Made by a program: the position numbers and the translations under genes
The notes under the pieces: model-generated
What the model was told of the DNA's origin: nothing
Database searches by the model: none
The model's input: only the letters and a program-made list of their open reading frames with translations
Part shown: positions 1 through 46,324 of the stretch, piece by piece
Layout of the letters: each line of letters begins with the position of its first letter
How positions within the stretch are numbered: the first letter of the stretch is position 1
DNA from: Beggiatoa sp.
GTDB taxonomy: Bacteria; Pseudomonadota; Gammaproteobacteria; Beggiatoales; Beggiatoaceae
Direction: 5' to 3'
Length of the DNA: 46,324 bases
Assembly: GCA_003245895.1 (NCBI GenBank)
Contig: QKBZ01000011.1
Coordinates: 1-46,324, forward strand

Positions 1-1704
1 AGATTGATAATGAGAAATATCTTCTGCTAAGCCGATCAACCAATCTTCTTGTGGTGCAGAGTTTTCAACTAATGATTTATGAATAGATAACCACACGACC
101 CGTCCTGTTGCATGCAACATGCGATATTCTTGTAATGGTGGTTCAGGCGAGAATAAATGCGTTTGTAACTCTTCTGTTCTATCTGCTGGATGGATGCAAT
201 TAAGCCATAACTGTGCATTATGGTAAAACTGATCAGGTGAGTAACCTAAAATAGCTTCACTGGCAGCACTGACATATAAAAACTTCTGCTGTTTTAAAGC
301 ATAAATAAAACACACTTCATTAATATTTTCAGCTAATGAATGAAATTTATGCACATCTGCGTTTGCTGCCTGCTGTTGTTGCCATTGCTCAGTAATATCA
401 TCAGCAACCCCCACAATACGCAACACACGTCCTGTTCGGTCTTTAATGGCATAAGTACGGGTATGAATCCATAATACTTTCCCTTCCGAATTAATAATAC
501 GATAACGGTGATCGAAAGGAGTGTCTGCCATATTGGCATAAGTTTGCTCAATAAAAGGCCGATCTTCAGGGTGTACAACCTCTAACCAGCTATCCGGTTT
601 TTCATAAAGTGAGGCAATAGAGTACCCCCAAATGTGTTCATACGCTGCATTAATAAAAAGTAGTTTATAATTCGGTTCACATTCATAAATAAAAAATACT
701 TTTTGAATGGTATCTGAAAGCTCTTTTAAAATCAGTTGCCGTTCATTGTTGTAAACCAACAGTTCTTTACGGTTGGTTATATCAATCGATAAGCCTGCAA
801 AACATAATAATTGCTGATTTTCGTTATAAATCGGAAAGAAATTGCTTAAGTGATATTGTATTTTGCCGTGTGCATCGACAATGTTAAATTCGACATTGGC
901 TACCTGATGCTCGGTTAACAAAGTACGAAACTGTTGTTGTGTATTCGCTAAATCAGTATTGGGCGTACATGATAAAAAGTGCATTTCACCACGATAAAAA
1001 GGTTCGGGCTGATAACCTGTTATGCGCTGAAAAGTCGCATTCAAAAACAGAAAACGATCTAAGGTGTAACTGATGAGCGAGACAATTGCAGGACTGTGCG
1101 CAGCAAACTGTTTTAAATAATAAAAACTAGGGGAGTTTAGAAAGGCGGTAATTAAATATTGAGGCGAAATATCTAATACTAGTGTTAACGCACCCTCTAG
1201 GGCAAGTTGTCGAATATGCCAAGGAAACACTGCATAACGATACCAACGCATTTGTGAGCCTTCTTGTAAGCTCAACTCTGTCATCGCTGCTTGCTGCGTT
1301 TGTGCTTGCTGTCGCAAGTTACCTATGGTGGGTGCAAGTGTCTTTGACCAGTGTACGGTTTCGCCGATAATCTCAGGGCAGGGTCGCTGTTTATTATAAA
1401 CAACCACTAAGCGATCATCTTTATCTTGCAATAAGATACTGATACCTAATGCAGTTAATATACCCTCTAACTGCATTTCATACTGTTCTAATGTTTCAGC
1501 TAATAATGTTAACTCAAGCGTATTATCCGAAAACTGCTGTACTAAACGTGCAACTTGTTCAGGCAATTGACTTAATAAGTTAAGCTTATCAAAAGTCACC
1601 CAGTGTGAATGCGAACACTTCGCCAATATATTTGGCAATTTGGTCAAGATAAGCTGTAAATAAACGGCTCTATTAATAAGGGTACTTGCATACTTTTCAG
1701 TCAT
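1..1704 (-). CDS. Multi-PAS sensory protein, C-terminus beyond window edge (partial)
   Basis: The frame is open from the ATG at 1704 to base 1, 568 codons without a stop, so the C-terminal part lies outside the window. A TGA four codons upstream of this ATG limits the start. I see no membrane segment, so the visible part is probably cytoplasmic. After a helical N-terminus there are about four PAS-like repeats (residues ~85-170, 195-310, 322-440, 450-568). The last two show the typical PAS/PAC flow: FINAAYEHIWGYS, then HPEDR, then IVGVADDITEQ; and YVSAASEAILGYS, then HPADR, then IGLAEDIS. Such proteins usually end in a histidine kinase, GGDEF or EAL output domain, which cannot be read here. 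The ligand or cofactor is unknown. No strong ribosome-binding site is visible before the ATG. Confidence 0.8.
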   Translation of the reverse strand, partial: MTEKYASTLINRAVYLQLILTKLPNILAKCSHSHWVTFDKLNLLSQLPEQVARLVQQFSDNTLELTLLAETLEQYEMQLEGILTALGISILLQDKDDRLVVVYNKQRPCPEIIGETVHWSKTLAPTIGNLRQQAQTQQAAMTELSLQEGSQMRWYRYAVFPWHIRQLALEGALTLVLDISPQYLITAFLNSPSFYYLKQFAAHSPAIVSLISYTLDRFLFLNATFQRITGYQPEPFYRGEMHFLSCTPNTDLANTQQQFRTLLTEHQVANVEFNIVDAHGKIQYHLSNFFPIYNENQQLLCFAGLSIDITNRKELLVYNNERQLILKELSDTIQKVFFIYECEPNYKLLFINAAYEHIWGYSIASLYEKPDSWLEVVHPEDRPFIEQTYANMADTPFDHRYRIINSEGKVLWIHTRTYAIKDRTGRVLRIVGVADDITEQWQQQQAANADVHKFHSLAENINEVCFIYALKQQKFLYVSAASEAILGYSPDQFYHNAQLWLNCIHPADRTEELQTHLFSPEPPLQEYRMLHATGRVVWLSIHKSLVENSAPQEDWLIGLAEDISHYQS

Positions 1705-1814
1705 GAGAAAATATCATTTTTGAATAACAGATACTGTGTTTAACACAATAGCACAGATCACGCGGCCGAAAATGATTAAGCTTTTTGTATGCCAAAACTT
1801 AACGTAGTTACAGG

Positions 1815-2348
1815 TTAATTTTGTTCCGTATCATCATTATCAGAGGGCGGAGGCGTTTCGTTTGTGTAATCGGTCACTATCTGTTCAAGTTTACGCAAAC
1901 GGTGCTCCTGATCGGCAATATGTGTTTCTAACACATCAATGCGTTGTAACTGCGCCTGCACCAGATCAACAAACTCTTGTGTTTCTTGACGCGGGGAGCC
2001 GGAGCTTGGTTTGTCCTCGTTTAAATCCTTCATTGACACTCTCGTGGTCTCTATACAAACATGATTCGCATATTGCTGAATTGCTGTTTGTGCGCTTTCC
2101 ACTAGAGGGCTTTCCATCGAACCTTCGCCTGTGATCAACCAGTGAATAGAGACTTCTGGTAAATACTTCGCCATGTTGATCAAAATCATAGAGTTGAACT
2201 TCTTCAGGCGACCTAGGCTATCGTTTAGCGTAGTTCTCGGAAGCTTGAGCAATTCAGCGAATCTAGTTTGATTGCCTTTGCATTTACAGTCAATAACATA
2301 TTTTAGCCGATTGCGTATAGCGTTAATATCGGATGATTCGTTTAACAT
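1815..2348 (-). CDS. Phage-repressor-like HTH regulator with C-terminal coiled coil
   Basis: A 177-residue protein. Residues ~8-78 resemble the CI/XRE-type helix-turn-helix found in phage repressors: an NRLKYVID helix, NQTRFAELLKLPRTTLND as the HTH core, and the closing WLITGEGSME signature. The C-terminal half has no S24 peptidase or sensor domain. Instead residues ~125-160 are rich in heptad-spaced Leu/Ile (LVQAQLQRIDVLETHI), suggesting a dimerising coiled coil, and the end is acidic. It lies 110 bp upstream of the multi-PAS gene on the same strand, so co-transcription is possible. AAGGA lies 11 nt before the ATG. DNA binding is well supported by the motif; the target is unknown. I see no phage genes around it. 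Confidence 0.75.
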   Translation of the reverse strand: MLNESSDINAIRNRLKYVIDCKCKGNQTRFAELLKLPRTTLNDSLGRLKKFNSMILINMAKYLPEVSIHWLITGEGSMESPLVESAQTAIQQYANHVCIETTRVSMKDLNEDKPSSGSPRQETQEFVDLVQAQLQRIDVLETHIADQEHRLRKLEQIVTDYTNETPPPSDNDDTEQN

Positions 2349-3095
2349 GCGTAAAAGTCGTCCTTATTGCATTTTTATTCGGTACTTATAGCAATTAAAC
2401 ATAAGTAGGTTGTTTACCTATTAAATAATATAGGCAACATTGTAACTTTTGTCTCAAAGATAAGTATAATTAGATTGTTAAGATTTACATGGAAAAGTTA
2501 ACACTCAGTAAAAACAAATTAATTCATAGGGTAGTAAAAAATAATTATATGATATTTAAGAAAAAAGAAAAGTCCTACATGAAACACTAAACAAGCAAAG
2601 TCCTCAAAAGTTACAAGTAAATGAAAAAACTATACAGCTTTAAACATGAAGTTAAAAAAATAAATAAATTTCATGTATTTATGAATTTTATAAGTTATAC
2701 TTGCTCATTACACAATAATTTAGTCTCACTCACTATTTTTCAATAATTATTTCATCAATACCTATACAAAAATTTTGTACTACACTTGGTATTTTCATTA
2801 CATTGCTATGCGCTATTGCAAACTATTGGTATAGACTTTAAAACATGGATGGCTATATTGATTTAGATTACTAAAAAATGGTTTAAAACTTTAAAAAACT
2901 ATTAATTTTTGTTTTCAGAAAATTAATATAGTTAATTTATTGTTAATAAGCACCGTGTTTGCACGCTATACTAAAACATCAATAAGTCTAAATACCCATC
3001 ATACATGTTGTGTATCCACTGTTATCTGCTTGCTGTAGCCGCTTTTCCGCTATATAAAGACAGTTTGTTGTAGTCGTATAGGAGTAACAGGGCTA
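2349..3095. other. AT-rich gene-free intergenic region
   Basis: This stretch is clearly more AT-rich than its surroundings, with many short A/T runs. No reading frame of useful length or RNA gene is recognisable. It must contain the promoters of the divergent HTH gene and copA. A TATACT-like hexamer lies at 2967-2972, but the best -35-like TTGTTA (2940-2945) is 21 bp upstream, too far for an ordinary sigma-70 promoter, and I see no clear CueR-type dyad. The base composition may reflect acquired DNA or a structured regulatory region. Confidence 0.4.
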
Positions 3096-5534
3096 ATGTC
3101 TACCGAACAGCAACTGACGCTACCCGTGCATGGTATGAGTTGCGCGGGCTGTGCTGCCGCCGTGGAAAAAAGTGTTAAGCAATTGGCTGGCGTGACCGAT
3201 GCCGTTGTTAATTTCAGTAGTGAAAAACTCACTGTCCATTATCATGAGCAACAGCTCACACCGCAGAAAATTTGCGAGCAAATACACGCAGCAGGTTATG
3301 AAGTGCCTGCCAGTCAACAAGCCTTAAAAGTCACCGGTATGAGCTGTGCGGGCTGTGCTGCCGCCGTCGAAAAGGTGTTGAATAATCAAGAAGGTGTGCT
3401 CACTGCCAAAGTCAACTTTGCCACTGAAACCGCTCAGGTCTATTACATTCCCGCCCAAGTCAACATATCTGAACTGATACAGGCTGTTACCAAAGCCGGT
3501 TATGGTGTGGTCAATCCAGAGCAGAGCGAGGATGCTGCGCAAGCAGCACAACAGCAAGCAGAATTGTTACAACAACGTAAATTATGGTTAGGCATTCTGT
3601 GTACCGTCCCCTTATTTCTGCTCAGCATGGGGCGTGATTTTGCTGTGCTTGGCGATTGGAGTCACAGTGCGTGGGTTAACGTGTTGTTCTGGCTGCTGGC
3701 AACGCCTGTACAGTTTTACACAGGGCGTGATTACTATATTGGCGGCTGGAAAAGTCTACGAAATGGCAGTGCCAATATGGATGTCTTGGTAGCTTTGGGG
3801 TCTTCCGTCGCCTATTTTTATTCAGTTGCGATTACCCTTGGCTTGCATCATGGTCATGTGTTTTTTGAAACCTCAGCCGCCATCATTACCTTGATTAAAG
3901 TAGGCAAGGTGCTAGAGGTGCGTGCAAAGGGACGTACCAGCGAAGCCTTGCGACAACTCATCGGCTTGCAAGCGAAAACGGCTGAAGTTGAACGCGATGG
4001 CGAAGTGGTGGAAATTCCACTGGCAGAAGTGGTGCCGAATGATGTCATCATTGTACGGCCGGGGCAGAAAATTCCGGTCGATGGCGAAGTCATTAGCGGG
4101 CAATCCTCGGTCGATGAATCACTGTTAACCGGCGAAAGTTTGCCCGTTGATAAAGAACAAGGAGATCGCGTGATCGGCGCGACCTTGAACAAGCAAGGCC
4201 GTTTACGCATTCGTGCCACACATGTCGGACGCGACAGTGCCTTAGCGCAAATTGTGCGTTTAGTGGAAGAAGCCCAAGGTTCTAAAGCCGCTATTCAAGC
4301 ACTGGCGGATAAAATCGCCGCGATTTTTGTACCGGCGGTGGTCGCCTTAGCGGCCTTGACCTTTATTCTATGGTTAGTCAGTGGCGCAGATTTCACCACT
4401 GCCTTAGTGCGCATGGTGGCGGTATTGGTGATTGCTTGCCCTTGTGCTCTGGGCTTAGCAACACCGACGGCCTTAGTGGTCGGCATGGGCAAAGGCGCAC
4501 GGCAAGGCATTTTATTCCGCAATAGTACGGCGTTGGAACAGACACGGGCGGTGCAAGCCGTGTTGTTAGATAAAACGGGGACTATTACCGAAGGCAAACC
4601 CAGCGTACAAGCGTTTGTGCCGCATGCAAACTGGCAGGCGCGACAAGATGAATTATTGCAACTGTTAGCCGCTGCCGAGCAAGGTTCGGAACATCCGCTA
4701 GCAACTGCAATTGTACAAGCCGCCCGTGTGAAAAATTTACCGCTGACAGAGCCAAGCCAATTTACAGCTTTAACCGGTCACGGTGTCAGTGCGGAAGTCA
4801 ATGGACAACAAATTTTAATTGGTAAAGCCAGTTTGTTAGCTGAAAAAGGTATTGATTTAACTGCATTGCAGGCTGAAGCAGAACGATTGCAACAGCAAGC
4901 GCAAACGGTGTTATGGGCAGCAATTGAAGGCCAGTTAGTCGCAGTATTAGGCATTGCAGACACTGTGCGCCCACAAGCGACAGCAGCGGTTGCAGAGTTA
5001 AAAGCCTTGGGCTTACAAGTGATGTTGGTGACGGGAGATTCGCAAGCGACCGCTCAGGCTATTGCGCAAACAGTCGGCATTGAACAAGTATTTGCTGAAG
5101 TATTGCCTGCTGACAAAGCAGCACAAGTGAAGCAATTGCAAGCACAAGGCTTAACGGTGGCAATGGTCGGGGATGGGATTAACGATGCGCCTGCTTTAGC
5201 ACAAGCAGATGTCGGGATTGCGATGGGAAGTGGTGCTGATGTGGCGATTGAAGCGGCAGGCATTACGTTAGTCGGTAGCAATCCGCGAGCGATTGCGCAA
5301 GCGTTCCGTTTAAGTCGCGCAACCTTAAACACCATTCGACAAAACTTGTTTTGGGCATTTGCCTATAACGTGACCTTAATCCCATTGGCAATGGGTGCAT
5401 TAGCCCTCGTGCCCAGTGCGCCTAGCTATTTACAGTCTTTACACCCTGTTACCGCCGCCTTTGCGATGGCATTTAGTTCTGTCACAGTGGTGTTAAACAG
5501 TTTGCGTTTAAAGCATCAGCGTTTAGGTGATTAA
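3096..5534 (+). CDS. copA: Copper-exporting P1B-type ATPase (CopA-like)
   Basis: An 812-residue P1B-ATPase that would pump Cu(I) out of the cytoplasm across the inner membrane. Two N-terminal heavy-metal-associated domains each carry GMSCAGC (Cys16/Cys19 and Cys84/Cys87). Next come the transmembrane block, the actuator TGES (~345), the membrane metal site CPC (~448), the phosphorylated Asp in DKTGT (~491), the SEHPL motif (~530) that marks P1B pumps, and the hinge GDGIND (~691). CPC together with the two CxxC domains supports Cu(I) or Ag(I) as substrate. The start is supported by AGGAG at 3080-3084. The length is normal for the family. It stands alone on the plus strand; no CueR-like regulator or copper chaperone is next to it. 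A palindromic repeat follows the stop codon directly. Confidence 0.95.
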
Positions 5535-5535
5535 G

Positions 5536-5642
5536 TGTAGGGTTTGCGCCGCGAACGCGGGAAAATCAGCAAGACTTTAAAACTAAATATTCTTGTATTC
5601 TTCCGCGTTCGCACCGCAAAAAGACGCGGCGCAACCCCTACA
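5536..5642. repeat. Long palindromic element between copA and feoC (family D)
   Basis: The element runs from TGTAGGG to CCCTACA and its arms are inverted copies: TTTGCGCCGCG near the left end matches CGCGGCGCAA near the right end, with further pairing of GCGAACGCGGGAA with TTCCGCGTTCGC inside. It lies between convergent copA and feoC, so the RNA hairpin could also end transcription from both sides. Related half-elements (TGTAGA, then GTTTGCGCCGCG or ATTTGCGCCGCG) occur near 13222 and 30446. Confidence 0.8.
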
Positions 5643-5651
5643 GGAAGCCAT

Positions 5652-5885
5652 TTAATGTGTAGACGTAGAGTCTGACTCTACCCATTCATAAATATCTAAA
5701 GCACCGCCTTGGCAGCAACTTTTACTACAGGCGGATACTTGCGTATGGCGCACTTTGCCCTTGCGCTCCCAATGCGACAACATCGGTGCTAGCGTTTCCC
5801 CTTCGGTTTTAAAATGGTTTGCTAAATCCGTTAAGGTTGCCCGATGATGTTGTTTTAAATACTGTTTAATTGCTGACAAGTTCAT
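5652..5885 (-). CDS. feoC: FeoC-like iron transport accessory protein
   Basis: A 77-residue winged-helix protein of the FeoC type, the small cytoplasmic partner of FeoB. The N-terminal part (NLSAIKQYLKQHHRATLTDLANHF) reads as the recognition helices, and a Cys cluster (ACSKSCCQGG) lies near residues 53-62; some FeoC proteins bind an Fe-S cluster at this position. I chose the ATG at 5885 because GGGAGG (5897-5902) precedes it by 11 nt. An in-frame GTG at 5897 would lie inside that ribosome-binding site. It is the last gene of the feo cluster, but 284 bp separate it from feoB and that gap holds a REP half, a hairpin pair and a full REPIN, so its expression may be partly uncoupled. Confidence 0.75.
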   Translation of the reverse strand: MNLSAIKQYLKQHHRATLTDLANHFKTEGETLAPMLSHWERKGKVRHTQVSACSKSCCQGGALDIYEWVESDSTSTH

Positions 5886-5914
5886 ATCAGTCACCACCTC
5901 CCAGATTGCTGAGT

Positions 5915-5948
5915 TGTAGGGCGGATAAGGCGACAGCCGTCATCCGCC
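5915..5948. repeat. Single REP half (family A)
   Basis: TGTAG is followed by an imperfect palindrome: GGCGGAT, then a GGC/GCC inner pair, then ATCCGCC. It is one arm of the family A element without a nearby inverted partner of its own; the complete pair at 6056-6156 follows about 100 bp later. Confidence 0.7.
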
Positions 5949-5980
5949 ATGAGACTTATTGCCTAAATAAAATTGTCTAG

Positions 5981-6026
5981 CTCCCACGCGCCTTGCGTGG
6001 GAGCAAGTCCCGACGCGCCTGCGTCG
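5981..6026. repeat. Two consecutive perfect hairpins between feoB and feoC
   Basis: CTCCCACGC (5981-5989) pairs perfectly with GCGTGGGAG (5995-6003) over a five-base loop. CGACGC (6011-6016) pairs with GCGTCG (6021-6026) over GCCT. Neither is followed by a T tract on the transcribed minus strand, so they look like repeat-type or RNA-processing hairpins rather than terminators. Confidence 0.6.
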
Positions 6027-6055
6027 CGAATTACTGTCATTAAGTTAAGCGATTT

Positions 6056-6156
6056 TGTAGGTCGGATAAGGCGTAGCCGTCATCCGACATAATACAGTTG
6101 ACGCTTGCACCAAGTCACTTGCGGCGGATGACGGCTGTCGCCTTATCCGCCCTACA
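6056..6156. repeat. REPIN-like paired palindrome, family A
   Basis: Begins TGTAGG and ends CCTACA. Each half is a GTAG-tagged imperfect palindrome (CGGATAAGGCG with CCGTCATCCG), and the halves are inverted around a ~30 bp spacer. The 36 bp starting at 6038 (CATTAAGTTAAG through to GGATAAGGCG) are identical to those starting at 30481, so the copied unit extends left of GTAG. Confidence 0.8.
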
Positions 6157-6169
6157 AGTTACAACAAAA

Positions 6170-8512
6170 TTAAGTTGCTGCTTTTTCTTCCAATGTCGCA
6201 GCACTCACTGCTTCAGTCCGACGCTGTTTGCGACCGGCTAAACGCAATAACATGACAAAGCAAGTAAATACGACTAACAGCCCTGTAATCCATGCGATAG
6301 ATTGCGCTGGGTGTTGGGCAAATGTAGCGGATTGGTAATAAATCACCGCAGAAATATAACCAACGCCAGTTGTCCAGCCTGCCACGAAAAATGCCCAACG
6401 AGGCCCAGTTTCGCGATAAATTGCAGCGGTTGCGGCAACGCAAGGGAAATACATTAGGATAAACAATAGATAAGCATAAGCACCTGCGGTGCCGTTAAAA
6501 CGTTCCGCCATCACACCGAAAGTCACATTATCAATACCTTGATCTTCTGCCAGTGATGATTGATCTTCAGATAATAGACTAATTCCTAATGGGTCTAAGA
6601 AAGTATCGCCTACCGCCATCAAGTTTTCTGGAATGGTGGCAAACGCTTCGCTAATACCGCCCCACAAATCAAACTCGGTTTCTTCTACTTCGCCCTCTGT
6701 GCCTAATTGGCTATAGATCGCCCCTAAAGTACCGACAACGACTTCCTTGGCTAACACGCCTGTGAACACACCAACGGTTGCAGGCCAGTTATCGGCCTCA
6801 ATGCCCATTGGTTCAAAGGCAGGTGTTAAGGTGCGACCAATTTCGCTCAATACTGATTTATCAGTGTTATCATTGCCGAAACTACCATCCGTTCCCCACG
6901 CATTAAAGAAGCTTAATACGATGACCATTGGCACAATCACACGCCCAGCACGCACGATAAAACCTTTTAAGCGATCCCAAGTGTGCATCAAAATACTTCT
7001 TAAGGTCGGGATATGATAAGACGGCAATTCCATCACAAAATGGCCTGCATCACCTTGTAATAAAGTATGTTTCATGATTAAGCCGGTAAAAATCGCAACC
7101 AGAATGCCGATTAAATACAGACCAAACACGATGCTTGAACCATTATTAGGGAAAAATGCAGCGGCGAATAACGCATATACTGGCAAGCGTGCACCACATG
7201 ACATAAACGGATTCATTAACACGGTCATGTGTCGGTCGCGTTGGTTTTCTAATGTACGAGTTGCCATAATCGCAGGCACGTTACAACCAAAACCAACAAT
7301 CATGGGCACAAATGACTTACCAGGTAAGCCAATAAAGCGCATGAAGCGATCCATAACGAACGCTGCTCGCGCCATGTAACCAGAGTCTTCTAAAAACGAC
7401 AGGAATAAGAATAAGAAGGCAATCACAGGAATAAAGGTTGCGACCACCTGAATCCCGCCGCCGAGACCATTTGCCAACAAGGTGCTAATCCACTCTGGAA
7501 CGCCCCATTGTTGTAATAAGTAGTTACCGCCATCGATTAACACGGTGCCGGTTAACATATCGAAGAAATCAATAAATGCACCACCGATGTTAATGGTAAA
7601 CATAAACATCAAGTACATGATAAATAAGAAAACCGGAATACCTAACATCCGATTTAACACAACACGGTCAATCCGATCCGACCATGTTTGTCGAATGCGG
7701 CTGCTTTTTTTCACAGCGGCTTCAGTTGCCGTACCAATAAAGCTATAGCGTGTATCTGCAATGATGATGTCGATTTCTTCTTCAAACTCGTTTTCTAACA
7801 CCGTGCGCAGGCGGGTGGCTTCATCAACCGTTGCTTTATCTACCGCATCTGTAAACGCGGGATCATCTTCTAAGATTTTCAGCGTCACCCAACGTGCATG
7901 CTCAGCTTGCTCGCCAATTAACTGTGGCTTAACAACTTCTTGTAATTGTTGTAGCGCATTTTCTAGCTGGTCGTTATAACCAACATTGGTTCTAGGACGG
8001 TGTTTCAGTTCTGCGTAGCGATTAATGCTCTCGCGCAACTGTTGAATACCTTCGTTTTGGGAGGCAGATAGCGCAACAACAGGTGCATCTAAGTATTGTG
8101 ATAATTGCGCAATATCAATTTGATCGCCGCGATCTTTAACCACGTCCATCATATTTAACGCAATCAACATGGGCACGCCCATGTCTAATAATTGCGTGGT
8201 TAAATACAGGTTACGCTCTAAGTTAGACGCATCCAGAATATTAACAACTAAATCCGCTTCACCGGATAAAATGTAATTTTGCGCAATTTCTTCATCAATT
8301 GAGGTGTAACCAGCAGCGATGTCCAGCGAATAAATACCCGGTAAATCAACTAATTCAATGGACTTACCTTGAAAGCTATAATTCCCTGTTTTACGATCAA
8401 CCGTTACCCCTGGCCAGTTGCCGACCCGTTGACGAGAACCGGTTAAAGCATTGAAAATTGTGGTTTTACCGCAGTTTGGGTTGCCCACCACACCAACAAT
8501 ATAATCACTCAT
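6170..8512 (-). CDS. feoB: Ferrous iron transport protein B
   Basis: A 780-residue inner-membrane Fe(II) transporter with an N-terminal G-protein domain. G1 is GNPNCGKTT (~10-18), G3 is DLPG (~57-60) and G4 is NMMD (~120-123). A helical linker follows (~180-270), then the polytopic part with the two Gate-type halves, including the FVPMIVGFGCNVPAI and NPFMSCGARLPVY segments and GVFTGVLAKEVVVGTLG. The length is typical of proteobacterial FeoB. The ATG at 8512 overlaps the feoA stop by four bases (ATGA), indicating translational coupling. It is expressed with the two FeoA-domain genes upstream. Anoxic or low-iron induction is usual for the family, but I could not find a convincing Fur or FNR site. 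Confidence 0.97.
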   Translation of the reverse strand: MSDYIVGVVGNPNCGKTTIFNALTGSRQRVGNWPGVTVDRKTGNYSFQGKSIELVDLPGIYSLDIAAGYTSIDEEIAQNYILSGEADLVVNILDASNLERNLYLTTQLLDMGVPMLIALNMMDVVKDRGDQIDIAQLSQYLDAPVVALSASQNEGIQQLRESINRYAELKHRPRTNVGYNDQLENALQQLQEVVKPQLIGEQAEHARWVTLKILEDDPAFTDAVDKATVDEATRLRTVLENEFEEEIDIIIADTRYSFIGTATEAAVKKSSRIRQTWSDRIDRVVLNRMLGIPVFLFIMYLMFMFTINIGGAFIDFFDMLTGTVLIDGGNYLLQQWGVPEWISTLLANGLGGGIQVVATFIPVIAFLFLFLSFLEDSGYMARAAFVMDRFMRFIGLPGKSFVPMIVGFGCNVPAIMATRTLENQRDRHMTVLMNPFMSCGARLPVYALFAAAFFPNNGSSIVFGLYLIGILVAIFTGLIMKHTLLQGDAGHFVMELPSYHIPTLRSILMHTWDRLKGFIVRAGRVIVPMVIVLSFFNAWGTDGSFGNDNTDKSVLSEIGRTLTPAFEPMGIEADNWPATVGVFTGVLAKEVVVGTLGAIYSQLGTEGEVEETEFDLWGGISEAFATIPENLMAVGDTFLDPLGISLLSEDQSSLAEDQGIDNVTFGVMAERFNGTAGAYAYLLFILMYFPCVAATAAIYRETGPRWAFFVAGWTTGVGYISAVIYYQSATFAQHPAQSIAWITGLLVVFTCFVMLLRLAGRKQRRTEAVSAATLEEKAAT

Positions 8513-8748
8513 TCTGCTATCCTCTCAACTTTTAAGGCGTTGGCTTCACCTTTGCGTAAACTTAATGCAAACCCACGGACTTGAATTTCCACAGGATCGC
8601 CCATCGGAGCATAGCGAATGACACTAAATGTCGTGCCGGGGGTTAAGCCCATTGCCAGCAATTTTTGCCGGTAGGCTTTTTCACTTTTTTCAATACCGAC
8701 GACGCGCCCGCTGTCGCCGATTTTTAAATCACTTAGGTGAATATTCAT
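8509..8748 (-). CDS. feoA: FeoA, SH3-like partner of FeoB
   Basis: A 79-residue single-domain FeoA protein: the beta-rich core runs from LSDLKIGDSGRVVGIEK, through RQKLLAMGLTPGTTFSVIRYAPMGDPVEIQVRGFALSL, to the final KGEANALKVERI. FeoA binds the cytoplasmic part of FeoB and supports transport. Its stop overlaps the feoB start by four bases. It lies 46 bp downstream of a second FeoA-domain gene. Identification is firm from the LLAMGLTPG and RGFALSLR motifs. Confidence 0.93.
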   Translation of the reverse strand: MNIHLSDLKIGDSGRVVGIEKSEKAYRQKLLAMGLTPGTTFSVIRYAPMGDPVEIQVRGFALSLRKGEANALKVERIAE

Positions 8749-8794
8749 TATCGCTTTATCTCAACCTCTATAACGGCAATCTAATGCTATTCGG

Positions 8795-9064
8795 TTACTT
8801 TTGTTCTTGTACACTTGTCACTAATACTTTATGTGCCATGCCTCGCCCGAGTGCCCAACGGCTATCTAAACAACGCACCACCACCCCATTTGCAGATTGA
8901 CTGTGAATCACTTCTAACTCAATGCCATCAGTAATCCCCATCGCAAATAACGAGCGTAATAATTGCTGTCCGCCAGTGATTTTCACGACTTGCACTCGCT
9001 CGCCTTCAGCAGCCAAGCTTAATGGGTAAGCAGGAGTGGAGGTTGATCGGGTATCCATTAACAT
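8795..9064 (-). CDS. Second FeoA-domain protein
   Basis: An 89-residue protein with a FeoA core (EGERVQVVKITGGQQLLRSLFAMGITDGIELEVIHSQSANGVVVRCLDSRWALGRGMAHKVLV). The N-terminus (MDTRSTSTPAYPLSLA) is a short extension. I use the ATG at 9064 because GGAGG (9071-9075) lies six bases upstream; an upstream in-frame ATG at 9103 would put this site inside the gene. It is the first gene of the feoA-feoA-feoB-feoC cluster. Tandem FeoA genes are known in other bacteria. Whether the two copies form a heteromer on FeoB or act separately cannot be told from sequence. Confidence 0.85.
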   Translation of the reverse strand: MLMDTRSTSTPAYPLSLAAEGERVQVVKITGGQQLLRSLFAMGITDGIELEVIHSQSANGVVVRCLDSRWALGRGMAHKVLVTSVQEQK

Positions 9065-9806
9065 AACGTGCCTCCGAGAAATAACAGTAAAAGGCTGATA
9101 CATAGCAGCACGTCACTGTGTCGCTCCAATTCAACACACAGGCGTTGGCTACACATAACTGTTAATTGCAAGTGAATATACAACTAAAAAGACATCAGCC
9201 AATGTATCTATTCCATGACTGAACTAAGTGACTGGATTTGCTAGAGCGCGTGGCATGCAGGCCATTGCGCATTTGATAATCTGTGCTAAATCATGCTTTT
9301 TAGTGCACTAAATACTGAATTAACCACTAACAATATACGCTTTATCTAGTCCAAACGCAAATAAAAACGTTTATCATTTAGTATTGAGATTACATTTCGT
9401 TGTCTGGAAATTCGTCTAGGGCGAACAAGGCGGCAGCCGTCATCCGCCGCAAAAACTAGAAATCAGTCTGAAATTAGGTAATGTATCTTGCTTTCCAGAT
9501 AGAAAACTGATCGATATACCGTATCCTCGCCCTGTCGGATGACGGCTATCGCCTTATCCGACCTACAAGAGGCTTAATATCAAGAAGGTAGCATTGGTCA
9601 GGTGAACAGACATAACACGGTGAAGGAGATGCACCTTGTGACCATTGTATTTACAAGTTAACCCACTCATCATAAATAAATTATCAGTTACAATATCGGT
9701 TTAGCTTCAACTAAGCTTAATAACAAGGGATAGCGCAATCCGTTTGCACCATATACTGTCCCGCCGCTCTATTGATATGTTTTGAAAGTAAAAAAGGGAC
9801 TCGCGT
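9065..9806. other. Intergenic region between divergent feo operon and def
   Basis: About 740 bp without a credible gene. It must hold the feo promoter (minus strand) and the def promoter (plus strand). It contains an extended family A repeat at 9416-9567. I looked for Fur (GATAATGATAATCATTATC-like) and FNR (TTGAT-N4-ATCAA) sites and found nothing better than scattered half-matches. Confidence 0.5.
9416..9567. repeat. Extended REPIN-like element, family A
   Basis: A left half (TAGGGCGAACAAGGCGGC, then CGTCATCCGCC) and a right half (TGTCGGATGACGGC, then CCTTATCCGACCTACA) are inverted about a longer spacer than in the other copies. The 52 bases at 9519-9570 are identical to 13279-13330. Confidence 0.75.
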
Positions 9807-10322
9807 ATGGCTTTATTAGAAGTATTACATTTTCCAGACCCACGCTTGCGTTTAACCGCTAAGCCCGTCACGGTGTTTGATGACAGTGTTAAGCGAATTG
9901 TGGCGGATATGTTAGAAACCATGTATGACGCACTCGGTATCGGTTTGGCTGCCACCCAAGTCAATATTCAAAAACAAATAGTGGTGATTGATGTTTCAGA
10001 AAATAACGATTCGCATTTGTGTTTGATTAACCCGAAAATTATTGCCTCTAGTGGCAGAGATGCAATTGAAGAAGGTTGTTTATCTGTGCCGGGGTTCCGT
10101 GAATATGTAGACCGCGCTAAAACCGTCACTGTACGAGCTTCAGATCAAGATGGGAAAACCCGTACTATTAATGCGGATGGCTTATTGGCCATTTGTTTAC
10201 AACACGAATTAGACCACTTAAACGGTAAATTATTTGTTGATTATTTGTCGCCGCTGAAACGGCAACGCATTCGCAAAAAGTTGGAAAAAGGTCAACAAAA
10301 ACAACAACGCAAGGCCTCATAA
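9807..10322 (+). CDS. def: Peptide deformylase
   Basis: A 171-residue metalloenzyme that removes the formyl group from the N-terminal methionine of new proteins in the cytoplasm. All three signature motifs are present: GIGLAATQV (~46-54), EEGCLSVPG (~91-99, with the metal-binding Cys) and QHELDHLNG (~132-140, with the two metal-binding His and catalytic Glu). The C-terminus is basic ([19 protein letters not shown]), as is common. Its stop codon abuts the fmt start, the conserved def-fmt arrangement that links formylation and deformylation. An AAAGGGA ribosome-binding site lies about nine bases before the ATG. Confidence 0.97.
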
Positions 10323-11243
10323 ATGAGTCAAAAACGGATTATTTTTGCAGGGACGCCAGAATTTTCGACGGCGTGTTTAAACGCATTATTACAGTCGTCA
10401 CACGAAGTGTGTGCCGTATTCACCCAGCCCGACCGCCCAGCCGGTCGCGGTCGTAAGCTGCAAGCCAGTCCGGTGAAGCAGTTAGCGCAACAACATCAGT
10501 TGCCTATTTATCAGCCCGCTACTTTAAAAACACCAGAAGCACAAGCTGACATCGCCAAATTAAATGCGGATTTAATGGTGGTAGTGGCTTATGGCTTGTT
10601 GTTACCACAAGTGGTGTTAGACATGCCGCGTTTAGGCTGTGTCAATGTGCATGCTTCTTTATTACCACGTTGGCGCGGAGCGGCTCCGATTCAGCGCGCG
10701 ATTTTAGCGGGTGATACAGAATCCGGCGTGACCTTAATGCAGATGGAAGCAGGTTTGGATACAGGGCCGATGTTGGCACATGCAAGTTGTGAGATTCAGC
10801 CTAAAGAGACGGGGCAGAGTTTGCATGATCGCTTAGCAGCCTTAGGTGCGGAATTATTAAGCCGTCATTTAGATGATTTGGAAAACTTAACGCCTGTGGT
10901 GCAAGACTCCTCACACGCCAATTATGCGGCGAAATTGGAAAAAGCCGAGGCGCAGATTGATTGGCAAGATTCTGCGATCACTTTAGATCGAAAAATTCGC
11001 GCCTTTAACCCGTGGCCTGTGGCATGGGGGGAAGTGGCAGAGCAAACCCTACGCATTTGGGAAGCCGAGCCGTTAGATTGCACACATGATCAAGTGGCAG
11101 GCAATATTGTCAAGGTCAGCAATGACGGCTTGGATATTGCGACAGGTGACGGCGTGTTGCGCTTGCTCACAGTGCAAAAAGCCGGTGGGCGTGCGGTCTC
11201 CATTCGAGACTTTTTAAACGCCAATCCTGATTTGCGCGAATAA
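10323..11243 (+). CDS. fmt: Methionyl-tRNA formyltransferase
   Basis: A 306-residue cytoplasmic enzyme that transfers a formyl group from 10-formyltetrahydrofolate to Met-tRNA(fMet), producing the initiator tRNA. The N-terminal domain has FAGTPEF (~8-14), TQPDRPAGRG (~38-47), the catalytic NVHASLLPRWRGAAPIQRAI block (~106-125, with the essential Asn and His) and the Asp of GLDTGPML (~142-149). The C-terminal OB-fold contains the RAFNPWPVAW segment typical of Fmt. The ATG follows the def TAA without a gap, so the pair is translated from one mRNA. Confidence 0.97.
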   Translation: MSQKRIIFAGTPEFSTACLNALLQSSHEVCAVFTQPDRPAGRGRKLQASPVKQLAQQHQLPIYQPATLKTPEAQADIAKLNADLMVVVAYGLLLPQVVLDMPRLGCVNVHASLLPRWRGAAPIQRAILAGDTESGVTLMQMEAGLDTGPMLAHASCEIQPKETGQSLHDRLAALGAELLSRHLDDLENLTPVVQDSSHANYAAKLEKAEAQIDWQDSAITLDRKIRAFNPWPVAWGEVAEQTLRIWEAEPLDCTHDQVAGNIVKVSNDGLDIATGDGVLRLLTVQKAGGRAVSIRDFLNANPDLRE

Positions 11244-11256
11244 CGCAGACCTGAGA

Positions 11257-11625
11257 TTACTCGGCGGCTTCGCTTTTACCCGTTGCCCATTCAATAATGG
11301 TAAAGGCACGCCGTGTAATCGTCTGCGAATCATTAAAATGAATATTAAATTCCACCGTAATCAACAACCAGCCTAATAAGAGTACTAAAGCACTTGCCAA
11401 CACCGCGCCAAGGCTTAAAATGGCGACTTTTTTGGCCTGCTGTTTAGAAGGCAAATTGGGCAATCGTTTCATGAGTGCTAGCTGAGCAGTAGCTGGTGCA
11501 GGAGCTGCTGCTTTGCCAGTTGCTTTAGTCGCGGTTTTAGCTTTGCCACTGCTCGTGCTGCGTTTTTTTGCTGGAGCCGCCGTCGTTTTTTTCTCGGTCG
11601 TTACCGCTGCCGCCGATTTCTTCAT
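11257..11625 (-). CDS. Lys/Ala-rich protein with one membrane helix
   Basis: A 122-residue protein with no enzyme motif that I recognise. Residues ~2-48 are low-complexity Lys/Ala/Thr/Pro (KKTTAAPAKKRS, KATGKAAAPAPATAQ), like histone-H1-type or AlgP-type tails. A strong hydrophobic helix follows at ~68-92 (VAILSLGAVLASALVLLLGWLLITV), then a short polar C-terminus. The likely topology is a basic cytoplasmic tail, one transmembrane segment and a short outer tail. I prefer the ATG at 11625 over the TTG at 11631 because GGAA lies seven bases upstream of the ATG. It is convergent with fmt, 13 bp apart. A link to DNA or to anionic surfaces is only a guess from the charge. Confidence 0.65.
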   Translation of the reverse strand: MKKSAAAVTTEKKTTAAPAKKRSTSSGKAKTATKATGKAAAPAPATAQLALMKRLPNLPSKQQAKKVAILSLGAVLASALVLLLGWLLITVEFNIHFNDSQTITRRAFTIIEWATGKSEAAE

Positions 11626-11950
11626 ACTCAAGTTCCAATAATGCTTAATTGCTTAATAAACCGATAATTAAGTGGGTTGCCTGACTGTTTATTGTGCCAC
11701 AGTCATGCACAAAAAGGGGGAACTCGAAGCATCACATGACATCTCTCACAGGAAAGAAACGGCGTGGATGGGTTGTAAAATGACAGGACAGCACTACTGT
11801 CAACAAGACAGTGCAATGAAGTCAGGTATTGAGTGCAGCGACACGCATGTAAACACACACGATACCAAGCATTGAATTCCCCATTTTGTCCACAATAGAT
11901 AAGGCCATTCTTTTTTTACCAACCTTCAAAGTACCAGAGAGGATTCGCTG
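11626..11950. other. Intergenic region upstream of dksA-like gene
   Basis: 325 bp between divergently transcribed genes. A 67-codon plus-strand frame (11672-11875) lacks a ribosome-binding site and protein-like composition, so I leave it out. GAGAGGA (11936-11942) directly upstream of the next ATG is that gene's ribosome-binding site. I see no repeat or RNA gene. Confidence 0.4.
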
Positions 11951-12373
11951 ATGTCAGAGCCAATCGCATTACCGGAAGGCTATCAGCCGAATGAGCAAGA
12001 GCCTTACATGAACGATCAGCAGTTGGAATTCTTCCGCCTTCGTTTATTAGCATGGAAAGCTGAGTTAGAAGAGGAGGAGAGTCATACATCAGAATTGTTG
12101 CAAGAAAATGATTGGCGACAAGCGGATGATGTAGACCGCGCCAGCTTAGAGTCTGATACCACTTTAGAACTGCGCACCACAGAACGTTATCACAAGTTGA
12201 TTAAGAAAATTGAATCCGCCTTAGAGCGCATTAAAGATGGCTCTTTTGGCTATTGCGATGAAACCGGCGAGGAAATTGGCTTAAAACGCTTAATGGCGCG
12301 TCCTATTGCCACTTTGTCTATTGAAGCAAAAGAACGTCAAGAACGCTTAGAAAAACAACACCGTAAGTCATAA
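11951..12373 (+). CDS. dksA: DksA-family RNA polymerase regulator, most zinc-finger cysteines missing
   Basis: A 140-residue DksA homologue. DksA enters the RNA polymerase secondary channel and, with ppGpp, controls rRNA and amino-acid promoters. The coiled-coil body and its tip are conserved (DDVDRAS ~56-62, then LELRTTERYHKLIKKIESALERI), so the acidic tip residues needed for activity are present. The globular part reads SFGYCDETGEEIGLKRLMARPIATLSIEAKERQE. Canonical DksA has CxxC...CxxC here, whereas this protein keeps only the first Cys (C-T-S-A), so a four-Cys zinc site cannot form. Cys-poor DksA paralogues that work without zinc are known in other proteobacteria. It may be a paralogue of a canonical DksA elsewhere, or the sole copy. 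An AT hairpin follows the stop. Confidence 0.9.
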   Translation: MSEPIALPEGYQPNEQEPYMNDQQLEFFRLRLLAWKAELEEEESHTSELLQENDWRQADDVDRASLESDTTLELRTTERYHKLIKKIESALERIKDGSFGYCDETGEEIGLKRLMARPIATLSIEAKERQERLEKQHRKS

Positions 12374-12392
12374 ATAACGGTTCGGTTATTTT
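12372..12392 (+). terminator. Weak hairpin after dksA-like gene
   Basis: AAATAAC (12372-12378) pairs with GTTATTT (12385-12391) around the loop GGTTCG, ending in a short T run. The stem is AT-rich and starts inside the stop codon, so terminator strength is uncertain. Confidence 0.4.
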
Positions 12393-12430
12393 CAGCGAAA
12401 ACGTAAGCTGTCTTAGACAGGTCTAGCTCA

Positions 12431-12462
12431 AGTGCGGATGAGGCAATACGCCACCATCCGCC
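12431..12462. repeat. Degenerate REP half (family A)
   Basis: GTGCGGATGAGGC and GCCACCATCCGCC form an imperfect palindrome related to the family A arm, without a clean GTAG tag or inverted partner. It lies between the convergent dksA-like gene and sodC. Confidence 0.5.
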
Positions 12463-12493
12463 TTGCATGAAGCGCTAAAACTGAGCAACCGGC

Positions 12494-13060
12494 TTATTCT
12501 GGAATCACACCACAAGCAGCACGCGCACCGCCGCCGCCTAATTTTTTCGGCTCGTCAGAATAGTTGTCGCCACTTGCATGAACCATTAACGCTTTACCTT
12601 TAACGTCTGCGATTTTCAAGCGCGGTGCTAAGACAGGTAACACAGCATGGCCTTCGCTATCAACCACTAACGGTGGTAAATCTCCTAAATGGCCTTCACC
12701 ATAAGGACCTTCATGTTTGCCAGTTTCGGTTGGGTCAAAGTGACCGCCTGCGGCTAAACCTGCCACCATCTTGCCTTCTTTTTCCGCAGGATCACAGCTA
12801 CCGTTAGCATGAATGTGGAAACCATGAATACCCGCTTCTAATTGGCTTAAGTTGGGTGTTAACAGTAAGCCATAAGGTGTATCCGTTAAACCCACTGCGC
12901 CCACGGCATCGCCTGAACCTTCCGCAGTTAACAAGTGCAACTCTACACTAACAGCGGCTTCCATTGGCATTGCTTCAGCGTGTTTGTGTTCTTCAGCCTG
13001 TGCAGCCGCAGGGACTAATAAGGCAGATAAGATCAGTGCGGAAGTGAGAGGTCGAATCAT
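12494..13060 (-). CDS. sodC: Periplasmic Cu/Zn superoxide dismutase
   Basis: A 188-residue precursor. Residues 1-22 form a signal peptide ending AQA, so the enzyme acts in the periplasm, converting superoxide to oxygen and hydrogen peroxide. The copper and zinc ligands are in GFHIHANGSCDP (~80-91), GGHFDP (~106-111), the EGHLGDLPPLVV segment (~122-133) and MVHASGDNYSD (~159-169). The C-terminus has the GGGGARAACGVI signature with the second Cys of the intrasubunit disulfide. A His/Glu-rich stretch after the signal (EEHKHAEAMPMEAA) could bind metal. It is monocistronic, facing the dksA-like gene. It may be functionally linked to copper handling by CopA, but they are not in one operon. Confidence 0.96.
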   Translation of the reverse strand: MIRPLTSALILSALLVPAAAQAEEHKHAEAMPMEAAVSVELHLLTAEGSGDAVGAVGLTDTPYGLLLTPNLSQLEAGIHGFHIHANGSCDPAEKEGKMVAGLAAGGHFDPTETGKHEGPYGEGHLGDLPPLVVDSEGHAVLPVLAPRLKIADVKGKALMVHASGDNYSDEPKKLGGGGARAACGVIPE

Positions 13061-13221
13061 TAGCGTCTCCTAATATGATGGTAAAAAAACGCAACACCCG
13101 CAGCCTTAGCTTGCTGGCGTAGTGCTGACCATAATGGGGATCGATATTTGACTTTCTACCGTTGTGTTAGGTTTTGAAAGTTCTCTCTCTGTTGGGGGCA
13201 CTGCCATTAAGTTAAGGCTGC

Positions 13222-13327
13222 TGTAGAATTTGCGCCGCGTCCCTTGGCGGTGAGAATGTGGAGGAGTTGACCGATACACCGTATCCTCGCCCTGTCGGAT
13301 GACGGCTATCGCCTTATCCGACCTACA
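13222..13327. repeat. Composite repeat: family D half plus family A half
   Basis: The left end TGTAGAATTTGCGCCGCG belongs to family D. The right end, TGTCGGATGACGGC to CCTACA, is a family A arm, and 13279-13330 are identical to 9519-9570. CATTAAGTTAAG precedes it at 13205, as it does at 6038, 30429 and 30481. The mix of two stem types in one element suggests recombination or sequential insertion. Confidence 0.65.
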
Positions 13328-13367
13328 AGATGATATAAAGCATCCCCTAGTGCCCTTCCTCCCCAAT

Positions 13368-14144
13368 TTAAGCCAAAAAAGCTTGCACCAAATCCAGTAC
13401 AAAACTTTGTTGCTCACGATGTGGAATATGTCCGCAGTCTGGCAAGATTTGCATTGTTGCCGTGCCTGAAGACAGTGCGCTAAAGCGTTCGGGATGTTGG
13501 TTAGAACCGTATTCGTCGTTTTCACCATGAATGGACAATACAGGGCAATGCACGGAAGGTAAGACTTCATCTAAATTCCAATGTCGGAACTCCTCAGCCA
13601 GCCAAGTGCTCACCCATGTGTTTAACACCCATTCTGCTTTATCGCCGTGATATTTTTTTAAGCGGTCTAATTGCCCTTCTTGGGTAAATGCTTGTTCCGC
13701 TAGGCGAATACCTTCCAGAATACTGTCTTCAACAAAGGCTTGTGCAGATTCTGTGATTAAAGCGCGACAGTGTTCAGGAAAACTGGCAGCACAGACCGCC
13801 GCCATTGCACCACCGACACTGTGCCCAAAGACAACATATTGCGACAAGTTTAACTGCTGACATAAGGCGGAAAATGCGCCGTGTGCTTCGGTATGAATAA
13901 AGTCTAAATCGAGCGCGTGCGGGCTTGGGTCTGATTGTCCAAAGCCTAAGCGATCATAGGCGATCACGGTTCGGCCTGTTGTTAACGCCAATTGCTCGGG
14001 AAAATCGCGCCATAATGCAACGCAGCCCAGTGAGTCATGGAATAACACAATAGGTACTTCTGAGCGCATAACAGCAGGTTGCCAGCGTTTGGCGAATAAG
14101 CGGCCTTGTGTTGTGTCTAGCCAGAGGTCTTGTGTTGTGATCAT
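13368..14144 (-). CDS. Alpha/beta-fold hydrolase
   Basis: A 258-residue cytoplasmic hydrolase with a complete catalytic triad: nucleophile Ser in GHSVGG (~106-111), the acid in HGENDEYG (~206-213) and His in CGHIPHRE (~237-244). The oxyanion-hole region is VLFHDSLGC (~32-40). It resembles the esterase and haloperoxidase-like branch (pimeloyl-ACP methyl ester esterase/BioH type), but no motif fixes a substrate and there are no biotin genes nearby. The start is well supported: AAAGGAG (14153-14159) lies eight bases before the ATG. This Shine-Dalgarno is the exact complement of the CUCCUUU loop of the putative small RNAs at 28.0-28.4 kb. Confidence 0.85.
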   Translation of the reverse strand: MITTQDLWLDTTQGRLFAKRWQPAVMRSEVPIVLFHDSLGCVALWRDFPEQLALTTGRTVIAYDRLGFGQSDPSPHALDLDFIHTEAHGAFSALCQQLNLSQYVVFGHSVGGAMAAVCAASFPEHCRALITESAQAFVEDSILEGIRLAEQAFTQEGQLDRLKKYHGDKAEWVLNTWVSTWLAEEFRHWNLDEVLPSVHCPVLSIHGENDEYGSNQHPERFSALSSGTATMQILPDCGHIPHREQQSFVLDLVQAFLA

Positions 14145-14163
14145 CAGTGTAACTCCTTTATTC

Positions 14164-14274
14164 GTAGGGCGGATAAGGCGACAGCCGTCATCCGCCGTCG
14201 GTGGCTTGGTGCAAGCTTCGACTGTGTTATGTCGGATGACGGCTAGCGCCTTATTTGACCTACAAGCATTCTAT
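14164..14274. repeat. REPIN-like paired palindrome, family A
   Basis: Begins GTAGGGCGGATAAGGCG and ends CCTTATTTGACCTACA; the halves are inverted around a spacer containing GTGGCTTGGTGCAAGC. It lies just upstream of the alpha/beta hydrolase, in the gap between divergent genes. The other ~220 bp up to 14494 show no clear element. Confidence 0.8.
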
Positions 14275-14494
14275 TCTGCACCACGACAACATTTTGAGTT
14301 TAATTAGCACCCAGCTTACTCAATGCCTTATACTGCACGCTTGCGGTTAGCGATGAGAATTATGTGCTGTCAAGCATTGCATTTTCATGGCGGGCTAACC
14401 ATAACTCACCACAACTAAATGAAATCGTGGTCAGATGACAGCGATGATGATTTGTATTTAAAACCGTATTGTTACGTGTTACAGGATATTACTT

Positions 14495-15469
14495 ATGTCA
14501 AGGAAAACCATTAACCTCACGACAATTGAAGACAAGCCCGCCGAATTGCCGGAAGAGGTTAAACGGATTGGTATTGAAGCTGCTGAAATTATTTGGAAGA
14601 TTTCTCAAGAGTTTGCACAGCGTGATGTTGATGTCATTAGACAACGCCACAATGAGCAAGAAAAAGTCATTACACAACAGCGACAAGAAGCCTTAAACCA
14701 AGTTGCGACTTTAGAGCAAAAATTGGTTGAACGGCAAAATAACATTGAACAATTAACGCGGGCGCAGAAAGCTTTAGAAGTCGATTTAGAGCGGGAAACC
14801 GGCGAATTAAAAAGCGCGCAAACACAAATTGCTATACTAAAAGAAAAGGTTGACAAGCAAGAGCACGAAATTCGTAACTTGATTGAAGAATTAGGCCGTG
14901 CGCGTGAGCATAGCGATAGCGCACAGAAAAAGTTATATGAGCTAAATCGCCAGTTAGAACAAGAGCACGTCTCATTACGTGAAGCGCAAGAAGAAGCGGT
15001 GTCAAATGCGCGGGTAAAAGAGCGGGTAGAACACACCTTAAAAGAGACTAAGCTGGAAGCGGATCAAGTTTGGCGGCAGTTAAAGCAAGAGCAAGCACGC
15101 ACCTCTGTGGCAGAAGCTCAGGTGCAAGAGTTGCGCGAGACCTTGAAAAAGTACGAGAACGAACAACGCTTGTTAAAAGAAGAGAAAAAAGAACTGCGTA
15201 ATGATGCCGAAACGGAAAAACGTAACCGGATTGAATTAGAGAAGAAGATTGCCGCCTTGGTGGCACGCAGCGAGGCGCAGGATCAAGCACATAAAGATAA
15301 TCATATCAAACAAGATCATGATTTGAATGTGGCACGCCAAGAAGCACAGAGTTTACGAGATCGGATGATCAAAACCGAAGGGGCTTTAGAGCGAGAACGT
15401 AAAGCCGTTGAGCGCTTAGAAGCGAAATTAATTGCGGCCTTTGGTGAAAAAGTAACGGACAAAAAATAA
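14495..15469 (+). CDS. Long coiled-coil protein of unknown function
   Basis: A 324-residue soluble protein that is almost entirely charged alpha-helix from residue ~20 to the end, rich in Glu, Lys, Gln, Arg and Leu with heptad periodicity (for example EQKLVERQNNIEQLTRAQK). The first ~55 residues (INLTTIEDKPAELPEEVKRIGIEAAEIIWKIS) are the only non-repetitive part. No signal peptide, membrane segment or catalytic motif is visible. It superficially resembles KfrA-type or SMC-like coiled coils, but the KfrA DNA-binding signature is not recognisable. AGGA lies about eight bases before the ATG. A zinc-ribbon protein follows 36 bp downstream on the same strand, suggesting an operon. Confidence 0.75.
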   Translation: MSRKTINLTTIEDKPAELPEEVKRIGIEAAEIIWKISQEFAQRDVDVIRQRHNEQEKVITQQRQEALNQVATLEQKLVERQNNIEQLTRAQKALEVDLERETGELKSAQTQIAILKEKVDKQEHEIRNLIEELGRAREHSDSAQKKLYELNRQLEQEHVSLREAQEEAVSNARVKERVEHTLKETKLEADQVWRQLKQEQARTSVAEAQVQELRETLKKYENEQRLLKEEKKELRNDAETEKRNRIELEKKIAALVARSEAQDQAHKDNHIKQDHDLNVARQEAQSLRDRMIKTEGALERERKAVERLEAKLIAAFGEKVTDKK

Positions 15470-15505
15470 GCCATCAGGCCGTTAAGGTCATAGGAGTCGC
15501 TTACC

Positions 15506-16045
15506 ATGAGTACGGAACACCACGAGCAAGCTAATGACAGCTTAAGCACCGGTTATCAACACATGATGACACGGGTAAAAACGGCTTTGGAAACACCGAC
15601 CACTTTAAGCCTACGCGAGCATATTGATCACGCCAAAATGCGTGCGGTGGAGTTAGGCGAATTAACCGATGAAGAAGCCGAGCGCATTGGTGATTATTTA
15701 CGCCGTGACTTAGAAGATGCAGCGCAGTTTGTCAGCGAAACAGGGCAAGGCTTGGCCGATTGGCTGAAATTCGATTTAGAGTTATTGGAAGATCGGCTTT
15801 TAGATGTATTTAGCGTAATGGTCGATCAAACACAAATCGAGTTACACAATTTGGCAGAACGCGCTCGCTATGCCACAGAGTGGATGAGTGGCGAAATTGC
15901 AGGGCCGGGTACCTTGATTTGTGATCAATGCGGTGAGTCGCTGACTTTCCAACGACCCACGCATATTCCTGCTTGCCCAAAATGCGGTAACACGCTGTTT
16001 AAAAGAACGATTGACGATTCTGAGTTTGAGCGTGATGATGAATAA
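15506..16045 (+). CDS. YbeL-like zinc-ribbon protein (DUF1451)
   Basis: A 179-residue protein. The first ~130 residues are helical and acidic (LREHIDHAKMRAVELGELTDEEAERIGDYLRRDLEDAAQF). The C-terminus is a zinc ribbon with CDQCGESL (~139-146) and CPKCGNTLF (~157-165). This matches the DUF1451 family (E. coli YbeL), whose function is not established. The upstream coiled-coil gene is probably co-transcribed (36 bp gap). Its last 47 bases overlap the end of convergent lnt, so both C-termini are encoded by the same DNA on opposite strands. Confidence 0.85.
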   Translation: MSTEHHEQANDSLSTGYQHMMTRVKTALETPTTLSLREHIDHAKMRAVELGELTDEEAERIGDYLRRDLEDAAQFVSETGQGLADWLKFDLELLEDRLLDVFSVMVDQTQIELHNLAERARYATEWMSGEIAGPGTLICDQCGESLTFQRPTHIPACPKCGNTLFKRTIDDSEFERDDE

Positions 16046-17531
16046 CCAATCCCAAGGCAAAACCGGCGGCGAGTAGTAAAATCAAAGGCAATTCCCCTAG
16101 ACGGACGTAAGGGGTAATGCCTTGCATGGGCTGTACGGTGGCGGCTAAGGCTTGCGTGGTAAATTGTGGTGTCCGCGCAGTGACTTGGCCGCTAGGGTCG
16201 ATAATGGCAGAGATGCCGGTATTGGTTGCCCGCAATAAATAACGTCCGGTTTCTAAAGCGCGCATTTGCGCAATTTCTAAATGCTGGTGGGGCGCGATAG
16301 AGTCGCCAAACCACGCGTCATTGCTGATATTGACTAATAGACTGGCTTTCGGCAAGGCGGTACGGATACGTTCGCCAAATGCCGCTTCATAACAGATCGA
16401 GACCCCAATCGATTGATCGGCGGCAAATAAATTGTGCTGGTAATAAGCCCCTTTGGAAAAGGAGGACATCGGCACTTTCAAAATATCAAATATAGAGCCA
16501 AGCCAATCCATGAGCGGGATATACTCGCCAAACGGAACTAAATGGTTTTTGTGATAGAAATCCGGTAAATCACTTAGGCTTAACACACTGTTATAGTATT
16601 CGCCTTGGCCTGCTTTGTAGGGCACGCCGACGAGGAAGTCGATGTTATATAACGCCCGCTCTTGCATTAAGATTTCTAGCAATTGCTGGGTAATCTCAAA
16701 GTGAAAAAAGGTCGGGATTGCCGTTTCAGGCCAGATGATTAAGTCTGCATCGCGTTGTTCTTGGCTTAAGCGTAAATAGCGTTCGATGGTTTCTTGTTGA
16801 TAATCACTTTGCCATTTAAATTCTTGTGGGATATTGCCTTGAATTAAAGCCACTTTTAAGGGGTCTGCACTAGGGCTATACCATTGCAAGGTACTTAAAC
16901 CCCAACTGCCGCCCCAAATCGTGCCAAATAAAAACAGAGAAAACACCGTTTCTTCTAACTTCCAGTGCCGTGATTGCAGCACAAAGGCGATTAAACCAGC
17001 GGTTAAGGCTACGGCTAGGCTTACGCCGTAAACGCCTAAAATAGGGGCTAAGCCGCGCAAGGGGGAGTCGATTTGGCTGTAACCTAAGCTCAGCCAAGGG
17101 AAGCCGGTAAACAACCAACTTCTAAACCATTCTATCCATACCCAGCCCATAGGCAGCACTAACAAGAACTTGCTGTAATGCGCAACGGGAAAGAAGCGTG
17201 CAGTAAGCCAGCCCAATACGCCGATATACAGCGATAAGAACATAACAAAGCCAACGGTTAATGCACCGGCTGCTAGCCAGCCCATGTCGCTAAAATCGCT
17301 GAAGCTAACGTAAACCCACGAGATGCCTACGCCGAAATAGCCTAGCCCAAATAACCAGCCACGCCAAAACCCGCGCTTAACGCTGACATCTTGCCAGAGT
17401 AGAAAAAGGGCTGCGGGTGACAAAATGGCGAGAAAGAACCATGAAAACGGCGCGAAAGCCAACGGCAATGCAGCGCCTGCCAGTAACGCAAGCACATCGC
17501 CTGCAATAGAAGCTTGTTTAACTCTATTCAC
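15999..17531 (-). CDS. lnt: Apolipoprotein N-acyltransferase
   Basis: A 510-residue inner-membrane enzyme that adds the third acyl chain to the N-terminal Cys of lipoproteins. About six hydrophobic segments lie within residues ~12-205. The periplasmic nitrilase domain (~220-475) holds the expected triad: Glu in IIWPETAIPTF, Lys in YHKNHLVPFGEY and Cys in GVSICYEAAFG. A final membrane helix (PLILLLAAGFALGLVIHH) closes the protein. The start is a GTG at 17531; an in-frame TAA lies two codons upstream, so no longer start exists, and no clear ribosome-binding site is visible. The 3' end overlaps the zinc-ribbon gene by 47 bp. Confidence 0.95.
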   Translation of the reverse strand: MNRVKQASIAGDVLALLAGAALPLAFAPFSWFFLAILSPAALFLLWQDVSVKRGFWRGWLFGLGYFGVGISWVYVSFSDFSDMGWLAAGALTVGFVMFLSLYIGVLGWLTARFFPVAHYSKFLLVLPMGWVWIEWFRSWLFTGFPWLSLGYSQIDSPLRGLAPILGVYGVSLAVALTAGLIAFVLQSRHWKLEETVFSLFLFGTIWGGSWGLSTLQWYSPSADPLKVALIQGNIPQEFKWQSDYQQETIERYLRLSQEQRDADLIIWPETAIPTFFHFEITQQLLEILMQERALYNIDFLVGVPYKAGQGEYYNSVLSLSDLPDFYHKNHLVPFGEYIPLMDWLGSIFDILKVPMSSFSKGAYYQHNLFAADQSIGVSICYEAAFGERIRTALPKASLLVNISNDAWFGDSIAPHQHLEIAQMRALETGRYLLRATNTGISAIIDPSGQVTARTPQFTTQALAATVQPMQGITPYVRLGELPLILLLAAGFALGLVIHHHAQTQNRQSFF

Positions 17532-17604
17532 GATTTAATATTGCTGTATTAGGGGGTAACAGGGTAAGCGACTGCCATGAACAGGGTGTGACAGCACACC
17601 GATT

Positions 17605-17715
17605 TGTAGGGTGGAATAGGCGCAAGCCGTATTCCACCATATAGCTTATTATCTATTGTTGCTTGGTTTTTTGCAGGCGTTTATGGTGGAATACGCTGCG
17701 CTATTCCACCCTACA
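17605..17715. repeat. REPIN-like paired palindrome, family B
   Basis: A 111 bp element from TGTAGGG to CCCTACA. The left arm folds as GGTGGAAT / ATTCCACC with an inner GGC-GCAA-GCC. The right arm is a variant (ATGGTGGAATACGCTGCGC, then TATTCCACC) in inverted orientation. It has the same length as the copies at 25909-26019 and 35847-35957. It sits between the divergent lnt and rpsT genes. Confidence 0.85.
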
Positions 17716-17774
17716 TCACTGCAAAGCCCATCAATCGAGTCTTAAACTTAGCGAATAGTCATGAAAAAATAGGC

Positions 17775-17803
17775 TTGACAAAATTGCTAAACCATTAGAT
17801 ATT
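17775..17803 (+). promoter_or_regulatory. Candidate sigma-70 promoter of rpsT
   Basis: A perfect -35 TTGACA (17775-17780) is followed after 17 bp by the -10-like GATATT (17798-17803). It lies about 60 bp upstream of the rpsT start, as expected for a strong ribosomal-protein promoter. The -10 is less perfect than the -35. Confidence 0.6.
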
Positions 17804-17864
17804 AACTCGTTTATGTTGTTACCGAATTTTTTGTTTTTAGTTAATCTCACGCAGGAGTGAAACC

Positions 17865-18140
17865 TTGGCTAACTCAGCTCAAGCAACCAAACGCGCACGT
17901 CAAGCCGAAAAACACCGTCAATTAAACGCTAGTCAGCGCTCTATGTTCCGTACTCACTTGAAAAAAGTGGTAAAAGCAGTTGAAGCGGGCGACGCACCTG
18001 CTGCGCAAGCAGCTTACACCGCCGCTGTACCTGTGATTGACCGTATGGTCACTAAAGGTTTAATTCATAAAAATAAGGCAGCTCGTCATAAAAGCCGCCT
18101 TAATGCGCATGTGTTTAAGCTGTCTCAAGCAGCCGCTTAA
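17865..18140 (+). CDS. rpsT: 30S ribosomal protein S20
   Basis: A 91-residue basic ribosomal protein binding the 16S rRNA body. The sequence [37 protein letters not shown] and the C-terminal [23 protein letters not shown] are diagnostic. The start codon is TTG at 17865, with AGGAG (17853-17857) seven bases upstream. A UUG start is also used by E. coli rpsT, where weak initiation is part of S20 autoregulation, so the same control is plausible here. The TAA overlaps the convergent response regulator's stop codon within TTAA. Confidence 0.96.
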
Positions 18141-19591
18141 ACTAAGCGTATGCCGTCTCCCTCTTGTGGGGAGGCGGCTTCATCTTCTGTAGAGGCTTTG
18201 CGGAATTCATTTGGATCAATCCGATGCCGTTGCAATAAAGTTTGTAACTCTTTTTCGCTACAGCCCGAAACCGTCCCCGCGTTATTCATATTCCCCCCCA
18301 CCATACGCAACACACGATGCAAGTAATTGCGATCAAATTCGTCGCGTGCTTCTTGTAAGGTTTGGAATTTATTTTCTGAATCGCGTAAGGCTTTTTTCAC
18401 CAAAGAGTGCGGAATAATCGGCGACACCGATAACACGCTGCACCGCTCCACCACATTTTGCAACTGACGCACGTTACCCGGCCACGGCATGGACATCATG
18501 TAGTCCAACGCATCTGGCGCAAAACGTGGTAATTCGTCTAAGTCGTCTTGCTGTGCTTGCTGCGCTAAGAAGTGGTTAATTAATAACGGGATGTCTTCCC
18601 TGCGTTCATTCAAGGCAGGAATGTAAAGCGGAATCACGTTTAAGCGATAAAACAAATCTTCGCGGAATTCGCCACGTTTAACAGCCAATTCTAAATCGTG
18701 GTGTGTGGCAGAAATAATGCGCACATCAATATCCACGCTATCGACTGCCCCAACGGGCTTTACTTGGCCTTCTTGCAACACCCGTAACAGCTTTACTTGC
18801 AAAGTCGGTGGCATATCACCCACTTCGTCTAAAAACAGTGTGCCGCCGCTGGCTGCTTGAAATAAGCCAGAGTGTTTGCGTACTGCGCCCGTGAACGCGC
18901 CTTTTTCATGACCGAATAATTCAGATTCTAATAATTGCTCAGATAAAGCACCGCAGTTTACGCCGACAAACACTGCATCTGCACGCGGGCTGGCGCGGTG
19001 GATAGCATGCGCTAATAATTCTTTACCGGTACCAGTTGAACCGCCGATAAATACGCTGCTACGGCTTTTAGCCACCCGTTGCGCCTGTTTTAACAGGTTT
19101 GCCATCACGGTACTTTGGTGGATGATTTCAGGGGCAAAGCTGTTAGTTTGTTGGCTGCCGCCCGTATTACCTGCATACAATAGCGCAGCGCGTACACAGC
19201 GGAATAAGGCATCGGGTTCTACTGGTTTGGTTAAGAACTCGAAAATCCCTTGATGGGCTGCGCGTACAGCATCAGAAATTTGCGCACTGCCGCTGAGCAT
19301 AATCACGGGCAACACAGCATTATATTGTTGGATTTCATTCAGTAAGGTGATGCCATCCATCCCTTCCATGCGCAAATCGGTAATCACCAAATTAGGCTGA
19401 AATTGTGGCAATAAGGCAATCGCATCATCACCATTTTCAGTGGTGCGCACTTCATGACCCGCATCTTCCAACCATGCTGATAATAAAGTCAAAATAAAGG
19501 CATCATCATCTACTACGAGAATGCGTCCGTGGCATGATTCATTTTCGTTAGTAGTCGCCGGTGCCGCATTTTCCGTCGTTTTTTTGGACAT
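18137..19591 (-). CDS. Sigma-54-dependent NtrC-family response regulator
   Basis: A 484-residue activator of RpoN promoters. The receiver domain (~22-140) has the phospho-acceptor Asp in [12 protein letters not shown] and Lys in FLTKPVEPD. The AAA+ domain (~165-395) has the Walker A GSTGTGKE, the sigma-54 contact loop GAFTGA (in [19 protein letters not shown]), Walker [12 protein letters not shown] and the [14 protein letters not shown] segment. The C-terminus (~425-470, [38 protein letters not shown]) is a Fis-type helix-turn-helix. Walker A lacks the usual Glu (GESGTGKE) but keeps Gly, Lys and Thr. No partner kinase is adjacent, so its signal and regulon are unknown. It converges on rpsT with a three-base stop overlap. 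Confidence 0.95.
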
Positions 19592-20172
19592 ACTAGAAAT
19601 CCCGGAGTAAAACGCTTATTGTGGTTTGTCACCAAGTAAGGTTAATCAATTATGTGCTCTGTCACCGTCACAAGGCCGTCAGCGCAAGGCTGACGCATGT
19701 AACAAGTAAGTGCGTTTAAGCCATTTCTGGTATTTAGCATATTTTCTTGGCCTTATACAAGCGCATTGCACTGCAAAACTGTTGTTAACGCTCACTTGCT
19801 GAAGTCTTTCATGCAGAAATGTTGCTGAGCAGCATTATCTATGCTCAACACATAAATTCGTATTTCAACGTGCTATTGATGGGGCTGGAGTCAATACCCC
19901 CATTGACTCATTGAGCGGCCAAAGCGTGTTGGCGAAGTGCTAGACTCACCCGCAGGGCGTGGTTAATCCTCAGCGTAATCGCCTAGTTACTTTAACATAA
20001 GTCCGCGATAGCTTTAATCAATTCCTGAGAATACAACACGATTTTCTTGATTTTTATAAGACAATCAATTAACTAAATCTAATCAATTTTTGCCTATCTG
20101 TCATTCACTTAAGTTGCCGCTTAGGTGTCTATCGACAGAGACGGTTTATGCTCACCATAGGTTAGAGACACC
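19592..20172. other. Intergenic region between response regulator and FAD oxidase
   Basis: 580 bp without a credible protein gene, repeat copy or terminator. Short dyads exist, for example TCAATACCCCCATTGA near 19892, but none adds up to a recognisable RNA. It contains the promoters of the two divergent genes. Confidence 0.35.
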
Positions 20173-21579
20173 ATGAATGATCTAAGTCCTTTGCGTGCCA
20201 TTGTCGGGGAACAGGGTTTTATCACCCATGCTGATGATATGGCACCGTATCTCACCGATTGGCGCAAGCGTTGGCAAGGCCAAGCACAAGCCGTTATCCG
20301 ACCCGCCAATACTGCCGAGTTATCTGCCGTGATGGCATGGTGTTATCAGCATGAAGTGCCGATGGTACCACAAGGCGGCAATACCGGTTTAGCAGGAGCG
20401 GCTACGCCTGATGATAGCGGTAAAGCAGTGGTGATTCAGCTAGGACGCATGCGCAGCATTCGCGCCCTTGATCCAGACAATCAGGTGTTAATTGCAGAGG
20501 CAGGTTGTATTCTCAGTGAATTGCAGCAAGCGGCTGCCAGTGTCGACCGTTATTTGCCTTTGAGCTTAGGTGCAGAAGGCAGTTGTCAAATCGGCGGCAA
20601 TTTAGCCACGAATGCCGGTGGCCTTGCGGTGTTAAAATATGGCAATGCACGCGATTTAGTGTTGGGACTAGAAGTTGTTCTGCCAGATGGCACTGTTTGG
20701 GATGGATTAAGTCAGTTGCGGAAAAATAACGCCGGTTATGATTTAAAACATTTATTTATGGGGTCTGAAGGCACTTTAGGCATTATCAGCGCGGCTGTGC
20801 TAAAGCTGTATCCGGCGATACGCGAGCGCGTTACCGCCTTGCTGGCGATTGAGGATGCCGCGCAAGCCGTACCACTCTTGCATCAAGTACAAGCGCAATT
20901 AGGCGATCAAGTCACTTCGTTTGAATTAATGCCTAGACCGGCGGTCGAATTAGCGTTAACACAGGTACAAGGCACGGTAGACCCATTTGAACAGCCTTAT
21001 CCCTGTTATGTGTTGTTAGAACTGTCTAGCAGTGCGATGGCAAGCGGTTTAACACAACAAGCTGAAGCCGCGTTAATGCCCTTGTTTGAAAATGGTTTGT
21101 TGCTTGATGCAGTCATTGCCAACAGTGGACAGCAAACACAGCAATTGTGGTTTATGCGTGAGGCGATTGTAGAAGCGCAGCGGTTGGCAGGTGCTAGCGT
21201 AAAACACGATGTATCTGTTCCCTTAGCCGCTATTCCCGAACTGTTAACGCAAGCCACGGCGGCGGTACAAGCGATATTGCCTAGCGTGCGTGTGTTGCCG
21301 TTTGGTCATGTCGGCGATGGTAATATTCATTTTAACTTAGTGCAACCGGCTGACATGAGTGCGGCGGAATTTTCTGCCTTTGAAGCTCAGTTAAGCGATG
21401 CAGTGCATGCAGTAGTGGCACAATTAGGCGGCAGTGTCAGTGCCGAACACGGTATTGGACAATTGCGCTGTGCGGTGTTGCAACAATATGGCTCGCCAGT
21501 GGGCTTGCAGTTAATGCAGCAATTTAAACAGCTTTTAGACCCTAAAAATTTAATGAACCCACATAAAGTATTAGGCTGA
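20173..21579 (+). CDS. FAD-linked 2-hydroxyacid oxidase/dehydrogenase (GlcD-like)
   Basis: A 468-residue flavoprotein of the PCMH-type FAD family that includes glycolate oxidase GlcD, D-lactate dehydrogenase and D-2-hydroxyglutarate dehydrogenase. The FAD-binding part shows VPQGGNTGLAGAA (~62-74), LSLGAEGSCQIGGNLATNAGG (~131-151) and GSEGTLGIIS (~197-206). The C-terminal substrate domain has the metal/substrate His residues in FGHVGDGNIHFN (~377-388) and SAEHGIGQ (~422-429). No GlcE or GlcF subunit genes are adjacent, so a single-subunit D-2-hydroxyglutarate dehydrogenase type is the better guess. Electrons would go to a quinone or cytochrome. cysE follows 90 bp downstream, but a palindrome in that gap suggests separate control. 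Confidence 0.88.
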   Translation: MNDLSPLRAIVGEQGFITHADDMAPYLTDWRKRWQGQAQAVIRPANTAELSAVMAWCYQHEVPMVPQGGNTGLAGAATPDDSGKAVVIQLGRMRSIRALDPDNQVLIAEAGCILSELQQAAASVDRYLPLSLGAEGSCQIGGNLATNAGGLAVLKYGNARDLVLGLEVVLPDGTVWDGLSQLRKNNAGYDLKHLFMGSEGTLGIISAAVLKLYPAIRERVTALLAIEDAAQAVPLLHQVQAQLGDQVTSFELMPRPAVELALTQVQGTVDPFEQPYPCYVLLELSSSAMASGLTQQAEAALMPLFENGLLLDAVIANSGQQTQQLWFMREAIVEAQRLAGASVKHDVSVPLAAIPELLTQATAAVQAILPSVRVLPFGHVGDGNIHFNLVQPADMSAAEFSAFEAQLSDAVHAVVAQLGGSVSAEHGIGQLRCAVLQQYGSPVGLQLMQQFKQLLDPKNLMNPHKVLG

Positions 21580-21630
21580 GCATCGTCTGGCAATGTGAAC
21601 TATACTTGCTTCAGCTAAAACCGAGTATTT

Positions 21631-21650
21631 TACTCAGAAATTACTGAGTA
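21631..21650. promoter_or_regulatory. 20 bp perfect dyad upstream of cysE
   Basis: TACTCAG (21631-21637) and CTGAGTA (21644-21650) are exact inverted copies around AAATTA. The dyad ends six bases before the cysE ribosome-binding site AGGAA (21656-21660), and a TATACT hexamer lies at 21601-21606. The position suits an operator or a short leader hairpin. No matching regulator is identifiable. Confidence 0.45.
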
Positions 21651-21669
21651 TTGATAGGAATAACTAACC

Positions 21670-22485
21670 ATGTTTAAACATCTCAAAGAAACGATTGACT
21701 GTGTTTTTGAGCGTGACCCCGCCGCCCGCACCGCTTTTGAAGTGTTGACCAATTACCCTGGTGTGCATGCCATTTTATTGCACCGGATTAGTCATCGACT
21801 ATGGCAGGCAAATTGGAAATGGTTAGCACGTACCTTGTCCACTTTTTCACGCTGGATTACGGGCGTTGAAATTCACCCTGGGGCGACTATTGGGCGACGC
21901 TTTTTTATCGATCATGGCATGGGCGTGGTGGTTGGCGAAACGGCAGTGATTGGCAATGATTGCACGCTGTATCATGGTGTCACTTTAGGCGGTACAACGT
22001 GGCAAAAAGGCAAACGCCATCCGACTTTAGGCAATGACGTGGTGGTCGGTGCGGGCGCAAAAGTGTTAGGCCCTATCATGATTAACAGCGGTGCTCGCAT
22101 TGGCTCTAATGCGGTAGTGGTAAAAGATGTGCCAGAAGGTGCAACCGTGGTCGGCATTCCTGGTAAGGTGATTCAAGTCGATAAACATTACCAACAACAT
22201 CACCGTCAAGAAGTAGCACAAAAGATTTTTGATGCCTATGGCATGCCACAAGACACCCCCGACCTAGACCCGATGCAACATGCGATTAATCACATGCTAG
22301 ATGACATTCATGTGTTAGACAGCAAAATGCAGCAAATGTGTCAGGTGTTACAGCAGTTAAGCGAGACACACCCAGAAATTGCCAAAGACTTGGAATGTGC
22401 ACACATGCGCATCTCGCAGCAAGCACGGGAACTGCCGACAGGAGACAATGTGCATGTGATGGAAACAGCGCGTAAGACAGGGTAA
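21670..22485 (+). CDS. cysE: Serine O-acetyltransferase
   Basis: A 271-residue cytoplasmic enzyme making O-acetylserine from serine and acetyl-CoA, the committed step of cysteine synthesis. A short helical N-terminus ([35 protein letters not shown]) is followed by the left-handed beta-helix with hexapeptide repeats (~65-165): [44 protein letters not shown] holds the catalytic His/Asp region. The compact N-terminus places it in the short EpsC-like branch rather than the long E. coli form. The C-terminal ~85 residues extend as a helical tail ([25 protein letters not shown]), longer than in many homologues. The ATG is preceded by AGGAA. A strong terminator follows. Confidence 0.94.
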
Positions 22486-22550
22486 AGTCAGCTTAAAATA
22501 AGCAATCATTATCAGCTAATTTACTTTTTTAAAAAAATAATGCTCGCCAA

Positions 22551-22581
22551 AACCTTAAAATAAATATTTTAAGGTTTTTTT
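22551..22581 (+). terminator. Intrinsic terminator after cysE
   Basis: AACCTTAAAATA (22551-22562) and TATTTTAAGGTT (22565-22576) form a perfect 12 bp stem, followed directly by five further T. The A-rich left side means it could also work in reverse. Confidence 0.8.
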
Positions 22582-22746
22582 AATGCTAAATTAAACTTGT
22601 TTTAAAAGCATATTATGCTAGCATTATTTTAATATTGCATTGCAATATATCCTTGTGATTTGTGATGGCTTCAAGCTAATAACGAACGACGCAAGTTCTG
22701 TAGCTTAAAGCATCTTTATGACAAATTAGAGAAACGAGGGTATATC

Positions 22747-23637
22747 ATGCGTTTATTTTATCTGATTATTATTTGTTTCATCAGCAATTTACTTCCCTGC
22801 ACAGTGCAGGCAGATGTTCAAATATTGCGTTTAGGGATTATTAATGAACGCAAAAATGAACCTGATTACATGTTAAAGCTGTATCGAGACTTGGTACAGC
22901 AACTCAACCAAGGTCTACAGGCTCAGCAACTCAAAATCGAGTTAGTCACCGTCTCTGATCAAACTGCATTAATTGAACAAGTCCGTGCTGGTCAATTGGC
23001 TTTGATCATGGAGAGCACCTTCTCAGGGCTAAAACTGAAACAAGAAGCCAATATGCAGCCCTTTTTATTAGGTTGGCGTAAAGGGCTACGCGAATACCAC
23101 AGCGTTTTTTTCACCAAGCAAGACAGCGACATCCAGCAGATTAATGATTTAAAAGGTAAAACCATTGCCTTTGAAAGCCTGCGTTCTACCTCCGCCTATG
23201 CCTTACCCACTGCCTATTTAACCCAAGCTGGTTTTCAAATTCTCCCCCAAGGCACTGCTATTAACACTCAAGAAGCGATTCAATACCTATTAGCAGGAGA
23301 TGAACAAACACAAGCGTATTGGGTGGTGTTAGGAAAAGCACAAGCAGGAGCATTCAATAATGGCGACTGGCAGAAATTGCCCGAAACATTGCGCAATAAA
23401 TTACGCATTTTTGCACAAACGCCTGACATCTTACGTTGGTTGGTGTTATTGAATGAAAATATGGCAGCAGCGCATAAAACTGTGTTAACTCAAGCTTTTT
23501 TAGACTTGAGCAATACAACTAAAGGTCAAGCTGCATTAAAAGCTTCTTTAATTGATCACTTTGAAGCATTAACTGAAACTGATTTTGCCAACTTAGAAAA
23601 AGCTGAGCAATTAATACAGTTTATTCCAGAGAATTAA
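22747..23637 (+). CDS. PhnD-like periplasmic binding protein, likely sensor partner
   Basis: A 296-residue secreted protein: signal peptide ~1-22 (hydrophobic LFYLIIICFISNLLPC, ending VQA), then a type 2 periplasmic binding fold like PhnD and other phosphate/phosphonate ABC binding proteins. The fold shows LRLGIINERKNEPD at the first strand, LVQQLNQGLQ, and INDLKGKTIAFESLRSTSAYALPTAYL, the typical ligand-loop segment. The ligand need not be phosphonate. No permease or ATPase gene is near. The hybrid kinase starts four bases after this stop, so the protein probably delivers a periplasmic signal to that kinase instead of feeding a transporter. A GAGG ribosome-binding site precedes the ATG. Confidence 0.85.
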   Translation: MRLFYLIIICFISNLLPCTVQADVQILRLGIINERKNEPDYMLKLYRDLVQQLNQGLQAQQLKIELVTVSDQTALIEQVRAGQLALIMESTFSGLKLKQEANMQPFLLGWRKGLREYHSVFFTKQDSDIQQINDLKGKTIAFESLRSTSAYALPTAYLTQAGFQILPQGTAINTQEAIQYLLAGDEQTQAYWVVLGKAQAGAFNNGDWQKLPETLRNKLRIFAQTPDILRWLVLLNENMAAAHKTVLTQAFLDLSNTTKGQAALKASLIDHFEALTETDFANLEKAEQLIQFIPEN

Positions 23638-23641
23638 TGCC

Positions 23642-25903
23642 ATGCGTCTTAGTTTAAAATACGCGCTTTATCTTAGCGTGGTCAATATTATTTTATTAAC
23701 CAGCGTATTTGCCATTAGCGAATGGTTATTATGGCATGATGCAACCCGTTTAGAAAATGAGTTGCATCAACAAGCGATTACGGAATATCGCCAAACGCAA
23801 GAACATACTTTAATTAAAACTGCTGACTATCTGAGTCAACGTTTATTTAACCCGCTTTATCAAACTCAAGTAGGTTTATTAAACCGCATTATTGATAATG
23901 AACTTAAGATGTGGCTGCCCTTAGAACGTGTTTGGGTGGCCAATGTGGAAGGCTTTGTGATTACAGATGGCACGCCAGAAAATTCAGCGTTTTTACAAAC
24001 ACTGAGTGTGCCACTTGACGAGTTAAACGCACAAACGGCGATTTTACGTTCTTTAGAACACGGCTACTTTTTAGCTTTTGCCGTAAAGTCAGAGCAAACT
24101 ATTGCGGGTTATGTAGAATTAGAATTGAATGATGATGCCTTGCAAGCGGCGGTAGAACGTCAGTCATTCAGCATTGCCAGCACCTTAAATCAGTTCATTG
24201 ATTCTTTGCGCAATATTGGTTTATTTGCTTTAGTGGTGATTTTACTGCTCACTATTTTATTTAGCTGGTTGGTATCTGTATCGTTATCTAAACCGTTGAT
24301 ACGCCTACGCAAAGCAGCAATCAATATTGCTAAAGGCAACTTTACCCATCAGCTTGCAGTCTCGTCTAAAGATGAAATTGGCGATGTGATTACCTCGTTT
24401 AATATCATGGCGACGGATTTAAAGCATTACACCAATGAATTAAAACAAGCGAAAACCGTTGCAGAGTCTGCCAACCAAGCAAAAACCGTTTTCTTAGCCA
24501 ATGTTAGCCATGAATTACGCACGCCTTTAAATGCGATCTTAGGCTATGCCCAATTACTACAACGCGATCATTTAAGCCCACAGCAACAACATCACGGTAT
24601 CGAAACCATTCAACAGAGTGGCGAGCATTTACTCACCTTAATTAACGACATTTTAGACCTTGCTAAGATGGAGGAAGGGCACATGGCCTTATTTCCTGTT
24701 GACTTTCATTTGCCTAATTTTTTGCAAGAGTTAGTCGATATGTTTCGTATTCGCGCCCATCAGAAATCACTCCAATTTCATTATCAACCTTCAGTCACCT
24801 TGCCTTTGGGTGTGCATGCAGACGATAAACGCTTGCGACAAATTTTAATTAATTTGCTGAGCAACGCGGTGAAATTTACCCACAGTGGTAGTATTCGCCT
24901 TGAAGTGCACTGGCAAGCGGATATGTTGACTTGCACCATCAGTGACACAGGGGTGGGCATTCCAGAGGCTATCTTGCCGTATATTTTTACCCCTTTTCAG
25001 CAAACGGGCGATAAATATCAAAAGGCAGAGGGGGCAGGCTTAGGCTTAAGCATCACGCAAAAGCTAATTGAAATGATGGAGGGTAGCATTCAGGTTGAGA
25101 GTGTGTTGAGAAAAGGCAGTTGCTTTGAATTTCAAATTCCATGCGCACAAACGCATTATGTCCCAATACACACCACGGTATCTCCCACACTGGTAATCAG
25201 TGATATTTGTGGTTATGAAACCTCAGCAGCCCATAATAGCCCGTATACCGTGTTATTAGCTGAAAAAAATGATTTAAATCGAGAAGTGTTAAGTGCCTTG
25301 TTAACAGACTTAGGCTTTCATTTATTGCTGGCTGATAGCCGTCAACAAATTCTGTCTGCCGCGCTCACAACGGCCCCTGATTTATTGATTATCGATTTGT
25401 TGTTACCGGCATTAGAAGGCATTCAAACCATTCGCCAATTGCGCACACATCACCAGTTTGCACAAACGCCGATTATCGGTGTCACCACAGCCAGTGCCGA
25501 TCAACCGCAAATGGCATTATTAAGAAGCTCTGGCTGTAGCACGTTTTTGTATAAGCCATACACCATGACCGAGTTATTGCAGTGTTTGCAAACACATTTG
25601 GCCTTAACATGGCGTTTTCATGCGAATGCACAGGCGATGAATCTCGATGCGATTCCGCTGGAAGTAATGCACAGTGAAAATGAGAACCAGCATTTAACTG
25701 CTGAACAAGCAGAGCAATTACATGAGTTAGCACAAATGGGCGATTTCCATGCACTCAGCCATTATTTAGCAAGCTTGGTAGAAGCCAATGCAGGCTTAAC
25801 GGTGCTGACCCAAGAATTGCAGCAATTTGCCGATAACTTTGATGACACTGCGATTATACAGCGGGTGCAACCTTATTTAAGCCAAGCGACCACCACACTA
25901 TGA
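23642..25903 (+). CDS. Hybrid sensor histidine kinase with receiver domain
   Basis: A 753-residue inner-membrane kinase. TM1 is at ~9-28, a periplasmic sensor domain at ~29-188, TM2 at ~190-214 and HAMP at ~215-267. The H-box [17 protein letters not shown] has the phosphorylated His at ~290. The ATPase domain has the N box LINLLSNAVKF, G1 DTGVGIPEA and G2 GAGLGLS. A receiver follows at ~535-655 with Asp in LLIIDLLLPALEG and Lys in FLYKPYTMTE. The last ~65 residues are helical (LTAEQAEQLHELAQMGDFHALSHYL), like the C-terminal helical module of other hybrid kinases, without a clear HPt His motif. Coupled translation with the PhnD-like gene suggests one signalling unit. The output regulator is not encoded next to it. 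Confidence 0.93.
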   Translation: MRLSLKYALYLSVVNIILLTSVFAISEWLLWHDATRLENELHQQAITEYRQTQEHTLIKTADYLSQRLFNPLYQTQVGLLNRIIDNELKMWLPLERVWVANVEGFVITDGTPENSAFLQTLSVPLDELNAQTAILRSLEHGYFLAFAVKSEQTIAGYVELELNDDALQAAVERQSFSIASTLNQFIDSLRNIGLFALVVILLLTILFSWLVSVSLSKPLIRLRKAAINIAKGNFTHQLAVSSKDEIGDVITSFNIMATDLKHYTNELKQAKTVAESANQAKTVFLANVSHELRTPLNAILGYAQLLQRDHLSPQQQHHGIETIQQSGEHLLTLINDILDLAKMEEGHMALFPVDFHLPNFLQELVDMFRIRAHQKSLQFHYQPSVTLPLGVHADDKRLRQILINLLSNAVKFTHSGSIRLEVHWQADMLTCTISDTGVGIPEAILPYIFTPFQQTGDKYQKAEGAGLGLSITQKLIEMMEGSIQVESVLRKGSCFEFQIPCAQTHYVPIHTTVSPTLVISDICGYETSAAHNSPYTVLLAEKNDLNREVLSALLTDLGFHLLLADSRQQILSAALTTAPDLLIIDLLLPALEGIQTIRQLRTHHQFAQTPIIGVTTASADQPQMALLRSSGCSTFLYKPYTMTELLQCLQTHLALTWRFHANAQAMNLDAIPLEVMHSENENQHLTAEQAEQLHELAQMGDFHALSHYLASLVEANAGLTVLTQELQQFADNFDDTAIIQRVQPYLSQATTTL

Positions 25904-25908
25904 ACACT

Positions 25909-26019
25909 TGTAGGGTGGAATAGCGCAGCGTATTCCACCATAAAACTCTGCAAACAACTGAGTAACAACAGATTATAAACCGCATGGTGGAATACGGCTT
26001 GCGCCTATTCCACCCTACA
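25909..26019. repeat. REPIN-like paired palindrome, family B
   Basis: 111 bp from TGTAGGG to CCCTACA, in reverse orientation relative to the copies at 17605 and 35847. Its central spacer (AACTCTGCAAACAACTGAG and onwards) is the reverse complement of the spacer at 35884-35930, so the whole unit and not just the arms has been copied. It lies between two convergent genes. Confidence 0.85.
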
Positions 26020-26033
26020 AATACAAATGCAGC

Positions 26034-27188
26034 TTAATCCTGCTTAAACGGAGAATGCGTTTCCAGTTCTGCCACATAGTTGCGAATAGCAGGCGTTTCT
26101 TGCTGTAAAAAGCGTTGTACTAATGCTGCAAACGGTTCGTCATTCAACCAATGCCACGACCACGTAACAGAAGGTAAAAAACCACGGCTCAGTTTATGCT
26201 CGCCTTGTGCACCGGCTTCAAAGCGTTTTAAGCCATGTTCTAAGCAATAATCTAAGGTTTGGTAATAACACAACTCAAAGTGCAAATGGCGGAAGTGAGC
26301 ATTACAGCCCCAATGCCGTCCATATAGCGTATCAGTGCCGCATAAATTAAACGCACCCGCAACATATTGACCATTTTGATGCGCTAAAACTAACAACACT
26401 TGATCCGGCATGGTTTGCGCGAGGGCTTGGAAAAAAGCTAATGACAAAGTCGGCACGCCTGATTTACGGTCAAAAGTGGAACAGTAAAACTGATGGTAAA
26501 TCTGCCACTGCTCCTCGGTAGCTTGATGCCCATTTAAACATTCAATGGTCAAGCCTGTACTTTGTGCATCGCGGCGCTCACGACGAATTTGTTTGCGTTT
26601 TTTTGAAGTAAAGCGCTCTAAAAAGTCCTGAAAATCTCGATAACCTTCATTTTGCCAGTGAAACTGATAACCGATGCGCGGATGCAATTTAGCTTGGCTT
26701 TGCAGAAAAACATTGTCTGTTTCGCTGGTAAACAAATAATGCAAGGATGAAGCTTTGATGCGCTGCGCCATTTCCAAGGCTGCACGGTGTAATTGTTGCT
26801 GCACAGCAATAACATCGGCTTCTGGTGCGACTAATAAGCGATCTCCAGTGGCAGGCGTATAAGGTAACGCAGAGACTAGCTTGGGATAATACGGCTTACG
26901 CACCACTTGTTCATAAGCAGAAGCCCAAGACCAATCAAACACAAATTCACCGTAAGAATTACTTTTAGCATATAAGGGTAAAGCACCGATTAACTGTTGT
27001 TGCTCGTCTTCTACTAACACATGCAAGGCTTGCCAGCCATAAGGCTCTAAGCACTGATGTTGCTCTAAGGCCAGTAAAAATTCATGTTGTAAAAACGGGT
27101 TGGAGCCATCGCTTAAGCGATTCCACGCGGCAGCAGGCACTTCTGCCAATGAGGTGCAATAACGTGTGTGCATAATGGGAACAGACAT
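26034..27188 (-). CDS. DUF482/FemAB-like acyltransferase-fold protein
   Basis: A 384-residue cytoplasmic protein of the DUF482 family (GNAT-like, annotated as peptidoglycan-biosynthesis/FemAB-related). Recognisable blocks are WNRLSDGSNPFLQHEFLLALE near the start, FVDWSWASAYE-like FVFDWSWASAYEQVV, the basic patch SKKRKQIRRERRDA, GTDTLYGRHWGC, and FELCYYQTLDYCLEHGLKRFEAGAQGEHKLSRGFLP, which is the strongest family signature. The biochemical role is not established. The reading frame continues upstream to a TTG at 27320, but family homology starts near the ATG at 27188 or 27173; no clear ribosome-binding site separates them. No functional link to neighbours is evident. Confidence 0.85.
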   Translation of the reverse strand: MSVPIMHTRYCTSLAEVPAAAWNRLSDGSNPFLQHEFLLALEQHQCLEPYGWQALHVLVEDEQQQLIGALPLYAKSNSYGEFVFDWSWASAYEQVVRKPYYPKLVSALPYTPATGDRLLVAPEADVIAVQQQLHRAALEMAQRIKASSLHYLFTSETDNVFLQSQAKLHPRIGYQFHWQNEGYRDFQDFLERFTSKKRKQIRRERRDAQSTGLTIECLNGHQATEEQWQIYHQFYCSTFDRKSGVPTLSLAFFQALAQTMPDQVLLVLAHQNGQYVAGAFNLCGTDTLYGRHWGCNAHFRHLHFELCYYQTLDYCLEHGLKRFEAGAQGEHKLSRGFLPSVTWSWHWLNDEPFAALVQRFLQQETPAIRNYVAELETHSPFKQD

Positions 27189-27816
27189 ACTGAGGAAAAC
27201 ACTTATCGTGTAGTGAGGGAGAGTGTGGCAGGATTCAAGGCTATAAACAGTGATTATCAAACGTTTGTTTGCATTGCAACAGTTTATTAAACTAATAATT
27301 TTCAAACGCTTAGTCGCCAAATTTATAATGACAATGCGTTAATGTTCGGTGCAAATTGTTACGCTTCTAAGACATTTGTTTCAAAAATGCAGCAACCTTA
27401 CCGTCTATAGGTTTTATAACATATGTAGCAGTTTTGTCATCAAAATCGTGCTAGTGTTAAACAAAACGCCATAAGACAGCAATGACACTACTGCACTGCG
27501 GTAACGCTAAAACATGGTAAATAATTTGCATATATTTTAGTGTTGCGCACTGATAAAAAAGTGCGACAGAGTAGGCAAGCTATTTATGCGGCATTGCAAC
27601 ACAGTGCCAAATAGTAGAAAACAGTTGTCAGAAGTATATGAGTTGCAAGGTGTATTTTTTTATCATATAATGATGAATTGAGTGCAGCACTGCAACATTT
27701 GTACAGATTGCATTTAAGCTGGATACGGCAAACGTTCGCTGATAAAACAGGCTAAGCACCCCACGCTAAGGCCAATATAAGATAAGTAGCGAAACAGAGC
27801 CACAGGAGGAAAGTAA
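27189..27816. other. Gene-free region with repeated TTGCA/TGCAA motifs
   Basis: About 630 bp without a protein-like frame. The pentamer TTGCA or its complement recurs unusually often (for example near 27268, 27351, 27530, 27594, 27640, 27690, 27708), with the 10-mer GCATTGCAAC found twice (about 27269 and 27593). More follow at 27940 and 28005. It precedes the small RNA array on the plus strand. Confidence 0.4.
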
Positions 27817-27894
27817 GTGATTCCCTTCCGAAATCAATATCTTACACTGATACATCCAACTTCTACTGTTTTTTTACGAAAAAGTTCAAAATAA
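27817..27894 (+). CDS. Possible 25-residue microprotein with strong ribosome-binding site
   Basis: A GTG start at 27817 follows AGGAGG (27804-27809) by seven bases, the strongest ribosome-binding site in this region. The frame encodes MIPFRNQYLTLIHPTSTVFLRKSSK and stops at 27892-27894. Nothing in the peptide is recognisable. It lies on the same strand as, and about 140 bp upstream of, the first anti-Shine-Dalgarno RNA unit, whose CCUCCU could pair with its AGGAGG. It may be a leader peptide or a chance frame. Confidence 0.3.
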   Translation: MIPFRNQYLTLIHPTSTVFLRKSSK

Positions 27895-27986
27895 AGCTTG
27901 ACAGTTTAGCTCAAATGAATTAACTTTATCTCAACATGCTGCAACGCACAATTTAAAGCGAAGCAGAAATGAGAAACCGAATTTTA

Positions 27987-28083
27987 GTACTGTGTCTTAA
28001 AGACAATGCAAATTGAGACAGAGTACACATAGGCTCCTCCATCCTCCTTTGGTGGTTTGGCGCGGTAAATGCCGCGCCTTTTT
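27987..28083 (+). ncRNA. Putative small RNA, unit 1 of tandem array
   Basis: Three structures follow one another. A 5' hairpin pairs GTACTGTGTCT (27987-27997) with AGACAGAGTAC (28016-28026), one mismatch in eleven. The conserved box then starts with CTCCTCC (28034-28040) and folds CCATC (28039-28043) to GGTGG (28051-28055) with loop CTCCTTT. The terminator pairs GGCGCGG (28059-28065) with CCGCGCC (28072-28078) and ends in TTTTT. The loop is the complement of AAAGGAG. The 5' end is not determined; a TTGACA at 27898-27903 is a possible -35 further upstream, with a poor -10. Confidence 0.6.
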
Positions 28084-28155
28084 AGAACATAGTTGTTATT
28101 TCAGTACAACGGCAAATCGACCCAGTCGTAAGCCAGCGCACCAACAAGGGTAAGA

Positions 28156-28273
28156 CGCTTGTAAGACTTACAAACTTAGGCCATTTTGGGATAAGTTTTT
28201 ATGATGGGATCGAACTAGACAGTCTCCTCCATCCTCCTTTGGTGGTTTGGCGCGGTAAATGCCGCGCCTTTTT
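28156..28273 (+). ncRNA. Putative small RNA, unit 2 of tandem array
   Basis: The 50 nt box 28224-28273 is identical to the box of unit 1: CTCCTCC, hairpin CCATC/GGTGG with loop CTCCTTT (28234-28240), then the GGCGCGG/CCGCGCC terminator with T tract (28269-28273). Sequence upstream differs from unit 1, but again contains a dyad, TTGTAA-GAC-TTACAA near 28159-28173. The 5' boundary is an estimate. The gap to unit 1 is 140 nt, enough for its own promoter. Confidence 0.6.
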
Positions 28274-28285
28274 AACGCTTTACGA

Positions 28286-28366
28286 TGTTGTTGTGAAAAC
28301 CAACAGCATAAAGTCTCCTCCACCCTCCTTTGGTGGTTTGGCGCGGATTAGACCGCGCCCCTTTTT
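28286..28366 (+). ncRNA. Putative small RNA, unit 3 of tandem array
   Basis: The box 28315-28366 differs from units 1 and 2 in ways that keep the fold. The hairpin arm is CCACC (28320-28324), turning a U-G pair with GGTGG (28332-28336) into C-G, while the loop CTCCTTT is unchanged. The terminator stem GGCGCGG/CCGCGCC is unchanged while its loop is ATTAGA instead of TAAATG. A small dyad TGTTG/CAACA (28286-28305) lies upstream. Only 41 nt separate it from unit 2, so it may lack its own promoter and arise by read-through or processing. Confidence 0.6.
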
Positions 28367-28390
28367 ACACTATTCTTAGTATTATTGTTG

Positions 28391-28431
28391 TCACACAGCT
28401 TTGCTTTATTTTTTGCTTTGATAGCTGTGTG
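28391..28431. repeat. Hairpin between RNA units 3 and 4
   Basis: CACACAGCT and AGCTGTGTG form a perfect nine-base stem around a T-rich interior (TTGCTTTATTTTTTGCTTTGAT). It has no T tract directly after the stem, so I do not call it a terminator. Confidence 0.45.
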
Positions 28432-28461
28432 CATCCTTATTATTTATTTTTATTCCCTTAA

Positions 28462-28511
28462 TCTCCGTCCTTCTCTTCCTTAGCAGTTTGGCGCAGTAAT
28501 GTGCTGTCCTC
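28462..28511 (+). pseudogene. Decayed fourth copy of the small RNA unit
   Basis: TCTCCGTCCTTCTCTTCCTT, then AGCAGTTTGGCGCAGTAATG and TGCTGTCCTC, aligns end to end with the conserved box of units 1-3, but the CTCCTTT loop and the long terminator stem are lost and there is no T tract. A short GCGCA-GTAA-TGTGC stem remains possible. It looks like a duplicated unit that has degenerated. Confidence 0.55.
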
Positions 28512-28794
28512 TAAGCGAACAACTCATACAAAGCTCCTTTTGCTGCAAGCGCACTTTGACGCATACGGATGTTAAGCCATGCGGCTTGACGCTGGATTAT
28601 AACATGCAAATGTTGAAGTCGATAGCAATTGCATTAATTTTTTATATCGAAACCTTAACAATATTGTATGCACCAATAACGAATCACAATGGGGCATGTT
28701 ATTTTTTTGCTAAAAAATTGAATATTAAAGTGATTTGGAGAAAAGGTAGGGATTAAAGACAGGCAGGGCAATGCCTAACATTTATTGACCGCGC

Positions 28795-29013
28795 TTAACA
28801 TAACTCAGTCACTTCTTCTTGCCATTTATCTTGATAATCAGGCAGTTGTCGCCAATGGCTTGGTGGGGGGCTGGTGGGATTATGCTGATAGTAGCTGGCT
28901 TGCCATTGTTGCCCATCCCATTCTCCAATGAAGCACACGCCATTGAAGCATAAAACAGGTTGATGAGCAGGGGGCTTTTGTCGAGCAGAATACCAATGCT
29001 TTGTGATTTTCAT
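28795..29013 (-). CDS. Small DUF551-like protein
   Basis: A 72-residue protein with the pattern of DUF551-type proteins: W near the start, KPPAHQPVLCFNGVCFIGEWDGQQW as two short strands, and a closing HWRQLPDYQDKWQEE. The function of such proteins is unknown; many occur on mobile elements, but this one is in a chromosomal setting. A purine-rich GAGGGGG lies about eight bases before the ATG. It follows the hydrolase gene by 29 bp on the same strand, so the two may share a transcript. Confidence 0.6.
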   Translation of the reverse strand: MKITKHWYSARQKPPAHQPVLCFNGVCFIGEWDGQQWQASYYQHNPTSPPPSHWRQLPDYQDKWQEEVTELC

Positions 29014-29042
29014 AATCGCTGCCCCCTCAAAAACGGAAACTG

Positions 29043-29690
29043 TTAATGCAATGACTCAGCTAAAAACTGTAAGGTGTGTTGCCACGCACTGTCACTGGCT
29101 TGGTCATCATAATAATCGCTGTCGGGATTCACAAAGCCTGTATCTGCTTCATAACTATAGCAGGTCAGTGTCTTATCTGCTTCGTACATGACTTGTTCTA
29201 AGTCAGCTTGTTTATCCGGCCATGTGCGCTCATTCTCTGCAAAAAATGTGAGCACAGGACAGTCAATTTGTTGTGCTTTTTGTTTATTGATCAAAATTCG
29301 GCAGTAATATAACACTAAGGCATCAATCAACTCAGGGAAATTGAATGCTGCCTGTTGTGCTTGTACGCCACCAAATGACCAGCCCAACACCGCAACGTGT
29401 TTAACGCGATCTTTTAGATGGCTTAATGCAACCTGCAATTTCTGGTTAACAACCGATTGATCCAAATTGTGGGTGATAATACTCACGTCTCGATGTTCGC
29501 TAGGGTGTTGACCATCAAATAAATCAATCACCATTGCTTGATAGCCTGCTTGGGCGAAACGATCTGCCCATGCATGGTTATAAGCCAATACGCCCCAACC
29601 ATCATGGATAATCAAAATACCTTTGTCTTGATGTGACTCACCAACAAGATAAGTGGTAAATACCTCACCCCTATCGGTGGTTAACTCCAT
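29043..29690 (-). CDS. Dienelactone hydrolase-family protein
   Basis: A 215-residue cytoplasmic alpha/beta hydrolase of the dienelactone hydrolase type. GILIIHDGWGVLAYNHAWADRFAQAGYQAMVIDLFDG is the characteristic N-terminal block. The nucleophile elbow is GWSFGG (~99-104), with Ser where classical members have Cys (GFCxGG). The acid lies in the FFAENERTWPD loop (~146-156). At the usual catalytic-His site (xHGF) the sequence is DTGFVNPDSDYYD, so the His is replaced by Thr, unless another His serves. It may therefore have altered or reduced activity. Start ATG at 29690. It is followed by the DUF551-like gene. Confidence 0.85.
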   Translation of the reverse strand: MELTTDRGEVFTTYLVGESHQDKGILIIHDGWGVLAYNHAWADRFAQAGYQAMVIDLFDGQHPSEHRDVSIITHNLDQSVVNQKLQVALSHLKDRVKHVAVLGWSFGGVQAQQAAFNFPELIDALVLYYCRILINKQKAQQIDCPVLTFFAENERTWPDKQADLEQVMYEADKTLTCYSYEADTGFVNPDSDYYDDQASDSAWQHTLQFLAESLH

Positions 29691-29875
29691 TCACAACTCC
29701 TTAGCAAACACGCTGCACGTTAACGAAAAAAAGTGCAAATATTGATCAGTGGTCTGGAAAAAACAAGCGAAAAAATGATGACATGATGCTTATTTGGTGC
29801 ATTGTGCTGATAAGCGGGTGAAAAGTGACACATTTCACTTAATGTATAAAGTTGCTTCAACTTGTTACAACGAGA

Positions 29876-30298
29876 TTACAGCACCTGCTCAGGCGCGATA
29901 GACACAGTGTAGCGACCGATTAGCAGCGTTTGTGTGATGGACGGTTGCCCCGTGCGCTCGTAATGCCAGTTTTCCCCCACAATAGGCGTTTCACTGTTTA
30001 AAAACAGTGCTGACTGTCCAGCAGGCAAAGGTAGCGGCGCAGTGCCGCAAATGGGGTCATCATAAGCTAAAGTGACAGTATGAGGCGTTAATCTGACACT
30101 GATCCGACAATGAGACACGCGAGAGACTTGCTGTGCATGTCGCAGTGTCTGCACAATATGTTCAAAATCTTGGCGAGCTTGCTGTTCTGAATCAGCATGA
30201 TAAGGTGCTAATAACATGGTTAAACCACCGATTATCAGCAAAAGCAGAATCAATTCAATTAAGGTAAAACCCTGTATCGTTTTATTATGAGCCAACAT
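29876..30298 (-). CDS. Type IV pilin/type II secretion minor pseudopilin (GspH/FimT-like)
   Basis: A 140-residue prepilin-like protein. A short leader (MLAHNKTIQG) is followed by the cleavage site and hydrophobic N-terminus FTLIELILLLLIIGGLTMLLAPY; prepilin peptidase would cut between Gly10 and Phe11 and methylate the Phe, with Glu at +5 conserved. The globular part has GspH/FimT features (RQDFEHIVQTLRHAQQVSRVSHCRISVRLTPHTVTLAYDDPICG), including two Cys that could form a disulfide. No other secretion or pilus gene is adjacent, so it is an orphan locus. GspH against FimT cannot be settled from sequence alone. Confidence 0.8.
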   Translation of the reverse strand: MLAHNKTIQGFTLIELILLLLIIGGLTMLLAPYHADSEQQARQDFEHIVQTLRHAQQVSRVSHCRISVRLTPHTVTLAYDDPICGTAPLPLPAGQSALFLNSETPIVGENWHYERTGQPSITQTLLIGRYTVSIAPEQVL

Positions 30299-30445
30299 AG
30301 CGTGTGAGTATCAATGCGTGTCAAAAAGGAACCTGATTAAGCTATTGCAGTGCTTATACCAACTTCCAACGATTACGCATTTACACGGCTATCTATTTCA
30401 AATTCACTGCTAGGATGGGCTGTACGACCATTAAGTTAAGGTCGT

Positions 30446-30600
30446 TGTAGAGTTTGCGCCGCGAACGCGGAGAAATCTGCCATTAAGTTAAGCGATTTTG
30501 TAGGTCGGATAAGGCGACAGCCGTCATCCGACATAACGCAGTTGAAGTTCGCACCAAGCCCACTTACGGCGGATGACGGCTTACGCCTTATCCGCCTACG
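30446..30600. repeat. Family D half followed by a complete family A REPIN
   Basis: TGTAGAGTTTGCGCCGCG (from 30446) is a family D arm. From 30499, TGTAGGTCGGATAAGGCG starts a family A pair that ends CCGCCTACG near 30600. CATTAAGTTAAG occurs at both 30429 and 30481. The 36 bases from 30481 are identical to those from 6038. Confidence 0.75.
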
Positions 30601-30605
30601 ACACG

Positions 30606-30995
30606 CTATAAATCAGCAGCACGCCATTTCACAGCCGCCAACATCAACATAAACCAGCCCGCTAAAAAGGCCACACCGCCGAAAGGGGTAATAATCCCCA
30701 ATTGACGAATCCCACTGATACTAAGTACATACAAACTACCTGAAAACAGTATAATACCGGTCACAAGCAACCATCCGGCTAATTTCAGATATAATGATGC
30801 TGGTTGGTGTTGGGCGAGGGTTCCAATACACAGTACCGCCAGCGCATGCAATAAGTGATAGTGTGCGCCAGTGTGATAAACCGCTAACAAATCTGGCGTT
30901 AAAACTGTTTTTAACCCATGTGCGCCAAAAGCACCTAACCCCACAGCCAAAAAGGCGTTTAATGCGCCTAAAAAAACGAATACTCGACTTATCAT
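30606..30995 (-). CDS. DUF423 inner-membrane protein
   Basis: A 129-residue membrane protein of the DUF423 (YgdD-like) family. It has about four hydrophobic helices. The N-terminus FVFLGALNAFLAVGLGAFGAHGLK and the C-terminal FGGVAFLAGWFMLMLAAVKW carry the family signatures (GAFGAHGLK, GG.AFLxGW). The function is not established. I prefer the ATG at 30995 because family homology starts there; an in-frame ATG at 31019 would add eight residues. It is divergent from ispB with very little DNA between, so their promoters must overlap or lie within the alternative N-termini. Confidence 0.85.
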   Translation of the reverse strand: MISRVFVFLGALNAFLAVGLGAFGAHGLKTVLTPDLLAVYHTGAHYHLLHALAVLCIGTLAQHQPASLYLKLAGWLLVTGIILFSGSLYVLSISGIRQLGIITPFGGVAFLAGWFMLMLAAVKWRAADL

Positions 30996-31044
30996 AGTGT
31001 TACAAAACCAATTTATCATGCAGGAATTGTCAGATAACCGCGTT

Positions 31045-32013
31045 ATGGATATTGCAGCCGTTCAGTCTCTCGTTAACCAAGACATGCAAGCGGTCAATGC
31101 GTTGATCCACCAACGCTTAAGCTCTAATGTTGCCTTAATCAACCAACTGGGTCACTACATTGTTAATAGTGGCGGTAAGCGCTTACGCCCTATGCTAGTG
31201 CTGCTCGGTACAGGCACATTCAATTATCAACAACAAGATCATATCGCGTTAGCGGCAGTGATTGAATTCATTCACACAGCCACCTTACTGCATGATGATG
31301 TGGTGGACGCGTCTGAATTACGGCGCGGACAGCAAACCGCCAACAGTATTTGGGGCAACGAAGCCAGTGTGTTAGTCGGCGATTTCTTGTATTCCCGCGC
31401 TTTCCAAATGATGGTGGAAGTAAAAAACATGCGCGTAATGGAAATTATCTCCAACGCGACCAACATTATTGCCGAAGGGGAAGTGTTGCAACTGCTCAAC
31501 TGTCATGAGCCAGACACTACCGAAGAAGCCTATTTGCAAGTGATTCGTTCTAAGACTGCGAAATTGTTTGAAGCCGCTTCTCAACTCGGTGCAGTGCTTA
31601 GCGGTCAGTCTGAGGAAATCATCAGCGCAATGGCTGACTACGGCATGCACTTAGGCACAGCGTTTCAGTTAATTGATGACGTGCTGGATTACAGTGCGAC
31701 CAGCGAAGAAATGGGTAAAAATGTCGGCGATGATTTAGCCGAAGGTAAACCCACTTTGCCGTTAATTTACACCTTGCGCCATGCTACGCCAGAACATCAA
31801 CACGTTGTGAGAGAAGCCATTTTACATGGCGGACGTGACGATATTGAGAATGTCATTCGCGCCATTAAGTCTACGGACGCAATCCAATACACCGCAGACT
31901 GTGCGCGTTTAGAAGCAGAAAAAGCTATTGCAGCGTTAGCCGTAGTGCCAAGCTCCACCTATACTGATGCGTTACATGCCTTGGCGACTTTTTCGGTAAA
32001 CCGTTCTTATTGA
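31045..32013 (+). CDS. ispB: Octaprenyl diphosphate synthase (IspB-like)
   Basis: A 322-residue trans-prenyltransferase that extends farnesyl diphosphate to the C40 side chain of ubiquinone. The first Asp-rich motif is LLHDDVVDASELRRG (~84-98), the second QLIDDVLDYSA (~211-221), and GGKRLRPMLVLL marks the substrate pocket. From the ATG at 31045 the length equals E. coli IspB. Longer in-frame starts exist at 31018 (ATG) and 30997 (GTG), none with a good ribosome-binding site. In many gammaproteobacteria ispB is divergent from rplU-rpmA-obgE, but here that cluster lies 12 kb away. Confidence 0.93.
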   Translation: MDIAAVQSLVNQDMQAVNALIHQRLSSNVALINQLGHYIVNSGGKRLRPMLVLLGTGTFNYQQQDHIALAAVIEFIHTATLLHDDVVDASELRRGQQTANSIWGNEASVLVGDFLYSRAFQMMVEVKNMRVMEIISNATNIIAEGEVLQLLNCHEPDTTEEAYLQVIRSKTAKLFEAASQLGAVLSGQSEEIISAMADYGMHLGTAFQLIDDVLDYSATSEEMGKNVGDDLAEGKPTLPLIYTLRHATPEHQHVVREAILHGGRDDIENVIRAIKSTDAIQYTADCARLEAEKAIAALAVVPSSTYTDALHALATFSVNRSY

Positions 32014-32042
32014 TGGGTGTGACGCAGTTAACTATGAGCATT

Positions 32043-32115
32043 ATTGTAGGTCGTATAAGCGTAGCGTCATACGACATTAGCGGCGGATGACGGCTTACGC
32101 CTTATCCGCCCTACA
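32043..32115. repeat. Short REPIN-like element, family A
   Basis: TGTAGGTCGTATAAGCG opens and CTTATCCGCCCTACA closes a 73 bp element with a short spacer. The left arm carries matching changes on both sides (CGTATAAG with CATACG), so its stem is still paired. It lies between the convergent ispB and transporter genes. Confidence 0.75.
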
Positions 32116-32136
32116 AGTTATAAGACGAAACCCTTT

Positions 32137-33042
32137 CTAACGCGCCAAACGCCCCGCCCAAACCGTCGCCAACAAAATCCCCGCCACCACTAAGGCAATG
32201 CCTGCAATGTGATATTGGTGCAACTGCTCACCGAGCAGCCAAATAGATAACAATGTACCAAAAGTCGGAATCAAATGCAGAAACTGTCCCGCAAGATTAG
32301 CCCCTACTTGATGCACCGCCTGATTCCAGCACACATAAGCCAACAGCAACGGAAAGAAAGTGGTATAGCCGATGCTGGCTAACACGGGCGGTGATAATTC
32401 CCATGCCGGTGCATGCAATAACGCCCAGACGAAAAGCGGAAATAACGCAATCACACCGCTGATAATCAACACGGTGAGAAAAGGCAGCCAATGTAATTCC
32501 GCTGGTCGCCAGCGCAATAACACCGAATAAATTGCCCACATTAATACCGCCAGCAATACCCATAAATCGCCTTGATTCAGTGACAAATGCTGCAATACCT
32601 GCCAATCGGCGCGACTAATAATCACCACCACGCCCAGCAACGACAGCAACACGCCGAGGATTTGATAACGGTTGGCGGCAATTTTGAGCCAGAAGAAAGA
32701 CAGCAGCAAGATGATCATGGGCGACACAGAGGCTAATAAGGCCGCATTGGTTGCCGTTGTGGTTTGCAAAGCCACGTATAAGCAGGAGTTAAAGCCCGCT
32801 ACGCCTAACACGCCGAGCGTGATCAACAATTTTAAGTGCTTGCGAATCAATGCCCGTTGCTCAACCAAAGATGACCACGCAAAGGGCAAAATAATCAATA
32901 AACCTAAAAAGGTACGGCTAAACGACAACACTAAGGGCGGAATTTGCGACTCGATGGCGCGACCGACAACGAAATTTCCTGCCCAGCACAAAGTAGCTGT
33001 CACTAATAAAAGATACGGAATAAAACGATTAGATGAAGACAT
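32137..33042 (-). CDS. EamA-family (DMT) transporter
   Basis: A 301-residue inner-membrane protein with ten predicted helices in two EamA repeats. Repeat 1 begins PYLLLVTATLCWAGNFVVGRAI and includes FSRTFLGLLIILPFAW and LYVALQTTTATNAALLASVSPMIILLLSFF; repeat 2 includes GDLWVLLAVLMWAIYSVLLRWRP and PTFGTLLSIWLLGEQLHQYHIAGIALVVAGILL. These are hallmarks of drug/metabolite exporters. The substrate is unknown. I chose the ATG at 33042, seven bases after the mazG stop; an in-frame ATG at 33093 would overlap mazG and add a polar tail. It is probably translated from the mazG mRNA. Confidence 0.9.
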   Translation of the reverse strand: MSSSNRFIPYLLLVTATLCWAGNFVVGRAIESQIPPLVLSFSRTFLGLLIILPFAWSSLVEQRALIRKHLKLLITLGVLGVAGFNSCLYVALQTTTATNAALLASVSPMIILLLSFFWLKIAANRYQILGVLLSLLGVVVIISRADWQVLQHLSLNQGDLWVLLAVLMWAIYSVLLRWRPAELHWLPFLTVLIISGVIALFPLFVWALLHAPAWELSPPVLASIGYTTFFPLLLAYVCWNQAVHQVGANLAGQFLHLIPTFGTLLSIWLLGEQLHQYHIAGIALVVAGILLATVWAGRLAR

Positions 33043-33049
33043 GAGCAGT

Positions 33050-33859
33050 TTAAACCGTCGGTTCTGGCTTGCGCTCTTGGGCTTTAGCAGCATCCCAATA
33101 ACGATCTAATTCTGATAAAGGTAACTCGTGCAATACTTTGCCATCGGCTTGCACTGCCTGTTCTAATAACAAAAAGCGGCGGATAAATTTGCGGTTAGTT
33201 TGTTCTAACGCGGTTTCAGGATTGACGTTAATAAAACGTGCATAATTGATTAAGCTAAACAATACATCACCGAATTCGTCAGTCATGTGTTCAATATCGC
33301 CAGCAGCGACACTTTCTTGCAATTCACCTAATTCTTCTTGCACTTTCGCCCACACTTGCGCGGTTTCATCCCAGTCGAAACCCACGCCGCGTGCTTTCTC
33401 CTGAATACGAAACGCTTTTAACAAAGGTGGCAAACTGTTTGGCACACCGGCAAATACACTGCGTTTACCTTCCGCTTGCTCGGCTAATTTTTGCACTTCC
33501 CAACGGCGTTTAATCTCGCCTTCATTATCAGCAGAAGCATCACCGTAGACATGCGGATGGCGGCGCACGAGTTTATCGCATAAGCCGTTAATTACATCGC
33601 CAATATCAAAGGCTTCTTGCTCGGAGGCGATTTTGGTGTAAAACACGATGTGTAACAGTAAATCGCCTAGCTCGGTTTTAATCTCGTCGGGCGTGCCGTT
33701 TAAAATCGCGTCGGATAATTCATAAGTTTCTTCTATCGTCAGATGACGCAAAGAGTCTAGCGTTTGTTTGCGATCCCACGGGCAACCGGCGCGTAACTCG
33801 TTCATCACTGTTAACAAACGCCGGAAAGCCTCGCTATAACGCGGATCATCAGGATTCAT
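33050..33859 (-). CDS. mazG: Nucleoside triphosphate pyrophosphohydrolase MazG
   Basis: A 269-residue cytoplasmic enzyme hydrolysing (d)NTPs to NMP and pyrophosphate. Two MazG domains are visible: the first contains LRAGCPWDRKQTLDSLRHLTIEETYELSDAI and ELGDLLLHIVFYTKIA (EExxE and ExxD metal motifs), the second GFDWDETAQVWAKVQEELGELQES and EFGDVLFSLINYARF. Ending RYWDAAKAQER is typical. The ATG at 33859 has AAAGGG eight bases upstream and is preferred over a TTG at 33883. The transporter gene follows closely. Confidence 0.95.
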   Translation of the reverse strand: MNPDDPRYSEAFRRLLTVMNELRAGCPWDRKQTLDSLRHLTIEETYELSDAILNGTPDEIKTELGDLLLHIVFYTKIASEQEAFDIGDVINGLCDKLVRRHPHVYGDASADNEGEIKRRWEVQKLAEQAEGKRSVFAGVPNSLPPLLKAFRIQEKARGVGFDWDETAQVWAKVQEELGELQESVAAGDIEHMTDEFGDVLFSLINYARFINVNPETALEQTNRKFIRRFLLLEQAVQADGKVLHELPLSELDRYWDAAKAQERKPEPTV

Positions 33860-33927
33860 GGTGGTAGCCCTTTTGACAAACAAAAAAACACATCATAACC
33901 ACTGTCGTAGAGGGATGCAAAAACCGT

Positions 33928-33998
33928 TGTAGGTCGCATAAGCGCAGCGTCATGCGACATTAACGGCGGATGACGGCTTGCGCCTTATCCCCCCTACG
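33928..33998. repeat. Short REPIN-like element, family A
   Basis: A 71 bp element from TGTAGGTCGCATAAGCGC to CCTTATCCCCCCTACG. The left arm again carries paired variants (CGCATAAG with CATGCG), as at 32043. It lies between the divergent mazG and galE genes. Confidence 0.75.
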
Positions 33999-34093
33999 AT
34001 TAAATCCTAAATCCGAGGCAAGCACATAGACGGCTATCCGTTTATAATGCCCTCAATCTCTTTTAACTCCACTCAGCACAAGGCAAACACTAC

Positions 34094-35080
34094 ATGAAAA
34101 CTATCCTTGTTGTCGGCGGAGCGGGCTATATTGGCTCGCACATGGTGAAAAAATTACAAGCGCAACAATACCGCGTGATTGTGTTAGACAATTTATCTGC
34201 CGGTTTTGTCGATGCCGTGATCGGTGGCGAATTATTGGTTGGCGATTTAGCCGATAAAAAAGCATTACAACAGTTATTTCAAGAACAACAAATTGATGCT
34301 GTGATGCACTTTGCGGCACATATTCAAGTCGGTGAGTCCAATCAGCGTCCCGATAAATACTATGATAACAACGTGGTACGCACTTTAAACTTGCTGAATG
34401 CAATGGTAGAAGCTGGCGTTAAACGCTTTATTTTCTCCTCGACTGCCGCCATTTTCGGCGAGCCGCAATATGTGCCAATCGACGAAAAACACCCGCAGCA
34501 GCCGATTAATACTTACGGTCGTACTAAGCTGATGTTAGAGCATATTTTGCAGGATTATGACCGCGCGTTTGGTTTGAAATCGGTGTGTTTGCGTTATTTC
34601 AACGCGGCAGGCGCAGACCCAGACGGGCAGTTAGGCGAACGCCATGATCCAGAAACGCATTTGATTCCGTTAGTGTTGCAAGCGGCGGCAGGTCGTCGCC
34701 CAGCGATCACGGTATTCGGTCAGGATTACGACACGCCAGATGGCACTTGCATCCGCGATTACATTCACATCAATGACTTATGTCAGGCGCATTTGTTGGC
34801 CTTAGAGCAGTTATTAAATGGCGCAGACAGTGCGGCCTATAACTTAGGCAATGGCGAAGGCTTTTCAGTTAAGCAAGTGATTGATGTTGCAGAAGAAGTA
34901 ACAGGGCTGAAAATTCCGGTGCAAATGGGCGAGCGACGCGAAGGCGATCCGGCGCGTTTAGTTGCAGATGCACAGCAAGCACGCCAAGCCTTAGGCTGGA
35001 AACCACAATACGCAGAGTTAAAAACGATTATTGCGCATGCGTGGCAGTGGGAACAACAGTATGGCAAAACCGTAGGTTAA
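34094..35080 (+). CDS. galE: UDP-glucose 4-epimerase
   Basis: A 328-residue short-chain dehydrogenase-type epimerase interconverting UDP-glucose and UDP-galactose (or the N-acetyl forms) for surface polysaccharides. The NAD-binding GGAGYIGSH lies at ~8-16, LDNLSAG at ~34-40, the catalytic Ser/Thr in FIFSSTAAIFG (~114-124) and the Tyr-Lys pair in TYGRTKLMLE (~140-149). RYFNAAGADPDG and GTCIRDYIHINDL are family signatures. gmhA starts four bases after the stop, and galE-gmhA likely form a sugar-nucleotide/LPS operon. Confidence 0.95.
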   Translation: MKTILVVGGAGYIGSHMVKKLQAQQYRVIVLDNLSAGFVDAVIGGELLVGDLADKKALQQLFQEQQIDAVMHFAAHIQVGESNQRPDKYYDNNVVRTLNLLNAMVEAGVKRFIFSSTAAIFGEPQYVPIDEKHPQQPINTYGRTKLMLEHILQDYDRAFGLKSVCLRYFNAAGADPDGQLGERHDPETHLIPLVLQAAAGRRPAITVFGQDYDTPDGTCIRDYIHINDLCQAHLLALEQLLNGADSAAYNLGNGEGFSVKQVIDVAEEVTGLKIPVQMGERREGDPARLVADAQQARQALGWKPQYAELKTIIAHAWQWEQQYGKTVG

Positions 35081-35661
<581 letters not shown>

Positions 35662-35662
<1 letters not shown>

Positions 35663-35844
35663 TGGTGAGCGACTTAAAAGAGTATATTGATCGCCGCAAA
35701 GTCAATGATCCTGAATTTAATGCAGGTTATGAAGAAGGTTATCAGGCTTTTAAGATTCGTGTTTTGCAAGAAAATACTTACAAAGAGCTTGGCTTAATAC
35801 AATTGCAAGAGCAACTTTTTAATAAAAAACTGAATAATGGTTAA
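35662..35844 (+). pseudogene. Truncated HigA/XRE-antitoxin-like remnant
   Basis: A 60-residue frame starting at an ATG overlapping the gmhA stop (TAATG). KEYIDRRKVNDPEFNAGYEEGYQAFKIRVLQENTYKELGLIQLQEQLF resembles the N-terminus of HigA/XRE-type antitoxins, where a region of the form 'RDPEFxxGFExGYxxFKIGVLL' leads into a helix-turn-helix. Here the HTH is cut after GLIQLQEQLF and replaced by a short Lys/Asn tail. A family B repeat begins three bases after the stop. No toxin gene is adjacent. It could be translated by coupling with gmhA, but it cannot bind DNA as a normal antitoxin. Confidence 0.5.
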
Positions 35845-35846
35845 TT

Positions 35847-35957
35847 TGTAGGGTGGATTAGGCGCAAGCCGTAATCCACCATGCCGTTTATAATCTGTTG
35901 TTACTCAGTTGTTTGCAGAACTTTATGGTGGAATACGCTGCGCTATTCCACCCTACA
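35847..35957. repeat. REPIN-like paired palindrome, family B
   Basis: 111 bp from TGTAGGG to CCCTACA, same orientation as 17605-17715. Its left arm has a paired variant, GGTGGATTA with TAATCCACC, instead of GGTGGAATA with TATTCCACC, so both sides of the stem changed together. Its spacer matches the reverse complement of that at 25909-26019. Confidence 0.85.
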
Positions 35958-35962
35958 GCACA

Positions 35963-37033
35963 TTAAAACTCATTCGCTGTCACTTCTTCAAAAATCTGAT
36001 CCCGTTCATCGCTAGCACCTTCCTGATTACTCAGCAAAATCAGTAAACCATTTTGCTCAGGGTACAAGGCCATAAACGTGGTGAAGCCTTCAATATCGCC
36101 GCCGTGTTGATAAATCAAATTATCTTCTAAATAACCAACAAACCAGCCAAAGCCTGCATAAAAGTAACCATCATTCGCCACTGTTGGGAAGATTTCCGCA
36201 TAATCTGAGGCACTGGCTAATTGCTGGCTTAACAAGGCTAAACCCCATGTTTCCATATCCAGCAAGTTGCTGACTAATGCGCCTGCCGCATACGGAATCG
36301 ACATATCAAAAAACGCCGCATCCTCGTTGGCTTCGTAATCCTCATAACCTTGCGCATAACGACTGCTGCTATCTTGCCCATACTCTGTGCTACTTAAACC
36401 TAAAGGCGTTAACACTGCCGTTTGCAGGTAAGACGCATAGCTGACTTGAGTTAACTGCTCGATTAAATAGCCTAACAATGCGTAATTGGAATTAGAGTAA
36501 CTCACCGTGCTGCCTGGGGTGAACAGTAAAGCGCGATCCTTAAAGGTATTCACTAAGGTTTCTGGAGTGTAATTATTATTGCTGTTGACGTAGGGTAAAT
36601 AATCAGGAATGCCTGAGCTATGAGTCAGCAAGTGCCGAATGGTAATCATATCGCCGTTGGGATAATCTGGCAGATATTGCATTACATAATCGTCGTAGGT
36701 TTCAATAAAGCCTTGGCGTTTTAACTGCACTACTGCCATTGCCGTGAAACTCTTGGTTAAAGAGCCTAAACGAAACCGTGTGCTTAAACTGTTTAAGGTA
36801 TTGGCATCTTTGTCGGCATAACCATATGCCTTGCGCACAATGTCTACGCCATTTTTTTGAATTAACGCCGTCCCAACAAAGCCGATGTCGGTTAAATATT
36901 GATCCGCTGAGGTGTACTCAATCGTATCGTCATCATCAGTTTCTGTACTGCTATCATCACCGCCACCACAGGCAGCTAAGCTCAGCACTAACACCACTAA
37001 ATACAGCCTAGTTAACCATGTATTTTTTATCAT
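35963..37033 (-). CDS. Beta-lactamase-fold serine hydrolase lipoprotein
   Basis: A 356-residue lipoprotein: the signal MIKNTWLTRLYLVVLVLSLAAC ends in a lipobox (LAAC), followed by GGGDDSSTETDDDD, an acidic linker. The class C beta-lactamase/DD-peptidase-like domain has Ser-x-x-Lys in LGSLTKSF (~87-94), the Tyr motif in YSNSNYALLGYL, and a His-Gly-Gly motif in IYQHGGDIEGF. Such proteins are mostly esterases or peptidases, not antibiotic-resistance enzymes. The ATG at 37033 follows AAAAGG by about ten bases; an ATG at 37066 would spoil the signal peptide. It is divergent from the ABC ATPase gene, with 18 bp between start codons. Confidence 0.9.
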   Translation of the reverse strand: MIKNTWLTRLYLVVLVLSLAACGGGDDSSTETDDDDTIEYTSADQYLTDIGFVGTALIQKNGVDIVRKAYGYADKDANTLNSLSTRFRLGSLTKSFTAMAVVQLKRQGFIETYDDYVMQYLPDYPNGDMITIRHLLTHSSGIPDYLPYVNSNNNYTPETLVNTFKDRALLFTPGSTVSYSNSNYALLGYLIEQLTQVSYASYLQTAVLTPLGLSSTEYGQDSSSRYAQGYEDYEANEDAAFFDMSIPYAAGALVSNLLDMETWGLALLSQQLASASDYAEIFPTVANDGYFYAGFGWFVGYLEDNLIYQHGGDIEGFTTFMALYPEQNGLLILLSNQEGASDERDQIFEEVTANEF

Positions 37034-37051
37034 TGTTAAAACCTTTTTAAA

Positions 37052-37837
37052 ATGAATGTACTGCAATTACATCAGGTGAGTTACCAACGCGCCCAGCGCA
37101 CTTTGTTACATCCTTTATCACTCACACTGGGTGCAGGGCAATTAACCGCGCTGCTCGGGCCTAATGGCGCAGGTAAAAGCACTTTATTACGGATTTGTGC
37201 GGGATTATGGACACCTAACCAAGGTGAAGTGCAGTTAGCAGGACGTGCTTTGCAACGGTTTAGCCGCCGTGCCTTAGCACAGCGGCTGAGCTTTGTACCG
37301 CAGAATACACAACTGGATTTTGCCTTTACTGTGCGCGAAGTGGTGAATATGGGGCGCCATCCTCATCAAACGCGCTGGCGGCGACAATCTGTCGCAGATC
37401 AACAGCAAGTGCAGCAAGCATTGCAACGCACGGATTGTGCGCAGTTGCAAGATCGTTTAATCACCGAATTATCAGGTGGTGAACGGCAGCGCGTATTAAT
37501 CGCACGTAGCTTAGCGACTGGCGCAGATATTTTGCTGCTAGACGAGCCAACCGCTAGCCTTGATATTGCACATGCCTTAGAAATTCTTAGCTTGTGCCGA
37601 GCCTTAGCCGATGCAGGCAAAACGGTATTGATTGCCACCCATGATGTTAACTTAGCTGCACGCTATGCAGATCAATTAGTCTTGCTGGCACAAGGTCAAT
37701 TGTTGCATGCTGGCGCGACACAAAAGGTGTTAACGGCATCGACCTTAGCGCAGGTGTTTCAAGTCCATGCCGAGCCGCTTGCAGCGTCTACAGGGGCATT
37801 ACAATTCTTTTTCCAGTCACCGCCGAAATCAGCTTAA
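37052..37837 (+). CDS. ABC transporter ATPase, heme/siderophore type
   Basis: A 261-residue ATPase of the FecE/HmuV/BtuD class that powers heme, siderophore or cobalamin uptake. Walker A is GPNGAGKST (~35-43), the Q-loop is in FVPQNTQ, the signature is ELSGGERQRV, Walker B is ILLLDEPTASLD, and the switch His is in ATHDVNLA. VREVVNMGRHPHQTRWR is typical of the heme/siderophore branch. No permease or binding protein lies within the window, so it is an orphan subunit or its partners are elsewhere. The start has no clear ribosome-binding site and the upstream gap is only 18 bp, so its promoter overlaps the divergent lipoprotein gene. Confidence 0.9.
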   Translation: MNVLQLHQVSYQRAQRTLLHPLSLTLGAGQLTALLGPNGAGKSTLLRICAGLWTPNQGEVQLAGRALQRFSRRALAQRLSFVPQNTQLDFAFTVREVVNMGRHPHQTRWRRQSVADQQQVQQALQRTDCAQLQDRLITELSGGERQRVLIARSLATGADILLLDEPTASLDIAHALEILSLCRALADAGKTVLIATHDVNLAARYADQLVLLAQGQLLHAGATQKVLTASTLAQVFQVHAEPLAASTGALQFFFQSPPKSA

Positions 37838-37848
37838 ATTGGCAATAG

Positions 37849-38115
37849 TTACGGGCGGTCGTCGACTTCTGGCAGCGCAATATTCAATTCCAATACTTCG
37901 CAATCACCGTCTTTTTCAACACTGATTTTGATTTGATCATCTTCGATTTGTACATATTTACGCACGACAGCGAGTAATTCTTGCTGAAGCTTAGGCAAAA
38001 AATCGAAATTGGAATGGCGCAAGCCCCGTTCATGAGCCACGATGATTTGTAGCCGCTCTTTGGCAACCACGGCGGATTTTTTCTTATTAGCGCGGAAATA
38101 ATCGAAAAAACTCAT
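37849..38115 (-). CDS. minE: Cell division topological specificity factor MinE
   Basis: An 88-residue protein that stimulates MinD ATPase and drives pole-to-pole oscillation. [31 protein letters not shown] contains the membrane-binding N-terminus and the MinD-contact helix; the rest is the dimeric topological domain ([46 protein letters not shown]). The ATG at 38115 has GGAAA about six bases upstream; an earlier in-frame start at 38127 would overlap minD. It directly follows minD. Confidence 0.95.
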
Positions 38116-38116
38116 A

Positions 38117-38923
38117 TTAGTTTCCAAATAGGCGAGAAAACAGCCCTTTTTTGCCAGAGAACATGCGTATGGGGCGATCCTCGCCTAAAAATCTCGCCAC
38201 CACATCAAGGTAAGCCTGACCGGCATCAGTATCGCTATCGAGGGTAATCGGTTCACCTGCATTCGAGGCTTGCAACACGGCTGTGGATTCAGGAATGATG
38301 CCGATTAACGGAATGGCTAAAATTTCTTGCACGTCTTGTGCGCTGAGCATGTCACCGCTTTGTACACGGCGTGGCACATAGCGTGTCAGCAGCAAATGTT
38401 CACGCACAGGGGTATCGCCTTGAATGGCGCGACGGGTTTTGCTGGAGAGTAAACCAATGATGCGATCAGAGTCGCGTACAGAAGAGACTTCAGGATTGGT
38501 GACAATAATCGCTTCATCTGCAAAATGCATTGCCATTAACGCACCGTGCTCAATCCCCGCAGGCGAGTCACAGACGATAAATTCAAAGCGTTCTGATAAT
38601 GCCGCAAGCACTTGCTCCACGCCTTTTAAGGTTAAAGCATCTTTGTCACGGGTTTGTGAAGCAGGCAAGACATAGAGGTTTTCGACCCGTTTATCTTTGA
38701 TTAAGGCTTGGTTTAAATTGCCTTCACCATTGATGACATTGATAAAGTCGTAAACCACACGCCGTTCGCAGCCCATGATTAAGTCTAAGTTACGCAAGCC
38801 TACATCGAAGTCAATCACGACAGTCGAGTGTCCGCGCAGTGCTAAACCAGTGGCAAAGGCAGCACTGGTGGTGGTCTTACCAACCCCCCCCTTACCTGAT
38901 GTAACGACAATAATTCTAGACAA
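38117..38923 (-). CDS. minD: Septum site-determining ATPase MinD
   Basis: A 268-residue membrane-associated ATPase that recruits MinC to block division at the poles. The deviant Walker A is [11 protein letters not shown] (~9-19), switch I/II regions are [14 protein letters not shown] and VCDSPAGIE, and the C-terminal amphipathic membrane-targeting helix is [11 protein letters not shown]. The start codon is TTG at 38923, with AGGAG (38932-38936) eight bases upstream; no suitable ATG is nearby. It is separated from minC by about 300 bp containing a palindromic repeat, while minE is one base downstream. Confidence 0.96.
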
Positions 38924-39219
38924 GCTGATTTCTCCTGTAATCTGTGCTGAGGACAGATAAAAAACTGAATGGGTGCAGATGCCCCGCCAAAATGCGTTGT
39001 ATTTTAGCTGTCAATTCTTATGCCATAAAGTGCCATGAGCTAACTGACGGTGCTAGGCTGTTGGGTGATGAATGTAACAGCCCTGTGTTACGATGTCGAT
39101 ATTTTCTCTGTGGGGTATTTTTTGTAGGGCAAACTCGTAGGATGGGCTGAGGTAAGAAGCCCATCAGTCGCGGTAAACGATGGGCTTCCTTCGTCAGCCC
39201 ATCCTACAAAACGGACGTT
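38924..39219. other. minC-minD intergenic region
   Basis: 296 bp between two genes usually only a few bases apart. The minC-proximal part holds the palindrome at 39137-39207. The rest shows no coding frame, but it must give a new promoter for minDE or allow read-through from minC. Confidence 0.5.
39137..39207. repeat. REPIN-like palindrome, family C
   Basis: GTAGGATGGGCT opens and AGCCCATCCTAC closes a 71 bp element. Each half folds: GATGGGCT with AGCCCATC on the left, and the mirrored pair on the right. It shares only the GTAG tag and the paired layout with families A and B. It is the only family C copy in the window. Confidence 0.8.
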
Positions 39220-40005
39220 TTAGCGCTGTGACGGGTCTAAACTTTGATACTTCAACCGTTCTTCTTCTAAAAATACTTGCACTGCTTTGCCACGAAACTG
39301 ATCGGGCAATTCTTCATTAACCTGATAATGTCCGGCCACTGATACTAATTCTGCTTCTAACTGCTGGCAAAAAATCCGCGCCTCAGTGTCACCATTCACG
39401 CCTGCTAACACCCGACCACGCAAAGCACCATACACATGAATATGGCGATGCGACAAAATTTCTGCACCTGGGCTAACAGAGGCCAAAATAATTAAATCAC
39501 CTTGTAAATTCACCACTTGCTGACCTGAACGCACGGGCTGGGTGATGATCTTCGTCGCACCGATATAAGGTTGTGGGAAGGTATCGATGGCGGTTAATTC
39601 TGTAGGGGCAGGCACTTCAGGTTCTGCTTTTGCGTCAGCCTCTGGCGTGGCAATGGGTTTGGCATTGCGCTCAGCGCGGGGGCTGGCGGATAACACGCCT
39701 AAAGACAAACTGACGGCCAGTGCTTGTTGTTGTTCATTAGCACTGCGCACTGCGACGGGGACTAAATTCCGTTGTCGAATGAGTTGAATCAAGGCCGGTA
39801 GGTCAAGCGGTTCGTCTTCTGCTTGAATCGCGTTGAAATCTAGCACCAAGGGGGCTTGGTGAAAGAAATTGGGGGCTTGTGCCACTTTATCAGTCAATTG
39901 CGCAGCAATCTGTTCTAAATCAGTGGACAAAATACGCAACACCATTAAGGTGAGCAAATTACCTTTTAATTCAATTGCGGGTGGAGTCGCAGGATTAGCA
40001 GCCAT
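39220..40005 (-). CDS. minC: Septum site-determining inhibitor MinC
   Basis: A 261-residue FtsZ-assembly inhibitor. The N-terminal domain (~10-100, IELKGNLLTLMVLRILSTDLEQIAAQL and PLVLDFNAI) interferes with FtsZ; a Pro/Ala/Glu linker (ATPEADAKAEPEVPAPTE) follows; the C-terminal beta-helix has the MinD-binding and dimer motif RSGQQVVNLQGDLIILASVSPGAEILSHRHIHVYGALRGRVLAGVNGDTEARIFC. It is the first gene of the min cluster. No Shine-Dalgarno is visible before the ATG at 40005. Confidence 0.95.
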   Translation of the reverse strand: MAANPATPPAIELKGNLLTLMVLRILSTDLEQIAAQLTDKVAQAPNFFHQAPLVLDFNAIQAEDEPLDLPALIQLIRQRNLVPVAVRSANEQQQALAVSLSLGVLSASPRAERNAKPIATPEADAKAEPEVPAPTELTAIDTFPQPYIGATKIITQPVRSGQQVVNLQGDLIILASVSPGAEILSHRHIHVYGALRGRVLAGVNGDTEARIFCQQLEAELVSVAGHYQVNEELPDQFRGKAVQVFLEEERLKYQSLDPSQR

Positions 40006-40092
40006 AACAACACAGTCAATCTAGTTCAGTAACACAAAGAGGGTTTAAGAGGATTACAAAGCTTAGGGGACTAAGTCAATGCTTATTTGTCT

Positions 40093-42207
40093 TTACGCCT
40101 CGGATTCCTCTATCACGGGCGCGACAACAACATTGGGTAAACGAATGGTAAAGGTTGCCCCTTCACCAAATACGCTTTCTGCGGTGACATCACCGCCCAT
40201 TAAGCGGCAGAATTGGCGGGTAATGACTAAACCTAAGCCAGTACCGCCATATTTGCGCGTGGTAGACGCGTCGGCTTGCGTAAAGGCAGTGAACAGTTTA
40301 GATAATTGTTCGGGGGTCATGCCAATGCCAGAATCTTTCACGCTTAGCAAAATCCACTCTCCTGTATCATCTTGCGCTCGCGCCACGGAAAGCCATAACT
40401 CACCGCCTTCTGTAAACTTACACGCATTGCTCAGCAGATTAAATAAACACTGCCGTACTTTGGTCACATCTGCTTCCATATGGCCAATATTAGGAGGGCA
40501 ATTTACCGTTAACACATTGCGATTTTTTTCTACCAAAGGCTGAATAGTGGCTAACACATCATTGACCATTAAAGTGATGTCAAATTCTTCGATGAATAGC
40601 TGCATGCGTCCGGCTTCAACTTTAGAAAAGTCCAGCACGTCGTTAATCAAGGACAGCAAATGTCGCCCTGCACTGTCGATTTTTTTCAAATCGGGGATGA
40701 TTTCTTGTACCGCTAAATCTTCAGCTTCTTCTTGCAACATCTCGCTATAGCCAATGATGGCATTTAACGGTGTGCGCAATTCGTGGGTCATGTTGGCAAC
40801 AAACTCGCTTTTCGCTTTGTTGGCGCGTTCAGCTTCTTCTTTGGCTTTTTGTGATTCAGCGTTCTTAGTTTCTAACTCAGAGAAAGATAAGCGGAGTTGC
40901 TGCGACATACGGTTAAAACTATCGGCTAACACTCCAATTTCATCAGAGTGAGCAACGGCTACCGTTTGGTTTAAATCGCCTTTGGATAAGTTCTTGGCAG
41001 CGGTGGTTAAATGGCTAATCGGACGCAGCAAGTAATTCGCTAACATGCCGATTAAAATGCTGATAAAAATCGTTGTCACCACGGCAACTAAAATGGCTAA
41101 TTTCCAGAACAGTTGCTCTTGTGCTAACACTTCACTTTCTTCTTGCAAGGCGATCACATTCCAACCATTAGCGAGCGGAATACCATAAGCCAGCCAGTCT
41201 ACGCCATCGACATCGGTAAAATCATGAAACTGCTCTTTTCCATGACTATTTAACACTGCTTGCACAGGTGTGTAGTCTTTCATATCTGACAGTTCTTCGC
41301 CGGTCACATATTTGGGCAGCGGATGCGCTAACACCTTACCTTGTTCACTGACTAAAAAGGCATAACCCGTTTGACCTAAACGCACTGCGCCGACCATTTT
41401 GCCTAAATCAGTGAGGAAGGTGGCTAAAAAAACCACGCCTGAAGGTGTATCTTTAATTTGTGTGTGTTCAGCTAAAGAATGCGGTTCACTGTGGCTGAGC
41501 AAGTCTAAGGTCAATGAATCGGCTTCGCCGGTTGGCGTAAGGCCGTAATAATCTGATTGATATTGATACACAGCGGCAAGCGTTGCTTCATCATAGTGAC
41601 CATTAATCTCACCTTGATAATAATTCATCTTGGCTAACTGCTGTTGCAATTCGATAACGACTTTACCTTCTGTGCCTAACTTCAGTGACTCATGCCCATA
41701 AATCGGCATGGCGAAAATGACTGCTGGTTGCTTAAAAGTATTAGAGATAATCGGCTGGCGAACTAAGGTTTCCCCTTGTTCCATAATGGCTTTGAAATAG
41801 GAACGGCTGCCTAAATTGGCGCGGGTATCCGCTTTTGCACGGTCAATAAATCCCCAACCGCTGGCGACAATATTGCCTTCGGTATCTAAAGAAGCAGCAC
41901 CATAAATTTCATCATAAACCCGATGCACGGCGGACAGTTCGGGCAACTGCGCCGTATCTTGCATAGGTAGAAAGCGGCGGTTTTCCGTTAAACTGCGTAA
42001 GGCCAGTACATTCATTTGATCCCAGCGCAACACATTTTCTGCCAATGCTGTCGCCCGCAGTCGCATGTTGTCACGCGCTTCTTGTCGAATAATTTTTGCC
42101 CCATGCGCACTGGCGAACAACATTGCTGCCAACATAGGTGGCACAATGCCAATCAGTACCAAGGCAATTAAACGAAAACGGATACTTTTATAAAATGGTA
42201 TATTCAT
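40093..42207 (-). CDS. Cache sensor histidine kinase with inserted peptidoglycan-binding-like module
   Basis: A 704-residue kinase, numbering from the ATG at 42207 (a TTG at 42231 lacks support). TM1 is ~10-32, a large periplasmic dCache-like domain ~35-365, TM2 ~370-394, HAMP ~395-445. The H-box [17 protein letters not shown] has His at ~475; then N box [12 protein letters not shown]1 [10 protein letters not shown] and G2 GTGLGLVI. Inside the Cache domain, residues ~180-238 ([41 protein letters not shown]) read as a PG_binding_1 module: LQ..L...Y..G.I.G.YD..T..AV..YQ...GL. It lacks a receiver domain. The divergent gene at 42649 encodes a receiver-kinase protein that might act with it. Confidence 0.92.
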
Positions 42208-42648
42208 GACAACTTTGGCATGGGGGGGCAACGGCGGTTAAGTGCTTGGCTATTTACGCATTCATGACTCAAGAGGTCAAGCGGCAGACGGTAACACTTG
42301 ATGAGATTAAGTCTGCATTGCGTGAAAACCTTCAGTTTAACAATATTTAATTACATTAAAGGGGAAAATTGCTATTGTTAAGCTATCTTATTGGAACAGC
42401 TTCCTACAAAAAATATAAGCTCACATATCGCCAATCAAGTTATCTAACTTCGTCTACATACAACAAAAAACAGTACTCAAACCAAACTAAGGTCTATGTA
42501 AGTTTACTTTGACCAAGTGAGTTTAAGACGATTACTATAAGCCATGATAGAATTTAGTCGCAAAACTAAAAAATAGTCGTTTTGCCTATCCTCCATAAAA
42601 ACGAATAATAACAATCTATTGACTATAATTGCTGGATTCGGAGTAATT
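42208..42648. other. Intergenic region between two divergent kinase genes
   Basis: 440 bp, AT-rich towards the right. No credible gene, repeat copy or terminator. It must contain both promoters; a TTGACT-like hexamer lies at 42619-42624, but I cannot pair it with a good -10. Confidence 0.35.
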
Positions 42649-44127
42649 GTGACATTACCAAGCCATATCCTCATTGTTGATGATGACGAAGCCGGTCAGC
42701 TTGCCTTAGAAGGGCTATTATCGCTAGAAGGGTATCAATTGACCGTTGCCAGCAATGGCTACGAAGCAATTGAAACAGCGAGAGCCATTTTACCTGATTT
42801 AATCCTGCTGGATGTCATGATGCCGGGCATGGATGGCTTTGAAGTCTGTCAATATTTAAGACAAGACGCTTTGTTAGCAGAAGTGCCTGTTATCTTAGTG
42901 ACCACTTTAGACAGTCAAGAATCCCGCGTGCGCGGCTTAGAAGCCGGTGCCGACGATTTTATCTCTAAACCCTTTGATCGGGTAGAACTACGAGCGCGTG
43001 TCAGCACAGTCACTCGCTTAAACCGTTATCGGCGTTTACTCACCGAGCGACAAAAATTTGAATGGGTCGTCGAAGAAGCTGAGGAAGGTTATGTCTTGCT
43101 CGATTCTCACGGCTTAATTTGCTATGCCAATGCCCAAGCCCGCTTATATTTAGAATTGAGCGAGGCAGATCAACATATTGAACAAGCAACACAACCGTTT
43201 TTACAACATGTGCAAAACCTGTATCAATGCCAACCAGAACACGCATGGGAAACATGGCCTGAACCGCCCACAGACCAGCCAAATATTCCGCGTTATCTGG
43301 TACGTGCTGAGGCCAGCGACAGCCCTATTTTTTGGTTGCAAATTGATGCCTTCCGCTTAGCAGGCAGTCGGGAAGAGTGGTTGATTCGCTTACGCAATAT
43401 TAACGATAAGGTGTTAGAGCAACAGCGTATGTGGACGTTTGAACGCCTCGTCTCGCATAAACTACGCACGCCTTTAACGGGCTTAGCGGCTTTGCAATTG
43501 GTGCATTCGCGGCTGAAAAAAATGGCACTTGATGAGGACTTGCTAGGCTTGGTGGAAGCGGCGCAAGAAAGTTTTGAACGCTTACAACATCAAACCGCTG
43601 ATATTTTGGCCTATTTAGATGCACCAGCATTGCTGAAAGAGGAAGATGGTTGCCCGTTATATATCTTGCCTTCGCTGTTTGCTGAAGTGTCTAATATGTT
43701 AGATATTCAGTGCCATTACGATGCAGAGCAAGAGTTGATTAATGGACAACTGACCTTGTCATATCAAGCAATACGCGCTATTTTTCAAGAATTATTAGAA
43801 AATGCACGTAAATTTCACCCACAGAAAAAACCACAGGTTAATTTAGAGCTGACGCAATTAGCGGAACAACGCTTACGCATTTCTATCCGTGACGATGGTC
43901 GCCGTTTATCGCCTGCGGAATTGGCGCGGGTTTGGATTCCGTATTATCAAAGTGAAAAGAATTTTACCGGTGAAATTTTAGGCATGGGCTTAGGCTTATC
44001 GACGGTGGCTTCTTTAGTGTGGAGTGTGGGCGGTAACTGTCGCATGTTAAATCGCACCGACAGCAACACCGGCATTTTAGTCGAAATTATCTTGCCCTTT
44101 CATCCGCCAGAGGCATTTTACGTCTAG
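42649..44127 (+). CDS. Receiver-PAS-histidine kinase protein
   Basis: A 492-residue soluble protein with reversed order for a hybrid kinase. The receiver (~4-120) has the acidic pair in IVDDDE, Asp in LILLDVMMPGMDG and Lys in FISKPFDR. A PAS-like domain follows (~135-250, VEEAEEGYVLLDSHGLICYANAQARLYLEL). The kinase core has the H-box LVSHKLRTPLTGL (~268-280), where Lys replaces the usual Glu after His, and an ATPase domain whose G1 reads DDGRRLS instead of DxGxG, while G2 GMGLGLSTV is normal. The start is GTG with GGAG (42640-42643) five bases upstream; a TTG at 42619 is less likely. With these changes, kinase activity could be altered. Confidence 0.88.
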   Translation: MTLPSHILIVDDDEAGQLALEGLLSLEGYQLTVASNGYEAIETARAILPDLILLDVMMPGMDGFEVCQYLRQDALLAEVPVILVTTLDSQESRVRGLEAGADDFISKPFDRVELRARVSTVTRLNRYRRLLTERQKFEWVVEEAEEGYVLLDSHGLICYANAQARLYLELSEADQHIEQATQPFLQHVQNLYQCQPEHAWETWPEPPTDQPNIPRYLVRAEASDSPIFWLQIDAFRLAGSREEWLIRLRNINDKVLEQQRMWTFERLVSHKLRTPLTGLAALQLVHSRLKKMALDEDLLGLVEAAQESFERLQHQTADILAYLDAPALLKEEDGCPLYILPSLFAEVSNMLDIQCHYDAEQELINGQLTLSYQAIRAIFQELLENARKFHPQKKPQVNLELTQLAEQRLRISIRDDGRRLSPAELARVWIPYYQSEKNFTGEILGMGLGLSTVASLVWSVGGNCRMLNRTDSNTGILVEIILPFHPPEAFYV

Positions 44128-44193
44128 CCTTGAAACACGCCAAGCTTGTGTTGATACAAGGGTTGCATGCCACTACAAAATGTGACTACCCTC

Positions 44194-44222
44194 TTGTACT
44201 TAGTTATAAAATTCGCTAGAAT
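44194..44222 (+). promoter_or_regulatory. Sigma-70 promoter of rplU-rpmA
   Basis: -35 TTGTAC (44194-44199), 17 bp spacer, -10 TAGAAT (44217-44222). It would give a leader of about 60 nt before rplU. Confidence 0.75.
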
Positions 44223-44240
44223 TCAGCCCTTTTTACGGGT

Positions 44241-44281
44241 GCTCCCAATCTAATCCAGCCGAGGGAGCGCATTATTGGGAG
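44241..44281 (+). promoter_or_regulatory. rplU leader with two mutually exclusive hairpins
   Basis: GCTCCC (44241-44246) can pair with GGGAGC (44263-44268). The overlapping CTCCCAAT (44242-44249) can instead pair perfectly with ATTGGGAG (44274-44281), which contains the rplU Shine-Dalgarno GGGAG (44277-44281). The second fold would hide the ribosome-binding site and the first would free it. This is a plausible site of ribosomal-protein autoregulation. Confidence 0.5.
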
Positions 44282-44291
44282 ACTTGGGATT

Positions 44292-44633
44292 ATGTACGCG
44301 GTAATCAAAACAGGTGGCAAGCAATATAAAGTAGCCCTTGGTGATGTGATTCAAATTGAAAAATTAGCAGTAGAAGAAGGCAGCAGCGTTGATTTTGATG
44401 ACGTACTGTTAGTAGCCGACGGCGAAAAAATCGAAGTTGGCACACCTATCGTTACTGGCGGTAAGGTATCTGCGACGGTGCGCGCACAAGGTCGTGCTCC
44501 GAAAGTAAAAATTGTTAAATTCCGTCGTCGCAAACACCATCGTAAACAAATGGGTCATCGTCAATACTTCACTGAAATTGAAGTGACTCGCATTGCTGCT
44601 GATGGTTTTACACCTGCTGAAAAAGCTGCTTAA
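44292..44633 (+). CDS. rplU: 50S ribosomal protein L21
   Basis: A 113-residue 23S rRNA-binding protein. [14 protein letters not shown] at the start and [35 protein letters not shown] near the end are diagnostic. It is about ten residues longer than many L21 proteins, through a C-terminal [10 protein letters not shown] tail. The ATG at 44292 is preceded by GGGAG, which can be masked in a leader hairpin. rpmA follows after 56 bp, the standard L21-L27 pair. Confidence 0.97.
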
Positions 44634-44689
44634 TGCGCTATCGCAGGTTTAGCACGAATTTTAATTAAAATTGATAGAGGATAATTCCA

Positions 44690-44953
44690 ATGGCTCATAA
44701 GAAAGCTGGCGGTAGTAGTCGTAACGGTCGCGAATCCGAAGCCAAGCGACTTGGCGTAAAACGTTTTGGTGGTCAAAGTGTATTAGCGGGTAACATCTTA
44801 GTGCGTCAACGCGGCACTAAATTCCACCCAGGCGTAAATGTGGGCATCGGTAAAGATGACACATTATTCGCAAAAGCGGACGGGCACGTTAAATTTGAAA
44901 TTAAAGGCCCTAAAAATCGTCGATTCGTGAGCATTGTGCCGGTAGAAGCCTAA
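44690..44953 (+). CDS. rpmA: 50S ribosomal protein L27
   Basis: An 87-residue protein whose N-terminus reaches the peptidyl-transferase centre. [29 protein letters not shown] and [23 protein letters not shown] are diagnostic. The N-terminus begins directly with AHKKAGGS, so no Firmicute-type cleavable extension is present. AGAGGA lies about ten bases before the ATG. It is followed by a dyad and an intrinsic terminator before obgE. Confidence 0.97.
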
Positions 44954-44970
44954 GGCTAATACGAATCCTC

Positions 44971-45006
44971 GTAACCGCTTACCATCGTCACACCGGATGG
45001 GGTTAC
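44971..45006 (+). other. Composite dyad downstream of rpmA
   Basis: GTAACC (44971-44976) pairs with GGTTAC (45001-45006), and inside it CCATC (44982-44986) pairs with GATGG (44996-45000), with an asymmetric internal loop. It could be an RNA structure in the rpmA-obgE spacer. It has no T tract of its own. Confidence 0.35.
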
Positions 45007-45046
45007 GTTTAGCGATAAAAAACAGGTGTGTAATCAGATTTTATTT

Positions 45047-46275
<1,229 letters not shown>

Positions 46276-46277
46276 AA

Positions 46278-46324
46278 TGTAGGGTGGAATAGGCGCAAGC
46301 CGTATTCCACCATGACGCTTGTTA
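46278..46324. repeat. REPIN-like element, family B, cut by window end
   Basis: TGTAGGGTGGAATAGGCG, then CGTATTCCACCAT, is the left arm of the family B unit, beginning two bases after the obgE stop. The expected right arm lies beyond the window. Confidence 0.75.

Follow-up and report, generated by a model that had tools for sequence, protein, structure and literature searches.

A tandem array of sibling small RNA genes

The 46,324-nt stretch of Beggiatoa sp. DNA analysed here (the window) carries three boxes arranged in tandem on the plus strand (Table 1), each consisting of a CUCCUCC lead, a hairpin presenting the loop CUCCUUU and a terminator. Their positions match those given in an initial annotation made from sequence alone, as do the identity of units 1 and 2 (50/50 nt) and the changes in unit 3, which has a T-to-C change in the hairpin stem (turning a U-G pair into C-G), another terminator loop and two additional C. 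Other structural details were revised. The terminator stem described as 7 bp has that length in unit 3 and 8 bp in each of units 1 and 2. The 5-bp hairpin of units 1 and 2 folds at −20.4 kcal/mol, against −21.8 kcal/mol for a shifted alternative, although homologues prefer the 5-bp register (97.8% of cells paired) and the hairpin of betaproteobacterial members, which reads CCACC...GGTGG, is in line with it. A dyad had been described before every unit; it is strong at unit 1 and moderate at unit 3, but not supported at unit 2 (z −0.5), with a mean z of −1.9 over 29 copies in the window organism's family.

Table 1 Features of the small RNA array in the window
Feature	Position	Strand	Basis or remark
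Putative −35, TTGACA (first promoter of array)	27898..27903	+	Most of 13 related loci share this geometry
Putative weak −10, TAACTT	27921..27926	+	Genome G018 has TAACTTTATCTC at the corresponding position
Putative PhaR-type operator, CTGCAACGCACAA	27939..27951	+	Palindrome; fits EMSA-tested motif of PMC12542648
Unit 1 variable 5' hairpin (SL1)	27987..28026	+	z −3.8 against dinucleotide shuffles
Unit 1 core	28034..28083	+	CUCCUCC lead, hairpin with CUCCUUU, terminator
Possible unit 2 −10, TATGAT	28200..28205	+	Sequence only; without a good −35
Unit 2 core	28224..28273	+	Sequence, relaxed RF02278/NmsRb match, covariance model
Unit 3 variable 5' hairpin (SL1)	28277..28314	+	z −1.6; aligns with NmsRb SL1 in Rfam
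Unit 3 core	28315..28366	+	Sequence, relaxed RF02278/NmsRb match, covariance model

The 4.9-Mb genome holds four copies: the three array boxes and one on contig C113 (L004, 1500–1561), between proA-like and mdh/sucA-like genes (names assigned by reading the sequence). No PhaR motif occurs within 250 nt upstream of this fourth copy. It adjoins mdh/sucA-like genes, and TCA enzymes are NmsR targets elsewhere. Downstream of the array, positions 28475–28510 contain a partial box, 76% similar (CTTCCTTAGCAGTTTGGCGCAGTAA), that the covariance model described below does not match; it is perhaps a decayed fourth unit.

A structured family in many genera

A covariance model built from 23 relatives scores the three boxes, which belong to its seed, at 71–77 bits (E 6e-19 or better), with the next-best match in the window at 12.5 bits; relatives outside the seed reach up to 73.9 bits. 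With this model, 121 of the 369 genomes sampled from the class, in 95 of 272 genera, proved to carry the family. In an alignment of 75 distinct sequences, 98% of cells are paired and double-sided changes number 102 (22 in shuffles), with 32 further pair types. Compensatory change occurs at nine pairs, eight of them terminator pairs and the ninth in SL2, the hairpin that bears the CUCCUUU loop. The sequence of SL2 is nearly invariant across the alignment, and evidence for this hairpin is limited by the choice of some members by core identity and fit to the model. An exact core 20-mer retrieves at least 117 bacterial DNA stretches; almost every match listed comes from Gammaproteobacteria (Thiothrix, Thiocapsa, Thioalkalivibrio, Halochromatium, Sedimenticola, Thiomargarita, Arenicella and others), and L061 (Comamonadaceae) and L087 (Gallionellaceae) are among them as exceptions. 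The initial reading, in which related sRNA genes stand in tandem and each RNA bears two anti-Shine-Dalgarno (anti-SD) elements, is supported, and the family is structured and conserved across many genera. One copy, on the minus strand of L006 (~1512–1560), has a 5' hairpin with a second C/U-rich stretch (CUCCUCCUCUCCUCCUUU), so that a single RNA would present additional anti-SD elements.

Probable kinship with RF02278 and NmsR

Rfam at its own cut-offs returned no matches in the window, and we found no description of such RNAs from this lineage in the open papers searched, in agreement with the suggestion that the family was possibly undescribed there. At relaxed thresholds the three units match RF02278 with 35.9, 35.3 and 29.5 bits (E 2.5e-5, 3.7e-5 and 1e-3), none reaching the gathering cut-off of 50 bits, which was exceeded in 0 of 43 genomes of the window's order. 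Model positions 1–64 are aligned for every unit, covering the two-hairpin layout, the CUCCUCC lead and the C/U-rich first loop. L061 and L087, which share the exact core 20-mer with the window units, score above the RF02278 cut-off. The NmsRb family (RF02877) matches with 29.1, 25.5 and 20.9 bits, below its 52-bit gathering cut-off, and the match runs full length, SL1 included (E 0.026). The array also has the NmsR layout of SL1, anti-SD1, SL2 with anti-SD2, and SL3, in tandem, with the SL1 of unit 2 weak.

On this sequence evidence, the window units are probably sRNAs of the RF02278 (toxic, double-hairpin or S17) and NmsR kind. The likeness to neisserial sibling sRNAs proposed at the outset was well placed, but its description as mere analogy probably understates it: the RF02278 match and the exact core 20-mer common to members above the cut-off argue that the neisserial sRNAs are relatives. 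RF02278 RNAs have been called toxic or double-hairpin, their likeness to NmsR has already been noted, and overexpression of one of them slows growth (PMC5688073). Bordetella S17 is of the same kind and represses an mRNA (PMC11722255), and the tandem siblings NmsRA and NmsRB, which are under RelA control, use two anti-SD elements to repress mRNAs of the TCA cycle (PMC5362039). Toxic sRNAs have been stated to be exclusive to Betaproteobacteria (PMC7011215); the family now reaches a large share of the Gammaproteobacteria sampled here, and two Rfam families, RF02278 and RF02877, become connected. The alphaproteobacterial alpha-r8 family was absent from the relaxed Rfam matches of the window. Caulobacter vibrioides, a control genome that has alpha-r8 sRNAs and PhaR, gave a weak RF02278 match (E ≤ 0.01) that was gone at 1e-5; a distant link between RF02278 and alpha-r8 is possible.

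A putative PhaR-type operator at the array promoter

A strict sigma-70 scan found nothing at the array, whose putative promoter was missed by the simple scanner because its −10 is poor. Just downstream of this putative −10, and missed by the initial annotation, is a palindrome of the form YGCRNYGCR, the Sinorhizobium PhaR motif tested by EMSA (for example TTTTGTTGCAGTGCACAAAGA; PMC12542648). From its sequence it looks like a putative PhaR binding site. The window operator is one base off a perfect site and TGCRNYGCA cores number nine in the 46-kb window, so that taken by itself it carries little weight. Units 2 and 3 lack a PhaR-type operator of their own. Another good PhaR-like palindrome (TTTGCATTGCAACA) lies at 27270–27278, just within the upstream minus-strand gene.

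The genome itself encodes PhaR (PF07879, contig C206) and, by Pfam, PhaC and phasins; contig C206 bears PhaR together with one phasin having a perfect motif site. With one mismatch allowed, the genome contains 59 occurrences of the motif TTGCARYGCACAA and 15 of the reversed control pattern. Three of the four perfect sites are at phasin genes, two of them separating a phasin gene from a phaB-like one; phaC has a near-perfect site. By eye, a phasin promoter of this genome resembles the array promoter in geometry.

Among relatives in the window's order, 14 have both the sRNA and PhaR, 5 the sRNA only, 4 PhaR only and 20 neither (Fisher p 2.3e-4, uncorrected for phylogeny). An sRNA locus with the motif 69–194 nt upstream of the core is present in 13 of the 14 with both, G007 being the exception, and in 0 of 4 sRNA-bearing relatives that have neither PhaR nor PhaC (G004, G009, G013 and G015), which carry a TTGACTAATAT...YATAAT promoter instead; G017, with a weak sRNA match and no PhaR, was left out of these promoter classes. 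Loci of the two kinds occur together in G006, G014 and G031. Overall the motif occurs at 13 of 23 loci (p ~1e-12 against local background, uncorrected for relatedness), and most of these 13 by eye share the order TTGACA, 16–17 nt, −10, ~13 nt, operator. The second promoter class, TTGACTAATAT-N12-YATAAT upstream of the core, was seen at L006, L008, L014, L015, L024, L031, L044 and L318; an AATAT kept in its spacer suggests a regulator site.

The motif across Proteobacteria

Burkholderiaceae carry RF02278 RNAs in 71 of 81 sampled genera, and the presence of PhaR in all 81 genomes ruled out their use as a PhaR-minus contrast. TGCRNYGCA lies within 150 nt upstream of 60 of 70 sRNA loci there (median 67 nt), compared with 2.4% of background windows at the same loci and 2.9 of 70 in dinucleotide shuffles. 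Unselected positions beyond the 9-mer are conserved too, and the flanks have diverged. Outside the window's family, sRNA loci, nearly all of them gammaproteobacterial, have the motif in 6 of 88 cases, which rules out general PhaR control of the whole sRNA family. Most other gammaproteobacterial loci have a common, different promoter, TTGAC...ATATTAGA. This third promoter class, seen among the 88 outside loci (for example L055, L081 and L094), reads TTGACA-N17-GAWAMT; a conserved stretch resembling TATATTAGAAACTACTGATGTGCTGA spans its −10 and start. Since the motif is absent from most other Gammaproteobacteria, the predicted PhaR control characterises two large groups rather than the family as a whole, and within these the putative link is conserved across dozens of genera. 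It is apparently new in the open literature; an earlier mention in Kimelman 2012 or Sass 2019 is possible.

These distributions bear on the best-surviving alternative, in which the anti-SD sRNA family is real, the motif at 27939 arose by chance or has lost its function, and the array answers to another regulator, for instance through the stringent response as NmsR does under RelA (PMC5362039). Other conserved promoters at most other gammaproteobacterial loci and the single deviating base of the window site are compatible with such control, but segregation of the motif with phaR inside one family (13/14 versus 0/4), a promoter geometry repeated in most of 13 related loci and the 60/70 Burkholderiaceae loci make it unlikely.

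Targets and proposed mechanism

The initial annotation had pointed to an alpha/beta hydrolase gene in the window with a Shine-Dalgarno sequence (AAAGGAG, 14153–14159) complementary to the loop. That sequence is present but ordinary: the start ranks third of 35 window ORF starts for sRNA pairing, and the gene is unsupported as a special target. With NmsR-like repression of TCA-cycle mRNAs in view, pairing potential was compared at gltA and sdhC starts, and it was indistinguishable from that of background ORFs in relatives with and without the sRNA; a difference between the two groups at sdhC (p 0.012) was unsupported against background ORFs.

The ordinary gltA and sdhC starts would also fit an alternative in which the RNAs are general translation brakes, mimicking the 3' end of 16S rRNA and competing broadly for Shine-Dalgarno sequences with no defined regulon. 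The CCUCC-rich, nearly invariant core suits that idea, and passages of PMC5688073 and PMC4603805 cite several relatives as toxic to E. coli. We nevertheless think it improbable, slightly more so than control by another regulator: mutational data on NmsR show selective targeting (PMC5362039), S17 does not impair E. coli BL21 growing exponentially in LB (PMC11722255), and variable SL1 hairpins and tandem siblings suggest some sharing of tasks. That the boxes are mere DNA repeats or transcription terminators without RNA function is highly improbable, since, for all their terminator-like hairpins, four copies in the whole genome rule out the scattered repeat that the initial annotation had allowed for, the anti-SD core is kept across many genera, the terminator stems covary and expression of RF02278 relatives has been detected by Northern blot or dRNA-seq (PMC4603805, PMC5688073).

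We favour, at a probability of roughly 70%, a tandem anti-SD sRNA array that has a PhaR-type operator, is derepressed on PHB synthesis and blocks translation. The units belong to a structured family continuous with RF02278 members, and the upstream PhaR-type motif tracks the presence of the phaR gene; we infer that the array is transcribed, and likewise the binding of PhaR, the direction of its effect, the target mRNAs and the use of a chaperone. Without PHB, free PhaR would bind the operator of the first promoter and repress the array; PHB granules would titrate PhaR, and the derepressed array would let the RNAs accumulate. Each RNA would then pair with the ribosome-binding sites of many mRNAs through its single-stranded CUCCUCC and its CUCCUUU loop, masking Shine-Dalgarno sequences and blocking translation, as judged from characterised relatives, and the RNAs would cut further uptake and central carbon flux. 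Repression, and not activation, is suggested by an operator over the start or promoter and by PhaR's known mode of action (PMC9049629). MmgR, an alphaproteobacterial anti-SD sRNA, is bound and repressed by PhaR (PMC12542648) and is, by analogy, a precedent for a PhaR-repressed anti-SD RNA. RF02278 RNAs were reported to rise in glucose medium (PMC5688073), an observation that would fit the PHB model.

With somewhat less assurance, we lean towards a widespread circuit in which PhaR represses anti-SD sRNAs and so couples PHB-granule state to translation. The RNAs would be of RF02278 type in Burkholderiaceae and this gammaproteobacterial family, and of MmgR type (alpha-r8) in Alphaproteobacteria. 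In Burkholderia, RF02278 sRNAs are abundant and slow growth, and such a circuit, if true, would explain the slowing of growth and carbon use by 'toxic' sRNAs. The conserved PhaR-type operator supplies a specific candidate regulator and signal, the carbon storage state, testable in PHB producers.

Comparison with known systems

NmsRA/NmsRB (NgncR_162/163; RF02877) share with the window array the tandem siblings, SL1, a single-stranded anti-SD, the CUCCUUU loop in SL2 and an SL3 that starts UUGGCGCG. The window match is below threshold (21–29 bits, cut-off 52) and the SL2 stem differs in sequence; the NmsRs are RelA-controlled, and a PhaR link for them was not found in the literature examined. 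The alpha-r8 RNAs (MmgR, SisA–D) are likewise anti-SD sRNAs, concerned with carbon storage and metabolism, and a genome often has several siblings; they belong to Alphaproteobacteria, and mmgR is bound and repressed by PhaR. RF02278 (ncS03/05/27/62, bdhR1 and Bordetella S17) differs from the window units in its longer first hairpin, in copies reported as not tandem in Burkholderia and in its betaproteobacterial range, the window units scoring 29.5–35.9 bits against the cut-off of 50. Both have the CUCCUCC lead, anti-SD hairpin and GC terminator, the exact core 20-mer is common to the window units and members above the cut-off, and a PhaR-type motif lies upstream in both, for RF02278 at 60/70 Burkholderiaceae loci.
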